A stretch of 64,000 nt of DNA from assembly GCA_015711795.1 (NCBI GenBank), contig JACVJC010000005.1:1-64000 (forward strand), in the 5' to 3' direction. Origin of the DNA: Candidatus Geothermocultor quzhuomuensis (GTDB lineage Bacteria > Actinomycetota > Aquicultoria > Geothermocultorales > Geothermocultoraceae). Below the pieces are notes generated by a model, which ran no database searches, had not been told where the DNA came from, and worked only from the letters and a program-made list of their open reading frames with translations. How positions within the stretch are numbered: the stretch's first letter is position 1; each line of letters begins with the position of its first letter. Made by a program: the position numbers and the translations under genes. Shown piece after piece: positions 1 to 64,000 of this stretch.

Positions 1-2
1 TA

Positions 3-113
3 AAGGGTCAAGCAGTAAGTGAAAATATAAAGATAATAGAAGCAAGAATGGAAAAAGAAAGCAAATTAAAAAGAGAAGTAGAAAATATAAAGAGGATAAT
101 AAATAAAAATTGA
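3..113 (+). CDS. C-terminal tail of an unidentified coiled-coil protein (partial)
   Basis: An open frame enters from the left edge and runs about 36 codons to a TGA. The residues are charged and show a heptad-like spacing of I, L and V (ending RIINKN), so the tail is probably a coiled coil. No start is visible and no family is recognised. A short inverted pair (gggtcaa near position 6, ttgaccc near 117) brackets it. It may be the end of a real gene or part of the decayed region that follows. Confidence 0.3.
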   Translation, partial: KGQAVSENIKIIEARMEKESKLKREVENIKRIINKN

Positions 114-162
114 AGGTTTGACCCTATCTATTGTTTCAATTCACCTCCTAAAATTAATAATC

Positions 163-381
163 TTATCGCCCCTCTATTCCTTCGCAAATCAACCAAATCA
201 ACCTCCTCTCCCCTGAAGCTTCCAGGGAAAAGGTATCGTCAACAACTATGAATTGGCCGAGGTCGCACCTCGACCAGTCTTAATCCACCTCCCAACCTTG
301 TAATTTTTCGTAAAATTTCTTGTATTTCTTCCTCCAGCTCACCACCCCTGACGTAAGCGCCTAAAATTGGCGAGCCAAAGA
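163..381 (-). pseudogene. Unrecognised coding remnant that begins at a CRISPR repeat edge
   Basis: On the minus strand a frame opens directly after the last bases of the repeat at 382-417 (LFGSPILGAYVRGGE...) and reads a charged helix-like stretch of about 45 residues to a stop. A neighbouring frame continues with plausible protein (VDDTFSLEASGERRL) to a TAA near 163, so a frameshift seems to lie between them. I do not recognise the family. It has no start of its own; its N-terminal side is the CRISPR repeat. It could be the C-terminus of a real gene joined to the array by recombination or by assembly error. Confidence 0.3.
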
Positions 382-493
382 GTTTCAATCCTTGTTTTAT
401 GGTACTCTATTTTCAACTACAGAGCTAGAACATATTTTCATAACACCTTGTCCAAAGTTTCAATCCCTTAGAGGGGTTTTTCTTCTTATCTAC
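382..493 (-). CRISPR. Residual CRISPR unit: repeat, spacer, second repeat of a different family
   Basis: Read on the minus strand there is a 37-nt repeat (493-457) ending AAGGGATTGAAAC, a 39-nt spacer (456-418), and a 36-nt repeat (417-382) ending AAGGATTGAAAC. The ATTGAAAC end is the usual 5' handle sequence of type I-B and type III arrays, and repeat and spacer lengths are normal. The two repeats agree only at their last dozen bases, so they belong to different families. The first matches the lone repeat at 3048-3084 with few differences. Only one spacer remains. Both outer flanks are coding-like sequence rather than more array. Repeats are clear; a functional array is unlikely. Confidence 0.6.
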
Positions 494-660
494 AATAATT
501 CTCAACAAGGTGCTTTTTCCGGAGCCAGAAGGCTCAACAATGGTGACAAACCGTTTTCAAAAAGGTCGAAGTCAAAGTCTTTTATTACCTGAAACCCTTT
601 TCCGTCTTCAATGAAAGATTTGCCTATGTGGATTACTTTGATAATGGCTTCTTTTTTCAT
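494..660 (-). pseudogene. NitT/TauT-type ABC transporter ATPase, N-terminal fragment ending at a CRISPR repeat
   Basis: The start ATG overlaps the stop of the upstream double permease (ATGA), so the two were a translationally coupled transporter operon. The N-terminus (GKGFQVIKDFDFDLFENG) is that of the nitrate/sulfonate/taurine ATPase family. One base is missing near 549, in a short T run; after it the other frame gives VTIV, then the P-loop PSGSGKSTLLRII. The coding sequence stops exactly where the 37-nt CRISPR repeat begins at 493, leaving only about 55 of the usual 250 or so residues. As assembled the transporter has no ATPase here. Confidence 0.7.
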
Positions 661-2378
661 TCAATCTCCAGAGAAAATCTTTTAGCGGCAAAGCGATAAA
701 GTTTTTGCCATACAAGTCGATTAAGCACAATTATAATTAAAACTAAGACTGTGAGGGTAATAGCTATTTTTAATGGGTCACCATATTGGTAATTAGCTTT
801 ATCAAGTAAAGCACCTATGCCAAAAACCGAATAAGTCTGACCTTTGAAAACACCATATTCAGCCACCACTAGAGCATTCCACGAACCTCCCCAAGCAGCC
901 AGCGACCCAGTAACCAGGGCCGGGAAAGAACCGGGGATTAAAACTTTTTTTGCCAGGAAAGTGCGGGACTTTGTCAGAGCCATAATGCTTTCTTTTATTT
1001 CCTCTGGTATGTTTCGCATCAACCCAAGCACCGGGAAGAATATGTACCAGAAAGAAGTAGAAAAGATTACTAAAAAAGCGGTTAATTCTAAACCGAAAGG
1101 TATTTTGTTTTTTAACACCAAAGCTAAAAGAAGTGGGTATAAGGCGGTGCCTGGCAGCGAAGCCATCATTTGTAAAAAAGGAGTGAATTTTCGATAGGCT
1201 TTTTCATTGCTTACGAGATAAGTGGCTAAAAGAAGAGCGATGACCACACATATGATATAAATAAGTAAGATTCGAAAAAAAGAGGCAAAAGTGGCTAGTA
1301 TGGATAGAGCAAAGAAGAGCCAAGGGAAAGGTTTAGAAATTAAGTCAAGAAAAAAAGAGCGGTTAGTAAAAAGGAAAAGCAACAAAAGAAAAGCAAGAAG
1401 AGTAAAAAAAATAGAATTCGCTAATTCAAAAAGGCTTTTCCCTGATTTTGGTACTTTGGAAATTAGCTCTAAAGAAGATTTTTCCATGTTGAACAAAACT
1501 TTTTTTATAAGCTTGAAAACTTTGTTCAAATGAAAAAAAAGCAAAAGGTCTTTTATTTTAGAAAAGACAGTTGAATATTGAGTGGTTTCTCCTTCCGCGA
1601 CCATTTGATAAGAAAACTTTTTGGACCAGTCCGAAAGTGGCTCAAAGAGAAGTTTGTGCAGTATATAAATAATTAAAAATAAAACAGTTAAGGTGATAAG
1701 AGTTAGATGAAGGTCTCCTTTTTCTGAAGAAAGCCAGAGGAGATAACCAATTCCGGGTAGTTTAAACTCCTTAGCTCCTATGGCAAAGATTTCCGAAGAC
1801 ATTAGAAAAAACCAGGAGTTTGCCCAGGAGACCATTGAGTTGTAAGTTAAACTAGGGATACAGGCAGGAAAATATAATTTTTTGAAAGCGAGCCACCCCT
1901 TTAGCCCTAAGGAATTCGACAGGCGGCTTAAATCTTTAGGAATGGTAATTAGCGATTCATAAACTCCAAAAGCCATATTCCAAGCTTGAGAAGTAAAAAT
2001 TAGAAAGATAGCAGCTAGTTCAGTTCCTATGCGCTCTCCTTGAAAAAGTGAGACAAAAAGAGCTATTGCTACCGGGAAAAAGCCGACCACCGGGACTGAC
2101 TGCAGGACATCAAGTGTTGGCAGAAGCACTTTTTCGAATTTTTTATTGAAAGCGGCTGCAAAGCCCATTGAGACAGCAAAAATAAAAGATAGAACGTAAG
2201 CAGCCGCTATTCGACCAACTGAGAACAGGGAGTAACTCAAAAGCTTGTTCAGCGGCGACGGTAGCTGTAAAGTTATGAGATAAGAAATTAAGGGAATTGC
2301 AAAAACAATTAAAAGTAAAACAAGGTTTTTTAAGATATCTATTAAGTTGAATTTGATTTCCTGAGTTTGGGTCTTCAT
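657..2378 (-). CDS. ABC transporter permease with two fused BPD_transp_1 domains (NitT/TauT type)
   Basis: This 573-residue membrane protein has two copies of the binding-protein-dependent permease domain, one in each half. Each carries an EAA-type cytoplasmic loop for ATPase contact (about residues 150-175, LSRLSNSLGLKGWLAFKKL, and about 460-485, IKESIMALTKSRTFLAKKV). Double permeases of this kind pair with an NtrD/TauB/SsuB-like ATPase, whose gene starts immediately downstream with a 4-nt overlap but is broken by a CRISPR repeat. No substrate-binding protein gene is in the window, so the substrate is unknown. The reading frame is intact, unlike its neighbours. Confidence 0.85.
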   Translation of the reverse strand: MKTQTQEIKFNLIDILKNLVLLLIVFAIPLISYLITLQLPSPLNKLLSYSLFSVGRIAAAYVLSFIFAVSMGFAAAFNKKFEKVLLPTLDVLQSVPVVGFFPVAIALFVSLFQGERIGTELAAIFLIFTSQAWNMAFGVYESLITIPKDLSRLSNSLGLKGWLAFKKLYFPACIPSLTYNSMVSWANSWFFLMSSEIFAIGAKEFKLPGIGYLLWLSSEKGDLHLTLITLTVLFLIIYILHKLLFEPLSDWSKKFSYQMVAEGETTQYSTVFSKIKDLLLFFHLNKVFKLIKKVLFNMEKSSLELISKVPKSGKSLFELANSIFFTLLAFLLLLFLFTNRSFFLDLISKPFPWLFFALSILATFASFFRILLIYIICVVIALLLATYLVSNEKAYRKFTPFLQMMASLPGTALYPLLLALVLKNKIPFGLELTAFLVIFSTSFWYIFFPVLGLMRNIPEEIKESIMALTKSRTFLAKKVLIPGSFPALVTGSLAAWGGSWNALVVAEYGVFKGQTYSVFGIGALLDKANYQYGDPLKIAITLTVLVLIIIVLNRLVWQKLYRFAAKRFSLEIE

Positions 2379-2380
2379 AC

Positions 2381-3020
2381 TTGGTTAATTTTAACTCTAA
2401 CCCTTATAATGTTGAAGAAAGAAAATTTAGAGAGAGGAGACCTTTCTTTAGTTTATTTATTACTTTTGAAAGGAGGATAAAAAATCTCCTTAATTTTCTG
2501 GTTTTTTGTTGCTTGGCTTTATTTGTTCTTGCTTTTCTTGCTTTAATACCTTTACTTTTTTACCTCTTTAGTTTAGCTAACGTTATTGCCATACCAACTC
2601 AGTTTGTAAGGCATTTTAAAAATAAAAAAGCCTGGCAAAATCACACTTTGGAGCACGCAACTATTAATATTTTGGAACAGGAATACGGGTACATTTGTTT
2701 GACTGGTCTTTCTTTTGAAGATGGTTTTTTTTATTTTTGGGATTGACAAGCAGACTTGATTTTAAAAGCGGCGCAAGACGGGCACGAACGTTTGCAAAAG
2801 GGCAAAAGAAAGTTGGCCTTGTATCGACAGTGTGGGGCTTCCACCGGAATTTTTTTGTTTGTATTTTCTCCTATTTTCTGGTTTTTTCCTCCTTTACTAG
2901 ATTGATTACCTAGTTTCCTTCTTTTTTTTTCTTGACATTAATTTTTAACCCCGCTCTTGATTTATTGGCTCAGCAGTTTTTAACTACTTCTTCTGATATG
3001 AGCGGTCTGGTGATTGCTTG
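2381..3020 (+). pseudogene. DUF6391-like protein, broken by two in-frame TGA codons and a frameshift
   Basis: The frame encodes a hydrophobic segment, then the motif HTLEHATINILEQEYG, which resembles DUF6391 proteins. It reaches TGA at 2744, but continues in the same frame with family-like sequence (YRQCGASTGIF) to another TGA at 2903. After a one-base shift in a long T run near 2930 it continues with NPALDLLAQQFLTTSSDMSG, like the family C-terminus. The lesions look like decay or sequence error. Selenocysteine is unlikely because the TGA positions are not redox-motif positions. It diverges from the permease at 2378 and runs towards the CRISPR repeat at 3048. Its function is unknown. Confidence 0.55.
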
Positions 3021-3047
3021 ATAGAACAGGTTATTCCAGCTGAAAAA

Positions 3048-3084
3048 GTTTCAATCCCTTACAGGGGTTTTTCTTCTTTTCTAT
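3048..3084 (-). CRISPR. Solitary CRISPR repeat abutting the cas10 fragment
   Basis: This 37-nt sequence matches the repeat at 457-493 with only three differences. On the minus strand it ends ATTGAAAC. No second repeat lies within normal spacer distance on either side. On its right the cas10 coding sequence stops exactly at the repeat edge; on its left lies the DUF6391 remnant. The two copies are 2591 bp apart in the same orientation. Confidence 0.6.
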
Positions 3085-3447
3085 TTTTGTGAAAATTGAA
3101 AGAAGCCTTGTCTCTTTTGTTTTTAAGCTCCCTTCTTCTTTATCAGATTCGAGCTCTATCCTCTCACCCGAAGACAACCAATCCGATAACTGCACAATTC
3201 TTTCATCAGGCTCAGTGGGCTCGTGATGATTTCGAATTATTCTTTGGATACTGTCAATTTGATCATATATAGCTTTAAATTTCCCTTTGTTCTTTTCCAA
3301 GAAAGCAGCTCCAACTCCAGCATGAGAGTAGGTAGTTCTAAACCAATTGCCAAGGTGAGTAATGTCATAATTAGCCCGCTGGAGTGGTTTTCCTATGTCA
3401 TGGAGTAAAGCTCCTAAATATACCTGCAATCGTTCTTTTGTCATCAC
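3085..3447 (-). pseudogene. csm1: Cas10/Csm1 N-terminal HD-domain fragment (type III CRISPR)
   Basis: The protein starts with an HD nuclease domain: YLGALLHDIGKPLQR, then SHAGVGAAFLE, RNHHEP, and LSDWLSSGERIE, which corresponds to the Csm1 SAGER signature and points to subtype III-A. Full Csm1 proteins are around 750-800 residues; only about 120 remain, ending in LLSIFTKI. The remaining 18 codons of the ORF, to 3031, are read through the CRISPR repeat and past it. The GGDD cyclase domain and the other csm genes are absent. The start overlaps the cas6 stop (GTGA), so cas6 and cas10 were coupled. Single-strand DNase and cyclic oligoadenylate functions cannot be complete here. Confidence 0.75.
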
Positions 3448-4198
3448 AGCCTCCGGGTCATACCCATCCCGTGGGTAGTTTTGCGCCCAGTGCCAGCGAA
3501 AAAGGCATAATCCGCTAAGAGATTTATCTGACGTTTTGCTTCTTTCTCGACACTATTCTTTATGATAAAAGTGACTTTTCCCACAAAGCCAGGAATGGTT
3601 ATTCTGCCATCATTAAAAGGAATTGTTTTTATGTCCATTTTTGAAATTCCTACTTCTCTTTCTATTATATCGAGTAGATTTAACATTAACCCATCAATTT
3701 CTGAAAATTTTTTCCACTTTTTATAATAACTTTGAAAAACGAGTCGAGGCAAAGGCAGTGGCAAGTCTAAGTCACTCTGCCGAAAAGCAGTGGGAGTGTG
3801 AAATTCTAAAGTAATTTCCTCAGTTGAACTTGCGTTTTTAAAAAGGTCTTTATGAGTAGAATAACCCCCCACTTGTTTTGTTTTACCCATATTTCTTTGA
3901 CTAAGAAATTGTTCTCTTTTAGAGAGAGCATGGGACAAGGATTTTCTATAAAATAAACGAAGAAAAGAGGAGAAATTTCATCGTCTAAGAGAGTTACTCT
4001 AAACCAGTGGTCTTTGCGGTATTTAAAAATAGGTGAGATTGTAAAAGCTTTTTGCCCAATGCTCTGGTGAATTTTTTTGCTTACCTCTGGGTTAACGGTC
4101 TCAAACAAATAAAGAATGGAGGCATGGAGATTTTTTGGGTTTACTTTCTGGTCATCCTCTAAACTTCCTTTGATAACACAGGCTAGAGGCATTACCAC
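3444..4198 (-). pseudogene. cas6: Cas6 CRISPR RNA endoribonuclease, single-base frameshift
   Basis: The N-terminal frame (from 4198) has the Cas6 pattern MPLACVIKGS and later IGQKAFTISPIFKYR. The C-terminal frame (to 3444) has EFHTPTAFRQSD and ends with the glycine-rich loop GTGRKTTHGMGM, the RNA-binding signature of Cas6. The frames join if one base is restored near 3970, within ctttt-ctt-cgttta, giving PLFFRLFYRKSLSHAL. The restored length, about 250 residues, is normal. Cas6 cuts the repeat RNA to make crRNAs. The coupled cas10 fragment lies downstream. The single lesion could be a sequencing error. Confidence 0.75.
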
Positions 4199-4513
4199 TC
4201 TCCGCAGCTTTTAAAAATTTTAAAATCAACTTACTGGCTTGAGAACCTACCCCACAAGTTTACTTCCGTGGCTTCCCGTAAAAGAGGTAAACAATCTGGT
4301 CTAAATTTATCAAAGGTTACTACTTTTTTCAATATTAAATCAATTTTGACTTAATTACACACTAATCACGAGCCAGGAGCCAAAAACTAAGAGCCACTTT
4401 TCACTTTGCCTTTTGCACTTTACACTTTTATTTTTGACTTTCCCTCGCTTCTCGCTGCTCTCTTTTTCCTAATATTTTATCTATTATCTACCACCTATCG
4501 CTTTTCGGTCTGC
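4199..4513 (-). other. Region between cas6 and dprA with no convincing gene
   Basis: About 315 bp. A minus-strand open stretch near 4230-4330 (VVTFDKFRPDCLPLLREATEV) reads like protein, but it has no start codon and is enclosed by stops, so it may be a coding remnant. The rest is low-complexity text, including agccaggagccaaaaactaagagccac, of a kind that recurs in reverse orientation near 29275. I see no promoter or RNA structure that I would defend. Confidence 0.35.
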
Positions 4514-5635
4514 TTACTGCTCATTATAGTTGGTGCGGATATAATTTTTACCTGGAGCTTGTCTAATGTAACCTTTTAATTCAAGCATTGTGAGCTGACT
4601 CAAGACAAAGGAAGGGTCTTCTGAAAAACTGCGAAGAATCTCATCGATATTTTTTGTTTCTTCCCCTAAAAAATCAAGAATTTTTTGTTCAAAAGGTTGA
4701 AGTTGGATAGGTTCTTTATCTCTGAGCTTTTTCTCTTTGAGAAAAGATACTAAACTTTTCAATCCTAAATTCTCAAGAACATCAGAGGCATCCTTGACCA
4801 AACAAGCCCCTTGCTTTATTAAATTATTAGGACCTGCGCTTAGTTTATTTTTAATACTCCCAGGGATAGCCATCACTTCGCGATTTTGGTCAAGGGCAAA
4901 AGATGCTGTTATTAAGGCACCACTTTTTTCGCCTGCCTCAATAACCAAAACCCCTAAAGAAAGTCCACTAATAATTCGGTTGCGCCGAGGAAAATTTTGC
5001 TGAAAAGGTGGAATTCCTGCTAAAAATTCCGTAACTAAGCTCCCTTTCTCTGCAATTTCCCGATAGAGCTTTTTGTTTTCTCGTGGATAGATAATGTCTA
5101 TTCCACAACCCAAAACCCCAATTGTTTTCCCTTTCTCTTTTAAAGCTCCTTGATGAGCTGATGTGTCAATTCCTCTTGCTAAACCACTAACAATAGTCAC
5201 ACCAACTGAAGAAAGTTCAGTTGCAATTTCTTCAGCAATCACTTTTCCGTGAAGAGTTGCTCTTCTCGAGCCAACAATGGCTACACCATATTCATATTTT
5301 TTTATCAAATCTCCTTGATAGAAAAGAAGAGGTGGTGGATAAGGTATTTCTTTTAATAATTTAGGATATTGCGGGTCACTCAAGGTCAATATGCCTATTT
5401 TTTCTTCCTTTAATTTTTTTAACTCAAAGCTTAAATCAATTTCCTTTCTTCTTCTGATAATTTTTTCAATAGAATTATCATCAAAAAGATTAGTTTTGGC
5501 TAAATCTTTTTGACCTGCCTTCCAGATAATTTGAGGTTCTTTAAAAATATCCAAAAGAAACCAGATTTTCTTATCTATCTCTGGAATTAATTTACATCCC
5601 AACCAATATTTTTCATCGCTCAATTTAACACTCAC
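4514..5635 (-). CDS. dprA: DNA processing protein DprA (Smf)
   Basis: At 373 residues this is normal for DprA, which loads RecA on incoming single-stranded DNA in natural transformation. The Rossmann-like core has GVAIVGSRRATLHGK (about 96-110), SGLARGIDTSAHQGAL (about 135-150), GCGIDIIYPRENKKL and the later FPRRNRIISGLS. The last 70 or so residues form a winged-helix domain. It lies in the common cluster rnhB-yraN-comM-dprA, all on the minus strand. I see no frameshift or missing motif. Confidence 0.93.
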   Translation of the reverse strand: MSVKLSDEKYWLGCKLIPEIDKKIWFLLDIFKEPQIIWKAGQKDLAKTNLFDDNSIEKIIRRRKEIDLSFELKKLKEEKIGILTLSDPQYPKLLKEIPYPPPLLFYQGDLIKKYEYGVAIVGSRRATLHGKVIAEEIATELSSVGVTIVSGLARGIDTSAHQGALKEKGKTIGVLGCGIDIIYPRENKKLYREIAEKGSLVTEFLAGIPPFQQNFPRRNRIISGLSLGVLVIEAGEKSGALITASFALDQNREVMAIPGSIKNKLSAGPNNLIKQGACLVKDASDVLENLGLKSLVSFLKEKKLRDKEPIQLQPFEQKILDFLGEETKNIDEILRSFSEDPSFVLSQLTMLELKGYIRQAPGKNYIRTNYNEQ

Positions 5636-5795
5636 CTCACTCTACATAAATGCTCATCGGAAAAGGATAGAAACTTGTTTGCAAGTCCCAGTTTCTAAAC
5701 TCCAACATATTTCATTTTGTTTTAAGTCTTTGAATTTCAGTCATTTTGCTTGGTTAGAAATTAGTATTTTCTGCTAAGAATTCACATATTGTGGT

Positions 5796-7328
5796 TTATA
5801 CCCACAAATTCCTATCTAAACTTCGATATTGAATGGCTTCAGCGATATGCCCAATTTCAATAACCTCTTTTTCATCTAAATCAGCAATGGTTCGAGAAAC
5901 TTTTAAAATTTTATCGTAGGAACGGGCTGAAAGCCTCAGCTCTTCTATTGCTTTTTCAAGGAGATTACAAGCATCTAAGGTCAGACGGCAAAAATTTTTA
6001 ATTTGTTTTGGCTTCATTTGAGCATTGCAAGTTATCTTTAACCCTTTAAAGCGTTCTCTTTGAATTCTTCTCGCTTTTTCAACTCTCTCTTTGATTTCTT
6101 TCGATAGTTCTCCTTCAGAAGCCCTGGTTAGTTCTTCCTTGGTTAATCTAGGAACTTCAACATGAATATCAATTCGGTCCATTAAGGGTCCCGAAATTTT
6201 CCCTCGATATTGATTAATTTTACTTGGAGAACAAAGACACTCTCTCAAGCGGTCACCAAAATATCCACAAGGGCAAGGGTTCATTGCTCCAATTAAAGTA
6301 AACATAGCGGGATAAGTTATAGAAGTGGAAACTCGAGAAATTGTAACTTTCCCATCTTCCAATGGTTGGCGCAAAACTTGTAATGCATTTTTGGGAAATT
6401 CAGGAAACTCATCGAGAAAAAGAACTCCTTGATGGCTTAGGGAAATCTCTCCAGGACGAGGATATTGACCGCCACCAGCTAGACCAGCTACCGAAATAGT
6501 GTGATGAGGTGACCTAAATGGCCTCCTCATAACTAATGGTGAATTATGGGGTAATAACCCTGCAACACTATAAATCTTAGTAACCTCAATTGATTCTTCT
6601 AAAGATAAATCAGGTAAAATAGTTGGTAATCTTTGAGCAAGCATTGTCTTTCCCGAACCAGGTGGACCAATCATTAAAACATTATGCCCGCCTGATGCAG
6701 CAACCTCTAAAGCTCTTTTAACATGCTCCTGCCCTTTTACCTCAGAAAAATCAAGCTCATACTGAATATTACCGGAAAAAATTGATTCGAGATTAAATTG
6801 GACTGAATTAATTTCTTTTTCACCATTAAAAAATTCAAGAGCCTCTCTTAAATGGTTAACTGGTTTCACCTCTAAACCATTAACTATTGCTGCCTCAAGA
6901 GCATTTTGAGCAGGAAGAACAATCCCTTTAACTCCCTTTTCCTTTGCTTGTAAAGAGATAGGAAGGGTACCATCAACTTTTCTCAGTTTTCCATCTAAAG
7001 AAAGCTCTCCTAATATTAAATAATCTTTAATTAAATTGGTTTTTATTTGTCCAGTTGCCTTTAAAATTCCTAAGGCAATTGGCAAGTCAAAGGATGGTCC
7101 TTCTTTTCTAATGTCAGCTGGGGCTAAATTGACAACAATTCTCTTTAGGGGAAATTCAAGTTCAGAATTAATAATGCTAGAGCGAACTCTCTCCCTTGAT
7201 TCTTGAATAGCAGTATCAGGTAAACCTACGATAATAAAGTTGGGTAAGCCTGAAGAAATATCAACCTCAACTTCGACTTGATAACTCTCAAGTCCATAAA
7301 CAGCAGCGCTCCTTACTTTGGCATACAT
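5796..7328 (-). CDS. comM: YifB/ComM family Mg-chelatase-like AAA+ ATPase
   Basis: The 510-residue protein has an N-terminal ChlI-like domain, a Walker A motif GPPGSGKTMLAQRLP (about 220), Walker B GVLFLDEFPEF (about 300), the cysteine-rich insert NPCPCGYFGDRLRECLC and a C-terminal helical lid. ComM is a branch-migration helicase that helps integrate heterologous DNA during transformation. It sits between yraN and dprA, which fits that role. Length and motifs are complete. Confidence 0.92.
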   Translation of the reverse strand: MYAKVRSAAVYGLESYQVEVEVDISSGLPNFIIVGLPDTAIQESRERVRSSIINSELEFPLKRIVVNLAPADIRKEGPSFDLPIALGILKATGQIKTNLIKDYLILGELSLDGKLRKVDGTLPISLQAKEKGVKGIVLPAQNALEAAIVNGLEVKPVNHLREALEFFNGEKEINSVQFNLESIFSGNIQYELDFSEVKGQEHVKRALEVAASGGHNVLMIGPPGSGKTMLAQRLPTILPDLSLEESIEVTKIYSVAGLLPHNSPLVMRRPFRSPHHTISVAGLAGGGQYPRPGEISLSHQGVLFLDEFPEFPKNALQVLRQPLEDGKVTISRVSTSITYPAMFTLIGAMNPCPCGYFGDRLRECLCSPSKINQYRGKISGPLMDRIDIHVEVPRLTKEELTRASEGELSKEIKERVEKARRIQRERFKGLKITCNAQMKPKQIKNFCRLTLDACNLLEKAIEELRLSARSYDKILKVSRTIADLDEKEVIEIGHIAEAIQYRSLDRNLWV

Positions 7329-7416
7329 TTTTGCCCCTCCTTTGCCCGTCTCCGGCAGACTCCTATTTACTGTTTACTTGACTATTCACAATTTACATCT
7401 TAAAAATTCTATCAAA

Positions 7417-7770
7417 CTAACTAAATGCATTTTCAATATGAATAAGCTCTTCAGGATTATCATCGAGACTTAATATCAAAGAAATAACATCAAAGCGGAT
7501 ATCTTTGCCTCTCCTTCCATGTTTCTGGAGATAAATTTGGGCTATTTTTTTAATTGTTTTTTGCTTTTTTAAGGTCACAGCTTCAAAGGGCTGTCCAAAT
7601 TTTTTATCCTTTCTTGTTTTAACCTCACAAAATATTAACACACCTTTCTTCTCAGCAACAATATCAATTTCTCCAAGTTTTGAATGGCGAAAATTTTGAG
7701 TTAAGATTTTGTAACCTTTGCTTAATAAAAATTGAGCGGCAATCTTTTCTCCTGCTCTTCCAATAGACAT
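7417..7770 (-). CDS. yraN: YraN family (UPF0102) endonuclease-like protein
   Basis: A 117-residue protein with the restriction-endonuclease-like core of UPF0102: GEKIAAQFLLSKGYKIL, NFRHSKLGEIDIVAE and LIFCEVKTRK, which supply the E-xD-ExK acidic and lysine residues. The biological substrate is not established. It is downstream of rnhB and upstream of comM, the usual place for this family. Confidence 0.9.
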   Translation of the reverse strand: MSIGRAGEKIAAQFLLSKGYKILTQNFRHSKLGEIDIVAEKKGVLIFCEVKTRKDKKFGQPFEAVTLKKQKTIKKIAQIYLQKHGRRGKDIRFDVISLILSLDDNPEELIHIENAFS

Positions 7771-7907
7771 ATTTGACCCCGCTTAATCCTTCACCTTTTC
7801 CTTCGAGACGCCTACCTGCTAGTAGCGCGGGAGGGAGAGAGGGCAAAATCTTCTCCTTTAGCCCCGCTGTTGGCAATCCTTTAATTACTTTTGCCGTTCA
7901 TTTTTAC

Positions 7908-8507
7908 TTAAAACAAGGTCGGATTGATTACTCGATTAAAACTTTGACGATGAATTGGTGATGGACCAAAGTTTCTCAAAGCCTCAAGATGATAAGTGGT
8001 TCCATACCCTTTATTCTTAGCAAAGTCATAAAGAGGGTATTTTTGGTCTAATTCCTCCATTAAATTGTCTCTTTCTACTTTAGCAACAATCGAGGCAGCA
8101 GCTATTGAAAAACTCGTCTTATCACCTGAAATAATGCTAATTGAATTTTCGAAAGGAAGGGAGTAATAATCGCACAATATATATTCAGGAAAAGGATTTA
8201 ATTTTCTTACTGCTTCACTAAGAGCTTTTATGTTAGCATTTTGTAATCCTATTTCATCTATTTCTTGAGGAGAAACATAAAAAACACTGTAACAAATTGC
8301 TCTTTTAATAATTTTTTGATAAAGGTTTTTCCTTTCAGCAATTGTAAGTTGCTTTGAATCTTTCAAGCCCGAAATTCTTAAGTCAACTGGTAAGATTACA
8401 GCAGCAGCTACCAAAGGACCAGCTAAAGCTCCCCTCCCTGCTTCGTCAACACCAGCAATTAAATTAAAACCTTTCTTTCTCAATCCTTCTTCAAAAAAGG
8501 TATTCAT
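7908..8507 (-). CDS. rnhB: Ribonuclease HII
   Basis: RNase HII cleaves RNA-DNA hybrids and removes misincorporated ribonucleotides. The signature IAGVDEAGRGALAGPL gives the first acidic residues, LCDYYSLP and ISGDKTSFSIAAASIVAKV give the rest of the active-site region. The length of about 199 residues is usual. The ATG at 8507 is preferred over the TTG just before it. About 137 bp separate it from yraN. Confidence 0.95.
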   Translation of the reverse strand: MNTFFEEGLRKKGFNLIAGVDEAGRGALAGPLVAAAVILPVDLRISGLKDSKQLTIAERKNLYQKIIKRAICYSVFYVSPQEIDEIGLQNANIKALSEAVRKLNPFPEYILCDYYSLPFENSISIISGDKTSFSIAAASIVAKVERDNLMEELDQKYPLYDFAKNKGYGTTYHLEALRNFGPSPIHRQSFNRVINPTLF

Positions 8508-8584
8508 CAAAAAGTTATTTTAGCAATAAATGATTACAATTTCCTTCTTTGCGAAAAAATTTTAAAAGTGCTAATCTGAAGCTA

Positions 8585-9682
8585 ATGAAGAGGGGAAGCT
8601 TAAAAGTTATATTTTCTTTTCCTATCTTTCTTGCCTTGCTTTTTCTTTCTTTCAACTTTTCCTATGCTAACTTTCAAGACCAAGATAGTATCATAATCAC
8701 TGCAGTAGGAGATATAAATTTAGGAGGGAAAGTTGGTAAAATTATTGCTCAGCGTGGTGTAAACTATCCATGGGAAAAAGTTCGTCATTTATTTTCCTTA
8801 AGTGACATTAACTTTGGCAATCTTGAATGTTCAATTTCAAATCGAGGAAAGCCTCTCAAAGGGAAAAAATATACCTTTAGAGGTAACCCCCAATTTCTAA
8901 AAGGTCTTTCTCAAGCAGGTATTAATTTTCTTTCACTCGCTAACAATCATACTCAAGACTATGGCAGAATCGCTTTTCTTGACACTATGGAGAGTTTAAA
9001 AAAGGAAAAAATCATATATGCTGGGGCTGGAAAAAACAACAAGGAGGCTTACTCCTTAAAAATAATCGAGGTAAAAAAGGAAAGAATTGGTTTTCTCGCC
9101 TATTCAGGCATTCTCCCCCCTGGTTGGGAAGCAACAGCTAAAAAACCAGGTATAGCCAGTGCCAAAAATATTTCTTCAATTATTGGTTCAATAAAACAAG
9201 CTAGGGGTCAAGTCAATTACCTTATTGTTTCTCTTCACTGGGGTAAAGAAAATTCTCCCGCTCCCTTATCTTCTCAAAGAAAACTAGCCAAATTAATTAT
9301 TGATGCTGGTGCCTTGATTGTTTTGGGTCATCACCCTCATGTCATTCAAGGATTTGAAAGATATAAAAGAGGATTAATTGTTTATAGCTTAGGTAATTTC
9401 ATTTTTAGCCCGGGCAGTTCAAAAGGTCGATATTCAGCAATCTTACAACTCAAACTATGTTCCGGTGAGTTAAAAGAAATAAAGGTTTTTCCTATTTACA
9501 TTAAAGATGCTCAACCTCAATTAATGAAAGATAAAAAGGGAAACTCTTGGCTGGTTGAGATTCAAAAAAGGTCACTTAAGCTTAGAACTAATTTTAAACT
9601 TTTTTATAAAGAAATTTTTCTTCTCCACACTATCCCTTCACTAAAAACTAGTAATTCAAAAATCAGCTTATTACCTCTTTAA
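8585..9682 (+). CDS. CapA family secreted metallophosphatase-like protein (PGA_cap domain)
   Basis: The ORF track starts at TTG 8549, but the ATG at 8585 puts a clean signal peptide at the N-terminus (KVIFSFPIFLALLFLSFNF). The mature part has the CapA/PGA_cap pattern: AVGDINLGGKVG, FGNLECSIS, FLSLANNHTQDYG, YLIVSLHWGKE and GHHPHVIQGFE, which carry the metal-binding D, N and H residues of this calcineurin-like fold. Members act in poly-gamma-glutamate synthesis, but many are uncharacterised surface proteins, and no capB/capC is nearby. It is divergent from rnhB and upstream of another secreted protein. Confidence 0.85.
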   Translation: MKRGSLKVIFSFPIFLALLFLSFNFSYANFQDQDSIIITAVGDINLGGKVGKIIAQRGVNYPWEKVRHLFSLSDINFGNLECSISNRGKPLKGKKYTFRGNPQFLKGLSQAGINFLSLANNHTQDYGRIAFLDTMESLKKEKIIYAGAGKNNKEAYSLKIIEVKKERIGFLAYSGILPPGWEATAKKPGIASAKNISSIIGSIKQARGQVNYLIVSLHWGKENSPAPLSSQRKLAKLIIDAGALIVLGHHPHVIQGFERYKRGLIVYSLGNFIFSPGSSKGRYSAILQLKLCSGELKEIKVFPIYIKDAQPQLMKDKKGNSWLVEIQKRSLKLRTNFKLFYKEIFLLHTIPSLKTSNSKISLLPL

Positions 9683-9718
9683 CCCTTGCGAGATTGTTAT
9701 TTTCTGGCATAATAAATA

Positions 9719-12700
9719 ATGATGATTTCTAAAAAAGCAACAGAGTGTCCTTCTTATCATAAATTTACTTTTCCTATCTTAATTTTAATCATCTCTTTTT
9801 TCTTCTTTCTTAGTTTCTCTTTCCTCTTTGCTAAACCCTCCTTTGCCTCAGTCTCATCTTACCTCAGTATCCTAAACCGTCCTTATCAAGCTAAACCTGA
9901 TTGGGTTAAAAATCCCGCAAGCAAATACAGTTTAGAATCCACTAGGGGTGTGCTTCGCTTTAAAATATCTGAGCCGCAAAAGGCAATGAAATGGCTTTGT
10001 CTCTTTCCTGAAAACCAGCTAATTCACCCCTATATTACTCCCTTTCTAGCACTAGAATATCGAGCTAATAATCTCTCACCAGCTTCTCAAGAATACTTAA
10101 TTTGCGCAGTTACTCAAAAAGGTTCAAAAGTTCTCTTACTCCACCACCAAATTTTTATCGATGGTGAGTGGCATAAAGTTGTATTTGACCTTCCGAGGCT
10201 TGGGGTTAACACTTTTATTAAAGGATTACTGATTCAAATCCAATCTTCAAACTTTGAGCCTCAATTTTTTGAAAATTATGAGATAGGCAACTTAGAATTT
10301 ATCACCTCTGAAGCTCAATTGGAGATAAAAAGGCTTATTTTTCTCCCCTCTCCCCCTGAAAGCTTCAGTTTTTTCCCAAAATTAAAAACAGAAGAAGTCT
10401 GGATTGATGACTTTGATACTCTCAACTGGATAGAGAAACCTGAATGGCTCGGAAACGCTTCTGAGGATAGCTATATCACTCCAACTCTCCAAGGGACTAA
10501 GTTTGTTTGTAATGGTGTCAGTCGAGGAATGAAATGGTCTAAAAATTTTGACCAAGAAATTGACCTTTCATCTTATTGTAACCTTGCAATACGATATCGA
10601 GCAGCTGGCATTAAACCATTCCCTGACTACTTTTTGCACTTCTCTTCGCTAGAAGGAAAATCAGCTATTCCTTTAAGACTAAATGAACTTAATGATGATG
10701 GAAGATGGCATCTCAAAGTTGTCCCTCTAAAAATTTTTTTTAAAACAAATGTTCTCAATGTTCACCTTCAAACTGACGCTCCTTCTGCTTATGTTGAAAT
10801 TGACTTCATTCAGTTGCTCCCTTATAAAAAAAGGTTTCCTTTTGATGAAGTTATTGACTATCAAATAGGGTGGCCTTCCAACCTTGGTTCATATTCACCG
10901 GTTCCCCTCCCCAATTGGAGAGATGGAAGAGCTGAGGTTTTCCTTGATAATTTAAACGGATGGTTTAATAGTCAAACTATTCAAGTTAATAACATCCCTT
11001 TTCGAGTCGGTTCACCTAAACATCTTCCCCATACCAGCTTACTTGAGAAAGGAAAAGCTATTGTTCCATTGACCTTCTCTGGCTCAGTAAGCGAATTTTA
11101 TCTTCTTTTGGCAGCCAGATTACCCGAATATGAAGTACCTTTCTCGGTTATGAATACAGCAAAAATGGGATACGGGTTACTTTCAAGTGTCGAAACCTTT
11201 TATATCGAAATTGAATATGAAGACAAGCAAAAAGATAAAGTTTTCCCTTATCATATACCCAGTCTTGAGCCGAAGATATCAGATGGACTTGAACTTTATC
11301 TTCTTCCCGTTCCCCAAACGAAAAAAGTGAAAGCCCTACGTTTTAAAGATAACCTAAGAACTGGTGGATTTGCTATTGTTGGCTTAACAGCTAATCGAGG
11401 TAAAAGAAACTTTTCTTTAGATAAAAATACAAATAAAATTCCAACTTTGCCCAAAATAAAACCAAGAAGAAAGAAACCCTTACCGCTACCACCTGATAAT
11501 TTGGTCTCCTACCAAAGTAATAGCTTTCTTTTAGCTCTCAACCCTAATAATGCTCAACCCCTTCTTTTAGGCTCTACTTACATTTCTTTAAGAAACTCAA
11601 GTTATGACCCAATATTTCAAGTTCTAAATGAAGCGAAAGAACCAATTGGCCTACCTGAATTAATTCAATATCAAAAAGATAAAACCCTTAATATTGAGTA
11701 TCTCTTTAAAGAAAAAGAAATTAAAGCCACTCTCACCATCGATAAAAATGAAGATGAATTAATCTTAAAGTTGAAACTGAAAAATTTATCCCCCTCAGGT
11801 TTAAAATTAAGGCTCCTTTTCCCTGTCTTTAAAAACTGCTCAATTGCTGACCCTGTTGATGATTACTATTTTGACTCTGCTCGAATTACCTATATTTCCC
11901 AAAAACCAGTTAAGCTTTCGACCCCATATGGAGGTTCTCACCCTCTTCAATTTATGGGCTTATTCGATTCAACTGGTTCTTTTTACCTTCGAATTCTCGA
12001 TGTTAAAACAATTTACAAAATTTTCAACCTTTCAAAAAGAACCAGCGGGGGGACTGATTTTTCTGTTGAATATCCCTACATTTATTTAAGTTCTGGTGAA
12101 ACTTATGAATTGCCCCCTGTTGCCCTAGCTACTACCAATGGAGATTGGAAAGACACTTTTCAAAAAAATAAAGTCTGGCTTCAAAGAGTTGCTCGACCTG
12201 TTACTTTCAGAAAAAGCTGGTTTAGAAAAATCTTTCATTTCCATCAACACCGTTTTAATGAAGGTTTTTTTAAAAACGGGCGCTTCTATCCTAACTTTTT
12301 AATAAATGAAGATAAAACTACATTTGGAAGTGCTCAAATATTCCACTTTATTGATTGGTCTGAATCTAAAAACTATGGGCGAGTTGGCGATTATGGTCAC
12401 TATGAAGAACGTGGTGGGTTAGGAGCTTTCCAGAAAATAATTCAGTATTTAAGAAAATTAGGGGTTCGAGTTGGACTTTACTTTGAAGGAAGATTAGTTG
12501 ATTCTCGTTCCGAAGCAGGAAGTCAAAATCTTGAAAATTGGGTTCAAAAAAATAAAAATGGCGAGATGATGAGATGGCCTAATGCTCCCACTGAATTTTT
12601 CGTTTGTCCAAACTCGATAAGTTGGCGTAACTACTTGAAGAAAACAATAAGAAGAGTAGCAGCCGAAACAGGTGCCGATGCTTTTTATATCGACCAGTTT

Positions 12701-13444
12701 GGTTTTGGAGATACCCTTTGTTACAATGACTGGCATGGGCACATAATCCCTTACCCTACCTTAACAGGTGAAATTGCTTTCCTTAAAGAATTAAGAGAGA
12801 TTACTCCTCCTTATCTTGCTCTCTATACTGAAGAGGCTCCTTCAGATATCGCTACTGCTTATTTAGATGGCTCTTTCACTTATGCTCTCTGGAATTGGAA
12901 TGAAAGCTTAAGCCCTATTCCTCTCTCCCTGCTTAGATTCTCCGCTCCTAGCTTCAAAACTTTTCAGATAATTTCTTATTTGCCAGCTTCTGAAAAAAGG
13001 TTTCTTACCCTCGCAAAGTTTGCTCTTTTTAATGGAGAGGGATTATGGCTTCAAGGAAGAGCTAAGTCCTATTCAAGAGTTACCAAACAAGAGCTAAAAA
13101 GGATTTTTTCTGTGATGAACAATCATGCTGATGCATTTGGCGGAGATATTGCTTCACCGCTCGTAGATACAATGGTTAATGGGGTCAGTGCAAACTTATT
13201 TGCTAGTAAAAATAAGCGTGTTTACACCTTATATAATAGCTTATATCGAACACTTCGAGCTAATGTTTTAGAAATTCCCCATGTTAATGGAGCTACTTAT
13301 CTCGATGCCTGGAATGGTAAAATTCTTACTCCAAAGATAATTGGTGGAAAAGCAATTATAAATTTGGAATTAAACCCCCGCGATATTGGCTGTGTCGTCC
13401 AAATTCTCTCACCCCCAGCTCCTTTAAAAGGAAAAAGACCCTAA
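9719..13444 (+). CDS. Large secreted glycoside-hydrolase-like protein (DUF6259-like TIM barrel)
   Basis: At 1241 residues this is the largest gene in the window. It begins with a signal peptide (about residues 20-43). Residues 50-190 and 225-370 look like two related beta-sandwich domains, each with a conserved WL/EW motif and a following all-beta pattern. Residues from about 600 resemble galactose-mutarotase-like sandwich folds, followed by a (beta/alpha)8 barrel from about 850. The barrel has GVRVGLYFEGRLVDS, GADAFYIDQFGFGD and LALYTEEAPSDIA, where the D and E residues are plausible catalytic acids. A C-terminal beta domain closes the protein. The overall plan resembles DUF6259 proteins. 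The substrate is unknown; an extracellular polysaccharide is likely. It lies 36 bp after the capA-like gene. Confidence 0.65.
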   Translation: MMISKKATECPSYHKFTFPILILIISFFFFLSFSFLFAKPSFASVSSYLSILNRPYQAKPDWVKNPASKYSLESTRGVLRFKISEPQKAMKWLCLFPENQLIHPYITPFLALEYRANNLSPASQEYLICAVTQKGSKVLLLHHQIFIDGEWHKVVFDLPRLGVNTFIKGLLIQIQSSNFEPQFFENYEIGNLEFITSEAQLEIKRLIFLPSPPESFSFFPKLKTEEVWIDDFDTLNWIEKPEWLGNASEDSYITPTLQGTKFVCNGVSRGMKWSKNFDQEIDLSSYCNLAIRYRAAGIKPFPDYFLHFSSLEGKSAIPLRLNELNDDGRWHLKVVPLKIFFKTNVLNVHLQTDAPSAYVEIDFIQLLPYKKRFPFDEVIDYQIGWPSNLGSYSPVPLPNWRDGRAEVFLDNLNGWFNSQTIQVNNIPFRVGSPKHLPHTSLLEKGKAIVPLTFSGSVSEFYLLLAARLPEYEVPFSVMNTAKMGYGLLSSVETFYIEIEYEDKQKDKVFPYHIPSLEPKISDGLELYLLPVPQTKKVKALRFKDNLRTGGFAIVGLTANRGKRNFSLDKNTNKIPTLPKIKPRRKKPLPLPPDNLVSYQSNSFLLALNPNNAQPLLLGSTYISLRNSSYDPIFQVLNEAKEPIGLPELIQYQKDKTLNIEYLFKEKEIKATLTIDKNEDELILKLKLKNLSPSGLKLRLLFPVFKNCSIADPVDDYYFDSARITYISQKPVKLSTPYGGSHPLQFMGLFDSTGSFYLRILDVKTIYKIFNLSKRTSGGTDFSVEYPYIYLSSGETYELPPVALATTNGDWKDTFQKNKVWLQRVARPVTFRKSWFRKIFHFHQHRFNEGFFKNGRFYPNFLINEDKTTFGSAQIFHFIDWSESKNYGRVGDYGHYEERGGLGAFQKIIQYLRKLGVRVGLYFEGRLVDSRSEAGSQNLENWVQKNKNGEMMRWPNAPTEFFVCPNSISWRNYLKKTIRRVAAETGADAFYIDQFGFGDTLCYNDWHGHIIPYPTLTGEIAFLKELREITPPYLALYTEEAPSDIATAYLDGSFTYALWNWNESLSPIPLSLLRFSAPSFKTFQIISYLPASEKRFLTLAKFALFNGEGLWLQGRAKSYSRVTKQELKRIFSVMNNHADAFGGDIASPLVDTMVNGVSANLFASKNKRVYTLYNSLYRTLRANVLEIPHVNGATYLDAWNGKILTPKIIGGKAIINLELNPRDIGCVVQILSPPAPLKGKRP

Positions 13445-13629
13445 AATTTACTTATTTTCCCTTTAAGGTTTAAGAACAACATTTAATTAAAAACTGAAAC
13501 CTACTGGAAATCTTAAAATAAAATCAGTGGATGAAAAATATAAAGGTGTTTATCGTTAATCGACCCAACCCCTCTCATTCTCAAATTCTTAAGAACATTA
13601 GAATAGAATTAGAATTGGTTTAGTTTGCT
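13445..13629. other. Convergent intergenic gap with one very short ORF
   Basis: This gap separates a plus-strand gene end from a minus-strand gene end. An ATG at 13531 opens a 30-codon frame (MKNIKVFIVNRPNPSHSQ) ending at 13623. It weakly resembles the start of lipid-kinase proteins (KVFIVNP) but is too short to call, and may be a relic related to the broken kinase at 14222-15088. I see no convincing terminator hairpin. Confidence 0.2.
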
Positions 13630-14157
13630 TTAGATAATTTCGGCGTTGTAAACCTCTTTCATTTGGCGCAATGCAAAACGGTGCATTTCAGGGTCAAGGC
13701 CAGCAACGCAATCTTGAGGCACAATTATCTTGTAGCCTCTCATTGCAGCATCATTAGCTGTTGCCAAAACGCAAATATTGGTCACAGTCCCAGTTAAAAC
13801 AAGAGTATTAACTTGATTTTCTTTTAAAGTAAGACCAAGACTAGTTCCAAAAAAAGCGGAATATCTCCTTTTAGGTATAACATAATCATCTAGAGAAGGA
13901 GTCAGTTCATCGATAACTTTTGCTCCCCAAGTTCCTTCTACAGCATGAACAGGCCAGCGCTCGAACTCGGTATCCTTTGGGTGATGGCTATCGCAAATAT
14001 AAACAACAGGATAACCTTCTTCTCTTGCTTTGTTAATCTCCCTCTTAATGTTATCAATTATCCCCTTGGTATCTGGAACAACCAAAGCCCCCCCTTCCTT
14101 AACAAAGTCGTTGAGCATATCAATGATTAAAAGTGCTTTTTGACCCATTAAAATCAC
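13630..14157 (-). CDS. Isochorismatase-family cysteine hydrolase (nicotinamidase-like)
   Basis: The 175-residue protein has the family triad: the Asp in LLIIDMLNDFVKEGG (about 10), a Lys in VIPKRRYSAF (about 95) and the nucleophilic Cys in VTNICVLATANDA (about 130). Family members hydrolyse nicotinamide, isochorismate, carbamates or related C-N bonds. The DSHHPKD segment fits the metal-binding region of nicotinamidases, so PncA activity in NAD salvage is the best guess, but no other NAD gene is near. Confidence 0.8.
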   Translation of the reverse strand: MILMGQKALLIIDMLNDFVKEGGALVVPDTKGIIDNIKREINKAREEGYPVVYICDSHHPKDTEFERWPVHAVEGTWGAKVIDELTPSLDDYVIPKRRYSAFFGTSLGLTLKENQVNTLVLTGTVTNICVLATANDAAMRGYKIIVPQDCVAGLDPEMHRFALRQMKEVYNAEII

Positions 14158-14221
14158 CCCCTTAAGAAGAATATAAAATAAGATCGGAAAAATTCAAGAA
14201 CAAAAATAATCTCAACTAAAT

Positions 14222-15088
14222 TTAAGCGGGAACAATGATTTTTAAACGCTTAAGAAATAAAGTGAAATGGAACCTATCCCCTTTAAATATCTCACCATCG
14301 AGATGAACATAAGTATTAGGAGATTCGACTATTACCTCTTTAGCCCGATAAAATCGAATCCTTTTTAAAAATTTTCCATGCACCCCTTTAATGACAAAAG
14401 GTAAGTAATAAAGAATTCGCCACTTAGCAATATCTTCAATAAAACAAATATCAAAGAAGCCATCAGCAAGGTTAGCTTGAGGAACAATTTTAAATCCGCC
14501 ACCATATTGAGGACAATTTCCTATCGCTACAACCAACCCTTTTTCTTTCCTTTCTTTCCATCAAAAGTGAATGTGAAGTTGTGAGGAGAAGCTTCCTTAA
14601 GAACCTTAAATAATGAAAATAAATAAAGAAAAGGTCCGGTTAAACTTGGATTCTTGTTTGTTTCATAAGCTGTCTCACCATCAAGTCCTACCCCAGCTGA
14701 ACTAACAAAAAAGCGTTCATTCATTTTAGCAAGGTCAATTTTTCTTATCTTACCATTTAAAATAACATCACAAGCTTTAAAAATATCAGGTGGGATACCA
14801 AGAGAGAAGCTAAAATCATTGCCTGAACCAACTGGGATAACCCCAAGAATAATCTCTTCACTGCCAGCCACTCCATTAACAACCTCGTTGACTGTCCCAT
14901 CACCTCCAACTACAATGATTTTTTTAAATCCTTCTTTTAGGCTTTCTTAGCTAACTCCGTTGACTCCATAGGATGGCTAGAAAGCGCAATTGAAAAATCA
15001 ATCTTCCTTTCCTGAAAATATCTTTCAATCTGAGAAAGAACTTTTCTCCCTTTGCCTTTTTCCGCTTCAGGATTAACAATGATTTTCA
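14222..15088 (-). pseudogene. Diacylglycerol/lipid kinase (DagK/YegS type) with two frameshifts
   Basis: Three successive frames make one lipid kinase. The first (from ATG 15088) reads MKIIVNPEAEKGKGRKVL and stops at TAA near 14945. The second reads KKIIVVGGDGTVNEVVNG and VIPVGSGNDFSFSLGIP, the nucleotide-binding motifs. The third, from about 14535, reads VVAIGNCPQYGGGFKIVP, DGFFDICFIED and HLDGE to the end. Each join needs one base restored, the second in a purine run (aaagaaaggaaagaaaaaggg). Restored length is normal. An intact paralogue is at 29347-30216, so loss could be tolerated, but sequencing error is also possible. Confidence 0.75.
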
Positions 15089-15481
15089 TTACTTTGTTTC
15101 AATTAAATGAATTAATTTAATTAAGAGCTTGCCAAAGAGAAAAAGAAGAATTAGAGCAATTATTGAACCACCCTCAAGAATTGATGAGTTAGAAACGAAC
15201 AAAAGCTGAGGGAATAAATTTAAAAAAGGTTTAACTAAGGGTTCAGTTATTAAGTAGAGGAGACCAGCAAAGGGGTTGGTTACCTCAATTCCCAAAAATT
15301 TTAAGGCGACTCGAAAGGCAACAACATTTAAGGTAAGAACGAAAAATAAATCAACAAAAATTTTTAGATAGAATACTTTTGACTTCTTCTCAACAATTTT
15401 TTCTTCAACCCCATACTGACCCACCGATTCTTCAACTTTTTTTTCTTTTTGATTCAAGCTATTTGTTTTTTCTTCGTTCAT
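15089..15481 (-). CDS. YggT-family-like membrane protein
   Basis: The 130-residue protein has a charged 40-residue N-terminus rich in E and K, then two to three membrane segments with FAGLLYLITEPLVKPFLN, which resembles the YggT pattern (a short loop with a proline after the first membrane helix). It ends at 15089 next to the lipid-kinase start at 15088. A shorter YggT in the division cluster is at 36524. Its role is unknown; membrane-associated and possibly envelope-related. Confidence 0.6.
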   Translation of the reverse strand: MNEEKTNSLNQKEKKVEESVGQYGVEEKIVEKKSKVFYLKIFVDLFFVLTLNVVAFRVALKFLGIEVTNPFAGLLYLITEPLVKPFLNLFPQLLFVSNSSILEGGSIIALILLFLFGKLLIKLIHLIETK

Positions 15482-15620
15482 AAAATTTCTCCTTATCCAA
15501 ATTTTTTAAAGTAATCCCATTATATCAAGGACTGCAACAAGTAAAAATTTAAATAAATCAGGAAGTTAAAGAGAAAAATACTTGCCACTTAATCAAACAT
15601 CTTGTATATTTCAAATAACT

Positions 15621-15809
15621 ATGGGATCAAAGCTTTCTACTTTAATTCAACAAATTGCCACAATGGTCATCCTAGTGGCAATACTCGTTTTTGCTTTTTG
15701 GGCATATCGAGAATCAAAAGAGTATCACGCTAGCCAAGAGATAAGCCCAAGAAAAGGCTTAAAAGCTAGTCGCCAACGGAAAAAGTCGTCTCAGTCAAAG
15801 AAGGGGTAA
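15621..15809 (+). CDS. Small single-pass membrane protein
   Basis: From the ATG at 15621 the product is 62 residues: a short N-terminus, one membrane helix (MVILVAILVFAFWAYRESK) and a basic tail (RQRKKSSQSKKG). The ORF track start at 15582 is not ATG and adds no recognisable sequence. It converges on the VanW gene and overlaps its last 44 bp, which lowers confidence. No family is recognised. Confidence 0.4.
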   Translation: MGSKLSTLIQQIATMVILVAILVFAFWAYRESKEYHASQEISPRKGLKASRQRKKSSQSKKG

Positions 15810-17601
15810 AAGTAGTCTCAGCTGTTCCTGAAACTACTTTTGTCCCCCTTAAAACCAGTTCTTTTTTCGGTCGATAGCGACTGAAAAACTTGTCCTTTCT
15901 AACAATAACTCCCTTTCTTTTTACAATTCGATATACAGTTATGTCTCTCCCTTCAATCCCTCTATCTTTGATTTTTTCTTGACCCAAGGGTAAGTTAGGA
16001 TCATCAATATATTCAACTTTAAATGGTTTAAAATTGGTAAAGGGAGAAGTGCGATAGCTTACTTCTGTTCCAAAATCAGTCCCATAAAAAGCAAAAGTAA
16101 CCGTGCTTTTAGAATACCAGGCTTTTAAAAGAACATAAGCAGGGGTATCGTTACGAAACTTTAAATCAAGGCTTCCATAAGAGAGAGTTGCATCACGACC
16201 AGGTGGATAATGGCTAATGTAAAAGCTGTGATTAGTCCGCTCGATCACAGGAAAACCAGCAAAAAAGACAGCGTTAAAAAGTGTTGTTCCTACTTGACAA
16301 GCTCCACCTCCAATAGATGGAACAAGCTCACCATTTATTATAACTGGAGCTTCTTTATAACCTTTTTCAGCTGTTCTAGGTCCTACTTTCTTGTTAACTG
16401 AAAAAACTTCACCAGGGGCAATAATTGAACCATCGAGAGCTCGAGCGAGTAAATGAATATTGTTAACCCGATTAGTTTGTCTCGGATTAAAGCTTGTTGT
16501 ATAACTCGAAATTCTTTCCTTTATTCCCATCGCTCTGGCTTCTTCTGTACTTAACTTGGGAGCAACTAACTTATCATTAAGGATAATTTCACGAGGTGGT
16601 TCCATCTTCACTATTTTATAAAGTTCTTTATATGCTGCATCTAAATCAATTTCCTTGCCATCTCGACTTGGCTCAATTTCAACTCTTTCCCCTTTAACTT
16701 TAAATTCTGCATCCTTAGGTTCTATTCGAAACTCATCGGTAAATTTTGATAAGTGCTTTTTAAACTTTTCTTTATTAAAAATAGGTTTTAAAATTGGGTC
16801 TACCTCAAACTCTATCCACCTACCAATCTCTTCTGGCTCAACTTTCCATGAGTACTTGTCATATTTAAAAATTAGAGGGGAACTTAAAATCATCTTAATT
16901 TCAGTTATCATTTTTTTAGCATCTGCCTCACTCACTTTAGCTGGAAGAATATTAACGGGCAAATCAAATTGCTTTTTTTTGAGAGCAATCATCTTTTCAA
17001 CTAAGGCAGCATATGCCTTTTTATAATCAACTTCAAAACCTATTTTACTTGGTAAAATTTTTATTGAGGTTCCTTTAATCTTAAGAGTAGCATTTTGAGG
17101 CGCACAATTTACTTTTTGAGCAATTCTTCTCAATCTCTTCTCGACCCGTTTTTTATCTAATTGATAAGTGACTGAAATACTTATTGGTTCTCGATAAAGA
17201 GATAATCTCCTAATTATCTTTTTCAAAATATTTCCTTCTCTTCCAATATAAAATGCTTTTTGGACTGTGTCCTTTAAATTAATTTTTAATCTAACTTCAT
17301 CTGGATAAAAAAGCCAAGTTTTATTCTTGTATTTGATTTTTACTGGTTCTTTGAGAACTTTCTGATAGGATAAAGAAAGAAGGTTTTCTGCTTCTTGAGG
17401 GGTTAGCCCTCCAACTTTTAATTCTCCAACCTTTAATCCATAATGAATCTTTCCAAGATGAACGAGAAAATCAACCACAATCAAAAGAGCAAATACCAAT
17501 AAAATTATCCCTGCCCAAAAAGTTATTCTTTTCAGCCAAGGAATAAAAACCTTCTTGGTTAGAAGTAGCTTTAAGGGTTTAATCCTTTTTTTCTTTGGCA
17601 A
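15766..17601 (-). CDS. VanW family protein with PG-binding-like repeats and a G5 domain
   Basis: The 611-residue protein has an N-terminal membrane anchor (about 25-48), two repeats of the YoaR-like putative peptidoglycan-binding domain (about 55-190 and 200-340), the VanW domain (about 365-490: ALDGSIIAPGEVFSVNKKVG, GGACQVGTTLFNAVFFAG) and a C-terminal G5 domain (about 525-600). VanW was first seen in vancomycin resistance clusters, but most copies, like this one, occur without van genes and are presumed cell-wall proteins. It follows the DUF881-sbp-DUF881 genes, a cell-envelope context. Confidence 0.9.
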   Translation of the reverse strand: MPKKKRIKPLKLLLTKKVFIPWLKRITFWAGIILLVFALLIVVDFLVHLGKIHYGLKVGELKVGGLTPQEAENLLSLSYQKVLKEPVKIKYKNKTWLFYPDEVRLKINLKDTVQKAFYIGREGNILKKIIRRLSLYREPISISVTYQLDKKRVEKRLRRIAQKVNCAPQNATLKIKGTSIKILPSKIGFEVDYKKAYAALVEKMIALKKKQFDLPVNILPAKVSEADAKKMITEIKMILSSPLIFKYDKYSWKVEPEEIGRWIEFEVDPILKPIFNKEKFKKHLSKFTDEFRIEPKDAEFKVKGERVEIEPSRDGKEIDLDAAYKELYKIVKMEPPREIILNDKLVAPKLSTEEARAMGIKERISSYTTSFNPRQTNRVNNIHLLARALDGSIIAPGEVFSVNKKVGPRTAEKGYKEAPVIINGELVPSIGGGACQVGTTLFNAVFFAGFPVIERTNHSFYISHYPPGRDATLSYGSLDLKFRNDTPAYVLLKAWYSKSTVTFAFYGTDFGTEVSYRTSPFTNFKPFKVEYIDDPNLPLGQEKIKDRGIEGRDITVYRIVKRKGVIVRKDKFFSRYRPKKELVLRGTKVVSGTAETTFTPSLTETTFSVGD

Positions 17602-17619
17602 TTTTTAAATGATTTCACC

Positions 17620-18333
17620 TCACTCCTTAATCGGCTTTCCATATTTTAATTTTCTAATCTTGGTAGCTGGTAAAGCTATTTCAGATTCACGACTAATAAT
17701 TAAATTAACACCTGGTAAAGGAGAAAAAGTATCGATAACTCCACCTGGTATAGATAAAGATTGATAAAGAACTTCGGGGTCACCAAGGACAATAATTTGA
17801 TAAGGTGATTCTATTACCTCACCATTAAGATAAACTTTTCCTTCAGCGTCTTTAAAAAAACTCCATAATTTTAAACGATGATTGTTGACAGCAATTGCTT
17901 CTGCTCCAGCTGATTTCAATTCATCAATTAACTCTAAAAAATCATATCCTCTTAAAGTATTTTCCTCATCAATAATGGAAACTTTTATCCCAGGTCCTTT
18001 AACCTTGGCTATCCCAGCAAGGATTTTCATAGTCTGAAGATCTTGAACTGCCTGATTAAGCACACTACGCTGAGTTGCTTCCTTTCTCTCATAGTCATAA
18101 AGTCTAACTTGAAGATTAAATATTTCTTTTCTTAAAGCATCTGTTTCTAAAGTTAATTCCCTAATTATCTGCCCTAAATCCTGTTCAGAAAGACTAGCTA
18201 GTTTTTGGGGTGTGCTTTGAACTTTAAGCTGAGTTACAACCAAAAAACCAAGGAGGATGAAAATAACCATAATCAATGTATCAGTCGATTTTAATTTTAA
18301 ACTAGTAATGATAGAGTTTGTTTTCATTCCCAT
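17620..18333 (-). CDS. DUF881 protein, downstream copy
   Basis: The 237-residue protein has one N-terminal membrane helix, a coiled coil (about 55-100) and the DUF881 core with VKGPGIKVSIIDEE, AIAVNNHRL and the C-terminal GVNLIISRESEIALP. DUF881 proteins occur in Gram-positive bacteria beside the small basic protein and division genes; their biochemical role is unknown. The start overlaps the sbp stop by 10 bp, so translation is coupled. Confidence 0.88.
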   Translation of the reverse strand: MGMKTNSIITSLKLKSTDTLIMVIFILLGFLVVTQLKVQSTPQKLASLSEQDLGQIIRELTLETDALRKEIFNLQVRLYDYERKEATQRSVLNQAVQDLQTMKILAGIAKVKGPGIKVSIIDEENTLRGYDFLELIDELKSAGAEAIAVNNHRLKLWSFFKDAEGKVYLNGEVIESPYQIIVLGDPEVLYQSLSIPGGVIDTFSPLPGVNLIISRESEIALPATKIRKLKYGKPIKE

Positions 18334-18668
18334 CTTCGACTTTGAAAAATGTACCTTCTGATGAGTGTAAGGTTTTGAAACATGCGGACACCAAAAGCAA
18401 CGATTGCTGCTAAGGCTAGATCGACCCCCACCCTATCACCAAGAAAAGTGATAAATGTAGCCAACAAGCTATTGGTAAAGAAACCAGCGATAAAAAGGCG
18501 TTCATTAAAATTTTTTTCATAGAGAGAACGAATGCCTCCAACAACACTATCCAGGGCAGCCAAGATAGCTATCCCAAGATAACGACCATAAATTGGGGGC
18601 AAAGGCACCTTAAAAGTCAAACCCATAACTATTCCTAATAAAAATCCCAAAAGGACAATCCAGGACAT
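18324..18668 (-). CDS. sbp: Small basic protein Sbp (DUF1290)
   Basis: A 114-residue membrane protein with three or four helices matching DUF1290: LGFLLGIVMGLTFKVPLPP, YLGIAILAALDSVVGGIRS and GFFTNSLLATFITFLGDRVG. In Firmicutes it is a conserved division-cluster neighbour of unknown function. It is sandwiched between two DUF881 genes with overlaps of 1 and 10 bp, the same triplet seen in actinobacteria next to pgsA. Confidence 0.92.
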   Translation of the reverse strand: MSWIVLLGFLLGIVMGLTFKVPLPPIYGRYLGIAILAALDSVVGGIRSLYEKNFNERLFIAGFFTNSLLATFITFLGDRVGVDLALAAIVAFGVRMFQNLTLIRRYIFQSRRWE

Positions 18669-19408
18669 TAACTTCCCTCCTCTAAACTTTTTGCATATTT
18701 AACATTTAAGCTTCCAGAATATCCTGGAATCCTTAAAAATTTCTTTTCTTCTATCTTCAACAAGAGACCATAATTAGGAGCATATTTTTGGCAAAGCAAA
18801 GAAGCGTCTCGATTTGTTTCCAAAGCATTTTTTAAATTTTTAAAATCTCCAATTGCTTTAATCTCGTAAGGAGAAACCAGCCTTGTTGAATTAACTAATA
18901 TGGTGCTTCCAGCACATCTGATAGCGCTAGTAAAAATAAGTCTCTGATTATTTAAAGCAATCGCCTCTGCTCCACCTTCCCACAAAGCATTGACTAAAAC
19001 CCTTAAGTCATAATCATGAATGATATAATTATTGGGGTCTTCTCCTGGAGGAACATTAGAATTATCTCCAATAGTTACGATTATTCCAGGACCCTCTAAA
19101 CCCATTAAACCTAAAGCGAGCTTGGCTTCCTCTAAGTTACTTGAATAAGATGTAAGCACCCCTTCTTCTTTTGCTGCAATTTTCTCAATTCGAGTTAATT
19201 TCTTTCTTAAATTTTTTAATTCTCCTTTTAAGCTTTCTCTTTCCTTCTCTAAATTCCTAACTACTTTGACTAACTCTCTTTTTCTTAACTGAGGAGTGCG
19301 TGAATAAATTGATTGTTGGTTGGTAATAGCAAAAGAAATTAAAAAGCCAAGAATTAGTGAAACCATTGCTAAAGAAAAATAAAACCCTTTTTTATTTTGG
19401 GTCTTCAT
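18668..19408 (-). CDS. DUF881 protein, upstream copy
   Basis: The 246-residue protein is a paralogue of the one at 17620: membrane helix at about 10-30, coiled coil (about 40-75), then LEGPGIIVTIGDNSN, AIALNNQRLIFTSAIRC and YEIKAIGDFKNLKNAL. Its stop overlaps the sbp start by one base. It is the first gene of the DUF881-sbp-DUF881 triplet, 72 bp after the sugar-phosphate mutase. Confidence 0.88.
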   Translation of the reverse strand: MKTQNKKGFYFSLAMVSLILGFLISFAITNQQSIYSRTPQLRKRELVKVVRNLEKERESLKGELKNLRKKLTRIEKIAAKEEGVLTSYSSNLEEAKLALGLMGLEGPGIIVTIGDNSNVPPGEDPNNYIIHDYDLRVLVNALWEGGAEAIALNNQRLIFTSAIRCAGSTILVNSTRLVSPYEIKAIGDFKNLKNALETNRDASLLCQKYAPNYGLLLKIEEKKFLRIPGYSGSLNVKYAKSLEEGS

Positions 19409-19480
19409 ATAAAATCCCCTTAAAATTTTTAAATAGTATATCTAAATCGAGAGGTTTTGAAAAGGATTGAAGAGGTCTTC

Positions 19481-20890
19481 TCAATAGTTAATAAGGTGAT
19501 AAGCAAAACTTTCTAGGTCTTTAATTTTTCCCTTTGATGAAGCTTCTAAATAGACTCTTACTAAAGGTTCCGTTCCTGAAGGACGAATTAAAATCCAGGA
19601 ACCATCTTTAAGAAAAAGTTTTACTCCATCCCTCGTTTCGACTTTTTCAACCTTTAAATCATTAACTTTTACTGGTGGGGAGCTTTCTAGTTTGGATATA
19701 ATTTTTTCTTTCTCCTCAAGTGGCAACTTAATGTCTAATCTCTTAGTAAAAAAGTGACCATATTCTTGATAAATATCTTCCATTAGTAAAGAGAGAGGGC
19801 GCTTATAGTAAGCAAAAATTTCGGTCAAAATTAAATCAGCTAAAATTCCATCTTTTTCAGGAATATGATTTTTTATACTTAGCCCCCCACTTTCCTCCCC
19901 TCCTATAATTACTTCATCTTTTAACATCTCCTGTGCTATATACTTAAAGCCTACTGGGGTTTCAATAACTTCAACCCCAAATGATTGGGCAATCTTATCG
20001 AGAAGATGAGTAGTTGCTACAGTTCTCACCACTTTCCCTTTCTCCCTTTTAACCTTAAGTAAATAGTAAGTGCAAAGAGAGATTGCTTGATTAGGAGTGA
20101 GGTATTTGCCTAAAGAATCAACGACCCCAAATCTATCTCCATCACCATCTAATGCTAATCCAAGGTTAGCTTGCCTTTTTAAAACGAGTCTCGTTAATTC
20201 TTTTAAATTTTCTTGAGACGGATCAGGAAGAAAATTTCCAAAATAGGCATCACGGTAATTATGAATTGGAATCACCTTTACCCCATTTTGCTCTAAGATC
20301 CTTTCTAATATTCCTTGGCCTGCTCCGAACATTGAGTCAATAATAACTTCAAGCATTGATTCTTTAATTAGATCAAAGTCAATTATCTTCTTTAAATGAA
20401 TTGTATAATTGTGAAAGGGATTTATTTTCTTCCAGCTCTTTTCATTGAAATTGCCTTCCACAGGCTTTTCTTTTAATCCTTTTTTGATGTTCTTCTCAAT
20501 TTCTGATGTAATGCTTGGGAAAGCGGGGCCAGCATATTCAGGGATAAATTTAATCCCATTATAAAAAGGTGGATTATGACTAGCTGTAATCATTACTCCC
20601 CCAGCTGCCCTAAGAAACTTGACAGCAAAAGCAGTTAAGGGTGTTGGTAAAAAAGTCTCTCCAATAAAAACAGGAATCTTAAAAGTTGAAAAAACTTGAG
20701 CACAAGTACGAGCAAACTCTTCAGAAAAGAAACGGGTATCATACCCAATAACCACACCCTTTTTGCTGATCTTGTGATTTAAGAGATAATTAGCAATAGC
20801 TTGAGCTACTATCCTTACATTGTTAAGAGTAAAGGTGTCACACATAAGGGCACGCCAGCCATCAGTTCCAAAGCTAATTTTCTTATCCAT
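19481..20890 (-). CDS. Phosphoglucomutase/phosphomannomutase family protein
   Basis: The 469-residue alpha-D-phosphohexomutase has all four motifs: the phosphoserine loop TASHNPPFYNGIKF (about 100), the metal loop LALDGDGDRFGVVD (about 230), sugar-binding GGEESGGLSIKNH (about 325) and the phosphate-binding RPSGTEPLVRVYLE (about 435). It interconverts hexose 1- and 6-phosphates for glycan or lipid synthesis. It lies 7 bp after the nucleotidyltransferase/mutase-like fusion, whose own mutase domain is degenerate, so this protein probably supplies the mutase activity. Confidence 0.92.
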   Translation of the reverse strand: MDKKISFGTDGWRALMCDTFTLNNVRIVAQAIANYLLNHKISKKGVVIGYDTRFFSEEFARTCAQVFSTFKIPVFIGETFLPTPLTAFAVKFLRAAGGVMITASHNPPFYNGIKFIPEYAGPAFPSITSEIEKNIKKGLKEKPVEGNFNEKSWKKINPFHNYTIHLKKIIDFDLIKESMLEVIIDSMFGAGQGILERILEQNGVKVIPIHNYRDAYFGNFLPDPSQENLKELTRLVLKRQANLGLALDGDGDRFGVVDSLGKYLTPNQAISLCTYYLLKVKREKGKVVRTVATTHLLDKIAQSFGVEVIETPVGFKYIAQEMLKDEVIIGGEESGGLSIKNHIPEKDGILADLILTEIFAYYKRPLSLLMEDIYQEYGHFFTKRLDIKLPLEEKEKIISKLESSPPVKVNDLKVEKVETRDGVKLFLKDGSWILIRPSGTEPLVRVYLEASSKGKIKDLESFAYHLINY

Positions 20891-20897
20891 CGTCCTT

Positions 20898-23396
20898 TTA
20901 ACTTAAAATAAGTCGATTAATATAAGAAACCATATCTTCCACTTTAGCTAAAGCATCGCGATTTGAGAAAGATTCTGCAAAAACTCTAATTAAAGGTTCT
21001 TCAGGGTCAGGAATAATCAAAACCCACTTATTCTGATCAAAAATCTTTATTCCATCAAGAAGCTCGATATTCTCCCCTTTAAATTTCTCAATTAAATTTC
21101 GCATTAATAAACCTTTTTTCTCCCAAGAACAATAAATAATTTTGTGAGCAAGATAATATTTGGGCAATTTTTCAACTAAAAGAGATAAAGGCTGCTTAGC
21201 TAAAGCTAAATACTCAAGGAGTTTACAAAAACTTAAAATGGCATCATAACCATAGATAAATTGAGGGAAAATAAATCCTCCACCTTGAGCACCGCCAAAA
21301 ATAACATCTCGCCGCGAACAAGCTTCCATTAAACTCCTCTGGGAAACTCTAGTTCTCACTACTTTTCGATTATATTTTTGAGCAATCTGCTCAACAACAG
21401 AAGAAACACTCAAGGGAACAGCTATTTTTCCTTTTCTTTTTTCAAATTGGCAAACAAAATCAACAAAGAGGTGAAGAAGCGTGTCTGGTGAAATTTTTCT
21501 CCCTTGGTCATCAAGGACAAAAATTTTCTCGCAAGCACTATCAATTAAAATGCCAAAATCTGCCTTATAAGCTAAGATAAGATGAGTTAATTGATTATAA
21601 GCTCTTTCGAGTTCCTCTTGAGGAAGAGTTGTTTTTGCCTCATCAGTATAAGCATTTAAAGAAATTGCATTGCATTTAAGTTTACCCAAAAGATATGGCA
21701 TTACTAAACAGGAGGTACCAAATGAATGGTCAATAACTACTTTTGGTTTTGATTCTTCAATTGCTTTACAATCAACAACCTTAAGTAAGGCATTAACATA
21801 AAATTCAACAGTCCTTGCTTGATATTCAATTCTTCCAATTTCATTAAAAAAAGCTCTTCTAAAATCTTCTCTAAAGTAAAATCGCTCAATTTTCCTTTGT
21901 TCTTCTTCTGAAATATCAATTCCTTGAGAATTAAAAAAATTAATTTGAAGAGATTGAGGGTCAAAGGGAGAAGTTCTAACATGAATACCGCCTGCGCTAT
22001 GAGAAATTGATACATTAAATCGATTGACTGGAGCTGGGCAAATTCTTAAATCTCTAACATTTACCCCTGAAGCCGTTAAACCGGCAATGATTGACCTTTT
22101 TATCATCCTAGAAGCTAAGTTAGAGTCACGACTACAGACAATAAGAGAATTTTTCGGTAAAGACGAGCCGTAAGCCATTGCCAAGCGAAGAGCAAGCTCT
22201 GCGGTAATATCAACATTAGTTAGCCCGGAAACACCTTGCTGTCCAAAAAGAGTTTTTACTCCCCTTGGTTCCCAAACAATACTAGTGTTAATAGTTGAGC
22301 CAGCTTCAATAGTTTTAAAGGGATAAATTTTAACATCATGATTAATAATAGAGTCCTCTCCAATGATACATTCGTCACCAATTACAACTCGTTCGTTAAT
22401 TCTTGTTCCCTTTCTAACATCACAGTTCCGCCCAACTATACAATTATGAAGAGAAACACGAGTGCCAATAAATGAGTTGTCCATCACAATAGCTCGGTGA
22501 ACATGCGCCCCAGATTTAACAACAACATTACTTCCAATTATGGAATATTCTCCAACCTTAGCATCAGCTTCAATTCTCACATGCTGACCAATCACGGTGG
22601 GGCCCTTAATTTGAGCTTTAGAATCAATAATTGCTCCATCACCCACCCAAGTATCTCCTCGCATTTTATTTCCAGGTGGATCAAATTTAAGACGACCTAA
22701 AAGGATATCCAAGTTTGCTTTCATATACTGCTCAATATTTCCAATATCACACCAATAACCATCAACAACAATGGCATAAAGCGGCTTTCCTTCCTTCAAA
22801 AGAAGAGGAAAGAGATCTTTGCTAAAATCAAAGGGAACACCTTTGGGAATATAATTAAAAACCTCGGGTTCGAGAACATAAATACCAGTATTTACAGTAT
22901 CACTAAAGACCTCTCCCCAACCTGGTTTCTCTAAAAATTTCTCAACTTTTCCTTCTTCATTAACAATAACAATCCCATACTCAAGAGGATTTTCTACCCT
23001 TTTAAGAGCAATTGTAGCTAATGCCTTCTTTTCTTTGTGAAATTTAATCACCTTCGATAAATCAATATCAGTTAAGGCATCTCCACTAACTACCAAAAAG
23101 GTTTCTTTGAGGTACTCCTCAGCATTTTTTATACTTCCGGCTGTTCCTAATGGTTCTACTTCTGTCACATAACTTATATTGACTCCAACTTCAGCTCCAC
23201 TGCCAAAATAATAACTCACCATTTGAGGTAAAAATTGAAGGGTCAAAATAATGTCATTAAGACCATGGGATTTTAAAAGCTCAATGGTGTATTCAAGAAC
23301 TGGTTTGTTGGCTACTGAAATCATAGGCTTTGGTTGATTACTTGTTAAAGGGCGAAGTCTTGTACCTTCTCCACCAGCCATAACCACTGTTTTCAA
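20898..23396 (-). CDS. Sugar-1-phosphate nucleotidyltransferase fused to a degenerate phosphomannomutase domain
   Basis: At 832 residues it combines three parts. Residues 1-230 are a nucleotidyltransferase (MAGGEGTRLRPLTSNQPKPM, then VSGDALTDIDL). Residues 250-370 are left-handed beta-helix hexapeptide repeats. Residues 380-832 follow the phosphohexomutase fold but lack its catalytic signatures: the serine loop reads ISHSAGGIHVRTSP rather than TASHNP, and the DGDGDR metal loop reads LIDSACEKIFVLDD. The enzyme likely makes GDP-mannose or UDP/GDP-glucose. Fusions with an inactive mutase half are known in several phyla. The next gene is an intact mutase. Confidence 0.88.
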   Translation of the reverse strand: MKTVVMAGGEGTRLRPLTSNQPKPMISVANKPVLEYTIELLKSHGLNDIILTLQFLPQMVSYYFGSGAEVGVNISYVTEVEPLGTAGSIKNAEEYLKETFLVVSGDALTDIDLSKVIKFHKEKKALATIALKRVENPLEYGIVIVNEEGKVEKFLEKPGWGEVFSDTVNTGIYVLEPEVFNYIPKGVPFDFSKDLFPLLLKEGKPLYAIVVDGYWCDIGNIEQYMKANLDILLGRLKFDPPGNKMRGDTWVGDGAIIDSKAQIKGPTVIGQHVRIEADAKVGEYSIIGSNVVVKSGAHVHRAIVMDNSFIGTRVSLHNCIVGRNCDVRKGTRINERVVIGDECIIGEDSIINHDVKIYPFKTIEAGSTINTSIVWEPRGVKTLFGQQGVSGLTNVDITAELALRLAMAYGSSLPKNSLIVCSRDSNLASRMIKRSIIAGLTASGVNVRDLRICPAPVNRFNVSISHSAGGIHVRTSPFDPQSLQINFFNSQGIDISEEEQRKIERFYFREDFRRAFFNEIGRIEYQARTVEFYVNALLKVVDCKAIEESKPKVVIDHSFGTSCLVMPYLLGKLKCNAISLNAYTDEAKTTLPQEELERAYNQLTHLILAYKADFGILIDSACEKIFVLDDQGRKISPDTLLHLFVDFVCQFEKRKGKIAVPLSVSSVVEQIAQKYNRKVVRTRVSQRSLMEACSRRDVIFGGAQGGGFIFPQFIYGYDAILSFCKLLEYLALAKQPLSLLVEKLPKYYLAHKIIYCSWEKKGLLMRNLIEKFKGENIELLDGIKIFDQNKWVLIIPDPEEPLIRVFAESFSNRDALAKVEDMVSYINRLILS

Positions 23397-23397
23397 C

Positions 23398-23910
23398 TTA
23401 AATCCTCCCTCGAGCTAATTTTAATTGAACAAACCCTTTTTTAATGTATCCAATTGCAGAAATTAAATAGAAAATTAAAGCTAAATAAAAAAGGAGCAAT
23501 CCCAACTTTATGTTTGCAATTAAAAATATGAAAGCGATAAAAATAAATAAAGTAGCAATTTTGCCAAGCAATGAAACTTTTGTCTCTAATTTTTCCCTTT
23601 TTAACTCAACATAACCTAACATAATTATAACATCTCGACTGAATATTAAAACTAAAGCCCAAAGGGGAAGGCGTTCTTTTAGGTAAAGAGCAAAAATTGC
23701 AATCAAAATTAAAATTCTATCAATAAAAGGGTCAAAAAACTGACCAAAAGCAGTAACTTGATTAAGCTTCCTGGCTATTAAGCCATCAAGCCAATCTGTC
23801 AAAATAGCTGCTATAAACACTAGCAAAGCTAAAAGGTCACCCTTAAAAAGAAATAAATAAAGAAAAAGAGGAATAAGCAAAAGTCTGATAAAAGTGAAGA
23901 AATTAGCCAT
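23398..23910 (-). CDS. pgsA: CDP-alcohol phosphatidyltransferase (PgsA-like)
   Basis: A 170-residue membrane enzyme with the family motif D-G-x2-A-R-x8-G-x3-D-x3-D, seen as DGLIARKLNQVTAFGQFFD followed by PFID. It transfers a phosphatidyl group from CDP-diacylglycerol to an alcohol such as glycerol 3-phosphate. Its position two genes ahead of DUF881-sbp-DUF881 matches actinobacterial chromosomes. The exact acceptor cannot be read from the sequence. Confidence 0.85.
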   Translation of the reverse strand: MANFFTFIRLLLIPLFLYLFLFKGDLLALLVFIAAILTDWLDGLIARKLNQVTAFGQFFDPFIDRILILIAIFALYLKERLPLWALVLIFSRDVIIMLGYVELKREKLETKVSLLGKIATLFIFIAFIFLIANIKLGLLLFYLALIFYLISAIGYIKKGFVQLKLARGRI

Positions 23911-23943
23911 TTTCCTTCTTTCCTTTCAATTTTTACTTCTTTT

Positions 23944-24903
23944 TTACCACCACTTTTTAACTCGGAAGTAGACAAGCAAAAGAATACTAACAACAAACAT
24001 CAAACCAAGGATAACAAAGTATCCATAAGTCCATTTAAGCTCAGGCATATATTGAAAATTCATTCCATAAATTCCAGTTATTAGGGTAAGAACAGCAAAG
24101 ATAGTAGCTAAAATTGTTAACTTCTTCATCATTTCATTAAGGCGATTTGAAACAATGCTTAAGTAAATATCAATAGTCCCGCTGATGACATCCCTTAAGG
24201 TATCGATTAAATCTGTAATTCGGATGAGGTGGTCATAAATATCTTGAAAATAAATGATTGTTTCTGTCTTTATCAATGGAGAACCGTATCTTGATAAAAG
24301 ATTTAGAATTTCCCTTTCTGGTGCTACCACTTTTCTAACTAATAGTAACTTATGTTTGAAATTAAAAAGCTCTTTGATGTGTCTTTCTTTAAATTCTTTA
24401 AAAATTTTGTCCCCTAAAAGATCAATAGCGTCACTTAATTGGTCAATAAAACCAAAATAATCATTGACCATGCTATTTAAAAGATAATAAAGAACCCAAT
24501 CGGTTCCTTTCCCGATAAACCCATTCTCCAGGCAAAGTTGATAAGCTTGCTCAAGCTCCTCTATTTCACCTTTGTGGAGTGTAACTAAGTAATTTTCCCC
24601 TAAAAATATATCTAATTCAGTTAATTTAAGCTTATCTTCATTGGTCTTAAGGTCATTCCAGACTAAGAAAAGATAATCCTTATAATCATCAAGCTTAGGA
24701 TAGTGAAAAGCTTGAGCAGAATCCTTTAAAGCTAGAGGATGAAAGTTGAAAGTTTCTTTTAAAAATTCAAAATCTTCATTGGCAGGAAAAGGAATATCCA
24801 CCCAAACCAATGTGCCTTTTTGTTTTATTCTCCGAGCAACCTCTGATTGCTTTAAATCTTTTTTGACACCGATTTTTGGTTGATAACAAAGAGACCGATA
24901 CAT
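23944..24903 (-). CDS. corA: CorA family magnesium/cobalt transporter
   Basis: The cytoplasmic N-terminal domain and long stalk helices are followed by two C-terminal membrane helices with the CorA signature YGMNFQYMPEL between them. The ORF track begins at 25008, but the ATG at 24903 has a strong Shine-Dalgarno (aggaggttggta before the ATG) and starts with MYRSLCYQP, giving 319 residues, normal for CorA. The basic tail KKWW ends the protein. It forms pentameric divalent-cation channels in the membrane. Confidence 0.9.
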   Translation of the reverse strand: MYRSLCYQPKIGVKKDLKQSEVARRIKQKGTLVWVDIPFPANEDFEFLKETFNFHPLALKDSAQAFHYPKLDDYKDYLFLVWNDLKTNEDKLKLTELDIFLGENYLVTLHKGEIEELEQAYQLCLENGFIGKGTDWVLYYLLNSMVNDYFGFIDQLSDAIDLLGDKIFKEFKERHIKELFNFKHKLLLVRKVVAPEREILNLLSRYGSPLIKTETIIYFQDIYDHLIRITDLIDTLRDVISGTIDIYLSIVSNRLNEMMKKLTILATIFAVLTLITGIYGMNFQYMPELKWTYGYFVILGLMFVVSILLLVYFRVKKWW

Positions 24904-25090
24904 TACCAACCTCCTAAAATATTTTAACCTAAATTTTGCAATATCAAAATTTGCCTGAAAAAAGATTGCCTTTAATAGGCATCCAGAGAAAAAGATTTTT
25001 CTAAGCAAAAGTTCTAAAGCAAGTGAACAGTGTGGTCACTTTTGCGATGTCAAAAATAGAGTTGCGAGGAAAAGCACTAATAGGTGAAGT

Positions 25091-25306
25091 TTAGGCTGCT
25101 TCTTCCCACTCTAAAAGGGCAATACTTTCAAGAGGAACGATAATTACCCTGTTCCCATTCTTAACAATCAAGCCGTAATCATCATAATCTGTAATAATTA
25201 CATTTATTTTTTCTCCATCCATTAAGGTAATGGTAACAAGCCTTTTTGAGCTAATAAGATGGCGAATATGAGAAAATAACCTTAAATTTTCAATCACGCT
25301 TGGCAT
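25091..25306 (-). CDS. Small Sm/Hfq-like protein (unassigned)
   Basis: About 71 residues from ATG 25306, which has aggtgatt upstream. The body alternates short beta strands: RLVTITLMDGEKINVIITDYDD, then GLIVKNGNRVIIVPLESIA. Order, spacing and length resemble the Sm fold of Hfq (Sm1 then Sm2), but the Hfq signature YKHAIS is replaced by VPLESIA. It stands alone between corA and tRNA-Pro. It could be an atypical Sm-like RNA-binding protein or another small barrel. I do not recognise a named family. Confidence 0.6.
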   Translation of the reverse strand: MPSVIENLRLFSHIRHLISSKRLVTITLMDGEKINVIITDYDDYGLIVKNGNRVIIVPLESIALLEWEEAA

Positions 25307-25382
25307 CACCAATCACCTCATTATTAATATCGGAAAAAATGGAGAGAAAATTATAGCCTTTAAAGCGCTAAAATATTTCAAA

Positions 25383-25411
25383 TTGAATCATATTGTCCTA
25401 CAAGCTATAAT
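25383..25411 (+). promoter_or_regulatory. Sigma-70-type promoter of tRNA-Pro
   Basis: TTGAAT and a perfect TATAAT are separated by exactly 17 bases, and the tRNA begins about 30 bp downstream. It is oriented away from the Sm-like gene. Confidence 0.75.
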
Positions 25412-25442
25412 TTATTTATCTCTTATTCAGCTCTTCATGGTT

Positions 25443-25521
25443 CGGGGCGTAGCGCAGTTTGGTTTAGCGCACCAGCATGGGGGGCTGGAGGTCGCCCGTT
25501 CAAATCGGGTCGCCCCGACCA
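25443..25521 (+). tRNA. tRNA-Pro (anticodon GGG)
   Basis: A complete cloverleaf: acceptor stem CGGGGCG pairs with CGCCCCG, the D arm is GTAGCGCAGTTTGGTTTAGCGCA-like, the anticodon stem CCAGC/GCTGG encloses loop ATGGGGG with anticodon GGG, and the T arm has GTTCAAATC. The CCA end is encoded. Proline identity fits the C1-G72 pair. A strong promoter precedes it. Confidence 0.95.
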
Positions 25522-25525
25522 GAAA

Positions 25526-25570
25526 CAAAAAAGGACTCGAATGAGGGGGTGAGCTCTCAACGAGTCCTTT
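25526..25570 (-). terminator. Hairpin terminator downstream of the CWB2 gene
   Basis: Ten-base arms AAAGGACTCG (25530-25539) and CGAGTCCTTT (25561-25570) form a strong stem. On the minus strand the stem is followed by a run of T, as expected of an intrinsic terminator. It would stop minus-strand transcripts before they cross tRNA-Pro, and may also end the tRNA transcript. Confidence 0.7.
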
Positions 25571-25616
25571 ATAAACTTTAACAACCGGGTATGACAATTT
25601 TTAGCTCTTAAAAAAT

Positions 25617-25681
25617 GAGGATCCGGAAACGATAGGGGGCACTATCCTTAGAGACCTTTGTCTCTTAAAAACCGGATCCTC
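25617..25681 (-). terminator. Branched hairpin element after the CWB2 gene (terminator or structured RNA)
   Basis: Outer arms GAGGATCCGG (25617-25626) and CCGGATCCTC (25672-25681) pair perfectly. Inside are two further hairpins, GATAG/CTATC and AGAGAC/GTCTCT, giving a three-way-junction shape. On the minus strand a T run (ATTTTTT) follows directly, as in a terminator; on the plus strand TTTTT follows after four bases. It may simply be a bidirectional terminator, but the branching is more elaborate than needed. Confidence 0.55.
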
Positions 25682-25758
25682 TTACTTTTTAAACGAAAAA
25701 AAACTAATTTTAAAACTATCTTTAAGCTGGAGAAGTAATAAAAGTTGGCTCACTAAAA

Positions 25759-27192
25759 TTAACGAACAACATAAACTTTAGCTCCAATAGGAGTTGATTT
25801 ATAAATTTTTTCAGCTGGTCCAATTCCCAACCTGACACATCCATGAGACGCACGGCGTCCTAAGGAACGAACACCCATTCGTCTCCCGCTCCGTCCAATT
25901 GGCAACTCGTGAATGGTGTAATCTGGTCCCCAAAAAACTAAACAATAAGGCATCCAAGCATGGTACTTCTTTGACCATGCCATTCTATATTTACCACTTA
26001 CACGAAATGAACCAAGAGGCGTTGGATGACTTCGGGTGCCTGTTGAAACAGGAAACTTATAAATAACATCACTGCCGTTATAAGCAGTTAAAGTTTGAGA
26101 AGAAATTGAGATAACAATCTTTTCAATTCTCACACTTTTTCCCTTGGGAGGCAGCCCTTTAGCTGGAGATGGTGGGGGAAGAACTCCTGTCTTAATCCAT
26201 TGCTCTATTTCAGAAGATACAATTTCTTTACCCCCAATGATAAGAACAGAACCGAAAGAAGAACGCTTTTTATTCATCCAAGCTTGTAATGCATCAGGTA
26301 TTGGGGCTTTCCCAGGAACAAGAAGTAAAGGAAAAGAGTTTTTGCCTGCTAAAACTCCTCCTGCTAAAGCACTAGACAAATCGTCACTAGCCACTACATA
26401 AACCTTGTCACTGGAAAAACCGACCCCTAAAGAGTAATCGATTATTTTAGTTGCAATTTCGTATCGGTCTTTGCCAGATAATCTCATAGGTTGAGGTAGT
26501 AATTTTTCAATTGAGGAAGATATAGTCTCTGTTTCACCTATCAAAATTGTTCTTGAGACTCCAAATTCATTAAGAGCATTTTTAGTAAAATCAGGCAGAG
26601 AGTCTTTTAAAGTTAAAAGGATAGGATACCTTTTGTTTGAAGCAAGAGGAGAAATAGCTAAAGAATTAGTGAGGCTTATTCCATTAACAAGGAGAGCAGT
26701 TCCATCTGGTATCTCACCACCTAAAAGGCTTTTTGTTTCTTCAGCAATCCTGACAGCAGTTTCAAATCGATTTTTCCCAGAAAATCTGATTACATTTAAC
26801 TCCATTTTATTCAGCTCATCTTCGATGTTTTGAGAAATGACACCTTCCCCACCAATAAGATAAACATTTTTTACACCTAATCGTTGAATTTCCGTTTTAG
26901 TTACACTTGGTAAGGCATCTTTCTTAGTAAGTAAAATGGGCGCATTAAGAATTCCTCCGAGCGAAGAGGCAGGAATAGCATCAATAAGCCCTGAGGTTGA
27001 AACAAGTATTGCAAAATCCGCAGTTAACCAGCTTTCTTTGGAAATTTGAACAGCTCTTTCAAATTCATCCTTACCTGATAAACGAGAAGTTGGTAAATCA
27101 GTAGCTTGAGCAAGGGACAAAGGTAAAACAAATAAAAATGTTAAAATGAAAAAAAATATTAACTTTCCTATCTTCTCTTTTATAAACTTCAT
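25759..27192 (-). CDS. Cell-wall-binding repeat 2 protein with L,D-transpeptidase (YkuD) domain
   Basis: After a signal peptide (KLIFFFILTFLFVLPLSLAQA) come three CWB2 repeats, each with RLSGKDEFE/RFSGKNRFE/RLSGKDRYE and an IGG or IGE segment; these anchor proteins to secondary wall polymers. The last 130 residues form a YkuD domain with YTIHELPIGRSG and the catalytic SHGCVRLG. Such enzymes make 3-3 peptidoglycan cross-links. The track start at 27237 is a TTG inside TTGACA, which looks like a -35 box, so I prefer ATG 27192 (477 residues). Two tandem terminators follow. Confidence 0.9.
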   Translation of the reverse strand: MKFIKEKIGKLIFFFILTFLFVLPLSLAQATDLPTSRLSGKDEFERAVQISKESWLTADFAILVSTSGLIDAIPASSLGGILNAPILLTKKDALPSVTKTEIQRLGVKNVYLIGGEGVISQNIEDELNKMELNVIRFSGKNRFETAVRIAEETKSLLGGEIPDGTALLVNGISLTNSLAISPLASNKRYPILLTLKDSLPDFTKNALNEFGVSRTILIGETETISSSIEKLLPQPMRLSGKDRYEIATKIIDYSLGVGFSSDKVYVVASDDLSSALAGGVLAGKNSFPLLLVPGKAPIPDALQAWMNKKRSSFGSVLIIGGKEIVSSEIEQWIKTGVLPPPSPAKGLPPKGKSVRIEKIVISISSQTLTAYNGSDVIYKFPVSTGTRSHPTPLGSFRVSGKYRMAWSKKYHAWMPYCLVFWGPDYTIHELPIGRSGRRMGVRSLGRRASHGCVRLGIGPAEKIYKSTPIGAKVYVVR

Positions 27193-27271
27193 TGAAAAAC
27201 TCTTTGATAAACTAATAAAATCTTTTAAGTTTGTCAACTATAGATAGTGAATGGTGCTGGTAAGATAATAA

Positions 27272-27294
27272 ACTGAAGTTATTAAACTAAAGAC
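27272..27294 (+). repeat. Dispersed 23-bp intergenic repeat, copy 1
   Basis: ACTGAAGTTATTAAACTAAAGAC matches a copy at 29166-29188 with one difference. It lies in the gap between the CWB2 and CBS genes, in the same orientation as copy 2. Confidence 0.6.
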
Positions 27295-27429
27295 GGGAGT
27301 TGAAATTTTTTAATTTTTTAATTAAATCCTTCAGCTCTTCTAGCTCTTCAAGTCAAACCTTAGAATTTTTGTTTACTTTCGAGGTGCCATTGAAGTAAAG
27401 AATTTAGTCCTGATAAACAATAAATTCGC

Positions 27430-27825
27430 TTATTTGCCTAGCGCTCTTTGCATGTAAACTACTATATAAGGAGCAATATCAGTAATCGAGACTATTCCGA
27501 CTAATTTATCATTTTCAACAACTGGCATCCTTCGAAACTTCTTCTGCCTCATTATCTGAATAACTTCCAATATGCTGGTATCAGGTGAAGTAGTAACAGG
27601 GTTTTTAGTCATTATTTCTTTAACAGCCATCTTCTCGAAATTTTTCTTGAGAGCTCCCTTCAAAACGATATCACTATCAGTCACAATTCCAACTACCCTT
27701 TCTTTCTCATCGCAAACAACACAACAACGGATATTTTTTTGATGCATCAACTTCATTGTCTTTTCAATATTAGTTTCGGCATTTACATAAACAACTTTTT
27801 TCCTCATAACCTCACTTACTTTCAA
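27430..27825 (-). CDS. Protein with a pair of CBS domains
   Basis: The 131-residue protein is almost entirely a Bateman module: two CBS domains, with VGIVTDSDIVLKG ending the first and VGIVSITDIAPYI ending the second. CBS pairs bind adenosine nucleotides and often act as energy sensors; no partner domain is attached. The start is TTG at 27825 with a good ribosome site (ggaggtgaagtaa). It is a single-gene unit between the CWB2 gene and the divergent nuclease. Confidence 0.88.
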   Translation of the reverse strand: MKVSEVMRKKVVYVNAETNIEKTMKLMHQKNIRCCVVCDEKERVVGIVTDSDIVLKGALKKNFEKMAVKEIMTKNPVTTSPDTSILEVIQIMRQKKFRRMPVVENDKLVGIVSITDIAPYIVVYMQRALGK

Positions 27826-28034
27826 TTACTTCACCTCCAATTGAAAAATCTAAATTCTTTTGAAATTCTATCAGTTTTTTGTTTAAAGTTATAGCAATTT
27901 TTATTCACAACTTGGAATGTTTAAATAAGCTTTTCTAAAATTTTTTCTTTTAAATGTCACATCCCACTTTTAAAATATTACCTAGAATATTTAGCAAAAC
28001 TCTTATCATAAAAAAAATTAGGGAGGGATAAATT

Positions 28035-29159
28035 TTGAGATTAAGTTATTCTTCAATTTCGACTTATCAAAATTGTCCTCTTTCGTTTAAGTTTATATAC
28101 ATTGACCGACTACCAATTGCTAGAACCCCAGCTTTAAGCTTCGGAAACAGTTTGCATAGTGCTTTAAGGGAATTTTACGATGTTCCTCTCCCATCCCCCC
28201 CAACCCTTGAAGAATTTTTAGGGTTCCTCAAGAAAAACTGGGAATCCCTTGGCTATCAAGATAAGGCAGAAGAAGATTCATATTTTGAGCAAGCCCAAAG
28301 AATTCTTACGCAGTTCTATCAATCAAATGTAGCTGATTTTAAGTTACCTGTTGCCTTAGAGCATCGGTTTGAGCTTAACTTTGATGGTTTTACTCTAACA
28401 GGAGTGATTGACCGAATAGATAAACTGGAAAGTGGCCGATTTGAAATAATTGACTACAAAACCACTCGACGTCTTCCACCTCGTTCAAAAGTCGATTCCG
28501 ATTTACAACTTTCTATATATCATCTTGCAACTGAGGAAATATGGGGATTTCCACCCGAAAAATTAACCCTTTATTTTCTCGTTCCCAATGTCAAAATAAG
28601 TACTACCCGCTCGCAGGAAGACATTGAAGAAACAAAAAGAAAAATCAAAGATACTCTTTCGGCTATCTCTGAAAAAAAATTTGACCCCCGCGAAAATGCT
28701 CTTTGCCCTTATTGTGATTTTCAAGAAAGGTGTCCTCTCTTTAGTCAAAAATTTACTAAAGAAAAATTTGCTGATCAAAACCTTAAAATCGAAGAGGTTA
28801 TCGATGAGTTTGCTGAATTAAGAAAAAGTAAAAAGGAAATTGAGAAAAGGCTTAATGAACTAACTGAAATTATTCATAACTACTGTGAAGAACATAATGC
28901 AACTAGACTCTTTTCAGATAACTTTATAATTACTCGTGGTCGAAGAGTAATTCAAAACTATAATGTCGATAAATTGAGAGAGATATTAACCCCTCTTGGG
29001 CTTTGGGAAAAAATTATAACAGTTGATAGTCAACTTTTAAAGGAACTTCTAAACAGTGAGCAGATAGAAGATGAAATAAAAAAAGCAATTGAAACTGCCA
29101 AAGAAGTCGAAGAAATATCTTATGCTCTTTATGTTCGCGAAATTCAGCAAGAACCCTAA
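28035..29159 (+). CDS. PD-(D/E)XK nuclease of the RecB/Cas4-like iron-sulfur type
   Basis: The 374-residue protein begins LSYSSISTYQNCPLSFKFIY, typical of the AddB/Cas4 nuclease fold. The catalytic residues appear as TLTGVIDRID (D), then EIIDYKTTR (D...K) and the QLSIYHLA motif. One Cys in the N-terminal motif plus three in LCPYCDFQERCPLF can bind a 4Fe-4S cluster. The C-terminal 110 residues are helical. TTG is the start, with gggaggg 7 bases before. It stands alone, away from the cas remnants, so a general DNA-repair role is more likely than CRISPR adaptation. Confidence 0.85.
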   Translation: MRLSYSSISTYQNCPLSFKFIYIDRLPIARTPALSFGNSLHSALREFYDVPLPSPPTLEEFLGFLKKNWESLGYQDKAEEDSYFEQAQRILTQFYQSNVADFKLPVALEHRFELNFDGFTLTGVIDRIDKLESGRFEIIDYKTTRRLPPRSKVDSDLQLSIYHLATEEIWGFPPEKLTLYFLVPNVKISTTRSQEDIEETKRKIKDTLSAISEKKFDPRENALCPYCDFQERCPLFSQKFTKEKFADQNLKIEEVIDEFAELRKSKKEIEKRLNELTEIIHNYCEEHNATRLFSDNFIITRGRRVIQNYNVDKLREILTPLGLWEKIITVDSQLLKELLNSEQIEDEIKKAIETAKEVEEISYALYVREIQQEP

Positions 29160-29165
29160 CAACGG

Positions 29166-29188
29166 ACTGAAGTTATTAAACTGAAGAC
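29166..29188 (+). repeat. Dispersed 23-bp intergenic repeat, copy 2
   Basis: ACTGAAGTTATTAAACTGAAGAC differs from the copy at 27272 by one base. The surrounding 29160-29346 gap between convergent genes has no clear terminator and holds low-complexity text such as ctcttagttcttggctcttag. Confidence 0.6.
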
Positions 29189-29346
29189 TAAAGCACTGAA
29201 GCTTGTCCTTAACCTTAAGCAACGGAGCTAGAGAGGTAGTAAAGAATAAAATAGCAAAGACAAAGGTAAAAATAGCTCTTAGTTCTTGGCTCTTAGTTAA
29301 AAGCGTGAACTAGGAGCATTGAGGGAGAGCAGTGTAATAGATTGAG

Positions 29347-30216
29347 TTAAGGAGAGAAAACAGAGAGAGATTTAGGAGTAATACCAAAAGACATTGGAGT
29401 TTTTCCCCTTAATTCTCCATCGCACTGAACAAAAACTGGTGGAGTAGAACGAATAAAAACTTTCTTTACTTTAAAATACTCAACATCGCTATAGGAAACA
29501 TGAGACTTAGTCAAAACTCCAGTAACATATTTCATAAAATCAGAAATAGTGTTACCAGTAAAAATACATACGTCTAACCAACCATCATCAATACGGGCAT
29601 CAGTGGTAATGGTATATTTGCCAGCGTAAGAGCGAGCATTTCCAATCACCACAAATGAGCCTTTTCTTGTCATTCGCTCATCTAAGGTTACTTCCATTGA
29701 AACAGGCTTATAATTAAGTAAAGCTCTAGCCCCAGCTACAACATAAGCTAAGTTTTTAAGTAAATTTTTTACTTCAGGCTTAATATCAGAAACTACTTGA
29801 GCGTCAAAGCCTATCCCTGCCATTAAAACAAAAAAAGTTTCATCGGCAGTTCCAAGGTCAATTAACCTTTTCTTTTTTTGAAGAATGACTTCAATTGAAG
29901 CCACTATGCTTTTAGGGATATTGAGTTCGGTTGCTAAAACATTAGTTGTGCCACATGGAACTATCCCTAAAGGAATATTGCTTCCCACCATTCCATTAAT
30001 AACCTCAGAAACTGTTCCGTCGCCACCAACTGCTACAATTACATCAGGTTTAAAGGTTATAGCCTGACGAGCAGCTTTAACCGCATCCTTTTCGCCTTTA
30101 GTTTGATAAGTGTAAATTTCGTAACCACTTTTTTTAAATTTTTCTTTAATGGTAAGTAAATTTTTCTTTGCTTTTCCCTGTCCCGCTACCGGATTTACAA
30201 TCAAAGCTGCTTTCAA
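29347..30216 (-). CDS. Diacylglycerol kinase family lipid kinase (YegS/DagK-like)
   Basis: At 289 residues, the intact counterpart of the broken kinase at 14222. It has NPVAGQGKAKKNL at the N-terminus, the nucleotide loop AVGGDGTVSEVINGM (about 62-76), GIVPCGTTNVLATELNIP, and a C-terminal beta domain with DGWLDVCIFTGN and QCDGE. It phosphorylates diacylglycerol or a related lipid, returning it to phospholipid synthesis. It is the last gene of the long operon, and its start overlaps the rluD stop by 4 bp. Confidence 0.9.
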   Translation of the reverse strand: MKAALIVNPVAGQGKAKKNLLTIKEKFKKSGYEIYTYQTKGEKDAVKAARQAITFKPDVIVAVGGDGTVSEVINGMVGSNIPLGIVPCGTTNVLATELNIPKSIVASIEVILQKKKRLIDLGTADETFFVLMAGIGFDAQVVSDIKPEVKNLLKNLAYVVAGARALLNYKPVSMEVTLDERMTRKGSFVVIGNARSYAGKYTITTDARIDDGWLDVCIFTGNTISDFMKYVTGVLTKSHVSYSDVEYFKVKKVFIRSTPPVFVQCDGELRGKTPMSFGITPKSLSVFSP

Positions 30217-31154
30217 TCTCTCTCACCTTCCCTTAAGTATTTTAAAACTTTTTTTAAATCACATGGTAATTCATCTTGAAAAAAAAGCTTTTTACCTGTT
30301 CTTGGATGTAAAAATTCTAATCGATAAGCATGTAAAAATTGCCTTTTCATCCCAAGCTCTTTTCCTTCCTTCCTTCCCCCGTAAATGAAATCACCAACAA
30401 CAGGATGGCCAATAAAGCTTAAATGAGTTCGTATTTGATGAGTTCTCCCCGTTTCCAAGTTTATCTCAAGCAAAACATATTTATCAAATCTTTCTAAAAC
30501 CTTAAAATGAGTAATTGCTTCTCTCCCCCTTGGAGTAACTTTAATCTTCTTCCGGTTACGAAAGTCCCTCCCTAATGGTGCTCTAATTGTACCATAATCA
30601 GGTGAAATGTTACCGCAAACAAGAGCTAAATAAGTCCTTTTAACTTTTCTCTCTCTTAAATCTTCAACCAACCTTAAGTGAGCATAATCATTTTTAGCGA
30701 TAATTAAAAGTCCTGAGGTATCTTTATCCAACCGATGGACTATCCCTGGTCTCTTAGGACCCCCAACTTGAGATAAATTTTTAGTATGAAAAAGAAGAGC
30801 ATTGACAAGGGTATCCTGATAATGACCATAAGATGGATGAGTTACCATCCCAGCTGGTTTTGAAACAACTAAAATATCACTATCTTCAAAAAGAACTTTA
30901 AAAGTAATGTTTTGAGGTATAACCTGAGGCTCTTGAGGAGAAGGAATTACAACTTTGATTATTTCCCCTTTCTTTACTCGATAATTCTTGGGGCGGTGTT
31001 TACCATCAACCCAAACTAATTTTGCCTTTATTAATTTTTCAGCAAGTGAGCGAGAGTAAATTTCCTTATATCGCGTTAAATAAATATCGAGGCGTTCGCC
31101 TCCCTCTTTAACTTCACCTTTTATTAATTTTTCTTCTTTTAAGGTTTTCATCAA
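30213..31154 (-). CDS. rluD: RluD-family 23S rRNA pseudouridine synthase
   Basis: An S4 RNA-binding domain (about 15-75) precedes the pseudouridine synthase domain with the catalytic-Asp motif GIVHRLDKDTSGLLIIAKN (about 138-156) and RTHQIRTHLSFIGHPVVGD. RluD-type enzymes modify helix 69 of 23S rRNA. The 313-residue length is normal. Located after lspA and lgt, where the lspA-rluD pair is very common. Confidence 0.92.
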   Translation of the reverse strand: MMKTLKEEKLIKGEVKEGGERLDIYLTRYKEIYSRSLAEKLIKAKLVWVDGKHRPKNYRVKKGEIIKVVIPSPQEPQVIPQNITFKVLFEDSDILVVSKPAGMVTHPSYGHYQDTLVNALLFHTKNLSQVGGPKRPGIVHRLDKDTSGLLIIAKNDYAHLRLVEDLRERKVKRTYLALVCGNISPDYGTIRAPLGRDFRNRKKIKVTPRGREAITHFKVLERFDKYVLLEINLETGRTHQIRTHLSFIGHPVVGDFIYGGRKEGKELGMKRQFLHAYRLEFLHPRTGKKLFFQDELPCDLKKVLKYLREGERD

Positions 31155-31157
31155 AAC

Positions 31158-31901
31158 CTAAACTAGCTTCTTTTTATAAAATAAAAAGCTTAGATAAATA
31201 AGGGAAATAAGAAAAAGAATTACACTAATCACTTGTGAACCTGATAACCCTAAAACAAAATCAGGGTTTTCTCTTAAAAATTCATTAAGAAAACGAGCGA
31301 GAGAATAAAGGAAAATAAAAATAGCAAAGAGAGCTCCGTCCTCTTTAATCTTTGAGCGCACTAACCAAAGAAAAACAAAAATGGCGAAGGCATAAAAGAG
31401 CTCATAAATCTGAGTTGGATGGCGAGGTAAATTTCCTAGGGAAGGAAAGATAACGCCCCAAGGGAGAGAAGTAAAGTGCCCATAGCAACAACCATTTAAA
31501 AAGCAACCAACACGCCCAAAAGCTAATCCTAAAGGGAGAGAAAGCCCTGCAATATCAGCTACCTTTTTTACAGGTAAGTTTTTGAAATAAATGACGCCAA
31601 TAACAGAGGTAAAACCACCAGCTAATCCTCCATAAAAAACTAACCCTGGCTTCCAAAAGGCTAAAGCTTCTAAGGGGTTTAAGTAAAATAATTCCCAGTT
31701 ATAAGCAGCATAAAAAAGACGAGCACCAATTATTCCTCCAATTGCTGCCCAAATCACTAAATCATAAACAATATCAGGGTCAAGCCTCTTCCTTTTAGCT
31801 TCATTTCGACCAACTATTGTTGAAAATAAGAAGGCTAAAGCGAGAAAAAAACCATAAGAATAAAGAGTCACTAGACCGATTTTAATTAAAATGGGATGCA
31901 T
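31158..31901 (-). CDS. lgt: Prolipoprotein diacylglyceryl transferase
   Basis: The 247-residue polytopic enzyme has the Lgt signature GRVGCFLNGCCYGHFTSLPW (about 135-155), plus GARLFYAAYNWE and GLVFYGGLAGG. It attaches diacylglycerol from phosphatidylglycerol to the lipobox cysteine. Its start overlaps the end of lspA by 20 bp, so the two steps of lipoprotein maturation are coupled. Lipoprotein substrates here include PstS, BtuF, the PfpI protein and the Sec thioredoxin. Confidence 0.95.
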   Translation of the reverse strand: MHPILIKIGLVTLYSYGFFLALAFLFSTIVGRNEAKRKRLDPDIVYDLVIWAAIGGIIGARLFYAAYNWELFYLNPLEALAFWKPGLVFYGGLAGGFTSVIGVIYFKNLPVKKVADIAGLSLPLGLAFGRVGCFLNGCCYGHFTSLPWGVIFPSLGNLPRHPTQIYELFYAFAIFVFLWLVRSKIKEDGALFAIFIFLYSLARFLNEFLRENPDFVLGLSGSQVISVILFLISLIYLSFLFYKKKLV

Positions 31902-32358
31902 TTAAATTACCCCCTGGAGAAATCATCTTAAAATATGATAAAATAATTAAAAATAAACCAAAAACAAGAAAGCTATCAGCTAAATTAAAAACAGGCCAAA
32001 ATCGAAAATCAAGAAAATCAGTTACCATTCCATCTCTTAATCGGTCAATTAAATTGCCTAAAGATCCTCCTAAAGTTAATCCTAGCCCAACTTTTAAAAG
32101 AAGATTTCTTGGCTGAGAAAGACGATAATAAAAAAGAATTAAAAGAACAACAATCAGTGTAATTAAGATAAAAACTCCATAAAAACCAGGAAAAATTCCA
32201 AAAGCAGCCCCTTTATTTTTTAAATAAGTAAGATAAAAAAACCCTGGAATAACTGGAATTGATTTGCCCAATGGAAGGTTATTTTGAACAATAATCTTAG
32301 TTATTTGATCAGCAATAACTACCAAAGCAGCAATTATTATTAATATCAAAAGGTTCAC
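31882..32358 (-). CDS. lspA: Lipoprotein signal peptidase II
   Basis: A 158-residue membrane aspartyl protease with four helices. Catalytic aspartates are in GGSLGNLIDRLRDG (about 108-120) and FNLADSFLVFG (about 130-140); KNKGAAFGIF is also conserved. It cleaves the signal peptide of diacylglyceryl-modified prolipoproteins. Upstream of lgt, downstream of the TraR/DksA gene. Confidence 0.95.
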   Translation of the reverse strand: MNLLILIIIAALVVIADQITKIIVQNNLPLGKSIPVIPGFFYLTYLKNKGAAFGIFPGFYGVFILITLIVVLLILFYYRLSQPRNLLLKVGLGLTLGGSLGNLIDRLRDGMVTDFLDFRFWPVFNLADSFLVFGLFLIILSYFKMISPGGNLNASHFN

Positions 32359-32363
32359 TCCAA

Positions 32364-32756
32364 CTAGCGAAGCTTTTCTTCTTTCTTTTTACACTCAATA
32401 CATAAATCAGCATATGGTAAAGCCTCTAATCTTTGAAAGCCAATTTCCCTCCCGCAGTGACTACAAATACCAAAATTTCCTTTTTCAATTTTATTTAAAG
32501 CAATTTCAACCCGTGATAATAAATCACGAACATTTCTTTCAAGAGAAAGGTCTCTTTCCCTTTCAAAAGTTGCAGTTCCACTGTCCGCATAGCTATCTTC
32601 ATATGCATTTTCCCCAGCAGCTTCGGATTGAGCTACCCTCATTAATCCAATTTCAATTTCCTTTAATTCTTTTTTTAATTTTTCCCTTTCTTCTTCAAGC
32701 AACTTTTTAAAAAATTTCAACTTAGACTTGCTTAAAGCAACTTTTTTGGGTGACAT
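32364..32756 (-). CDS. TraR/DksA family zinc-finger protein
   Basis: The 130-residue protein has a helical N-terminal half with DSYADSGTATFERERDLS and a C-terminal C4 zinc finger, CSHCGREIGF...CIECK. DksA-type proteins bind the RNA polymerase secondary channel, but the members next to lspA in Gram-positive bacteria (YteA/YocK-like) are mostly uncharacterised. Its start meets the ileS stop region at 32756. Confidence 0.88.
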   Translation of the reverse strand: MSPKKVALSKSKLKFFKKLLEEEREKLKKELKEIEIGLMRVAQSEAAGENAYEDSYADSGTATFERERDLSLERNVRDLLSRVEIALNKIEKGNFGICSHCGREIGFQRLEALPYADLCIECKKKEEKLR

Positions 32757-35569
32757 TAAGAACCTCCCTTTACCTTATCAAGTTTTTCTATTACTCTTAT
32801 GCATTCACTGCAAAGAGAAGGGTATTGGGGGTTTTCCCCAGTTGACTTTCTGTAATTCCAACACCTTTCACATTTATTTGTTTTAACCCTCGCCACCATT
32901 ACAACTAAGCCTTTCAAGGTTTCACTGTGATAAATTATTTTATTTAAATTTTCCTCTTCAGTAAAATCGGCATCTTGAGCTAATAAGTTTACTTCAGAAA
33001 CGATAAAAATGGTAGGTAAGAGAGCACAATAGTCTTGAATTAATTCCCCTTGGCTTCCCTCAGCTTTCAAAATAATACTCGCTTCTAGTGAATCCTTTAT
33101 TATTCCATGGTCGCGGGCTCTTTCCAAAGCTTTTAAAACCTCACTTCTAATTGAAAGCAGTTTCTCCCACCTTTCCTCAATAACCTTATCAAGATATTTG
33201 GAATTTACAGTAGGCCACTTACTTAAATGAACACTCTTTGCTCCCTCTTTGACTTCTTCAGGCAAATGCTGCCAGATTTCTTCGCAGGTAAATGTTAATA
33301 TAGGTGATAAAATTTTAGTTAAGTTTACAAGAATTTCTAACAAAGCAGTTTGAGCAGATCTTCTCTCCTTTGAGGAAGGTAAAGTAGTATAAAGGCGATC
33401 TTTTAAAACATCAAAATAAAATGCACTTAAGTCATTAGCACAAAAGAAATTAATACTCTGAAAAACAAGGTGAAAGCGATATTGGCGATAATAATTATCG
33501 ACTTTATCGATAAGACGATTGATCTTAAGAAGAGCCCATTTGTCAATTTCCTCCATTTCTTGATAAAGAACTGAGTCTCTTTTAAGGTCAAAGTCATACA
33601 AATTACCTATGATAAACCGAGCAGTATTTCGAATGCGCCGATAGACCTCAACTAATCTTTGAAGTATCTCATTGGAAACAGCAACATCAGAAGAGAAATC
33701 AGAGGAAGCAACCCAAATTCTAAGAATATCAGCCCCAAGTTTTTTTATTACTTCTAATGGATCAATTACATTCCCTAAGGATTTTGACATCTTCCTTCCT
33801 TCTTCATCGACGACAAAACCGTGAGTTAAGACGGTACGGTATGGTGGAGCATTTTTACACCCAACAGAGGTCAAGAGTGACGATTGGAACCAGCCTCGAT
33901 GCTGGTCACTTCCCTCAACATAAAGGTCAGCTGGCCAAGATAATTCCTTCCTCTTTTCTAAAACTGCAGCATGACTAATACCTGATTCAAACCAAACATC
34001 AAAAATATCAGTTTCCTTGGTAAACTTGTTACCACCACAATTTGTGCAACTAATTTCAAAACTTAAAATCTCATCGGCTTTCTTGCGAAACCAAGAATCA
34101 GCTCCTTCTTTCCTAAACAATTCAGCAACAACTGCTATTGTTTTTTCCGTTATTAATTCTTTACCGCAACTTTCACAGTAAAAAATGGGAAGAGGTACCC
34201 CCCAAGAGCGCTGACGAGAGATGCACCAATCTGGTCTTTCCTCAACCATAGAGGTAATTCGATTGATGCTCCATTCAGGGATCCATTCTACCTCCTTAAT
34301 AGCTTGAAGTGTTTTTCGGCGAAGATTGAATTCTTTATCCATAGAAATAAACCATTGTTCAGTAGCTCTAAAGATAACTGGATTTTTACAGCGCCAACAG
34401 TGGGGGTAAGAATGGGTCACTTGCTCACTTCTAACTAACAATTCTCTCTTTTCTAAGTCATCAATAATTAAATCATTAGCCTTGTAGATATGATTTCCTT
34501 TGAACTTCCCAGCTTCTTCAGTAAAATAACCTCGATTATCAACAGGCATAGGGGAAGGGAGATTGTACTTTAAACCAATTTGGTAATCTTCTTCGCCATG
34601 ACCAGGAGCAATATGAACACAACCAGTTCCTTCATCTAAAGAAACAAAATCAGCTAAAATAACTTGTGAAGACTTTTCCTCAAAAAGAACATGAGTGCAA
34701 TGTAATCCTTCTAGCTCTTTACCTTTAAAATCTCTAACAACCTCGTATTTCTCAAAAAATTTATCCACAAGGTTGTAACCTAAAATAAAAATTTGGTTCT
34801 CTACTTTAATAGCTTGGTATTTTGCCTCTGGGTGAAGAGCAATAGCAACATTAGCCGGTAAGGTCCAAGGGGTTGTAGTCCAAATGAGAAAGTATGAAGA
34901 GCTCCCACTAAACAGCTCGTCTTTTAAAGGGAACTTAATAACAATTGAAGGTGATAATTTTTCACTATATTCAATTTCTGCTTCAGCTAATGCTGTCTCG
35001 CAATGATAGCACCAGTAAATTGGTTTTCTTCCTTTATAAATAAGACCTCTTTGGTAAAGTTCTCCAAAAACCTCAATATTAGTAGCCTCGTATTCAAAAT
35101 CTAATGTCAAGTAAGGTTTCTTCCAATCCCCAAAAATTCCCAGCCTTTTAAATTGTTCCTTTTGCCTCTCGACAAAATGAAGGGCATATTCCTTGCACTT
35201 TTTGCGAAATTCCTCTTGATTTACCTTCCACTTCTCGATCCTAAGCTTCTTTTCAACTTCATATTCAATTGGCTGTCCATGGCAGTCCCAACCTGGTACA
35301 AAGGGAACAAAATGGCCTTTGAGGATATTGTATCGCACAATAAAGTCTTTTAAAACTTTATTAAGAGTCGTCCCAAGATGAATATCTCCATTAGCATAAG
35401 GAGGGCCATCATGCAAAATAAAAGGTTTTCCTAACTTATTTTGCTCAATGATAAGTTTATATAGGTCGATTTCTTCCCAAAATTTTAAAAATTCAAGCTC
35501 ACGAAGAGCTAAATCTGCTTTCATAGGAAAATCAGTTCGAGGAAGATTAAGTGTTTCTTTGTAATTCAC
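32756..35569 (-). CDS. ileS: Isoleucyl-tRNA synthetase
   Basis: The 937-residue class I synthetase has the HIGH-type motif PPYANGDIHLGTTLNKVLKD (about 58), the editing domain, the WQFI-type region, the KMSKS loop GRKMSKSLGNVIDP (about 605) and a C-terminal zinc site CERCWNYR...LCSECIRV. It charges tRNA-Ile and edits valine. No T-box leader is visible upstream. It begins the stretch ileS-traR-lspA-lgt-rluD-dagK. Confidence 0.97.
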   Translation of the reverse strand: MNYKETLNLPRTDFPMKADLALRELEFLKFWEEIDLYKLIIEQNKLGKPFILHDGPPYANGDIHLGTTLNKVLKDFIVRYNILKGHFVPFVPGWDCHGQPIEYEVEKKLRIEKWKVNQEEFRKKCKEYALHFVERQKEQFKRLGIFGDWKKPYLTLDFEYEATNIEVFGELYQRGLIYKGRKPIYWCYHCETALAEAEIEYSEKLSPSIVIKFPLKDELFSGSSSYFLIWTTTPWTLPANVAIALHPEAKYQAIKVENQIFILGYNLVDKFFEKYEVVRDFKGKELEGLHCTHVLFEEKSSQVILADFVSLDEGTGCVHIAPGHGEEDYQIGLKYNLPSPMPVDNRGYFTEEAGKFKGNHIYKANDLIIDDLEKRELLVRSEQVTHSYPHCWRCKNPVIFRATEQWFISMDKEFNLRRKTLQAIKEVEWIPEWSINRITSMVEERPDWCISRQRSWGVPLPIFYCESCGKELITEKTIAVVAELFRKEGADSWFRKKADEILSFEISCTNCGGNKFTKETDIFDVWFESGISHAAVLEKRKELSWPADLYVEGSDQHRGWFQSSLLTSVGCKNAPPYRTVLTHGFVVDEEGRKMSKSLGNVIDPLEVIKKLGADILRIWVASSDFSSDVAVSNEILQRLVEVYRRIRNTARFIIGNLYDFDLKRDSVLYQEMEEIDKWALLKINRLIDKVDNYYRQYRFHLVFQSINFFCANDLSAFYFDVLKDRLYTTLPSSKERRSAQTALLEILVNLTKILSPILTFTCEEIWQHLPEEVKEGAKSVHLSKWPTVNSKYLDKVIEERWEKLLSIRSEVLKALERARDHGIIKDSLEASIILKAEGSQGELIQDYCALLPTIFIVSEVNLLAQDADFTEEENLNKIIYHSETLKGLVVMVARVKTNKCERCWNYRKSTGENPQYPSLCSECIRVIEKLDKVKGGS

Positions 35570-35645
35570 TTTGCCTCCAATTTAATATGACTGAAACATC
35601 ATAATTTCTTTAGTGAGTATATAAAAGTGGAAAAACTTTGGGAAA

Positions 35646-35674
35646 AAGCTATCACAGCTAAAGAAAGTTGTCAA
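35646..35674 (-). promoter_or_regulatory. Possible promoter of ileS
   Basis: On the minus strand TTGACA is followed after 17 bases by TAGCTT, about 77 bp before the ileS start. The -35 is perfect, the -10 is weak. It lies in the 230-bp gap between divIVA and ileS, the largest break in the operon. Confidence 0.45.
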
Positions 35675-35802
35675 TCCATTGCACTGATATCAAACCTTGA
35701 TTTTGAAGAAAAGTTTGAAAAAAGTTAGAAGAGAATTTTTTGTAAGAATTATTTTTTCTCCTTTTCTCACCTTTTATTATTCCAATAGAATTTTTCTTGA
35801 CC

Positions 35803-36510
35803 TTACTCTTCTTTATCCCCCATACTCTCTTGGTTCTCACCCTTTTCTTCTCTTTCTTCCTCTAATAATTCTTCTTCACCTTCCCACTCTTCAATCTCAC
35901 CTTGAGATTCTTCTAGTGACTCTTCGTTAATTATTCCTTCTTCTAAAGCTACTTCCTCAGACATCTCCCCAATAATTTCTGGTACTTCTTCTGTCTCTCC
36001 TTTTTCCTCCACTGAGACTGGAACTTCTGCCTTTTCTTGAGGAAGAACTGGTAATTTCTCAGCTTCTCTACTAAGCTCTTCCGCTGATGAGGCATAACTT
36101 TCTAGCAAAGTGTGAAATCTCTCCTTAAAATCATTAGCCAGCTTTTTGAGTGAATTTATTTCTGCTTGCTGTTCTTGTTTTTGAGTAAAAGCTTCTTGAA
36201 TAATTTCCTTAGCTTTCAGTTCAGCATCTCGAATAATCAACTCGGCAGCTCTTCGCGCATTATTTTGAATCTCCTCAGCAGACTTTTGAGCAGCCAACAT
36301 AGTGTCTTGGAGGGTTTGCTCAAAATTTTCATATTGCGCCAGCTTTTTCTGCAACCTTTCTACTTGTTCCTTCAAATCAATATTTTCTTGAAATAGTCTT
36401 TCAAATTCAGTAGCAACCTCATCTAAGAAAGAATCAACTTCTTCCTCATTGTAGCCACGAATTCCCCGCCTAAATTCTTTTTGATGAATATCCAAAGGGG
36501 TTAACCTCAT
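35803..36510 (-). CDS. divIVA: DivIVA-domain cell division/polarity protein
   Basis: The N-terminus MRLTPLDIHQKEFRRGIRGY is the DivIVA membrane-binding region, followed by NEEEVDSFLDEVATEFERL and a long coiled coil to about residue 155. The last 70 residues are unusually acidic and glutamate-rich (EEWEGEEELLEEEREEKGE). DivIVA marks negatively curved membrane at septa and poles. Placed after yggT in the canonical division cluster. Confidence 0.93.
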   Translation of the reverse strand: MRLTPLDIHQKEFRRGIRGYNEEEVDSFLDEVATEFERLFQENIDLKEQVERLQKKLAQYENFEQTLQDTMLAAQKSAEEIQNNARRAAELIIRDAELKAKEIIQEAFTQKQEQQAEINSLKKLANDFKERFHTLLESYASSAEELSREAEKLPVLPQEKAEVPVSVEEKGETEEVPEIIGEMSEEVALEEGIINEESLEESQGEIEEWEGEEELLEEEREEKGENQESMGDKEE

Positions 36511-36523
36511 CTTTAACCTCCTC

Positions 36524-36805
36524 TCATAAGCTCAACAATAATCTGACAAGAAAATTGTGAAGAATTTCTAAACAAACTAGGGCAATAAAAGGGGTAAGAT
36601 CTAAGCCAATGCCTCCCAATTCAACAATAGGGATATAACGGCGGAAAAAGGAAAAGATTGGATCAGTGACATCGTAAACAAAATCTAACACTTTTCCAGC
36701 TCCACCTCCTAGAGAGATAGGAACCCAAGAATGAATTACCCTTACCAATATCATTAGGTACATCAACCAAAATATAACATCGACGAATGAGATTATCAAT
36801 TTCAA
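36524..36805 (-). CDS. yggT: YggT family membrane protein
   Basis: A 93-residue protein with two membrane helices and the YggT motif MYLMILVRVIHSWVPIS and FVYDVTDPIFSFFRRYIP. YggT is a conserved member of the sepF-proC-yggT-divIVA cluster. Its role is not settled; proposed in division or osmotic adaptation. Confidence 0.9.
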   Translation of the reverse strand: MKLIISFVDVIFWLMYLMILVRVIHSWVPISLGGGAGKVLDFVYDVTDPIFSFFRRYIPIVELGGIGLDLTPFIALVCLEILHNFLVRLLLSL

Positions 36806-36817
36806 TTTTTACCACTC

Positions 36818-37615
36818 TCATCCCATTTCTTTAGCTCTTTTAATTGCTTTTTTAACCCCTTTAAAAATCGCCCTTTTTAAACCCTCTTCTTCAAAAGCTT
36901 CTAAAGCAGCGATGGTTGTCCCACCTGGAGATGTCACCATGTCAATTAACAAAGCAGGATGTTTTCCTGTCTCCTTTAACATGTAACCAGCTCCAATTAA
37001 AGTTTCAACTACTAACTTAGTAGAAATTTCCCTTGGTAGACCAGCTTTTAAGCCTGCCTCAACTAAACTCTCAACAAAATAGTAAAAGTAAGCTGGTCCG
37101 CAACCACTTAAAGCCATAGCTTCATTTTGATACTTCTCATCAAGAAAAATAACCTCCCCAACTGCCTTAAAAACTCTCTCCACTACATCTTTTACTTGAG
37201 AAGAAACATTTTTGCCTAATGAAATAACAGACATCCCACGACCAATAAGAGCAGGTGTATTGGGCATAACTCGAACCAACTCAACTTCTTCCCCCAACTT
37301 CTGACAAAAATAACTAGTAGGAATACCCGCCACAATAGAAACTAAAATCTTTTTCTTAAAATCAGCCGAAGTTATTTCTTCCAAAACATCATTAAGTTGC
37401 TGAGGTTTAACTGCAAAAATAATGATGTCGCCTTTCTCAACAGCTTGGATATTGTTTTCAGCAGCTTCAACTCCGTAAGCTTTTTTAAGAAAAGAGGTTC
37501 TTTCCCTCCGAATATCACTAACCATAATTTCACTGGGATTAAAAGCTCCACTGGCTATTAATCCTTTAGTTAGTGCTTCTCCCATCTGGCCAGCACCAAT
37601 GATTGAGACTTTCAT
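36818..37615 (-). CDS. proC: Pyrroline-5-carboxylate reductase
   Basis: 265 residues: N-terminal Rossmann domain with SIIGAGQMGEALTKGLIASG, FAVKPQQLNDVL, RVMPNTPALIGRGMSVI, and the C-terminal signature ALSGCGPAYFYYFVESL and MVTSPGGTTIAALEAFEE. Catalyses the last step of proline synthesis. Its place in the division cluster is conserved. Confidence 0.95.
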   Translation of the reverse strand: MKVSIIGAGQMGEALTKGLIASGAFNPSEIMVSDIRRERTSFLKKAYGVEAAENNIQAVEKGDIIIFAVKPQQLNDVLEEITSADFKKKILVSIVAGIPTSYFCQKLGEEVELVRVMPNTPALIGRGMSVISLGKNVSSQVKDVVERVFKAVGEVIFLDEKYQNEAMALSGCGPAYFYYFVESLVEAGLKAGLPREISTKLVVETLIGAGYMLKETGKHPALLIDMVTSPGGTTIAALEAFEEEGLKRAIFKGVKKAIKRAKEMG

Positions 37616-37678
37616 CTTTTCTCCTTTTTAAAAGAACTAATCTTAACTATTCCCATTCAAAGAGAGTCAATTCTTTGA

Positions 37679-38119
37679 TTAAAATTGGTTAAAAATTTTT
37701 TCTTGAAGTTTCCTCTTTTCTTCAGGACCAATTTCAACATTTTTTGGGGTAATGACAAATACTTTATTAGCAATAGGAGTAATGGCACCATTTAAGGCAT
37801 AAACAATACCACTAGCAAAATCAACAACCCTTTTAGAAACTTCCTTATCTGTATCTTGAAGATTTATTATCACTGGAATGCCCGCTTTAAACTTATCAGC
37901 AATTGATTGAGCATCATTAAAAGTTCGAGGTTCAACAATGTGAACTTGCATAGAAACTGGCACTGGCTGGAGATTCCTTCTCTCCCGATAATACTCCCGA
38001 TTAATCTTCCGAACCCGAGCAATTCCCTCTTCAACTAGCTCCTCGTCTTCTTCCTCCTCAACTAAGCCTAAAAAAGAAAGGGTTTTTTGTAAAAAATCTT
38101 TCATTTTAAACTCCTCCAA
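37679..38119 (-). CDS. sepF: Cell division protein SepF
   Basis: The 146-residue protein has an N-terminal amphipathic segment (MKDFLQKTLSFLGL, membrane-binding), a charged linker and the SepF core VEPRTFNDAQSIADKFKAG, PVIINLQDTDKEVSKRVVDF and GAITPIANKVFVITP. SepF anchors FtsZ to the membrane in Gram-positive bacteria lacking FtsA or alongside it. Overlaps yggS by 14 bp. Confidence 0.95.
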   Translation of the reverse strand: MEEFKMKDFLQKTLSFLGLVEEEEDEELVEEGIARVRKINREYYRERRNLQPVPVSMQVHIVEPRTFNDAQSIADKFKAGIPVIINLQDTDKEVSKRVVDFASGIVYALNGAITPIANKVFVITPKNVEIGPEEKRKLQEKIFNQF

Positions 38120-38786
38120 AAATTGCTCTCCCCAAACGAATCATATTAGAACCTTCCTCAATAGCAACCTCAAAATCATTACTCATTCCCAAAGAGAGAT
38201 ACTTTATCTCAAAATTTTCTCCCTTTATTCTTTTTGCTTTTTCAAACAATTCTCTCATTTTTCTAAAATAAGGTCTAGTTTTCTCCGGTTCAACAAAGGG
38301 TGCAATAGCCATAAGCCCCATTATTTTGAGGTTTTTGTAAAATGCCAAGCTTTTTAAAAAAGAGATTGTCTCTTCTTCTTTTACTCCATATTTGCTTTCT
38401 TCGCCTGAAATATTGACTTCTACTAATAACTCTTGCACTTTACCAACCTTCTTTGCCCTTTTATCAATCTCCTCAGCCAGTTTTAAATTATCTAAAGAGT
38501 GAATGAGGTCAATTGAGTTAACAATATACTTAACCTTATTGCGTTGAAGGTAACCTACAAAATGCCATTTTATTTTCTCCTCTTTTAAGAGGGGATACTT
38601 TTCGAGAAATTCCTGAACTCGATTTTCTCCTATCTCAGTTATCCCTTCCTCAATAGCTTCTTTAATTTTAAGAACAGGTACATTTTTAGTCACTGCGATT
38701 AGTCTTATTTCTTCTGGTTTTCGTCCTGCTTGTTTTGCCGCTTTATTAATTATCTCCCTTACCTTAAGGATATTTTCTTTTATCAT
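38106..38786 (-). CDS. yggS: YggS family PLP homeostasis protein
   Basis: 226 residues forming a single TIM-barrel that binds pyridoxal phosphate: IAVTKNVPVLKIKEAIEEG with the PLP lysine, IGENRVQEFLEKY, WHFVGYLQRNKVKYI and LSLGMSNDFEVAIEEGSNMI. It controls free PLP levels. Normally this gene follows pgeF directly; here the whole pst-phoU block lies between them. Confidence 0.95.
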   Translation of the reverse strand: MIKENILKVREIINKAAKQAGRKPEEIRLIAVTKNVPVLKIKEAIEEGITEIGENRVQEFLEKYPLLKEEKIKWHFVGYLQRNKVKYIVNSIDLIHSLDNLKLAEEIDKRAKKVGKVQELLVEVNISGEESKYGVKEEETISFLKSLAFYKNLKIMGLMAIAPFVEPEKTRPYFRKMRELFEKAKRIKGENFEIKYLSLGMSNDFEVAIEEGSNMIRLGRAIFGGV

Positions 38787-38826
38787 TTCTCAATGAAATT
38801 TTAAAGCTACCCTTTTCTTATTAATC

Positions 38827-39483
38827 TTAATCAAACTCCTTAAATTCTCCTGTAACAAGATATGCAACCCTCTCACCAATATCAACTGCATGATCAGCAA
38901 TTCTCTCTAAATATCGAGAAATCAAAACCATAGTAGTTGCCCAATCCAATGAATGTTCCTCGGCTGAGCAACGAGCCAACGCCTTAAAGAAATCTTTAAA
39001 AAGACCATCGATTGGTTCGTCCAGTTTGGGCAATTCTTCAGCCAACTTAAGGTCATTTTTTTCAAAGGCTTCAATACTTGCACTGACTACCTGACGAGTG
39101 TGTTCACCCATTTTAGAAATAAGCTCAACTAAAGAGTTCTCTCTTTCACTCGGTATCTTAGTTAAATGCTTTACTGCTTTAGCCATATTAAAAGCCAAGT
39201 CACCCATTCTCTCTAAATGTATTGAGATGAAAAGAACTGAATGAATTAATCTTAAATCTCTAGCAACCGGGCTTTGAGTAGCAACCAAACTAATTCCTTT
39301 TTCTTCAATCTCTATTGTTTTCTTGTCTATTAAATCGTCGTTTTGGAAAACAGCATTTGCTTTTTCTGCGTTTCCTTCAATAACTGCTTCCAAAGCTAAA
39401 GCAATTGATTTTTCAACCTGTTTCCCAACCTCCACTACCTCCTTCTTTAAATCTTTCAGCTCCTCATGAAAACTTTTTCTCAT
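38827..39483 (-). CDS. phoU: Phosphate transport regulator PhoU
   Basis: 218 residues in two similar three-helix bundles, with FHEELKDLKKEVVEVGKQVE, FISIHLERMGDLAFNMAKAV and the second-repeat ISRYLERIADHAVDIGERV; the (E/D)xxxD pattern binds metal clusters. PhoU restrains PstSCAB and the PhoR kinase when phosphate is plentiful. It ends the pst block. No PhoR/PhoB genes are in the window. Confidence 0.95.
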   Translation of the reverse strand: MRKSFHEELKDLKKEVVEVGKQVEKSIALALEAVIEGNAEKANAVFQNDDLIDKKTIEIEEKGISLVATQSPVARDLRLIHSVLFISIHLERMGDLAFNMAKAVKHLTKIPSERENSLVELISKMGEHTRQVVSASIEAFEKNDLKLAEELPKLDEPIDGLFKDFFKALARCSAEEHSLDWATTMVLISRYLERIADHAVDIGERVAYLVTGEFKEFD

Positions 39484-39497
39484 CTTTCATCCTCCAT

Positions 39498-40274
39498 TTA
39501 TCCAAATCTTCCAGTAATATAATTTTCGGTTCTCTTATCTTTTGGATTAGTAAAAATAACCTCAGTTGAATCATATTCAATTAATTTAGCCGGCCCGTTA
39601 GTATTTTCAGCAAGAAGAAAAGCTGTAAAGTCAGAAACCCGAGCTGCTTGCATCATGTTATGGGTAACAATGATTATTGTGTAGCTTTGCTTTAATTCAT
39701 CTATTAAATCTTCTATTTTTTGTGTCGAGGTAGGGTCGATAGCCGAACAAGGCTCATCCATTAAAATTACTTCAGGATTAACCGCTAAAACGCGAGCAAT
39801 ACAAAGTCTCTGCTGTTGACCTCCAGAAAGAGAAAGGGCTGGCGTGTGAAGTTTATCTTTTACCTCTTTCCAAAGAGCAGCTTTATCCAAGCTCTTCTCA
39901 ACAATCTCATCCAACCTTTTTTTATCTTTTATCCCGTGAATCCGTGGACCGTAAGCTACATTTTCATAAACTGACATTGGAAATGGATTGGGATGTTGAA
40001 AAATCATTCCTACTCTTCTTCTCAAATCAGCAACATTTACTTCACCACTATAAATATCTTCTCCATCGAGGAAAATTTTTCCTTCTATCCGAGTTTCTTC
40101 TATCAGATCGTTCATCCGATTAAGGCACCTTAAAAAAGTTGATTTACCACATCCAGATGGACCAATAAAAGCCGTTACTTTATTAGCACTTATGTCAATA
40201 GTTATGTTCTCTAACGCTTTAAAGGTTCCATACCAAAAATCTAAATTTTGAACTTTAAAAGTTACCTTAACCAA
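39498..40274 (-). CDS. pstB: Phosphate ABC transporter ATPase PstB
   Basis: 258 residues: Walker [41 protein letters not shown] (the PstB-specific Q loop), signature LSGGQQQRL and Walker [14 protein letters not shown]. It powers PstCA. Motifs are complete. Confidence 0.97.
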
Positions 40275-40290
40275 TTTTTTACCTCTCCTT

Positions 40291-41106
40291 TTAAATTCTT
40301 CTTACAAACAATCGGGCTGTTAAATTAAATCCCAATATAAATAAAAGTAACAAAAAGGAAGTCCCAAAAGCAATGTTTAAAGAAATTCCCTCAGTTGCTA
40401 AGAGGTAAAGGTGCAAAGTCATGGTGCGACCAGGGTCAGTTGGAAAAATTGGAATGTTAATTGCCATACCAGCTGTAAACATTACGGCTGCAGTCTCTCC
40501 AAAAGCTCTTCCTATCCCAAGGATAATCCCTGTTAATATTCGGCCGCTTGCAGCAGGTAAAATAATATTTTTAATAGTTTGCCACTTAGTTGCACCTAAA
40601 CCATAACTCCCCATGTAATAACTTTTAGGGACGCTTAAAATTGCCTCCTCTGTAGCTCTCATAACTATGGGTAAAATCATTAAAGCGAGAGTTAAAGCAC
40701 CAGAAAGCATTGAGAATCCCATCCTTAAAACTTCAACAAAAAAAGCCATTCCAAATAAGCCAAAAACAATAGAAGGAACAGAGGCTAACGAATCAGCCCC
40801 AAATCGAATTAACTTTACTACTTTTCCTTCATGTGCGTACTCCGTAAGGTAAATTGCTCCGCCAATAGCAATTGGAGAAACAATAATCCCAGCCAGAAGG
40901 GTAAGATAAAAAGTGGCAACAATAGTGGGGAAAATGCCCCCTTTCATTCTAATTCCCTCTGGAGAAGAAAAAATAAATTTTAAGCTTAAGGCAGGAGCCC
41001 CTTTAATGAAAATATAAAGAATTAAGATGAGTAAGATGATAACAACGGCTAAAGCTGAAATCCAGAGAATCAATAAAGCAATTTGATTTGCTAATCTTCT
41101 ATTCAT
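40291..41106 (-). CDS. pstA: Phosphate ABC transporter permease PstA
   Basis: 271 residues with six membrane helices and the EAA loop [20 protein letters not shown], then [35 protein letters not shown] is typical of PstA. One-base contact with pstC implies coupling. Confidence 0.95.
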
Positions 41107-41948
41107 CAGGCTCTTTTCCTTAAAGAAAAAAATCTAACAAAAGCCACTAATAACATTGAGATTAAAAGGAGAACCAACCCCATTGAAAAAAGAGCAACTT
41201 GATGGTCGCCAGACGCATAAGACATATCCAAAGCAATGATGCTAGTTAAAGTGCTTACTCCATCCTTTAATGAGGTTGGAATAACTGGAGAATTGCCAAG
41301 AACCATTAAAACAGCCATTGTTTCACCAACAGCTCTCCCCAAGCCTAAAATAATAGCTGTAATAATTCCTTGAGAAGCAGCTGGCAAAATTATCTTCCAA
41401 ATAGTTTGCCAATGAGTCGCACCTAAAGCCATTGAGCTCATTTTAAATCCCTTAGGAACTGAAGAAATAGCATCTTCAGAAATTGTGGTAATAGTGGGAA
41501 GAATCATAATAGCTAAAACTATCCAGCCAGTGGCTAGAGAAAATCCTGAACCTCCAAAAATTTTACTGACAATAGGAACCAAAATAACAATGCCAAAAAA
41601 ACCATATATCACAGATGGAATCCCAGCTAAAAGTTCAACAGCGGGTCGGATAATTTTTTTAGCCTTTAAGGGAGCTATTTCAGCTAAAAAAATTGCTGTA
41701 GCTAAAGCTAAAGGTGTTCCAATTAAAAGAGCACCTAGAGTAACTAAAAAACTTCCAACAATAAAGGGAAAAATCTCAAACTTTCCTTTAGAAGGAATCC
41801 AGTTTGTTCCGAAAAGAAATTCAAGTAAATCAACCTTTTGAAAGATTGGAAAACCCTTAAAGCCTACGAAAAGGAAAATCATAAAAACACCAAGGATGGC
41901 AATTAAGGCTGAAAAAAGAAATAAAAAGTAAAGTATTTTCTCTTTAAT
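41106..41948 (-). CDS. pstC: Phosphate ABC transporter permease PstC (probable AUU start)
   Basis: The track starts at ATG 41882, inside the first membrane helix. The frame remains open 22 codons further to an ATT at 41948, seven bases after a perfect aggagg site that overlaps the end of pstS, with a TAA two codons before it. Starting there gives a full first helix (KILYFLFLFSALIAILGVF) and 280 residues. No ATG, GTG or TTG lies between. The EAA loop is TISEDAISSVPKGFKMSSMA and GRAVGETMAVLMVLGNS is conserved. Confidence 0.9.
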   Translation of the reverse strand: MKEKILYFLFLFSALIAILGVFMIFLFVGFKGFPIFQKVDLLEFLFGTNWIPSKGKFEIFPFIVGSFLVTLGALLIGTPLALATAIFLAEIAPLKAKKIIRPAVELLAGIPSVIYGFFGIVILVPIVSKIFGGSGFSLATGWIVLAIMILPTITTISEDAISSVPKGFKMSSMALGATHWQTIWKIILPAASQGIITAIILGLGRAVGETMAVLMVLGNSPVIPTSLKDGVSTLTSIIALDMSYASGDHQVALFSMGLVLLLISMLLVAFVRFFSLRKRA

Positions 41949-41959
41949 TTTTTACCCTC

Positions 41960-42772
41960 CTAAGGAGTAATAATTGGAACATATTCTCTGCTAACAATTT
42001 TATTTTGGACAGTTGAGCTTAAGACAAAATCGATAAAATCTTTAACCAATCCTTTTGGCTTTCCCTTAGTTAGAAAATGCAACTTTCGATAAAGTTCATA
42101 TTCCCCTTTCCTGACTGCTTCTCTAGTCGGATAAACTCCATTATATTTAATAACCTTAACTTCTTTGGTAACGTAGCTCAAAGAAATGTAGCCAATTGCT
42201 CTAGGGGTACGAGAAATAATAGAACGAACCTGCCCCGTGCCTGATTGAATTACTGCTTTCCTTAAAAACTCTTCTTCCCCCATCACTAATTTAGAAAAAG
42301 CCTCCCTCGTTCCAGAAGCTTCATCTCGATTTACTACCAATATTTCTTCATCATCACCACCAAATTTTTTCCAGTTGGTAATTTTTCCAGCAAAAATAGC
42401 TTTAACTTGTTCCTTATTTAAGCTTTCAACAGGATTAGATTTATTAACAATGATAGCAATGGCATCAATAGCCACAGGGATATCTACCAGACCAAGATTT
42501 TTTTCCTCCTCTTTTAACTCTCGAGACGAGGTTCCAATGTCAACTACTCCTCTAGCGACTGCTTCAATTCCAGCACTTGAACCACCACCTTGAACATTTA
42601 TTTTTATACCACCATGCTTTTTCATATAAACTTCAGCAACTCCTTGAGTTAAAGGAAGAAGAGTGGTTGAGCCAGCTATATTTAATGTATTTACCCTTCT
42701 TTCGCTCATACATCCATAATTAAAGAGCAAGAAAGATAAAAATAATAGATAAAATATTCTTCTCTTCCTCAA
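41960..42772 (-). CDS. pstS: Phosphate-binding lipoprotein PstS
   Basis: The track ORF runs back into pgeF; the likely start is TTG 42772, with ggagtg eight bases before it, giving RKRRIFYLLFLSFLLFNYGC, a lipoprotein signal with its lipobox Cys. The mature protein has the phosphate-binding pattern NIAGSTTLLPLTQGVAEVY, GGGSSAGIEAVARGVVDIG and NRDEASGTREAFSKLV. It captures phosphate outside the membrane for PstCAB. It lies 17 bp after pgeF. Confidence 0.93.
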   Translation of the reverse strand: MRKRRIFYLLFLSFLLFNYGCMSERRVNTLNIAGSTTLLPLTQGVAEVYMKKHGGIKINVQGGGSSAGIEAVARGVVDIGTSSRELKEEEKNLGLVDIPVAIDAIAIIVNKSNPVESLNKEQVKAIFAGKITNWKKFGGDDEEILVVNRDEASGTREAFSKLVMGEEEFLRKAVIQSGTGQVRSIISRTPRAIGYISLSYVTKEVKVIKYNGVYPTREAVRKGEYELYRKLHFLTKGKPKGLVKDFIDFVLSSTVQNKIVSREYVPIITP

Positions 42773-42789
42773 AGTTAAATCACTCCATA

Positions 42790-43581
42790 TTAAATCAAAA
42801 AAATAATTGCTGCTTGTCTTCCTGTTCTGCCTTTGTCCCTTCGGTAAGAATAAAATAAATCTTTCCGACAAGATGTACAAAATTCACTTATCACAATCTT
42901 ATTTTGTTGGATACCAATCATCTTAAGCTGTTCCTGACCAACTGCTTTTAAATCAAGAAAAATTTTTGATTTCTTTGATTTTAACAAGTGAGGATAACAT
43001 TTCTCAAATTCTTGAGCAACATCTTTCCCAATTTCATAGCAACAAGGTCCAATTGAAGGACCAATAAAAGCATAAAGTTCTTGAGGTATAGATTTAAACA
43101 ATAACTCCATTTTTTTAAAGAGCTCTTTAACAACACCTAAAAGTAAACCGCGCCAACCACCATGAGCTATCCCTACTGCCTTATTCTTTGGATCAACCAA
43201 CAAAATAGGAAGGCAATCAGCAAAAAACATTGCTAGAGGAACCCTTTTAAGCTTTGTAACTATCCCATCTGTTTGACTAAGCTGATTCTCTGGATTTTCC
43301 CCTCCCTTTCCAATTAGCTCTTTCTTAACCTCCAAAATTTTTGCCCCGTGGACCTGTTCGGCACAGGTTAACTTCCTCAAAGAAAAACCAAGATTCTCAC
43401 CCACAATTCTTCTGTTTTTAAGAACATTTAAAAAGGCATCACCAGAATGAAACCCGAGATTTAAACTATCAAAGGGTGGCTTGCTCACCCCACCCAAACG
43501 AGTTGTAAAATAAATCGCTACTGATACCTTCTCCTTTAACTCAGGTGAGGTAAAGACATATATGTTCTTTTTTTTAATCAA
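42790..43581 (-). CDS. pgeF: Peptidoglycan editing factor PgeF (laccase-domain protein)
   Basis: 263 residues of the YfiH/DUF152 family: CAEQVHGAKILEVK, FADCLPILLVDPKNKAVGIAHGGWRGLL and FIGPSIGPCCYEIGKDV carry the conserved His and Cys metal ligands. Members act on purine nucleosides and in editing of muropeptide precursors. It is usually found directly upstream of yggS-sepF. TTG is the apparent start. Confidence 0.92.
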   Translation of the reverse strand: MIKKKNIYVFTSPELKEKVSVAIYFTTRLGGVSKPPFDSLNLGFHSGDAFLNVLKNRRIVGENLGFSLRKLTCAEQVHGAKILEVKKELIGKGGENPENQLSQTDGIVTKLKRVPLAMFFADCLPILLVDPKNKAVGIAHGGWRGLLLGVVKELFKKMELLFKSIPQELYAFIGPSIGPCCYEIGKDVAQEFEKCYPHLLKSKKSKIFLDLKAVGQEQLKMIGIQQNKIVISEFCTSCRKDLFYSYRRDKGRTGRQAAIIFLI

Positions 43582-43750
43582 TTGGAAAGAAAAAATAAAA
43601 AATCCTCCAAAAACTTCTTAAAAATTTGAACTTCAAGGATTTTAACAATTATTGAGACTAGATTGAAGAGTGCTCTTCTCTTAAGGCCAAATTGATTTAA
43701 AGAAAAATTAGAATAATTTTAGATTTAGAATAATTCTCATTACCTAATTG

Positions 43751-45883
43751 CTAAGAGAAAAATCTCTTTGGATTTACCTCTTTCTTTAAAACCTTTAAAA
43801 AAGCATCAACTATTTGTCGGTCAAATTGCTTCCCTACATTTGCTTTAAGCTCTTTAATTGTTTCCTTCAAAGAAAAAGCTGGCCGATAAGGTCTTTCAGA
43901 AACCATGGCATCAAAAGCATCAGCTACTCTGATAATCTTGGCTTCTATAGGAATTTCTTCATCTTTTAAACCATTGGGGTAACCAAGACTATTTACATCC
44001 TCATGGTGATGCCGCACTGCCCTCACTATCTCTTGAGAAAAGCCAACTGGTTCAATTATCTTTAAGCTAGCTATCGTGTGATTTTTAATTATTTCATACT
44101 CCTCTTTTGAAAGTTTGTCAGGCTTAAGGAGTATTTGCTCACTAATTCCAATTTTTCCAACATCATGTAAGAGAGCAGCAATTTGAATTTTAGAAATTTG
44201 TGATTTTGTTAAACTTAACTCTTCAGCGATCTTAACTGCTAAATCAGCTACCCTTAAAGAATGACCTTTAGTATATGGGTCTTTTGCCTCTACTGCCGCA
44301 ATTAAAGCTTGAACTGTCTTTAAATAGTATTCTTTTAAGTCCTCATAAAGCTTAGCATTTTCAACTAAAATGCCAGCTTGATTTGCCAGCGACGCCAATA
44401 AGTTTAGCTCATCTTGACTATAACGATAATAAGGAGTATGAATACTTAAAGCACCAATTAATTTATCTTTAACAACTAAGGGAGCTATAACCAATTTATC
44501 AATTCCTTTTTCGCGATAAAACTTACTATGGGCAGGTTTAAAGCCTGAGGAGCAGGGAATTACAACTGGACTCTTCTGACTTAACAAGTATTTAAGAGGT
44601 TCGGGCTCAAGCTTAAATTTAGGAACTTCTTGAGCAAGCTTTGGGTCTAAACCATAAAAAGCATTAAGATGAAATTCATCAGTATTTTCATCAAAAAGCC
44701 ATAAAGTAGAAAATTGAGCATTCATTAAATGAGTAGCTCCTTCAACAACAGCTTTTAAAACCTCCTCCAACTCAAGGGAAGAAGCAATGTACTTGCTTAA
44801 CTGAAGTAAGCCAGAAAGCTCAGTCACCTTTTTCTCTAAACCCTCATGCAACTTTACATTTTCAATAGCAACTGCCACTTCGGAACCGATTAAGGTAAGA
44901 AGCTTGACATCGTGAGAAGTAAAAGATTCCCCCGAAATCTTGTCACTAATATTTAATACCCCCAGCATCTTGTTTTTCACTTTTAAGGGAACGCAAACAG
45001 CCTCCTTCACTTCCCTTCTCTCTTTACCAAAAAGGGAATCTTTTGCTCTTCCTCTCAAAATAAGTGGTTTCCCCTCTTTGCTAACCTTTCCAGAAATCCC
45101 TTCACCTAATTTAACCCTTGTCTTTTTAATTACTTCCTCACTCAAACCTTGAGCAGCAATTATCTTTAAATCTTTTTCTTCCTCATCCAAAAGCATAAGG
45201 GAGCTGGAATAAACCTCAAATAATTGATTAACATACTTAAGAGCCAAATTTGATAAACTTTCAATACTTAAAGTAGAACTAATTGCCTTACTTAATTCGG
45301 AAAGAACCGATAATCCCTTAACCTTTCGTTTAGCATCTGCAGCTTGGAGAGCCAATCTTAAAAGAATCTCAGCTGCTAAAGAAAGTAAATTAGTAGCTGA
45401 ATATAGCTTTCTCCGAGACAAAATCTTTATTTTTCTTGCTCCTTCCATCAATTTTTCTTCATCAATTTTTAAATCTTTAGCTAACTGATTAACTTTTTTT
45501 ACTTCAAGTGACTTAACACCAATTCCACCTGCTAAAACAACCCCAACAATAATGCCTTTTAAAAAAATAGGAGAAGCAACATGGGCCAAACCAGCACGGC
45601 AAAAATAAAATGAAGGCTTCCTTTCTTCCACAACCTTTTGGATAACCCTTTTATCAGAAAAATAACACTCTTTTTCCCTTTTGGTTGCAAGCCTTATTAA
45701 CCGACAAAAATCACTTAAATTGCTAGTTTTAGTGAGAGAATTGCCATGAAGGTCAGAGATGCGGAGAGCAACCCCCATATTTTGGGCAAACTGATCTTGA
45801 AATTCCTGAATAAGCGGTAAATCTAAAATCTTAGCGATTTGAGGAACATCATTAAACTTTTCATTAAACTTTTCCTTTTCCAA
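43751..45883 (-). CDS. PocR-GAF-GAF-HD-GYP signalling protein
   Basis: The 710-residue protein has an N-terminal PocR sensory domain (about 18-175, with cysteines in FCRLIRLATKREKECYF and FYFCRAGLAHVASPIFLKG), two GAF domains (about 205-345 and 370-510) and an HD-GYP domain (about 520-700: LLHDVGKIGI, HHHEDVNSLGYPNGL, IIRVADAFDAM). The HD-GYP motif, here GYPNG, is that of c-di-GMP phosphodiesterases, though the P after GY also occurs in active ones. PocR domains bind small hydrocarbon derivatives such as propanediol. Start is TTG with a ggaggg site. It diverges from the nitroreductase. Confidence 0.9.
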   Translation of the reverse strand: MEKEKFNEKFNDVPQIAKILDLPLIQEFQDQFAQNMGVALRISDLHGNSLTKTSNLSDFCRLIRLATKREKECYFSDKRVIQKVVEERKPSFYFCRAGLAHVASPIFLKGIIVGVVLAGGIGVKSLEVKKVNQLAKDLKIDEEKLMEGARKIKILSRRKLYSATNLLSLAAEILLRLALQAADAKRKVKGLSVLSELSKAISSTLSIESLSNLALKYVNQLFEVYSSSLMLLDEEEKDLKIIAAQGLSEEVIKKTRVKLGEGISGKVSKEGKPLILRGRAKDSLFGKERREVKEAVCVPLKVKNKMLGVLNISDKISGESFTSHDVKLLTLIGSEVAVAIENVKLHEGLEKKVTELSGLLQLSKYIASSLELEEVLKAVVEGATHLMNAQFSTLWLFDENTDEFHLNAFYGLDPKLAQEVPKFKLEPEPLKYLLSQKSPVVIPCSSGFKPAHSKFYREKGIDKLVIAPLVVKDKLIGALSIHTPYYRYSQDELNLLASLANQAGILVENAKLYEDLKEYYLKTVQALIAAVEAKDPYTKGHSLRVADLAVKIAEELSLTKSQISKIQIAALLHDVGKIGISEQILLKPDKLSKEEYEIIKNHTIASLKIIEPVGFSQEIVRAVRHHHEDVNSLGYPNGLKDEEIPIEAKIIRVADAFDAMVSERPYRPAFSLKETIKELKANVGKQFDRQIVDAFLKVLKKEVNPKRFFS

Positions 45884-45919
45884 ATATCCCTCCAGCCCAA
45901 AGTAAATTACCCCTCCTTC

Positions 45920-45934
45920 TTCCCAAATTGGGAA
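45920..45934. promoter_or_regulatory. Palindrome between the HD-GYP and nitroreductase genes
   Basis: TTCCCAAATTGGGAA is a perfect 15-bp inverted repeat in the 130-bp divergent region. It is a candidate operator for either gene. No matching second copy was noticed. Confidence 0.35.
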
Positions 45935-46013
45935 TTTTTGTAATTTCCGCTAAGATATTACTAAAAAATTGACAATAAATCTAGCTTTTTTATTTTTTAA
46001 ATTAAGAACTAAA

Positions 46014-46610
46014 ATGAATATTTGGGAAGCAATTAAAAAAAGAAGAAGTGTTCGTTCTTATCAAACTAAGCCAATCCCAGAAAAAATTATTTACCAGCTT
46101 ATTGATGCTGCTCGTTGGGGACCAAGTGGAGCTAATTTACAACCTTGGAAATTTATTGCCATCACTGATCCTGAAATAAAAAAAGAGATTGGAAAATATG
46201 CCCGTTTTTTCTTTATCAAGTCTTATCATATAGCAGAAGCTCCCTTGGTTATTGCTGTTTTGGCTGATTTAAATAAGAGCAAATGGGCAGTAATTGATTC
46301 CTCTATGGCAGCTCAAAACCTTATGCTCGCTGCTCATTCCCTCGGTCTTGGAAGTTGTTTTGTTGGTTACTTTGCAGAAGAAAAAATTAAAAAAGTTTTA
46401 GCAATACCGGCTAATTTCAAAGTAGTTGGACTTATTACCGTAGGATTTCCAGCTGAAAAACCCTCCATTCCAAAAAGATTAGACGTAAAGGAAATTTTAT
46501 TCTTTGATAAATTCGGTAAAATCTCTATGACCCGTAAAATTCTTGAATTCCGAAAAAGTGGACCCCTTACCATCTTTAAAAAAGTGCTTAAAGTAATCTT
46601 TAGGGTATAA
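46014..46610 (+). CDS. Nitroreductase family FMN oxidoreductase
   Basis: From ATG 46014 the product is 198 residues with the family N-terminus KRRSVRSYQTKPIPEK, RWGPSGANLQPWKFIAI for FMN binding, AAQNLMLAAHSLGLGSCFVG and the later GLITVGFPAEKP. Members reduce nitro groups, quinones or flavins using NAD(P)H. The track start at 45969 adds a non-conserved leader. It precedes the selenoprotein redox genes on the same strand by about 50 bp and may share their transcript. Confidence 0.88.
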   Translation: MNIWEAIKKRRSVRSYQTKPIPEKIIYQLIDAARWGPSGANLQPWKFIAITDPEIKKEIGKYARFFFIKSYHIAEAPLVIAVLADLNKSKWAVIDSSMAAQNLMLAAHSLGLGSCFVGYFAEEKIKKVLAIPANFKVVGLITVGFPAEKPSIPKRLDVKEILFFDKFGKISMTRKILEFRKSGPLTIFKKVLKVIFRV

Positions 46611-46660
46611 AATTAAGTCTTGCTTGACCTTAACTCACTTAAAATTTATCATTTAGAGTA

Positions 46661-47047
46661 ATGATGAAAAAGGGATTTTTTTTATTTCTGGTTTTCTTAA
46701 TAATTCTAACTATTGCTTGTGCACCGAGCATTGAAGTTAAAGAAGAAACCACTTCAGGTTCACAGATAACTGGTAAACCTACAGTGATTGAATTTTATGC
46801 TGATTGGTGAGGTGCTTGTCGAGAAGTTGCTCCTACCGTGAGTAGAGTTAAGGAAAGATACAAGGATAAAGTTGATTTCCAATTTCTTAATGTTGATTTA
46901 AATGAAACAAGGGAAAAAGCAGATAAATATAGGATAAGAGCTATTCCAACTTTTGTTTTTATTAATAAATCGGGTGAAGTAACCGATACATTTGTAGGTG
47001 TTATTAAAGAAACCTTCTTAGTTAAAAAGATAGAGGAACTTTTTTAA
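46661..47047 (+). CDS. Selenocysteine-containing thioredoxin-like lipoprotein (UxxC)
   Basis: Start ATG 46661; TGA at 46808-46810 lies in frame at codon 50 and the frame continues to TAA at 47047, giving 128 residues. The N-terminus is a lipoprotein signal (FLVFLIILTIACAP). TGA falls exactly at the first Cys of the thioredoxin site: FYADW-U-GACREVAP, followed by YRIRAIPTFVFINKSGE with the cis-Pro. This is the classic Cys-to-Sec replacement. ORF finders split the gene (the 46838 ORF is its C-terminal part). The next gene has the same feature. It would be a membrane-anchored thiol/selenol reductant outside the cell membrane. Confidence 0.85.
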
Positions 47048-47091
47048 GCGAAAATTTGGGACAAGTTACTAAAATTTAAAAAGGGGGAAAA

Positions 47092-47331
47092 ATGGGAAAA
47101 AAAGTAAAAATTTTTACTACCTCTACCTGACCTTACTGCCACCAAGCGAAGAAGTTTCTTCAAGATAGAAATGTTGAGTTTGAAGAAATTGATGTCTCCT
47201 CAGACGCTAAAGGACGACAAGAAATGATAGAAAAAACAGGGCAAATAGTCGTCCCTGTTATCCTTGTAAATAGTGAAATTGTTATTGGTTTCGACCAAAA
47301 ACGTTTAATTAGCCTTTTAGAATTAAAATGA
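47092..47331 (+). CDS. Selenocysteine-containing glutaredoxin-like protein (Uxx-star type, UPYC)
   Basis: ATG 47092 has a strong site (aagggggaaaa). The frame reads VKIFTTST, TGA at 47128, then PYCHQAKKFLQDRNVEFEEI, the glutaredoxin/NrdH motif CPYC with the first Cys as U. It continues with VVPVILVNSEIVIGFD and ends at TGA 47329-47331, which overlaps the trxB start (ATGA). Length is 79 residues, normal for this class, known as Uxx-star glutaredoxin-like (seleno)proteins. Missed by the ORF track. It is cytoplasmic and probably reduced by the adjacent flavoprotein. Confidence 0.88.
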
Positions 47332-48236
47332 AGTTGTATGACTTAATCATTATTGGAGGAGGGCCAGCCGGTTTAACAGCTGCTGTTTATGCTGCCCGAA
47401 AAATGATGAAAACCTTGCTGGTCTCTGAAAATATTGGTGGACAGCCCCTCAAAAGCTCAGCCATTGAAAACTACCTCGGTTATTCTTATATCAGTGGAAT
47501 CGAGTTAGTTGCCAAATTTACAGAACATGTTGAGAAGTTTTCTATTGAAAAAGAATTGGCAAAGGTCAACAAAGTCACTAAATTAAATAATGATTTTAAG
47601 GTAATAGCTAAAGATAAAACCTTTAAAGGAAAGACAGTAATCATTGCTTCAGGAAAATCACCCAGATATTTGAATGTCCCTGGAGAAAAAGAATTTTTTG
47701 GTCGGGGAGTTACTTACTGTGCCACTTGCGATGCCCCCCTTTTTAGCGGAATGGATGTTGCTGTAATTGGTGGAGGTAACGCAGCTCTTGATGCAGCTTC
47801 CCAACTTGCTCTTATTGCTTCCAAGGTTCATATCATCTCTCTTAGCTCATGGACTGGTGACCCCATAACCCAGAAAAAGATAAAAGAATTTAAAAATGTC
47901 CATCCTTGGATTGGCTATCAAACTCTTCAAATTGAAGGAGATAAATTTGTTCAAGGAATTGTTATTGAGAAAATTGAATCGGGCGAGAAAAAGAAAATAC
48001 CACTTCAAGGCATCTTTGTTGAAATTGGCTCCATTCCTAACTCCCAAATTGTTGAGGGACTAGTTGAGCTAAATGAGCAAAAAGAAATTATCGTCAACTG
48101 TAAATGTGAAACTAATGTTCCTGGTCTTTTTGCCGCTGGAGATGTGACTAATGTTCCAGAAAAACAAATAATTATTGCTGCTGGTGAAGGAGCTAAAGCT
48201 GTCCTAAGTGCTTCTAAATATTTATTAGAAACTTGA
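47328..48236 (+). CDS. trxB: Thioredoxin-reductase-like flavoprotein (AhpF-like NADH type)
   Basis: 302 residues: FAD motif IIGGGPAGLTAAVYAARK, redox site VTYCATCDAPLF (CxxC), nucleotide motif VIGGGNAALDAASQLA and the C-terminal LFAAGDVTN. The usual NADPH motif HRRxxxR after the second Rossmann is replaced by IISLSSWTGDPITQK, and the following FVEIGSIPNS resembles the AhpF reductase domain, which uses NADH. It is translationally coupled to the Sec-glutaredoxin, so that is its likely substrate. Confidence 0.9.
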   Translation: MKLYDLIIIGGGPAGLTAAVYAARKMMKTLLVSENIGGQPLKSSAIENYLGYSYISGIELVAKFTEHVEKFSIEKELAKVNKVTKLNNDFKVIAKDKTFKGKTVIIASGKSPRYLNVPGEKEFFGRGVTYCATCDAPLFSGMDVAVIGGGNAALDAASQLALIASKVHIISLSSWTGDPITQKKIKEFKNVHPWIGYQTLQIEGDKFVQGIVIEKIESGEKKKIPLQGIFVEIGSIPNSQIVEGLVELNEQKEIIVNCKCETNVPGLFAAGDVTNVPEKQIIIAAGEGAKAVLSASKYLLET

Positions 48237-48260
48237 GGTCAAAGCTTATTTAAAAAAGAA

Positions 48261-48965
48261 TTGTTTAAAAAAACACTGGTTATTTTCGCTAAAGAACCCC
48301 AACTAGGTTTTGTAAAAACCCGGCTTTCGCCTCTTCTTTCTCAAGAAGAAATACTTGAACTTTATCGAAGTCTTCTCCTCGATAAAATTGAGCTAGCCAA
48401 AAAATTAAAAGGAGTCCACTTTTACCTTGCCCTTTATTCCCCAAAAGAAAAAAAGAGATTAAGTGGAATTGTCTCAAAAAACTTTAAAATCATCCATCAA
48501 AAAGGAAAAGACCTTGGGGAAAGACTTAAAAATGTTTTCTTTCAACTTTTTGAAGAAAAATGCTCTTTGGTTTTTACTGACACTGATACCCCCACCTTAC
48601 TCGAGAGTGAGTTAGAGCAATCTTTTGAACTCCTTAGTAAATTTGATGTAGTCATCGGGCCTTCTCAAGATGGAGGTTATTATCTCATTGGTCTGAGAAC
48701 CTTTTGCCCGAGTCTCTTTGATAATATCTCTTGGGGCACTCCTTTAGTACTTAAGCAAACTTTAACTCAAGTCAAGAATTTAAAGCTAAAAGTTAAGTTG
48801 CTCTCAAGAAAGTATGACTTAGACAGACCTGAGGATTTAAAGAAAGCTCTTTTAGAAATAAATAAATCGTCTTGTAATATTAAAATTTCAGCTCCAAGAA
48901 CTTTTAAATTCCTTAGTCAAATTCGCCCTTCTTTGGCTAGTCGCTTAAACCAAATCGAAATATAA
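48261..48965 (+). CDS. DUF2064 / TIGR04282-family glycosyltransferase-like protein
   Basis: 234 residues from a TTG at 48261, in the same frame as trxB but after its TGA stop. It has LVIFAKEPQLGFVKTRLSP, LVFTDTDTPTL and VIGPSQDGGYYLIGL, the pattern of the CofC/MobA-like nucleotidyltransferase fold seen in DUF2064 proteins, some in arsenosugar synthesis. The donor and acceptor cannot be assigned here. It could be co-transcribed with trxB. Confidence 0.8.
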   Translation: MFKKTLVIFAKEPQLGFVKTRLSPLLSQEEILELYRSLLLDKIELAKKLKGVHFYLALYSPKEKKRLSGIVSKNFKIIHQKGKDLGERLKNVFFQLFEEKCSLVFTDTDTPTLLESELEQSFELLSKFDVVIGPSQDGGYYLIGLRTFCPSLFDNISWGTPLVLKQTLTQVKNLKLKVKLLSRKYDLDRPEDLKKALLEINKSSCNIKISAPRTFKFLSQIRPSLASRLNQIEI

Positions 48966-48973
48966 AGCAGAAA

Positions 48974-48989
48974 ATTCGAAATACGAAAC
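48974..48989 (+). repeat. Degraded intergenic element (ATTCGAAATACGAAAC type)
   Basis: Text of the kind attcgaaatacgaaac recurs in degraded form in gaps near 53146 and, reversed, near 63530. Such sequences are found scattered in intergenic DNA of various bacteria. No gene is seen between 48966 and 49136. Confidence 0.35.
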
Positions 48990-49136
48990 GAAATTTTAAA
49001 TTACAATGTCTTAAAATTATTTCCAACATCTTTGTTTAAAAAATTGAAGAATTAAAATTTGCCTCCCGGCAAAAAACTTCCTCTATAAAGAGTGAAGATT
49101 TTAAACTATAGGATTAATTTAAAGGTTTAAAGTAGC

Positions 49137-49838
49137 CTATGGTTTTAAAGCTTCAACAATAGTTTGACCAAACCTGTAAGCAGCTTGAGAACCAGAAGCA
49201 GTTATAATATTTCCATCTTTAACTACATCTTCAGCCACGTAAATAGCCCCTTTGTTCTTAATCTCATTTATCTTAGAAGAAAATACGGTTGCTCGCTTTC
49301 CTGCTAAAACACCAGCATTAGCTAAAGTCACTGGTGCAATGCAAATAGCCGCTAATATTTTGTTAGAATTTGCTGCTTCCTTTGCGATTGAAAGAGCACT
49401 AGAGTTAGTATAGTACTCATCAGCACCAGAGCCACCTACAAATACAATTGCTGCATAATCTTCTACTCGAACCTCATCTACCAAAATATCAGGTTTAACA
49501 GTCATACCTAGCATCCCTCTAGCAATATCGAGACTTGATGATGCAACTACTACTTCCATCCCGTTAGCTTCGAAGATTTCCCTTGGCCTTTCATACTCTT
49601 CATCACGGAAGTTGTTGGTGGCAATTATCATCAAAACCTTCATTTTTTCCGAAACCTCCTTTTGCGGTAAAGTTTCCTCAGGCGTTTCTTTAGCTTTTAT
49701 TTCCTTAGTCTCCTCCTTGGAAGGATAAGGTTCCTTTTCCCCTGGAGAAAGCTTTTGCTCAGTAGAAGCGCCCTGACAACCCATAAATAATGAAACAACT
49801 AAAAAAACTACCAAAACTATCAATATTTTTTCCTTCAT
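49137..49838 (-). CDS. DJ-1/PfpI family lipoprotein
   Basis: A lipoprotein signal (LVVFLVVSLFMGCQG) and a charged linker rich in E, K and P precede a DJ-1/PfpI domain (about residues 65-233): MKVLMIIATNNFRDEEYE, VFVGGSGADEYYTN and the nucleophile elbow AAICIAPVTLANAGVLAG with the conserved Cys. Cytosolic relatives include proteases, glyoxalases and chaperones; an extracytoplasmic lipid-anchored form is less common. The function is not certain. Confidence 0.85.
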   Translation of the reverse strand: MKEKILIVLVVFLVVSLFMGCQGASTEQKLSPGEKEPYPSKEETKEIKAKETPEETLPQKEVSEKMKVLMIIATNNFRDEEYERPREIFEANGMEVVVASSSLDIARGMLGMTVKPDILVDEVRVEDYAAIVFVGGSGADEYYTNSSALSIAKEAANSNKILAAICIAPVTLANAGVLAGKRATVFSSKINEIKNKGAIYVAEDVVKDGNIITASGSQAAYRFGQTIVEALKP

Positions 49839-49940
49839 AACCTCACCCCTTACTATTTTATTTCATCCTTGCCATATTTGCCAATAATTTCATTTTGCGA
49901 TTTTTAGGACTACTGGCCAAAGTCAGTGAAAAAATTTTTC

Positions 49941-49969
49941 TTGAAAAGAAAAGAGCTAAATGATATTAT
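49941..49969 (+). promoter_or_regulatory. Promoter of rpmB
   Basis: TTGAAA and TATTAT are separated by exactly 17 bases and lie about 48 bp before the rpmB start. Confidence 0.65.
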
Positions 49970-50016
49970 TGGCAACGCTTATGGTCTAGGAGAAGATTCT
50001 AAGCTAGGAGGTTGTA

Positions 50017-50208
50017 ATGGCAAGAAGATGTGAAATTTGTGGAAAGAGACCAATGAGCGGGAGTCAAGTTAGCCACTCCCATCGAGTGACTAAAAGAAAG
50101 TTTAATCCCAACATCATAAAAGTTAGAGTTCTCGTCAACGGTTCTCCTAAGAAGATAAATATCTGCACAAAATGCCTGAAAAGTGGAAAAGTAACTCGGG
50201 TAATATAA
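50017..50208 (+). CDS. rpmB: 50S ribosomal protein L28
   Basis: 63 residues: ARRCEICGKRPMSGSQVSHS, KRKFNPNIIKVRV and ICTKCLKSGKVTRV. All four Cys of the zinc-binding (C+) form are present as two CxxC pairs. A strong aggagg site is seen before the ATG. It is a single-gene unit, as often for rpmB. Confidence 0.97.
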   Translation: MARRCEICGKRPMSGSQVSHSHRVTKRKFNPNIIKVRVLVNGSPKKINICTKCLKSGKVTRVI

Positions 50209-50219
50209 AAAAACTATGG

Positions 50220-50774
50220 TTACGGGTTAATAGTTAAAGAGTTAAGGGTTTCTCCTTTCTCTAAGCTAACTATTCTTACTCCTTCATCTTCAATTAAAGC
50301 AATTGAGGCAATCTCATCTCCTTTGGGTAAAGAAGGGCTTCCTGGATTTAAAAGAATCATCTTTCCTTCTTTTTTTAGCTCTCTTACGTGAGTATGTCCG
50401 GAGATAACTAAATTAACTTGATTTTTATTTCCCCATTTTAAAATCTTTTCTTGGCTTAATAAGTGTCCATGATGAACAAGAATGTTGTAGTTCTCCAAGA
50501 TTAAATGGAGGTAAGGACTTTCAATGGGATAATCAAGAGCTAGAGTGTCAACTTGGGAGTCACAATTTCCTTGAGCAAAAAAGATGGGAATTGAAGAATT
50601 GTTTAGCTCTTTCGCTAATTCTAAAGGATTATAGGTAGGCAAGATAGGATTGAAAGCTCCATGATATAAGATGTCGCCAGAGTGTAAAATCAACTGGCAT
50701 CCTTGAAAAAATTTTAAGGCTTTTCCCCAAGCTGCTACATCTCCGTGGGTATCGCTAATAACACCAATTTTCAT
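50220..50774 (-). CDS. YfcE/MJ0936-family metallophosphodiesterase
   Basis: 184 residues with the calcineurin-type metal sites: IGVISDTHGD, LILHSGDILYHG, FAQGNCDSQ, LVHHGHLLS and VISGHTHVRE. Members cleave phosphodiester bonds of artificial substrates; the physiological target is unknown. It ends 12 bp from rpmB in convergent orientation. Confidence 0.88.
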   Translation of the reverse strand: MKIGVISDTHGDVAAWGKALKFFQGCQLILHSGDILYHGAFNPILPTYNPLELAKELNNSSIPIFFAQGNCDSQVDTLALDYPIESPYLHLILENYNILVHHGHLLSQEKILKWGNKNQVNLVISGHTHVRELKKEGKMILLNPGSPSLPKGDEIASIALIEDEGVRIVSLEKGETLNSLTINP

Positions 50775-50844
50775 TGTTTACTCCTACCTTTCATCTTAAT
50801 TTCCATAATTCAAATCAGGTGATACTGCTCACTACTTACTGTTT

Positions 50845-51642
50845 TTACATTACTATCTGGCATCTTCCCTTGCCAATCTGTCTAGCTTTCCTAATTTCTT
50901 TCTCTACATATTTCTTGGCTCTTTTAAAACTTTCAACCATGCTCAGCCCTTGAGCCAATCCAGCCGCTAAAGCTGAAGAAAAAGCGCATCCTGTTCCTCT
51001 TACTTCCTTACTCACTCTGGGTGAAGATAACTCAATAAATTTTTTTCCATTAAACAATAAATCAATTGCTTCTCCCTCAAAATGTCCCCCCTTTATTAAA
51101 ACATATGGGCTCCCCAACTTAATAAGCTCAATTGCAGCTTCTTTTGCTTCATCTAAGCTCTTAGGGTAAATTCCAGTTACTATTTCGACTTCTTTAAAAT
51201 TATAGGTAACCACATAAGATAAAGGTATAATTGATTTAATTAAAAACTCTTCACCCTCTTTTTCTAAGAGTCGAGTCCCATCTGAAGCAAAAATAACTGG
51301 ATCACAAACAATTTTCTCTAACTTATACCTAATAATGGCTTTGAGAATAACCTTTCCTACGCCCACAGAGCCAAGGAGACCAATTTTTAAAGCATTTACT
51401 TGGGTGATATCTTCAATTATAGTGTTAATTTGACTCTTTATTATCTGTGGAGAAACAACTTTAATTTGGTTAACCCTTTGGCTATTTTGAGATGTTAAAG
51501 CAGTTGCTACTACATAGGGAAAGACTCCAAAGTTTAAAAGAACTAAAGAATCTAAGAGAATCCCTGCTCCTCCACTTGGGTCAAGACCTCCAAAGACTAA
51601 AACTTTTTTAATTTCTTTTTCGTTTAAATAGTTAGAAACCAT
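50845..51642 (-). CDS. thiD: Hydroxymethylpyrimidine (phosphate) kinase ThiD
   Basis: 265 residues of the ribokinase-like fold: VLVFGGLDPSGGAGILLDS, ATALTSQNSQRV, VCDPVIFASDGTRLLEKE and the anion-hole motif VRGTGCAFSSALAAGLAQG. It phosphorylates HMP and HMP-P for thiamine synthesis or salvage. No other thi gene is in the window. Confidence 0.92.
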   Translation of the reverse strand: MVSNYLNEKEIKKVLVFGGLDPSGGAGILLDSLVLLNFGVFPYVVATALTSQNSQRVNQIKVVSPQIIKSQINTIIEDITQVNALKIGLLGSVGVGKVILKAIIRYKLEKIVCDPVIFASDGTRLLEKEGEEFLIKSIIPLSYVVTYNFKEVEIVTGIYPKSLDEAKEAAIELIKLGSPYVLIKGGHFEGEAIDLLFNGKKFIELSSPRVSKEVRGTGCAFSSALAAGLAQGLSMVESFKRAKKYVEKEIRKARQIGKGRCQIVM

Positions 51643-51729
51643 TAAAATTTTACCAAAATTTGGGAAAATTTGCTCTTGATTTAGGCATTAATAAACTATT
51701 AACATTAATTTTAAAGGAAAACAAAAAAA

Positions 51730-52119
51730 ATGGAATGCCCTTACTGTGGCTTCAAATTTAGAGCTAAAAAGAGAGAAATCTGTATTAACTGCGGAAAACC
51801 CCTTCCTCAAAAAAAGCTCAGTCTCTTTTCATTAAAACCAATTGAAGAAGCTCCACCTATTAAACCAGCAACAAGAAAACACCGCCCTTTTAAAAAATGT
51901 CCCCTTTGTAGCTACGAAAATCCAGTTCACCAGCGCTTTTGTAAAAAGTGTAACTTTGACTTCACCGCGGCTGCTATGGAAGAAACGGAAAAAAAGAAAA
52001 AATTCCTTTTTACCCTTCTAGTTGGAGTTGGTGGTGGAGGAGCTTTACTTATTATCATCCTTTGGCTATTTTGGTTTTTTATTTCCTTTCTTTTCTTTAG
52101 TTCACCTTGGGTTAAATAA
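51730..52119 (+). CDS. Small membrane protein with two zinc ribbons
   Basis: 129 residues: a C4 ribbon at the N-terminus (CPYCGFKF...CINCGK), a second (CPLCSYEN...FCKKCNFDF) and one C-terminal membrane helix (FLFTLLVGVGGGGALLIIIL). It is divergent from thiD and convergent with cobO. No function can be assigned. Confidence 0.7.
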   Translation: MECPYCGFKFRAKKREICINCGKPLPQKKLSLFSLKPIEEAPPIKPATRKHRPFKKCPLCSYENPVHQRFCKKCNFDFTAAAMEETEKKKKFLFTLLVGVGGGGALLIIILWLFWFFISFLFFSSPWVK

Positions 52120-52121
52120 AG

Positions 52122-52649
52122 CTAATACTCAATTCCTTTTCTTGCCTTCATCCCTTTTCGATAATCATGTTTAATTTCTTTCATTTCTGTCACCAAATCA
52201 GCCATCTCAATTATCTTTTTAGGAGCATTGCGACCAGTTAAGATTAAATTAACATCTTTTGGTCGATTGTTAATTAACTTGATAACTTCTTCCATCTCAA
52301 TTAAACCTTTATCAAGAGCAAAATTGATTTCATCGAGAATTACTAAATGATACTCTCCGCTTAAAATTAAATCTTTAACTTTATCATAAGTTTTCCCAAT
52401 AACCCCCTTCTTTTTTAGCTTTATCCAATCTTCAACTATGTAATTAGGACCGCTTTGAATAATTTTCACATTATTAAAATGTTTTAAAGTCTTTATCTCT
52501 CCATATAAACCTTTTTTAAGAAATTGAATTAAGAGAACCTTCTTCTTCCAACCTAAAGCTCTAATTGCCTGTCCAATGGCCGCAGTCGTTTTCCCCTTGC
52601 CGTGACCAGTGAAGACTTGAACAATTGCTTTCTTCATTAAAAACCTCAT
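52122..52649 (-). CDS. cobO: Corrinoid adenosyltransferase (CobO/CobA/BtuR type)
   Basis: 175 residues with the P-loop VFTGHGKGKTTAAIGQAIRA, LLIQFLKKGLYGE, and LVILDEINFALDKGLI. It transfers the adenosyl group from ATP to cob(I)alamin or cobinamide. It lies near, but not in, the riboswitch-controlled corrinoid salvage operon at 53.3-59 kb, and supplies the missing adenosylation step. Its N-terminal region is full length; either of two Mets could be the start. Confidence 0.92.
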   Translation of the reverse strand: MRFLMKKAIVQVFTGHGKGKTTAAIGQAIRALGWKKKVLLIQFLKKGLYGEIKTLKHFNNVKIIQSGPNYIVEDWIKLKKKGVIGKTYDKVKDLILSGEYHLVILDEINFALDKGLIEMEEVIKLINNRPKDVNLILTGRNAPKKIIEMADLVTEMKEIKHDYRKGMKARKGIEY

Positions 52650-52688
52650 TAAACAAGTTAACTTTATTTTGAAGTAAGGCTACCTAAA

Positions 52689-52958
52689 TTATGACCTAAA
52701 AAAACTTCTTGTTAAAAGTTCCAGCTCCCTGGAATTAGCTGTCACATTGTAAACAAAGAAATTGGCTTTACACTTTCTTCCACCATTTCTGGCTAAAATT
52801 TCCCTTAGTTCTTTCTGCAACTTACTGGCACGACCAATTTGAACTACTCTAGTAATCGAGGTTTCTTCTTTAGAGCCTAATAAGTAAACTCCTTCTTCAT
52901 TTGGTACCTTCTCTACTTCATCTGGTATTAATTTAATCCAGTTCTGCTGAAAAGTCAC
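52689..52958 (-). CDS. GIY-YIG-like mini protein (unassigned)
   Basis: 89 residues: VPNEEGVYLLGS then VVQIGRASKLQKELREIL resembles the start of GIY-YIG nuclease domains such as UvrC (PxxxGVYxL ... YIGKA). The catalytic R and E positions are less clear, though RELELL near the end may hold the glutamate. About 305 bp of gene-free DNA follow on the right. It may be an orphan nuclease-fold protein; the activity is uncertain. Confidence 0.55.
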   Translation of the reverse strand: MTFQQNWIKLIPDEVEKVPNEEGVYLLGSKEETSITRVVQIGRASKLQKELREILARNGGRKCKANFFVYNVTANSRELELLTRSFFRS

Positions 52959-53264
52959 TCTTTCACCTCCTTTCTCATTTCTTTCCCTCCCCCATTGTTC
53001 TATATTTTGTATTGTTTAAAAATGATAACACATTATTTAGTATCAATCAAGTTTTTCTAACTAAATACGGAAAGAAATTTTTTATAAGTTCAATATATAG
53101 TAGTAAAGATTAAACATAAATCACCCATGGTAAAAATCCCAAACACTAAGCACGAAATATGAAATAAGCTGAAATTCCAATGCTTCAAATTATCAAACTC
53201 ATTAAAGTTTGGAATTGAGAATAATATTAGAATTGAAGTTCTACTTCTAGGTTATTAAATATTC
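52959..53264. other. Intergenic region with a degraded dispersed element
   Basis: The gap contains CTAAGCACGAAATATGAAAT at 53146-53165, related to text near 48974 and, reversed, near 63530. It is otherwise AT-rich with no open frame, tRNA or clear terminator. Confidence 0.4.
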
Positions 53265-53975
53265 CTAAACGAATAAGAAAACCATTAGGATAACAAGTTC
53301 AGCAATTTCTAAAATTGCACCTAGAACATCTCCTGTTAAGCCACCTATTCTTTGATAAACGAAATAAGCTAATAAAAAGAGAGGAGTAAGTGTTAAGGAG
53401 CAAAGCCATCCAACAAGAGTGGGAACTAAGAATAATAAAGGTAAAGTGAGAATGGTCGCAATAATTAATTCTTTTTTCCCGGTGGAAGAAATAATTATAA
53501 AGCCTAGACCTTCCTTCTTAGCTGGGGGGAAAACTAAGGAAAGGGGGACGATAAAAAAACGAGCAATAACAACCGATAACAACAGAGATAAGCCTAAAAC
53601 TTTAGGCTTAAGAGATAAAAGAAAAGCAAGTTTCCCTGCAAGGAGTAAAAAAATAGCCGTTGCTCCAAATGCTCCTATATGTGGGTCATCTAATATCTCT
53701 AGCGTCCTAGTTTTATCTTTAACAACGATAAAGGCATCGGCGGTATCAGCTAGTCCATCAAGATGAAACCCCCAAGAAAGAGTTTCCCAAACTAAAAGAA
53801 TTATGAAAGCTCGAACAGGTTGAGGTAATTCTAAAGTTAAAGAGGAGATAAGGAAAAGTATCCCACCAAAAGACCAGCCAACTAAAGGAAAAAAAGAAGA
53901 ACAACCCTTTACCTCACCCTTAATTTTTAAAGGAACGATTGAAAGAAATTGAAAAGCTCCGAAGATTTTTTTCAT
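53265..53975 (-). CDS. cobS: Cobalamin synthase CobS (adenosylcobinamide-GDP ribazoletransferase)
   Basis: From ATG 53975 the protein is 236 residues, polytopic, with FGAFQFLSIVPL and the signature SWGFHLDGLADTADAF, then ARFFIVPLS and GLTGDVLGAILEIAEL. It joins alpha-ribazole to adenosylcobinamide-GDP. The track start at 54011 would extend it into cobU; the chosen start overlaps it by none. It is the last gene of the corrinoid operon. Confidence 0.92.
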   Translation of the reverse strand: MKKIFGAFQFLSIVPLKIKGEVKGCSSFFPLVGWSFGGILFLISSLTLELPQPVRAFIILLVWETLSWGFHLDGLADTADAFIVVKDKTRTLEILDDPHIGAFGATAIFLLLAGKLAFLLSLKPKVLGLSLLLSVVIARFFIVPLSLVFPPAKKEGLGFIIISSTGKKELIIATILTLPLLFLVPTLVGWLCSLTLTPLFLLAYFVYQRIGGLTGDVLGAILEIAELVILMVFLFV

Positions 53976-53983
53976 ATTAACCT

Positions 53984-54496
53984 TTATTTTAACCTTAAAT
54001 GAATTCCACAAATAATCAAAAAAACCTGGTCAGAAAGGGAAGCTACCAATTGATTAATCCGCCCCAATGTATCTTGAAATTCTCTCCCTAAAGAAGTTTC
54101 TGGTACCAACCCCCACCCAACTTCATTGCTTACCATTATGGCAAGTTTAAAATTAACCTTAATTTTTTCGATTGCCTTTTTCACTTCCTTAAGGATTTTT
54201 TCTGGAGAAATCTTTTCCGTTAAGCGTCGAGAGACGTATAAGGTCAAACAGTCAAGACACAGTATTTCCCCTTGCTCTGGAATAAACTTCTCCAATGATC
54301 CATGGGTGGCTTCTACTGTTTCCCAATGAAAAGGGCGTTTAGCTTGATGTTTTTTAATTCTCTTCATCATCTCTTCGTCTATAGGAAGAGCAGTCGCAAC
54401 AAAAAGAGTATCTCCAGACTGCTCCAGAGCTAACTTTAAAGCAAAGTCACTTTTTCCACTTCTCACTCCCCCTGTAATAAAAATTATTTCTCCCAT
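53984..54496 (-). CDS. cobU: Adenosylcobinamide kinase/guanylyltransferase CobU
   Basis: 170 residues with the P-loop ITGGVRSGKSDFALKLAL, FVATALPIDEEMMKRIKKHQ, HWETVEA, LCLDCLTLYVSRRL and VSNEVGWGLVPETSLGREF. It phosphorylates and then guanylylates adenosylcobinamide. Overlaps the upstream ATPase by 13 bp. Confidence 0.95.
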   Translation of the reverse strand: MGEIIFITGGVRSGKSDFALKLALEQSGDTLFVATALPIDEEMMKRIKKHQAKRPFHWETVEATHGSLEKFIPEQGEILCLDCLTLYVSRRLTEKISPEKILKEVKKAIEKIKVNFKLAIMVSNEVGWGLVPETSLGREFQDTLGRINQLVASLSDQVFLIICGIHLRLK

Positions 54497-55695
54497 TTCC
54501 TTAATTTCTCAACCATCTCTTCAATCTTTGAAAAATAACTTATGCCTGGCAAATTAGAGATAATTTCCTTAGCTCTTCCGGTGAAATCTCGTTTTTCTAT
54601 CCCTTCGATTACCCAAACTAGTTTACCCATTTTAACTGCTTCTTTAATTGCTTCAAGATTTTTAATATTACCAAAACCCAAAGGAACATCAGTAAAAATG
54701 ACTAAATCAGCTTGTTCCATCAATCTTAAATTTTCTTCAAAGACCTCTTTGGTAATGGCAGTAAAAGGAGCTTCCACAGCCATAGAGAGACCAAGTTCTC
54801 TCCCTGTTACTTCATCGGTATCAAGGGCATTTATGGCACCAACTGAAACTTGAAAACCTAAATCAACCAATTTTCTTATTAAAAAAGAACCTGTCCCGCC
54901 TCCGCAAACAACATGAATTTTTGCTTTTTCTTCACCAGTATAGCGAGGCGAAAAGGTGAGAAAAATTCGACCAGCATGGCGATGAACGAAAGTTTTAACT
55001 CCATAAATAACTTCTACCTTTTTAGAGTTTAAAACATCTTCAGCCTGACCAAAAGAGACCAATCTTCCTTCTGAAAGTAATAAAAGTTTCCCAAAGTATA
55101 AAAGAGCTAAATTTAAGTCATGGATAACGCAAAAAATTGTTACCCCTTCTTGATTAACTTGTTTTAACAATTGAAATAATTTTAGCTGGTGAGAAATGTC
55201 AAGATGGGAAGCCGGCTCATCAAGAAGTAAAAGCTCGGGTTGTTGAGCTAAAGCTTGAGCTAAGACTACCATTTGTTTTTCCCCTCCAGAAAGTTGAGGA
55301 AAAAGTCGCTTTTCTAAATGACTAATTTCCAATTTATCAAGTAAATTTGACAAATTAAAAATAAGATCCCTTCCACCCCTTCGTGAATACCTGCCCATTT
55401 TCACCACTTCGCCAACGGTGAAAGAAAAGTCAAGATTAAAATTTTGAGGAACCAGAGCGATTTCCTGGGCTAAATTCTTTCGGGTATAGCTTTTAACTGG
55501 TTTTCCTTTAAATAACACATTACCCTTCTCAGGAATAAGTATCCCATCAATTATTTTTAAAAGGGTGCTTTTCCCACTGCCATTAGGTCCAACCACCCCA
55601 ATAAAATCTCCTTTATTAAAAGAAAAAGAAATATCCCTTAAAGCAGGAACTCCATTATAAGAAAAGCTCACTTCTTCGAGTTTAATAACTTCCAC
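54484..55695 (-). CDS. btuD: Corrinoid ABC transporter ATPase with an extra C-terminal domain
   Basis: GTG 55695, with gaggag six bases before it, gives 403 residues. Residues 1-250 are a FecCD-family ATPase: GVVGPNGSGKSTLLKIIDG, LSGGEKQMVVLAQAL, LLLLDEPASHLDI. Residues 270-403 form an added domain beginning IHVVCGGGTGSFLIRKL, with VSVGAINALDTDEVTGRELG and ADLVIFTDVPLGFGNIKNLE, which looks like a Rossmann fold. Its family is unknown to me; it is not obviously CbiZ. Position between btuC and cobU suggests a corrinoid-related role. Confidence 0.85.
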   Translation of the reverse strand: MEVIKLEEVSFSYNGVPALRDISFSFNKGDFIGVVGPNGSGKSTLLKIIDGILIPEKGNVLFKGKPVKSYTRKNLAQEIALVPQNFNLDFSFTVGEVVKMGRYSRRGGRDLIFNLSNLLDKLEISHLEKRLFPQLSGGEKQMVVLAQALAQQPELLLLDEPASHLDISHQLKLFQLLKQVNQEGVTIFCVIHDLNLALLYFGKLLLLSEGRLVSFGQAEDVLNSKKVEVIYGVKTFVHRHAGRIFLTFSPRYTGEEKAKIHVVCGGGTGSFLIRKLVDLGFQVSVGAINALDTDEVTGRELGLSMAVEAPFTAITKEVFEENLRLMEQADLVIFTDVPLGFGNIKNLEAIKEAVKMGKLVWVIEGIEKRDFTGRAKEIISNLPGISYFSKIEEMVEKLRKWEK

Positions 55696-56689
55696 TAAAA
55701 CTCCTCTTTTTTCGAAGAAGATAAAGAAAGAAAGGTGCACCAAAAAAACTGGTAACGACACCAACAGGCATTTCAGAAGGAGCAAAAATTACTCGAGCAC
55801 ATAAATCAGAAAGTCCCATTACTGAAGCACCTAGAAAAATAGATAAAATAAAAACCTTTCGATGGTCGGGCCCAAGAATCAAACGAGAAATATGAGGAAC
55901 GACAAGACCAATGAAACCAATGATGCCAGCAGCAGCCACTGCAACAGCTGTTAAAGAAGAAGCAATAAAAAAAAGGATTTTCTTAACTTTTTCCACTTCG
56001 ACACCGAGTTCGAGTGCTCTTTCTTCCCCCTGTAAAAAAATGTTAAGTTCATCCACGAAAAAGAAAGAAGCAAAAAGTAAAGGAAAGGCAAAAAGAGAAA
56101 GCTTAACATCGGCCCAACTTCGACCTGAAAAGCTTCCCATTAGCCAAAAAACGAGAGCATGTAAATCTTTGCCCGCTTTCACCATTAAAACTGCGATTAA
56201 AGAGGAGAAAAAAGCAGAAACAGCCACGCCACCAAGCAATAAAAGATAAATATTTACTATCCCTTTCCTTCTCGCTAAAAAGTAAACAAAAATTAAAGTA
56301 AAAAAACCACCGATGAATGCAAAAAAAGAAAGCCAAGGGATAGGTGGGAGGTGGAAGAAAAAGGCAAAAGTTGCCCCAAGAGCAGCACCAGAAGAAACTC
56401 CAGTTACATAAGGGTCAGCTAGAGGATTGAGAAAAAGTCCCTGGAGAATGGCACCAGCTAGGGAAAGAGAAGCTCCTATTAAGAAAGCTAGCAACACCCG
56501 AGGTAACCTTATTTGCCAAAAAATTGTGCTGGCAGCGGTTGATGTTGATGGTCCTTTTAATAAAGCTTTTTTCATTTCCCTAAGTGATAAAGGAGAAGGT
56601 CCTAATAAAATTGAGACTGAGAAAGATAAGAAGAAGAAAAGTAAGATTGAGATAATAAAGATAACTTTAAGCCTTGACTCGCTGCTCAT
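55682..56689 (-). CDS. btuC: Corrinoid/iron-type ABC permease (FecCD family, BtuC-like)
   Basis: From ATG 56689, 335 residues with about ten membrane helices; typical patterns are PRVLLAFLIGASLSLAGAIL, QGLFLNPLADPYVTGVSSGA, GFIGLVVPHISRLILG and HRKVFILSIFLGA. With BtuF and BtuD it imports corrinoids. The track start at 56731 would run further into cobT; the chosen start still overlaps cobT by 23 bp. Confidence 0.9.
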   Translation of the reverse strand: MSSESRLKVIFIISILLFFFLSFSVSILLGPSPLSLREMKKALLKGPSTSTAASTIFWQIRLPRVLLAFLIGASLSLAGAILQGLFLNPLADPYVTGVSSGAALGATFAFFFHLPPIPWLSFFAFIGGFFTLIFVYFLARRKGIVNIYLLLLGGVAVSAFFSSLIAVLMVKAGKDLHALVFWLMGSFSGRSWADVKLSLFAFPLLFASFFFVDELNIFLQGEERALELGVEVEKVKKILFFIASSLTAVAVAAAGIIGFIGLVVPHISRLILGPDHRKVFILSIFLGASVMGLSDLCARVIFAPSEMPVGVVTSFFGAPFFLYLLRKKRSFSGSY

Positions 56690-57734
56690 TTTTTCTAGCC
56701 ACACCAGCTTTCTCAAAAGTAGCCATTTCATTTAAGATTTTGAGAGAAGCCTCAATTATGGGAAAAGCTAAAACTGCTCCCGTCCCTTCACCCAAGCACA
56801 TGTCAAGATGAATAAAAGGCTTCAAGCCCAATTTAGCTAAAACTATCCGATGACCTGGCTCTTGTGAAAGATGAGAAGGCAAAAGATAATCTTTAACTAG
56901 GGGACAAAGTTTATAAGCAAGTAAAGCAGCAGCACTAGAAATAAATCCATCAATCACAACAGGTACTTGCATTAAAGCGCCACCTAATATCACACCAGTT
57001 AAAGCACCAATCTCAAGCCCGCCAACTTTAGCTAAAGCTTCTATTGGTTTGTAAGGTGATGGCTGATTTAAAGCTAATGCTTTCTCAATTACTTTTACTT
57101 TTTGTTCAAATCTTTCATGACTAATACCAGTCCCCTTTCCTGTAACCAAGTGAGGAGAAAATCCAGTTAAAGCGGAAATTAAAGCACTTGAAGCAGTGGT
57201 ATTGGCAATTCCCATATCACCGGTGGCGATGATGCCGGCTCCTTCCCTTACTTCCCGTTGAGCAAGCTCCATTCCAATCTCTATGGCTTTTTCAGCTTCC
57301 TGGCGACTCATTGCAGGTCCTTTGGTAAAATTAGCTGTTCCATTCCTTATTTTCTTAGATAAAATAAAAGGATGACTAACCTCTCCTTTTACCCCAACAT
57401 CTACTACCACCACTTCAGCCCCGAGATATTTTGAGAGAACATTAATGGCTGCTCCACCTTGGGCAAAATTAAGAAGCATTTGAGCTGTAACATCTTGGGG
57501 ATATGCACTCACCCCTTCTTCAACAACACCGTGGTCTGCAGCACAAAGAATTACGACTTTTCTCCCAAGCTCAGACGGTATCTTCCTTTTAATGCCACAT
57601 ATTTTTATTGAAATTTCCTCTAAATAACCTAAGCTTTTAGTTGGCTTAGTCAAGCTATCCTGCCGAAGGCGAGCCAGTTTCATTTTCTCGGTATCTAATG
57701 GTTTTATCTTCTTTAATATCTTTTTCAAACTCAC
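56667..57734 (-). CDS. cobT: Nicotinate-nucleotide:dimethylbenzimidazole phosphoribosyltransferase CobT
   Basis: 355 residues: RQDSLTKPTKSLGYLEEI, CAADHGVVEEGVSAYPQDV, NFAQGGAAINVL, GDMGIANTTASSALISAL and HLDMCLGEGTGAVLAFPI, which includes the catalytic glutamate. It activates the lower-ligand base as alpha-ribazole phosphate. Start is GTG. Second gene of the operon. Confidence 0.95.
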   Translation of the reverse strand: MSLKKILKKIKPLDTEKMKLARLRQDSLTKPTKSLGYLEEISIKICGIKRKIPSELGRKVVILCAADHGVVEEGVSAYPQDVTAQMLLNFAQGGAAINVLSKYLGAEVVVVDVGVKGEVSHPFILSKKIRNGTANFTKGPAMSRQEAEKAIEIGMELAQREVREGAGIIATGDMGIANTTASSALISALTGFSPHLVTGKGTGISHERFEQKVKVIEKALALNQPSPYKPIEALAKVGGLEIGALTGVILGGALMQVPVVIDGFISSAAALLAYKLCPLVKDYLLPSHLSQEPGHRIVLAKLGLKPFIHLDMCLGEGTGAVLAFPIIEASLKILNEMATFEKAGVARKNEQRVKA

Positions 57735-57802
57735 CTTATTCCTTCTTTTTTAAATTATTTAATTGAGAAAGCAAAGGGATAAAGATTATTTTTAATCCTA
57801 AA

Positions 57803-58762
57803 TTACTTAAACGCTTCAGGATGAATAGCCTTAGCGACCTCTATCAATCCTTGAGCTAATCTAGGCCCCGGTCTTGTAACTAGATTATCATCGACTACAT
57901 AAACCTTACCTTTTTTAACTGCCTTAAGATTTGCGTAACCAGGTCGCTTGGTTAACTCTGCTGGATTGCCCATACTCATTTTTACTGCGATGTAAACATC
58001 GGGATCCTCTTTAACTAGTTGTTCTTCGCTAAACTGAGGGAAACCTTTTCCAGCTAAAGCTCCAACATTTATACCTCCAGCCAGATTAATCATTTCATCA
58101 ATAAATGTATCAGATCCAGCAGTCATTAAAGGCTGACTGTATATTTCAAAGAACACCTTAACCTTAGGTAAACTTTTGGTTCTTTTCTCAACTGCCTTCT
58201 TTTGACTCTGAATCTTTTTAATTAATGTTTTCGCTTCTTTCTCAACTTTTAAAATCTTCCCTAGCTCTTCGAGGTCAAGAAAGAGCTGAGAAAAATTTTT
58301 AGGATCAATAACAAAAACTTGAGTTCCTAACTTTTTTAGCTTCTCAACTATTCCTTCTTGAATGCCACCAGCAGCTAAAATTAAGTCTGGTTTTAAGGCT
58401 GCAATTTTCTCGACATTGGGAGTGGCAAAGTCTCCAATCTTTTCAATTTTCTTTGCCTCTTCTGGATAATCACAAAAAGTAGTAACCCCTATTAGCTTTT
58501 CTTCAGCCTTTAAAGCAAAAATTATTTCAGTGTTAGCTGGGGCTAAAGAAATAATTTTTTGCGGTTCAGAGCTAATTATAACCTTGTTTCCCAAATCATC
58601 AATGAAAGTCATTGGATAGCTAGCTACTTTTCCTTGTTTAGCTGTTTTAAGCGCTTGCTTTATTTTAGGTTGGCAGCCAAAAGAAAAAGTTAAAATTGAA
58701 ATGACTATCAAGAAAAAAATGACCAAAATTTTTCTCATTTTCCTTAAAATAATTTTTATCAT
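57803..58762 (-). CDS. btuF: Corrinoid-binding lipoprotein BtuF
   Basis: 319 residues: lipoprotein signal ending FSFGCQP, then a periplasmic-binding type III fold with IISLAPANTEIIFALKAEE, LIGVTTFCDYPEEAK, KPDLILAAGGIQEGI and LAGGINVGA. A linking long helix is clear. It is the first gene of the operon and lies directly behind a cobalamin riboswitch, which identifies a corrinoid as the ligand. A gggaaggg site precedes the ATG. Confidence 0.92.
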   Translation of the reverse strand: MIKIILRKMRKILVIFFLIVISILTFSFGCQPKIKQALKTAKQGKVASYPMTFIDDLGNKVIISSEPQKIISLAPANTEIIFALKAEEKLIGVTTFCDYPEEAKKIEKIGDFATPNVEKIAALKPDLILAAGGIQEGIVEKLKKLGTQVFVIDPKNFSQLFLDLEELGKILKVEKEAKTLIKKIQSQKKAVEKRTKSLPKVKVFFEIYSQPLMTAGSDTFIDEMINLAGGINVGALAGKGFPQFSEEQLVKEDPDVYIAVKMSMGNPAELTKRPGYANLKAVKKGKVYVVDDNLVTRPGPRLAQGLIEVAKAIHPEAFK

Positions 58763-58856
58763 TTAAACCATCCCTTCCCTTTTTAACTAAGAAATTTAAG
58801 AAATCAGGAATTTAAGTCCAATCTTAAAATCGGGCATTCAAGAAGAAAAATTGCAA

Positions 58857-58888
58857 GAAAAAAATCTCCAAGTTTTTCTTGGAGATTA
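58857..58888 (-). terminator. Intrinsic terminator of the cobalamin riboswitch
   Basis: On the minus strand AATCTCCAAG-aaaaa-CTTGGAGATT is followed by a T run. It lies between the riboswitch aptamer and btuF, as expected for transcription attenuation: cobalamin binding should favour this hairpin. Confidence 0.85.
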
Positions 58889-58939
58889 TTAACTGGTCTC
58901 ATTTATCATCCTGACCACCTCACTCCTCGAAGGCACTAG

Positions 58940-59145
58940 GTTTCTTTCAGGCAGGTCTCCTGGCTTCCCTGTTGTCCTAATTCGCCTTCCCACCTTAACA
59001 TTCAAGGCAGTGACTTTAGAGCCTATGGCTCTTATTGGGACTTTTACATTCTCAATCGAGAATGTCAGGGTTACAGTGGCGGGTCCGCGCCGGACTCCTC
59101 CCGCTCAAGAGCAAGGAGCCACCGGTCTTCCCTTTATAAACCTGA
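58940..59145 (-). ncRNA. Cobalamin riboswitch
   Basis: The minus strand shows the core in order: aaagggaagaccggtg, then GCGCGGACCCGCCACTGTAA, gtcactg, GGGAAGGCG and GCCAGGAGACCTGCCTG (the B12 box). It sits behind a good promoter and ahead of a terminator and btuF. It controls the btuF-cobT-btuC-btuD-cobU-cobS operon. Confidence 0.95.
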
Positions 59146-59165
59146 AAGATTTAAAAATTAAGCAA

Positions 59166-59194
59166 ATTTTAACAAAAATTAAAATTTAATTCAA
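59166..59194 (-). promoter_or_regulatory. Promoter of the cobalamin riboswitch operon
   Basis: On the minus strand TTGAAT and TAAAAT are separated by 17 bases. The -10 lies about 20 bp before the riboswitch 5' end. Confidence 0.65.
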
Positions 59195-59207
59195 ACAACG
59201 ATACTAT

Positions 59208-60257
59208 CTACTTCTTCCTCGATGAAGATCTTGGTTTTGCTTTCACCTTGGATTCAGAGCTTGCTTTAGCTTTTATTGAAGCTGGTTTTGATTCCACTCC
59301 CACCTTTTCTTTCCCTGAGAGCCTTTTAAGTAAATCATAAAGTTCCTCAAGTTGAAGTAAATCCATATTGTTTTTTACCCGCATCAAAAAGAGCATATAT
59401 ATAGCAAAAACAAGACTGATAAAAAGGACCTTTAAAAAAAGGCGGGAGAAAGGTCCAGTAGAAAAATCAATTATCATTTGATTGAAATTGGGAAGATGGG
59501 AAAAGACCAAAAAGATATTTATAGCAACGAGGCTAGCAGCCGCAACTTGGATTGTCCAAGCAGAATAAGAAATAAATCCGCTCTTCTCAGCCATCCGTAA
59601 ACTTTCCACTCTCTCACCTATGACTGTAGAAAGAACTACTTTAATCCGGACTATTTCAGATTGAACCAGCCTCAAAAGTTGATAACAACCAATTCCCAAA
59701 TATCCAAAGAGGACAATGAGCAAGAAAAGAGAAAGAGTAGAAGTAGCAGAAAATGGTGAAGGATAAAATGTAAGAACAACCCCTAAAATCGCCATTAAAC
59801 CAAGAAGGGTAACACTATGAGTCAAGTAACGGGTATAAGTATCTTGATAATGAGAAAGGCGATCAAACCATGAATGAACCTCTCGGTCGATGATTTCTTT
59901 AGAAGCTGGTTTTAATTTGCCTAGCAATGTCTTAACCTCATCAAAAGCTTGCCAAAGTTCTTTTCTGGTTTCAATTTTTTTCTCAGGCCAAAGAAGTCTG
60001 GGGTCACAAGACGGACAAGCATCTAAATATTCCAACATAAAATGCTTTTTTCTTGGGCATCGAATAAGTTTTCCTGAAGGACGGAAAATAAGATAATAAA
60101 TTAAATAAGGAATCCAAAGGCCAATTATTCCGATAATTATAATGACAAAGGGATGATAATAGTAACTTTTCATACAACGAGCTCTAGCATCAAAAAAAAT
60201 CCAAACACCAATTAAGACAGAAATAATAAAATTAACTAATAAAAGATAAATCATCAT
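59208..60257 (-). CDS. Multi-pass membrane protein with a zinc-ribbon-like segment (unassigned)
   Basis: 349 residues. A pair of membrane helices near the N-terminus (VNFIISVLIGVWIFFDARAR, PFVIIIIGIIGLWIPYLIYY) is followed by a cytoplasmic segment with three Cys (IRCPRKKHF, DACPSCDP), a helical region (about 95-140), four or more further helices (about 145-290) and a basic, serine-rich tail (KAKPRSSSRKK). No known family is recognised. It stands alone upstream of rluB. Confidence 0.7.
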   Translation of the reverse strand: MMIYLLLVNFIISVLIGVWIFFDARARCMKSYYYHPFVIIIIGIIGLWIPYLIYYLIFRPSGKLIRCPRKKHFMLEYLDACPSCDPRLLWPEKKIETRKELWQAFDEVKTLLGKLKPASKEIIDREVHSWFDRLSHYQDTYTRYLTHSVTLLGLMAILGVVLTFYPSPFSATSTLSLFLLIVLFGYLGIGCYQLLRLVQSEIVRIKVVLSTVIGERVESLRMAEKSGFISYSAWTIQVAAASLVAINIFLVFSHLPNFNQMIIDFSTGPFSRLFLKVLFISLVFAIYMLFLMRVKNNMDLLQLEELYDLLKRLSGKEKVGVESKPASIKAKASSESKVKAKPRSSSRKK

Positions 60258-60381
60258 CCACTCCTTTCCTAATTCTTTTAATTCTTTGAGACTTCAAAAT
60301 TAAAGTATTTCCATCTTCGATAGATTTTAACACTTTCTTCAGTTAACTTTCCTGATTTTTAAAAAATTTTTTTTAACTATT

Positions 60382-61155
60382 TTAACAGAAAACCTTATTC
60401 TTTTTAAAACTTTCCCTTTGTTCTAATCCAACTGATTTTTTTAAAAGTTTTATTTCCTCACTTGTTAAATAACGATACTTACCAAGAGGAAGTTCTTTTA
60501 AGATTATTGGCCCAAAAGCAATTCTTTTTAACCTCACTATGGGATGACCAATTTTTTCAAACATTCTTCTGATTTGACGTTTTTTTCCTTCCTTCAAAAC
60601 TACCTGGAGTTTAGTTGTTTTTTCCAGTTTTTCAATTAAATTCACCTCGCAAGGCTGAGTGACTCCGTTTTCTAGCTCGATGCCAAAACTTAACTTATCA
60701 AGCAACTTTTTGCTTGGCTTACCTTTAACTTCAACTTGATAAACCTTCTTAACCTTAAATCGTGGATGGGTTAGACGATAAGCTAAGTTCCCATCATTCG
60801 TAATTAAAAGAAGCCCTTCAGAATTTTTATCTAGCCTCCCTACTGAAAAAAGATGAACCTTTTCCTTCTCAATTACTTTCTTAATTAAAGAAAAAATAGT
60901 TTTCCGACCAAATTCATCCTTAGCAGTGACTAAATACCCTTTAGGTTTGTTCATGACAAGATAAATAAGTTTTTGAGAAAGCTCTAGTTTCTTTCCATTA
61001 ATCTCAACAATATCTCGTTCCGGGTTAATTTTTTGGCCTATTACTGCTTTTTCCCCATTAACCTTTACTTTCCCTAAAGCAATTAATTCCTCAGCTTGGC
61101 GACGAGAAGCATAACCAACCCTTGAAATAAATTTTTGGATTCTTTCTAGCTTCAT
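60382..61155 (-). CDS. rluB: RsuA/RluB-family pseudouridine synthase
   Basis: 257 residues: S4 domain (ERIQKFISRVGYASRRQAEE), the catalytic-Asp motif VGRLDKNSEGLLLITNDG (about 100-118), YQVEVKG and LKEGKKRQIRRMFEKIGHPI. Enzymes of this type modify 23S or 16S rRNA. It follows scpB by one base, the usual order scpA-scpB-rluB. Confidence 0.92.
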   Translation of the reverse strand: MKLERIQKFISRVGYASRRQAEELIALGKVKVNGEKAVIGQKINPERDIVEINGKKLELSQKLIYLVMNKPKGYLVTAKDEFGRKTIFSLIKKVIEKEKVHLFSVGRLDKNSEGLLLITNDGNLAYRLTHPRFKVKKVYQVEVKGKPSKKLLDKLSFGIELENGVTQPCEVNLIEKLEKTTKLQVVLKEGKKRQIRRMFEKIGHPIVRLKRIAFGPIILKELPLGKYRYLTSEEIKLLKKSVGLEQRESFKKNKVFC

Positions 61156-61156
61156 T

Positions 61157-61702
61157 TCAACCTTTTAAGTTTGCGTCATCTTGAGCTGAAGAGAATTCCT
61201 CGAGCGGAGGTAAATCCTTAATGCTTTTTAAGCCAAAAACCTCGAGAAAATATGGGGTAACACCATATAAAATTGGCTGACCTGTTCCTCCTCTTCTCCC
61301 AATTTCCTTAACTAGCCCGCGCTCAATTAAAGTATTAATCGTAGCTTCTGAATTAACCCCTCTAATAGCATTAATTTCACTCTTGGTTATCGGTTGCTTG
61401 TAAGCAATAATAGTTAAAGTTTCAATCGCTGCTTGAGTCAACCTTTTGTATTCTGTACTTAAGATAAATTCCTCAATGTAAGGAGCATAAGCAGGATGAG
61501 AATAAAAGCGGTAGCCCCCAGCCACCTCTAAAAGCTGAAAGCCTCTTTCCCTCTCCTCATATTCTTTTTTAAGCTCTTCTATTGCTTTTTTAACTACTCC
61601 AGTGGGAATTCCGACAACATCAGCAATTTTCTTAAGAGAAACAGGTTCATCAGCCACAAATAAAATTGCTTCTATGATAGCTTTGAGATTGAGATTTTCC
61701 AT
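61157..61702 (-). CDS. scpB: Segregation and condensation protein B
   Basis: 181 residues with two winged helices: LKAIIEAILFVADEPVSLKK and EYKRLTQAAIETLTIIAYKQPITKSEINAIRGVN, GLVKEIGRRGGTGQPILYG. It binds ScpA in the SMC condensin complex. Fits between scpA and rluB. Confidence 0.95.
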   Translation of the reverse strand: MENLNLKAIIEAILFVADEPVSLKKIADVVGIPTGVVKKAIEELKKEYEERERGFQLLEVAGGYRFYSHPAYAPYIEEFILSTEYKRLTQAAIETLTIIAYKQPITKSEINAIRGVNSEATINTLIERGLVKEIGRRGGTGQPILYGVTPYFLEVFGLKSIKDLPPLEEFSSAQDDANLKG

Positions 61703-61712
61703 CCGATTACTT

Positions 61713-62462
61713 TTATGTCATTTTAATTTTTATTTTAATATCTTCAAAAGCTCCATTTTGCTCTAACTCAATCTTCCCTTTTCCAAAAAGTTCTAAGAGG
61801 GCGAGAAAAGCAGTTATTACTTCAATTCTTTTCCGATAATGACGAGTTAACTCTTTAAATGTTAACTTCTTCTTTCGCTTTACCTTATTAAAAATGATTT
61901 TAATTTTCTCTTCAACGCTTAAAGGTTGAGGAATTATATGGACGGATTCGATTAGCTGATGGTCATCTTTTCTTAAGAGAATTCTACCAAAATTCCTGAG
62001 GTCTTCTAATTGAACAAACTCTTTGAGGTCAGGGAGGAGCCGCAAATATCTCTCCTCAAGTTCGACTTTCCGAGGATAAAATTTACTTTGTGACTCAAGC
62101 CGAGCTCTTAACTCAAGACCAGCTCTTTTGAACTTTTTGTACTCAACTAAACGCTCTACCAGTTCTTCTTTGGTCATTGGTAAAGATAAATCCTCAGAGC
62201 TAAGTTTTTCCTTCTCATCACTAGCAAAAAGGCTAACTGCTTTAATTTCAAGAAGAGTGGCAGCAACTACCAAAAATTCAGAAGCAATTTCTAAATCCAA
62301 ATCCTTCATCTTGTTTAAATAACCAATATAATCATGGGCAATTTCGGAAACAGAAATTTCATGGATATTGACTTTTTTTCGAGCAATTAAATCAAGAAGG
62401 AGATCAAAAGGTCCCTCATAAACTTTAAGTTTAACTTGATAGCGATTCATTAATGGCAGCAT
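61713..62462 (-). CDS. scpA: Segregation and condensation protein A
   Basis: 249 residues: YEGPFDLLLDLIARKKVNIH at the N-terminus (kleisin binding to SMC), SEFLVVAATLLEIKAVSLF, then a C-terminal winged helix (ITAFLALLELFGKGKIEL). It bridges the SMC heads with ScpB for chromosome segregation. It starts one base after trpS ends. Confidence 0.95.
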   Translation of the reverse strand: MLPLMNRYQVKLKVYEGPFDLLLDLIARKKVNIHEISVSEIAHDYIGYLNKMKDLDLEIASEFLVVAATLLEIKAVSLFASDEKEKLSSEDLSLPMTKEELVERLVEYKKFKRAGLELRARLESQSKFYPRKVELEERYLRLLPDLKEFVQLEDLRNFGRILLRKDDHQLIESVHIIPQPLSVEEKIKIIFNKVKRKKKLTFKELTRHYRKRIEVITAFLALLELFGKGKIELEQNGAFEDIKIKIKMT

Positions 62463-63446
62463 TTATTTCTCCAGAGAAATTAATTTCCTAACTTGAGCCA
62501 ATGTCTCTGCCATTAAAGGCTTAACTGATTGAGCTCCTTTAGTCAATATCTCTTCAACTAGCCCTTTCTCCTTTTCTAACTCCTTTCGCTTACTTTGAAA
62601 AGGAGCTAGATAATCACTGATATTTTGAGCCAAGATGTCTTTGCATTCAGTACAACCTCTCAGTGCTTCTCGGCATCCCTTTTCAATTTCCTCAATAAGG
62701 GAATGACTATATATTTGGTGTAAAGAAAAAACGCTACAAACCTCAGGATGACCTGGGTCTTTGAGATAAACCCTTTGAGGGTCAGTTATCATTGACCTAA
62801 CCTTTTCCTTAATAATATTGGGTGACTCATTTAAATAAATAGCATTTCCATAACTTTTGCTCATTTTTCGCCCATCAATTCCAGGCACCCTTTTGGCTCC
62901 AGATAAAAGAGCTTGGGGTTCAGGAAAGTAATTGCCGTAAAGATAATTAAAGCGACGGGCAATTTCCCGAGTAAGCTCAAGGTGGGGAACTTGATCCTCA
63001 CCAACTGGAACTAGCTCACTTCGAACAACTAAAATGTCAGCAGCCATCAAAACAGGATAACCAAGAAAACCATAAGTTGCTAGTTCTCTCCCTTTAAGTT
63101 CTCTCAACTGCTCCTTATAAGTAGTGCAGCGCTCAAGCCAAGGGAGAGGAGTTATCATCCCAAAATAAAGAGCCAATTCAGCAATCTCAGGGCAAGAAGA
63201 CTGGCGATAAAGAGTGCATTTTTTGGGGTCTAAGCCAAAAGCAAGCCAATCTAAAATCATATCCTCAATATATTGAGGTATCTGAAATGGCTTTTCATAT
63301 TCAGTAGTTAAAGCATGCCAGTCAGCAACGAAGAAAAAACATTCATATTTTTCCTGTAAATTAATCATATTTTCTAAATTTCCGTGAAGATGACCCAAGT
63401 GAAGGGTTCCACTTGGTCGGTAACCACTTAACACTCTCTTGCTCAC
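62463..63446 (-). CDS. trpS: Tryptophanyl-tRNA synthetase
   Basis: 327 residues of a class I synthetase: SGYRPSGTLHLGHLHGNLEN (HIGH), VADWHALTTEY, PVLMAADILVV, VGEDQVPHLELTREIARRFN and the KMSKS loop DGRKMSKSYGNAIYLNE. No T-box leader is seen upstream. The order M50 protease-trpS-scpA-scpB-rluB is a common Gram-positive arrangement. Confidence 0.97.
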   Translation of the reverse strand: MSKRVLSGYRPSGTLHLGHLHGNLENMINLQEKYECFFFVADWHALTTEYEKPFQIPQYIEDMILDWLAFGLDPKKCTLYRQSSCPEIAELALYFGMITPLPWLERCTTYKEQLRELKGRELATYGFLGYPVLMAADILVVRSELVPVGEDQVPHLELTREIARRFNYLYGNYFPEPQALLSGAKRVPGIDGRKMSKSYGNAIYLNESPNIIKEKVRSMITDPQRVYLKDPGHPEVCSVFSLHQIYSHSLIEEIEKGCREALRGCTECKDILAQNISDYLAPFQSKRKELEKEKGLVEEILTKGAQSVKPLMAETLAQVRKLISLEK

Positions 63447-63621
63447 CTTAAACCTCCCCCAATTTACTAAATTTTAATTTTCCAACTTCTTAAACAAAAA
63501 ACATCTGAAATTTTAGAATATTTTAATTCCGCATTTCATATTTTTGGTGCTTGGCATTTAGAATTTCTCACCATTACTTACTGGTTTATCTTCTCTTATT
63601 ATCTTATTATTTTTGGCTTTC
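63447..63621. other. Intergenic region between trpS and the site-2 protease gene
   Basis: About 175 bp, AT-rich. On the minus strand it holds CCAAGCACCAAAAATATGAAATG (about 63530-63556), related to the degraded elements near 48974 and 53146. No terminator or promoter stands out. Confidence 0.35.
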
Positions 63622-64000
63622 TCAACCCCAGCTAAAAAATTTGATTAAAAAATTTATTAAAGGACCGATAAAAAACCAAAAAAATGAAGAAAAAATAGTT
63701 AAAAGTAAAATTAAAATTAAGAAACCGTAAGGCTCAATTAACCCATATTTGTAAGCAAGTTTAGGAGGGAGAAGAGCTTTCAGCAATCTTGAGCCATCTA
63801 ATGGAGGAACAGGAACCAAATTAAAGACACCTAAAACAACATTAAGGGTAAGAATATATTTAAAAATAAAAATACCAGGCAAAGAAAATTGAGAAGAAAG
63901 TCTTAAAAGGAAGCCAGCTAGGGCAGCAAGTAAGAAATTAGCTGTAGGACCAGCAATTCCAACATAAGCCATATCTCTAATTGGATCTTCAAAGTTACTC
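63622..64000 (-). CDS. Site-2 protease family (M50) membrane protein, C-terminal part
   Basis: The frame is open to the window edge (residues before MAYVGIAGPTANFLLA read NFEDPIRD), so the N-terminal part with the HExxH zinc motif is outside. The visible part has AGPTANFLLAALAG and the second motif NLVPVPPLDGSRLL, with the zinc-binding Asp in the DG, and several membrane helices. YwhC/YdgD-like proteins of this type have the same neighbours. The substrate is unknown. Confidence 0.85.
   Translation of the reverse strand, partial: SNFEDPIRDMAYVGIAGPTANFLLAALAGFLLRLSSQFSLPGIFIFKYILTLNVVLGVFNLVPVPPLDGSRLLKALLPPKLAYKYGLIEPYGFLILILLLTIFSSFFWFFIGPLINFLIKFFSWG

Follow-up and report, generated by a model that had tools for sequence, protein, structure and literature searches.

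Described type III-A loci and CRISPR arrays

Plasmid pTbrSNM4-1b of Thermus brockianus harbours an intact type III-A CRISPR-Cas locus (NZ_AP025594), in which cas6 adjoins cas10, the 807-aa cas10 is followed by csm2-csm5, and both cas1 and cas2 are present. In degenerate or orphan loci of this type, adaptation genes are lacking, and remnants of cas6 and cas10/csm1 persist next to repeats that bear the customary GTTTCAATCC/GGATTGAAAC handle. A plasmid of Leptolyngbya sp. BL0902 (NZ_CP046159) carries an array of 33 regular copies of a 37-nt repeat at ~72-nt spacing. Self-targeting by a type III-A system in S. aureus is stated in a review to have selected for large deletions of the target and for mutations in cas genes (PMC6990116), and for Cas1-Cas2 one-ended insertion was found to be common in vitro (PMC8390005). 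A gene joined to a repeat in the arrangement presented below is not described in the available parts of these two papers.

The locus analyzed here lies at the beginning of a contig (C5, 88.7 kb) of Candidatus Geothermocultor quzhuomuensis, of which the first 64 kb form the stretch of DNA studied, referred to as the window. The genome (1.76 Mb, 38 contigs) is rated 100% complete. The locus resembles the degenerate type III-A loci in its cas6 and cas10/csm1 remnants, its repeats with the same handle and its lack of adaptation genes. Unlike in these loci, cas10 is cut near a repeat that also borders an unrelated pseudogene of a transporter. The Cas10/Csm1 N-terminal HD region shares 29% identity with that of T. 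brockianus, and here too cas6 adjoins cas10, but the Thermus locus is complete. The locus is probably what erosion has left of a former type III-A CRISPR-Cas locus, in which deletion or rearrangement would have joined chromosomal genes to the edges of repeats.

Repeats and spacer-length sequence

A 37-nt CRISPR-type repeat, designated R, is located at 457-493 (GTTTCAATCCCTTAGAGGGGTTTTTCTTCTTATCTAC); its transcribed sense is the minus strand, ending in ATTGAAAC. A second copy at 3048-3084 (minus strand), missed in the earlier note, lies beside the truncated cas10 gene. The two copies are direct, 2,591 nt apart, and bracket a 2,554-bp segment (494-3047). They differ from each other at 2-3 positions, 34 of 36 positions being identical. 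When the 64-kb window was dinucleotide-shuffled 20 times as a control, the best match per shuffle to the first 36 nt of R had 10-14 mismatches, compared to 2 for the second real copy. R adjoins three broken genes, coding for an ABC ATPase, Cas10/Csm1 and a DUF6391 protein. No further R or array copy was found elsewhere in the genome or in 35 other genomes of the class, and a search for the repeat sequences in the full text of papers found none. The Leptolyngbya repeats are near-identical to R over the first 19-25 nt, while R is present as two isolated copies 2.6 kb apart and not as a regular array. As these repeats, also 37 nt long, have the same first half, a placement of the edge of R at 493/494 is supported by analogy.

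At 382-417 (minus strand) a lone CRISPR-type repeat of another family, R', is found, with a length of 36 nt, or 39 nt when the shared CTAC end is counted. R' has only the GTTTCAATCC handle in common with R. It is the sole copy in the genome and resembles Rfam CRISPR-DR7 with 22.3 bits, under the gathering score of 37. Between R' and R lies a sequence of spacer length (418-456, minus strand; 36-39 nt, according to how R' is delimited). It had been noted earlier that a spacer and another repeat follow R. One spacer-length stretch is indeed there, but the next repeat belongs to another family, and the sequence 382-493 is therefore not a normal array. Several near-identical, regularly spaced repeats are not found, as R occurs only twice and R' differs in family. 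The 418-456 stretch had no match among phage records, viral contigs or the genome itself, and a search of viral contigs for exact R or for this stretch gave no match either. A phage search using 370-500 returned just one 21-nt match, which is at chance level. A further GTTTCAATT motif occurs on the same strand at 133-169, possibly a third degenerate repeat or a chance occurrence. Left of R' a protein-like ORF (239-388, minus strand; LFGSPILGAYVRGGELEEEIQEILRK...) was observed, without a family match above cut-off.

The truncated ABC transporter ATPase gene

R copy 1 abuts an ABC ATPase pseudogene (494-660, minus strand) comprising the N-terminal ~56 codons. The fragment is like nitrate/taurine-type ABC transporter ATPases in its N-terminus, P-loop and location next to a permease gene, and differs from these in being truncated, frameshifted and altered in Walker A. 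The match to intact ATPases, at protein as well as DNA level, ends at ...LLRII, which is base 494. This bears out the claim of the earlier note that the gene ends at the 37-nt repeat; the join lies at the repeat edge, within a base or two. The gene was also rightly called broken. Intact ABC ATPases combine Walker A, Walker B and the signature motif in one frame, while the fragment is truncated after the P-loop, has the first Gly of Walker A changed to Glu, lacks the later motifs and has a broken frame. A frameshift is present upstream of the join too, and the gene was therefore decaying and not merely cut. The partner of the broken ATPase, a double ABC permease of 573 aa (657-2378, minus strand), is intact. 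An intact ATPase elsewhere in the genome, with the array unrelated, had been put forward as evidence against the proposed origin of the join. This applies in part: such an ATPase is present on contig C3 beside its own permease, but the pair is 47-48% identical to the present one (47% for the ATPase), and it is a diverged paralog and not the parent gene of the fragment. Another ATPase, for example this paralog, may still serve the intact permease.

The exact edge at 493/494 would be accounted for by recombination between spacers and genes. Self-derived spacers against the ATPase and cas10 genes would have undergone RecA recombination with their targets, deleting the intervening DNA and leaving exact-edge joins. 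Autoimmunity would favour such deletions as well as cas gene loss, in agreement with the target deletions and cas mutations selected in S. aureus (PMC6990116). However, no self-spacer survives, as no array spacer identical to a gene was found in the genome; the earlier note had suggested looking for an array elsewhere with a spacer equal to the ATPase sequence, and a search of the genome did not find it. In the genome 494-660 has no second near-identical copy, arrays with this handle are otherwise lacking, with a total of one array-like match, and cas1 is absent. Moreover, at least two independent self-spacers would be needed, since cas10 is cut at the same repeat, and an exact join of this kind was not found described in the literature. 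Such an origin is possible but rather unlikely. The earlier note considered that recombination, as well as an assembler crossing from gene to array, implies a spacer matching the transporter gene. This is too strong, because deletion or aberrant integration yields the same join.

Remnants of the cas genes

A fragment of cas10/csm1 encoding the N-terminal HD region (3085-3447, minus strand) is truncated at R copy 2 or close to it, leaving ~121 codons of about 800. Of the 753 positions in the Csm1 profile it matches only the first ~100, and it scores 68.7 bits against TIGR02578, for which the cut-off is 170. A profile search of the genome revealed no second cas10; besides the fragment, only a weak HD-domain match in an unrelated 732-aa protein was obtained. 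The adjoining cas6 (3444-4198, minus strand) gives Pfam Cas6 matches in two overlapping frames, with a frameshift near 3,900. The type III-A arrangement of cas6 next to cas10 is thus retained, with cas6 as a frameshifted pseudogene. A complete Cas10/Csm1 with csm2-csm5 is not, as only the HD fragment is left and there is no room for csm2-csm5 between this fragment and its neighbours. No PF01867 (cas1) match was found in the genome, while control genomes were positive.

The DUF6391 pseudogene and the segment between the repeats

The other end of the segment between the R copies is occupied by a DUF6391 pseudogene (2381-3047, plus strand) with in-frame stops, three TGA and one TAA, and a frameshift. 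Its homology reaches to ~40 nt from R copy 2, and the end of the gene is not sharply resolved. An intact second copy is located on contig C6. A genetic code with UGA read as Trp, which would rescue the gene, was rejected, considering that TGA ends 12 of the 61 gene-like ORFs in the window and that the C6 copy is intact. An in-frame TGA at 48234 was likewise rejected as a selenocysteine codon; it lies between two separate genes, one thioredoxin-reductase-like and the other of the DUF2064 family. Within the class DUF6391 is hardly represented, with one other weak match. In relatives carrying the permease no DUF6391 gene adjoins it. The GC content of the 2.55-kb block (0.34-0.38, compared to 0.355 overall) is uninformative on foreign origin.

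With direct R copies flanking 494-3047 and a broken gene at each end, this segment could be viewed as a giant spacer. Cas1-Cas2 would have integrated an overlong 2.55-kb chromosomal fragment, with R duplicated on both sides and the ATPase and DUF6391 genes cut at the ends, and another one-ended event would have attached cas10 to the repeat on the leader side. A natural spacer of about 2.55 kb is not known. In addition, cas1 is now absent, the R copies are not identical, the DUF6391 end lacks the sharpness of the ATPase join, and a second event is required for cas10. One-ended integration at repeat edges does dominate in vitro (PMC8390005). Overall, an origin of the segment as a giant spacer is highly improbable.

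Assembly and reality of the joins

The ATPase join lies at most 660 nt from a contig end in a draft assembly of de Bruijn type with 38 contigs, and a chimera of a transporter gene and a CRISPR array therefore has to be weighed. Overlaps of exactly 127 nt occur at six contig-end pairs, and positions 1-127 of C5 match 1-127 of contig C36 exactly, the node where C5 ends. From these exact overlaps it is concluded that a de Bruijn graph with k=127 was used for assembly. The stretch shared by C5 and C36, which has the inverted ends GGGTCAA...TTTGACCC and contains the last part of an ORF, probably represents one end of a mobile element at which the assembly broke. As k=127 exceeds the ~37-nt repeat and spacer length, such short sequences should not mislead the assembler; an artefactual join would require a shared stretch of k nt or more, whereas the repeat has 37 nt. 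A multi-k assembly could create false joins at smaller k. Both R sites sit among pseudogenes with independent lesions while nearby genes in the window are intact, making a chimera very unlikely. From the sequence the joins more likely represent a real, old scar than an artefact, because the joined genes are decayed and carry lesions unrelated to the join. Of the two origins offered in the earlier note, assembler crossing is accordingly disfavoured by k=127 and the extra lesions, and recombination is possible but met no positive support.

Origin of the joins

A lost type III-A locus is the preferred explanation because R is found only twice, with one array-like match, no cas1 and the cas10 fragment alone, and because cas6, the ATPase and DUF6391 genes carry lesions within an assembly of k=127 signature. 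The type III-A system would have been inactivated, and deletions or rearrangements would meanwhile have joined chromosomal genes to the stranded repeats. One join, at the repeat edge, would have cut the ABC ATPase behind the P-loop. The other would have cut cas10 at the second R copy, with loss of csm2-csm5, of the leader and of cas1/cas2 if these were present. The unselected pieces would afterwards have accumulated stops and frameshifts. In detail, the arrays most likely collapsed and illegitimate deletion struck the repeat edge or its immediate vicinity. Repeats, truncations and lesions are directly visible, as is the absence of other repeats and cas1; from these we infer that deletion was the process and in which order it took place.

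Two 5' edges of R have been hit, for the ATPase exactly and for cas10 less sharply determined. This argues somewhat against deletion, as a random endpoint in an array is estimated to fall within about 2 nt of a repeat edge in ~1/15 of cases each, an estimate to be read with the fact that the case was picked out beforehand. Such hits being somewhat unlikely for random endpoints, spacer-gene recombination at either join and, with lower probability, aberrant integration come into consideration as well. The locus is likely inert now.

Significance

The earlier note was right at the core of its observation, and its interpretation was possible but over-committed. As a decayed CRISPR relic the locus is ordinary; the set of joins is unusual. 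If the segment between the repeats were a giant spacer, spacer acquisition itself would have rearranged genes. If repeat edges proved to be recurrent breakpoints, spacer acquisition or self-targeting spacers would be linked to gene loss, and the two joins at one locus make this breakpoint question testable in relatives.
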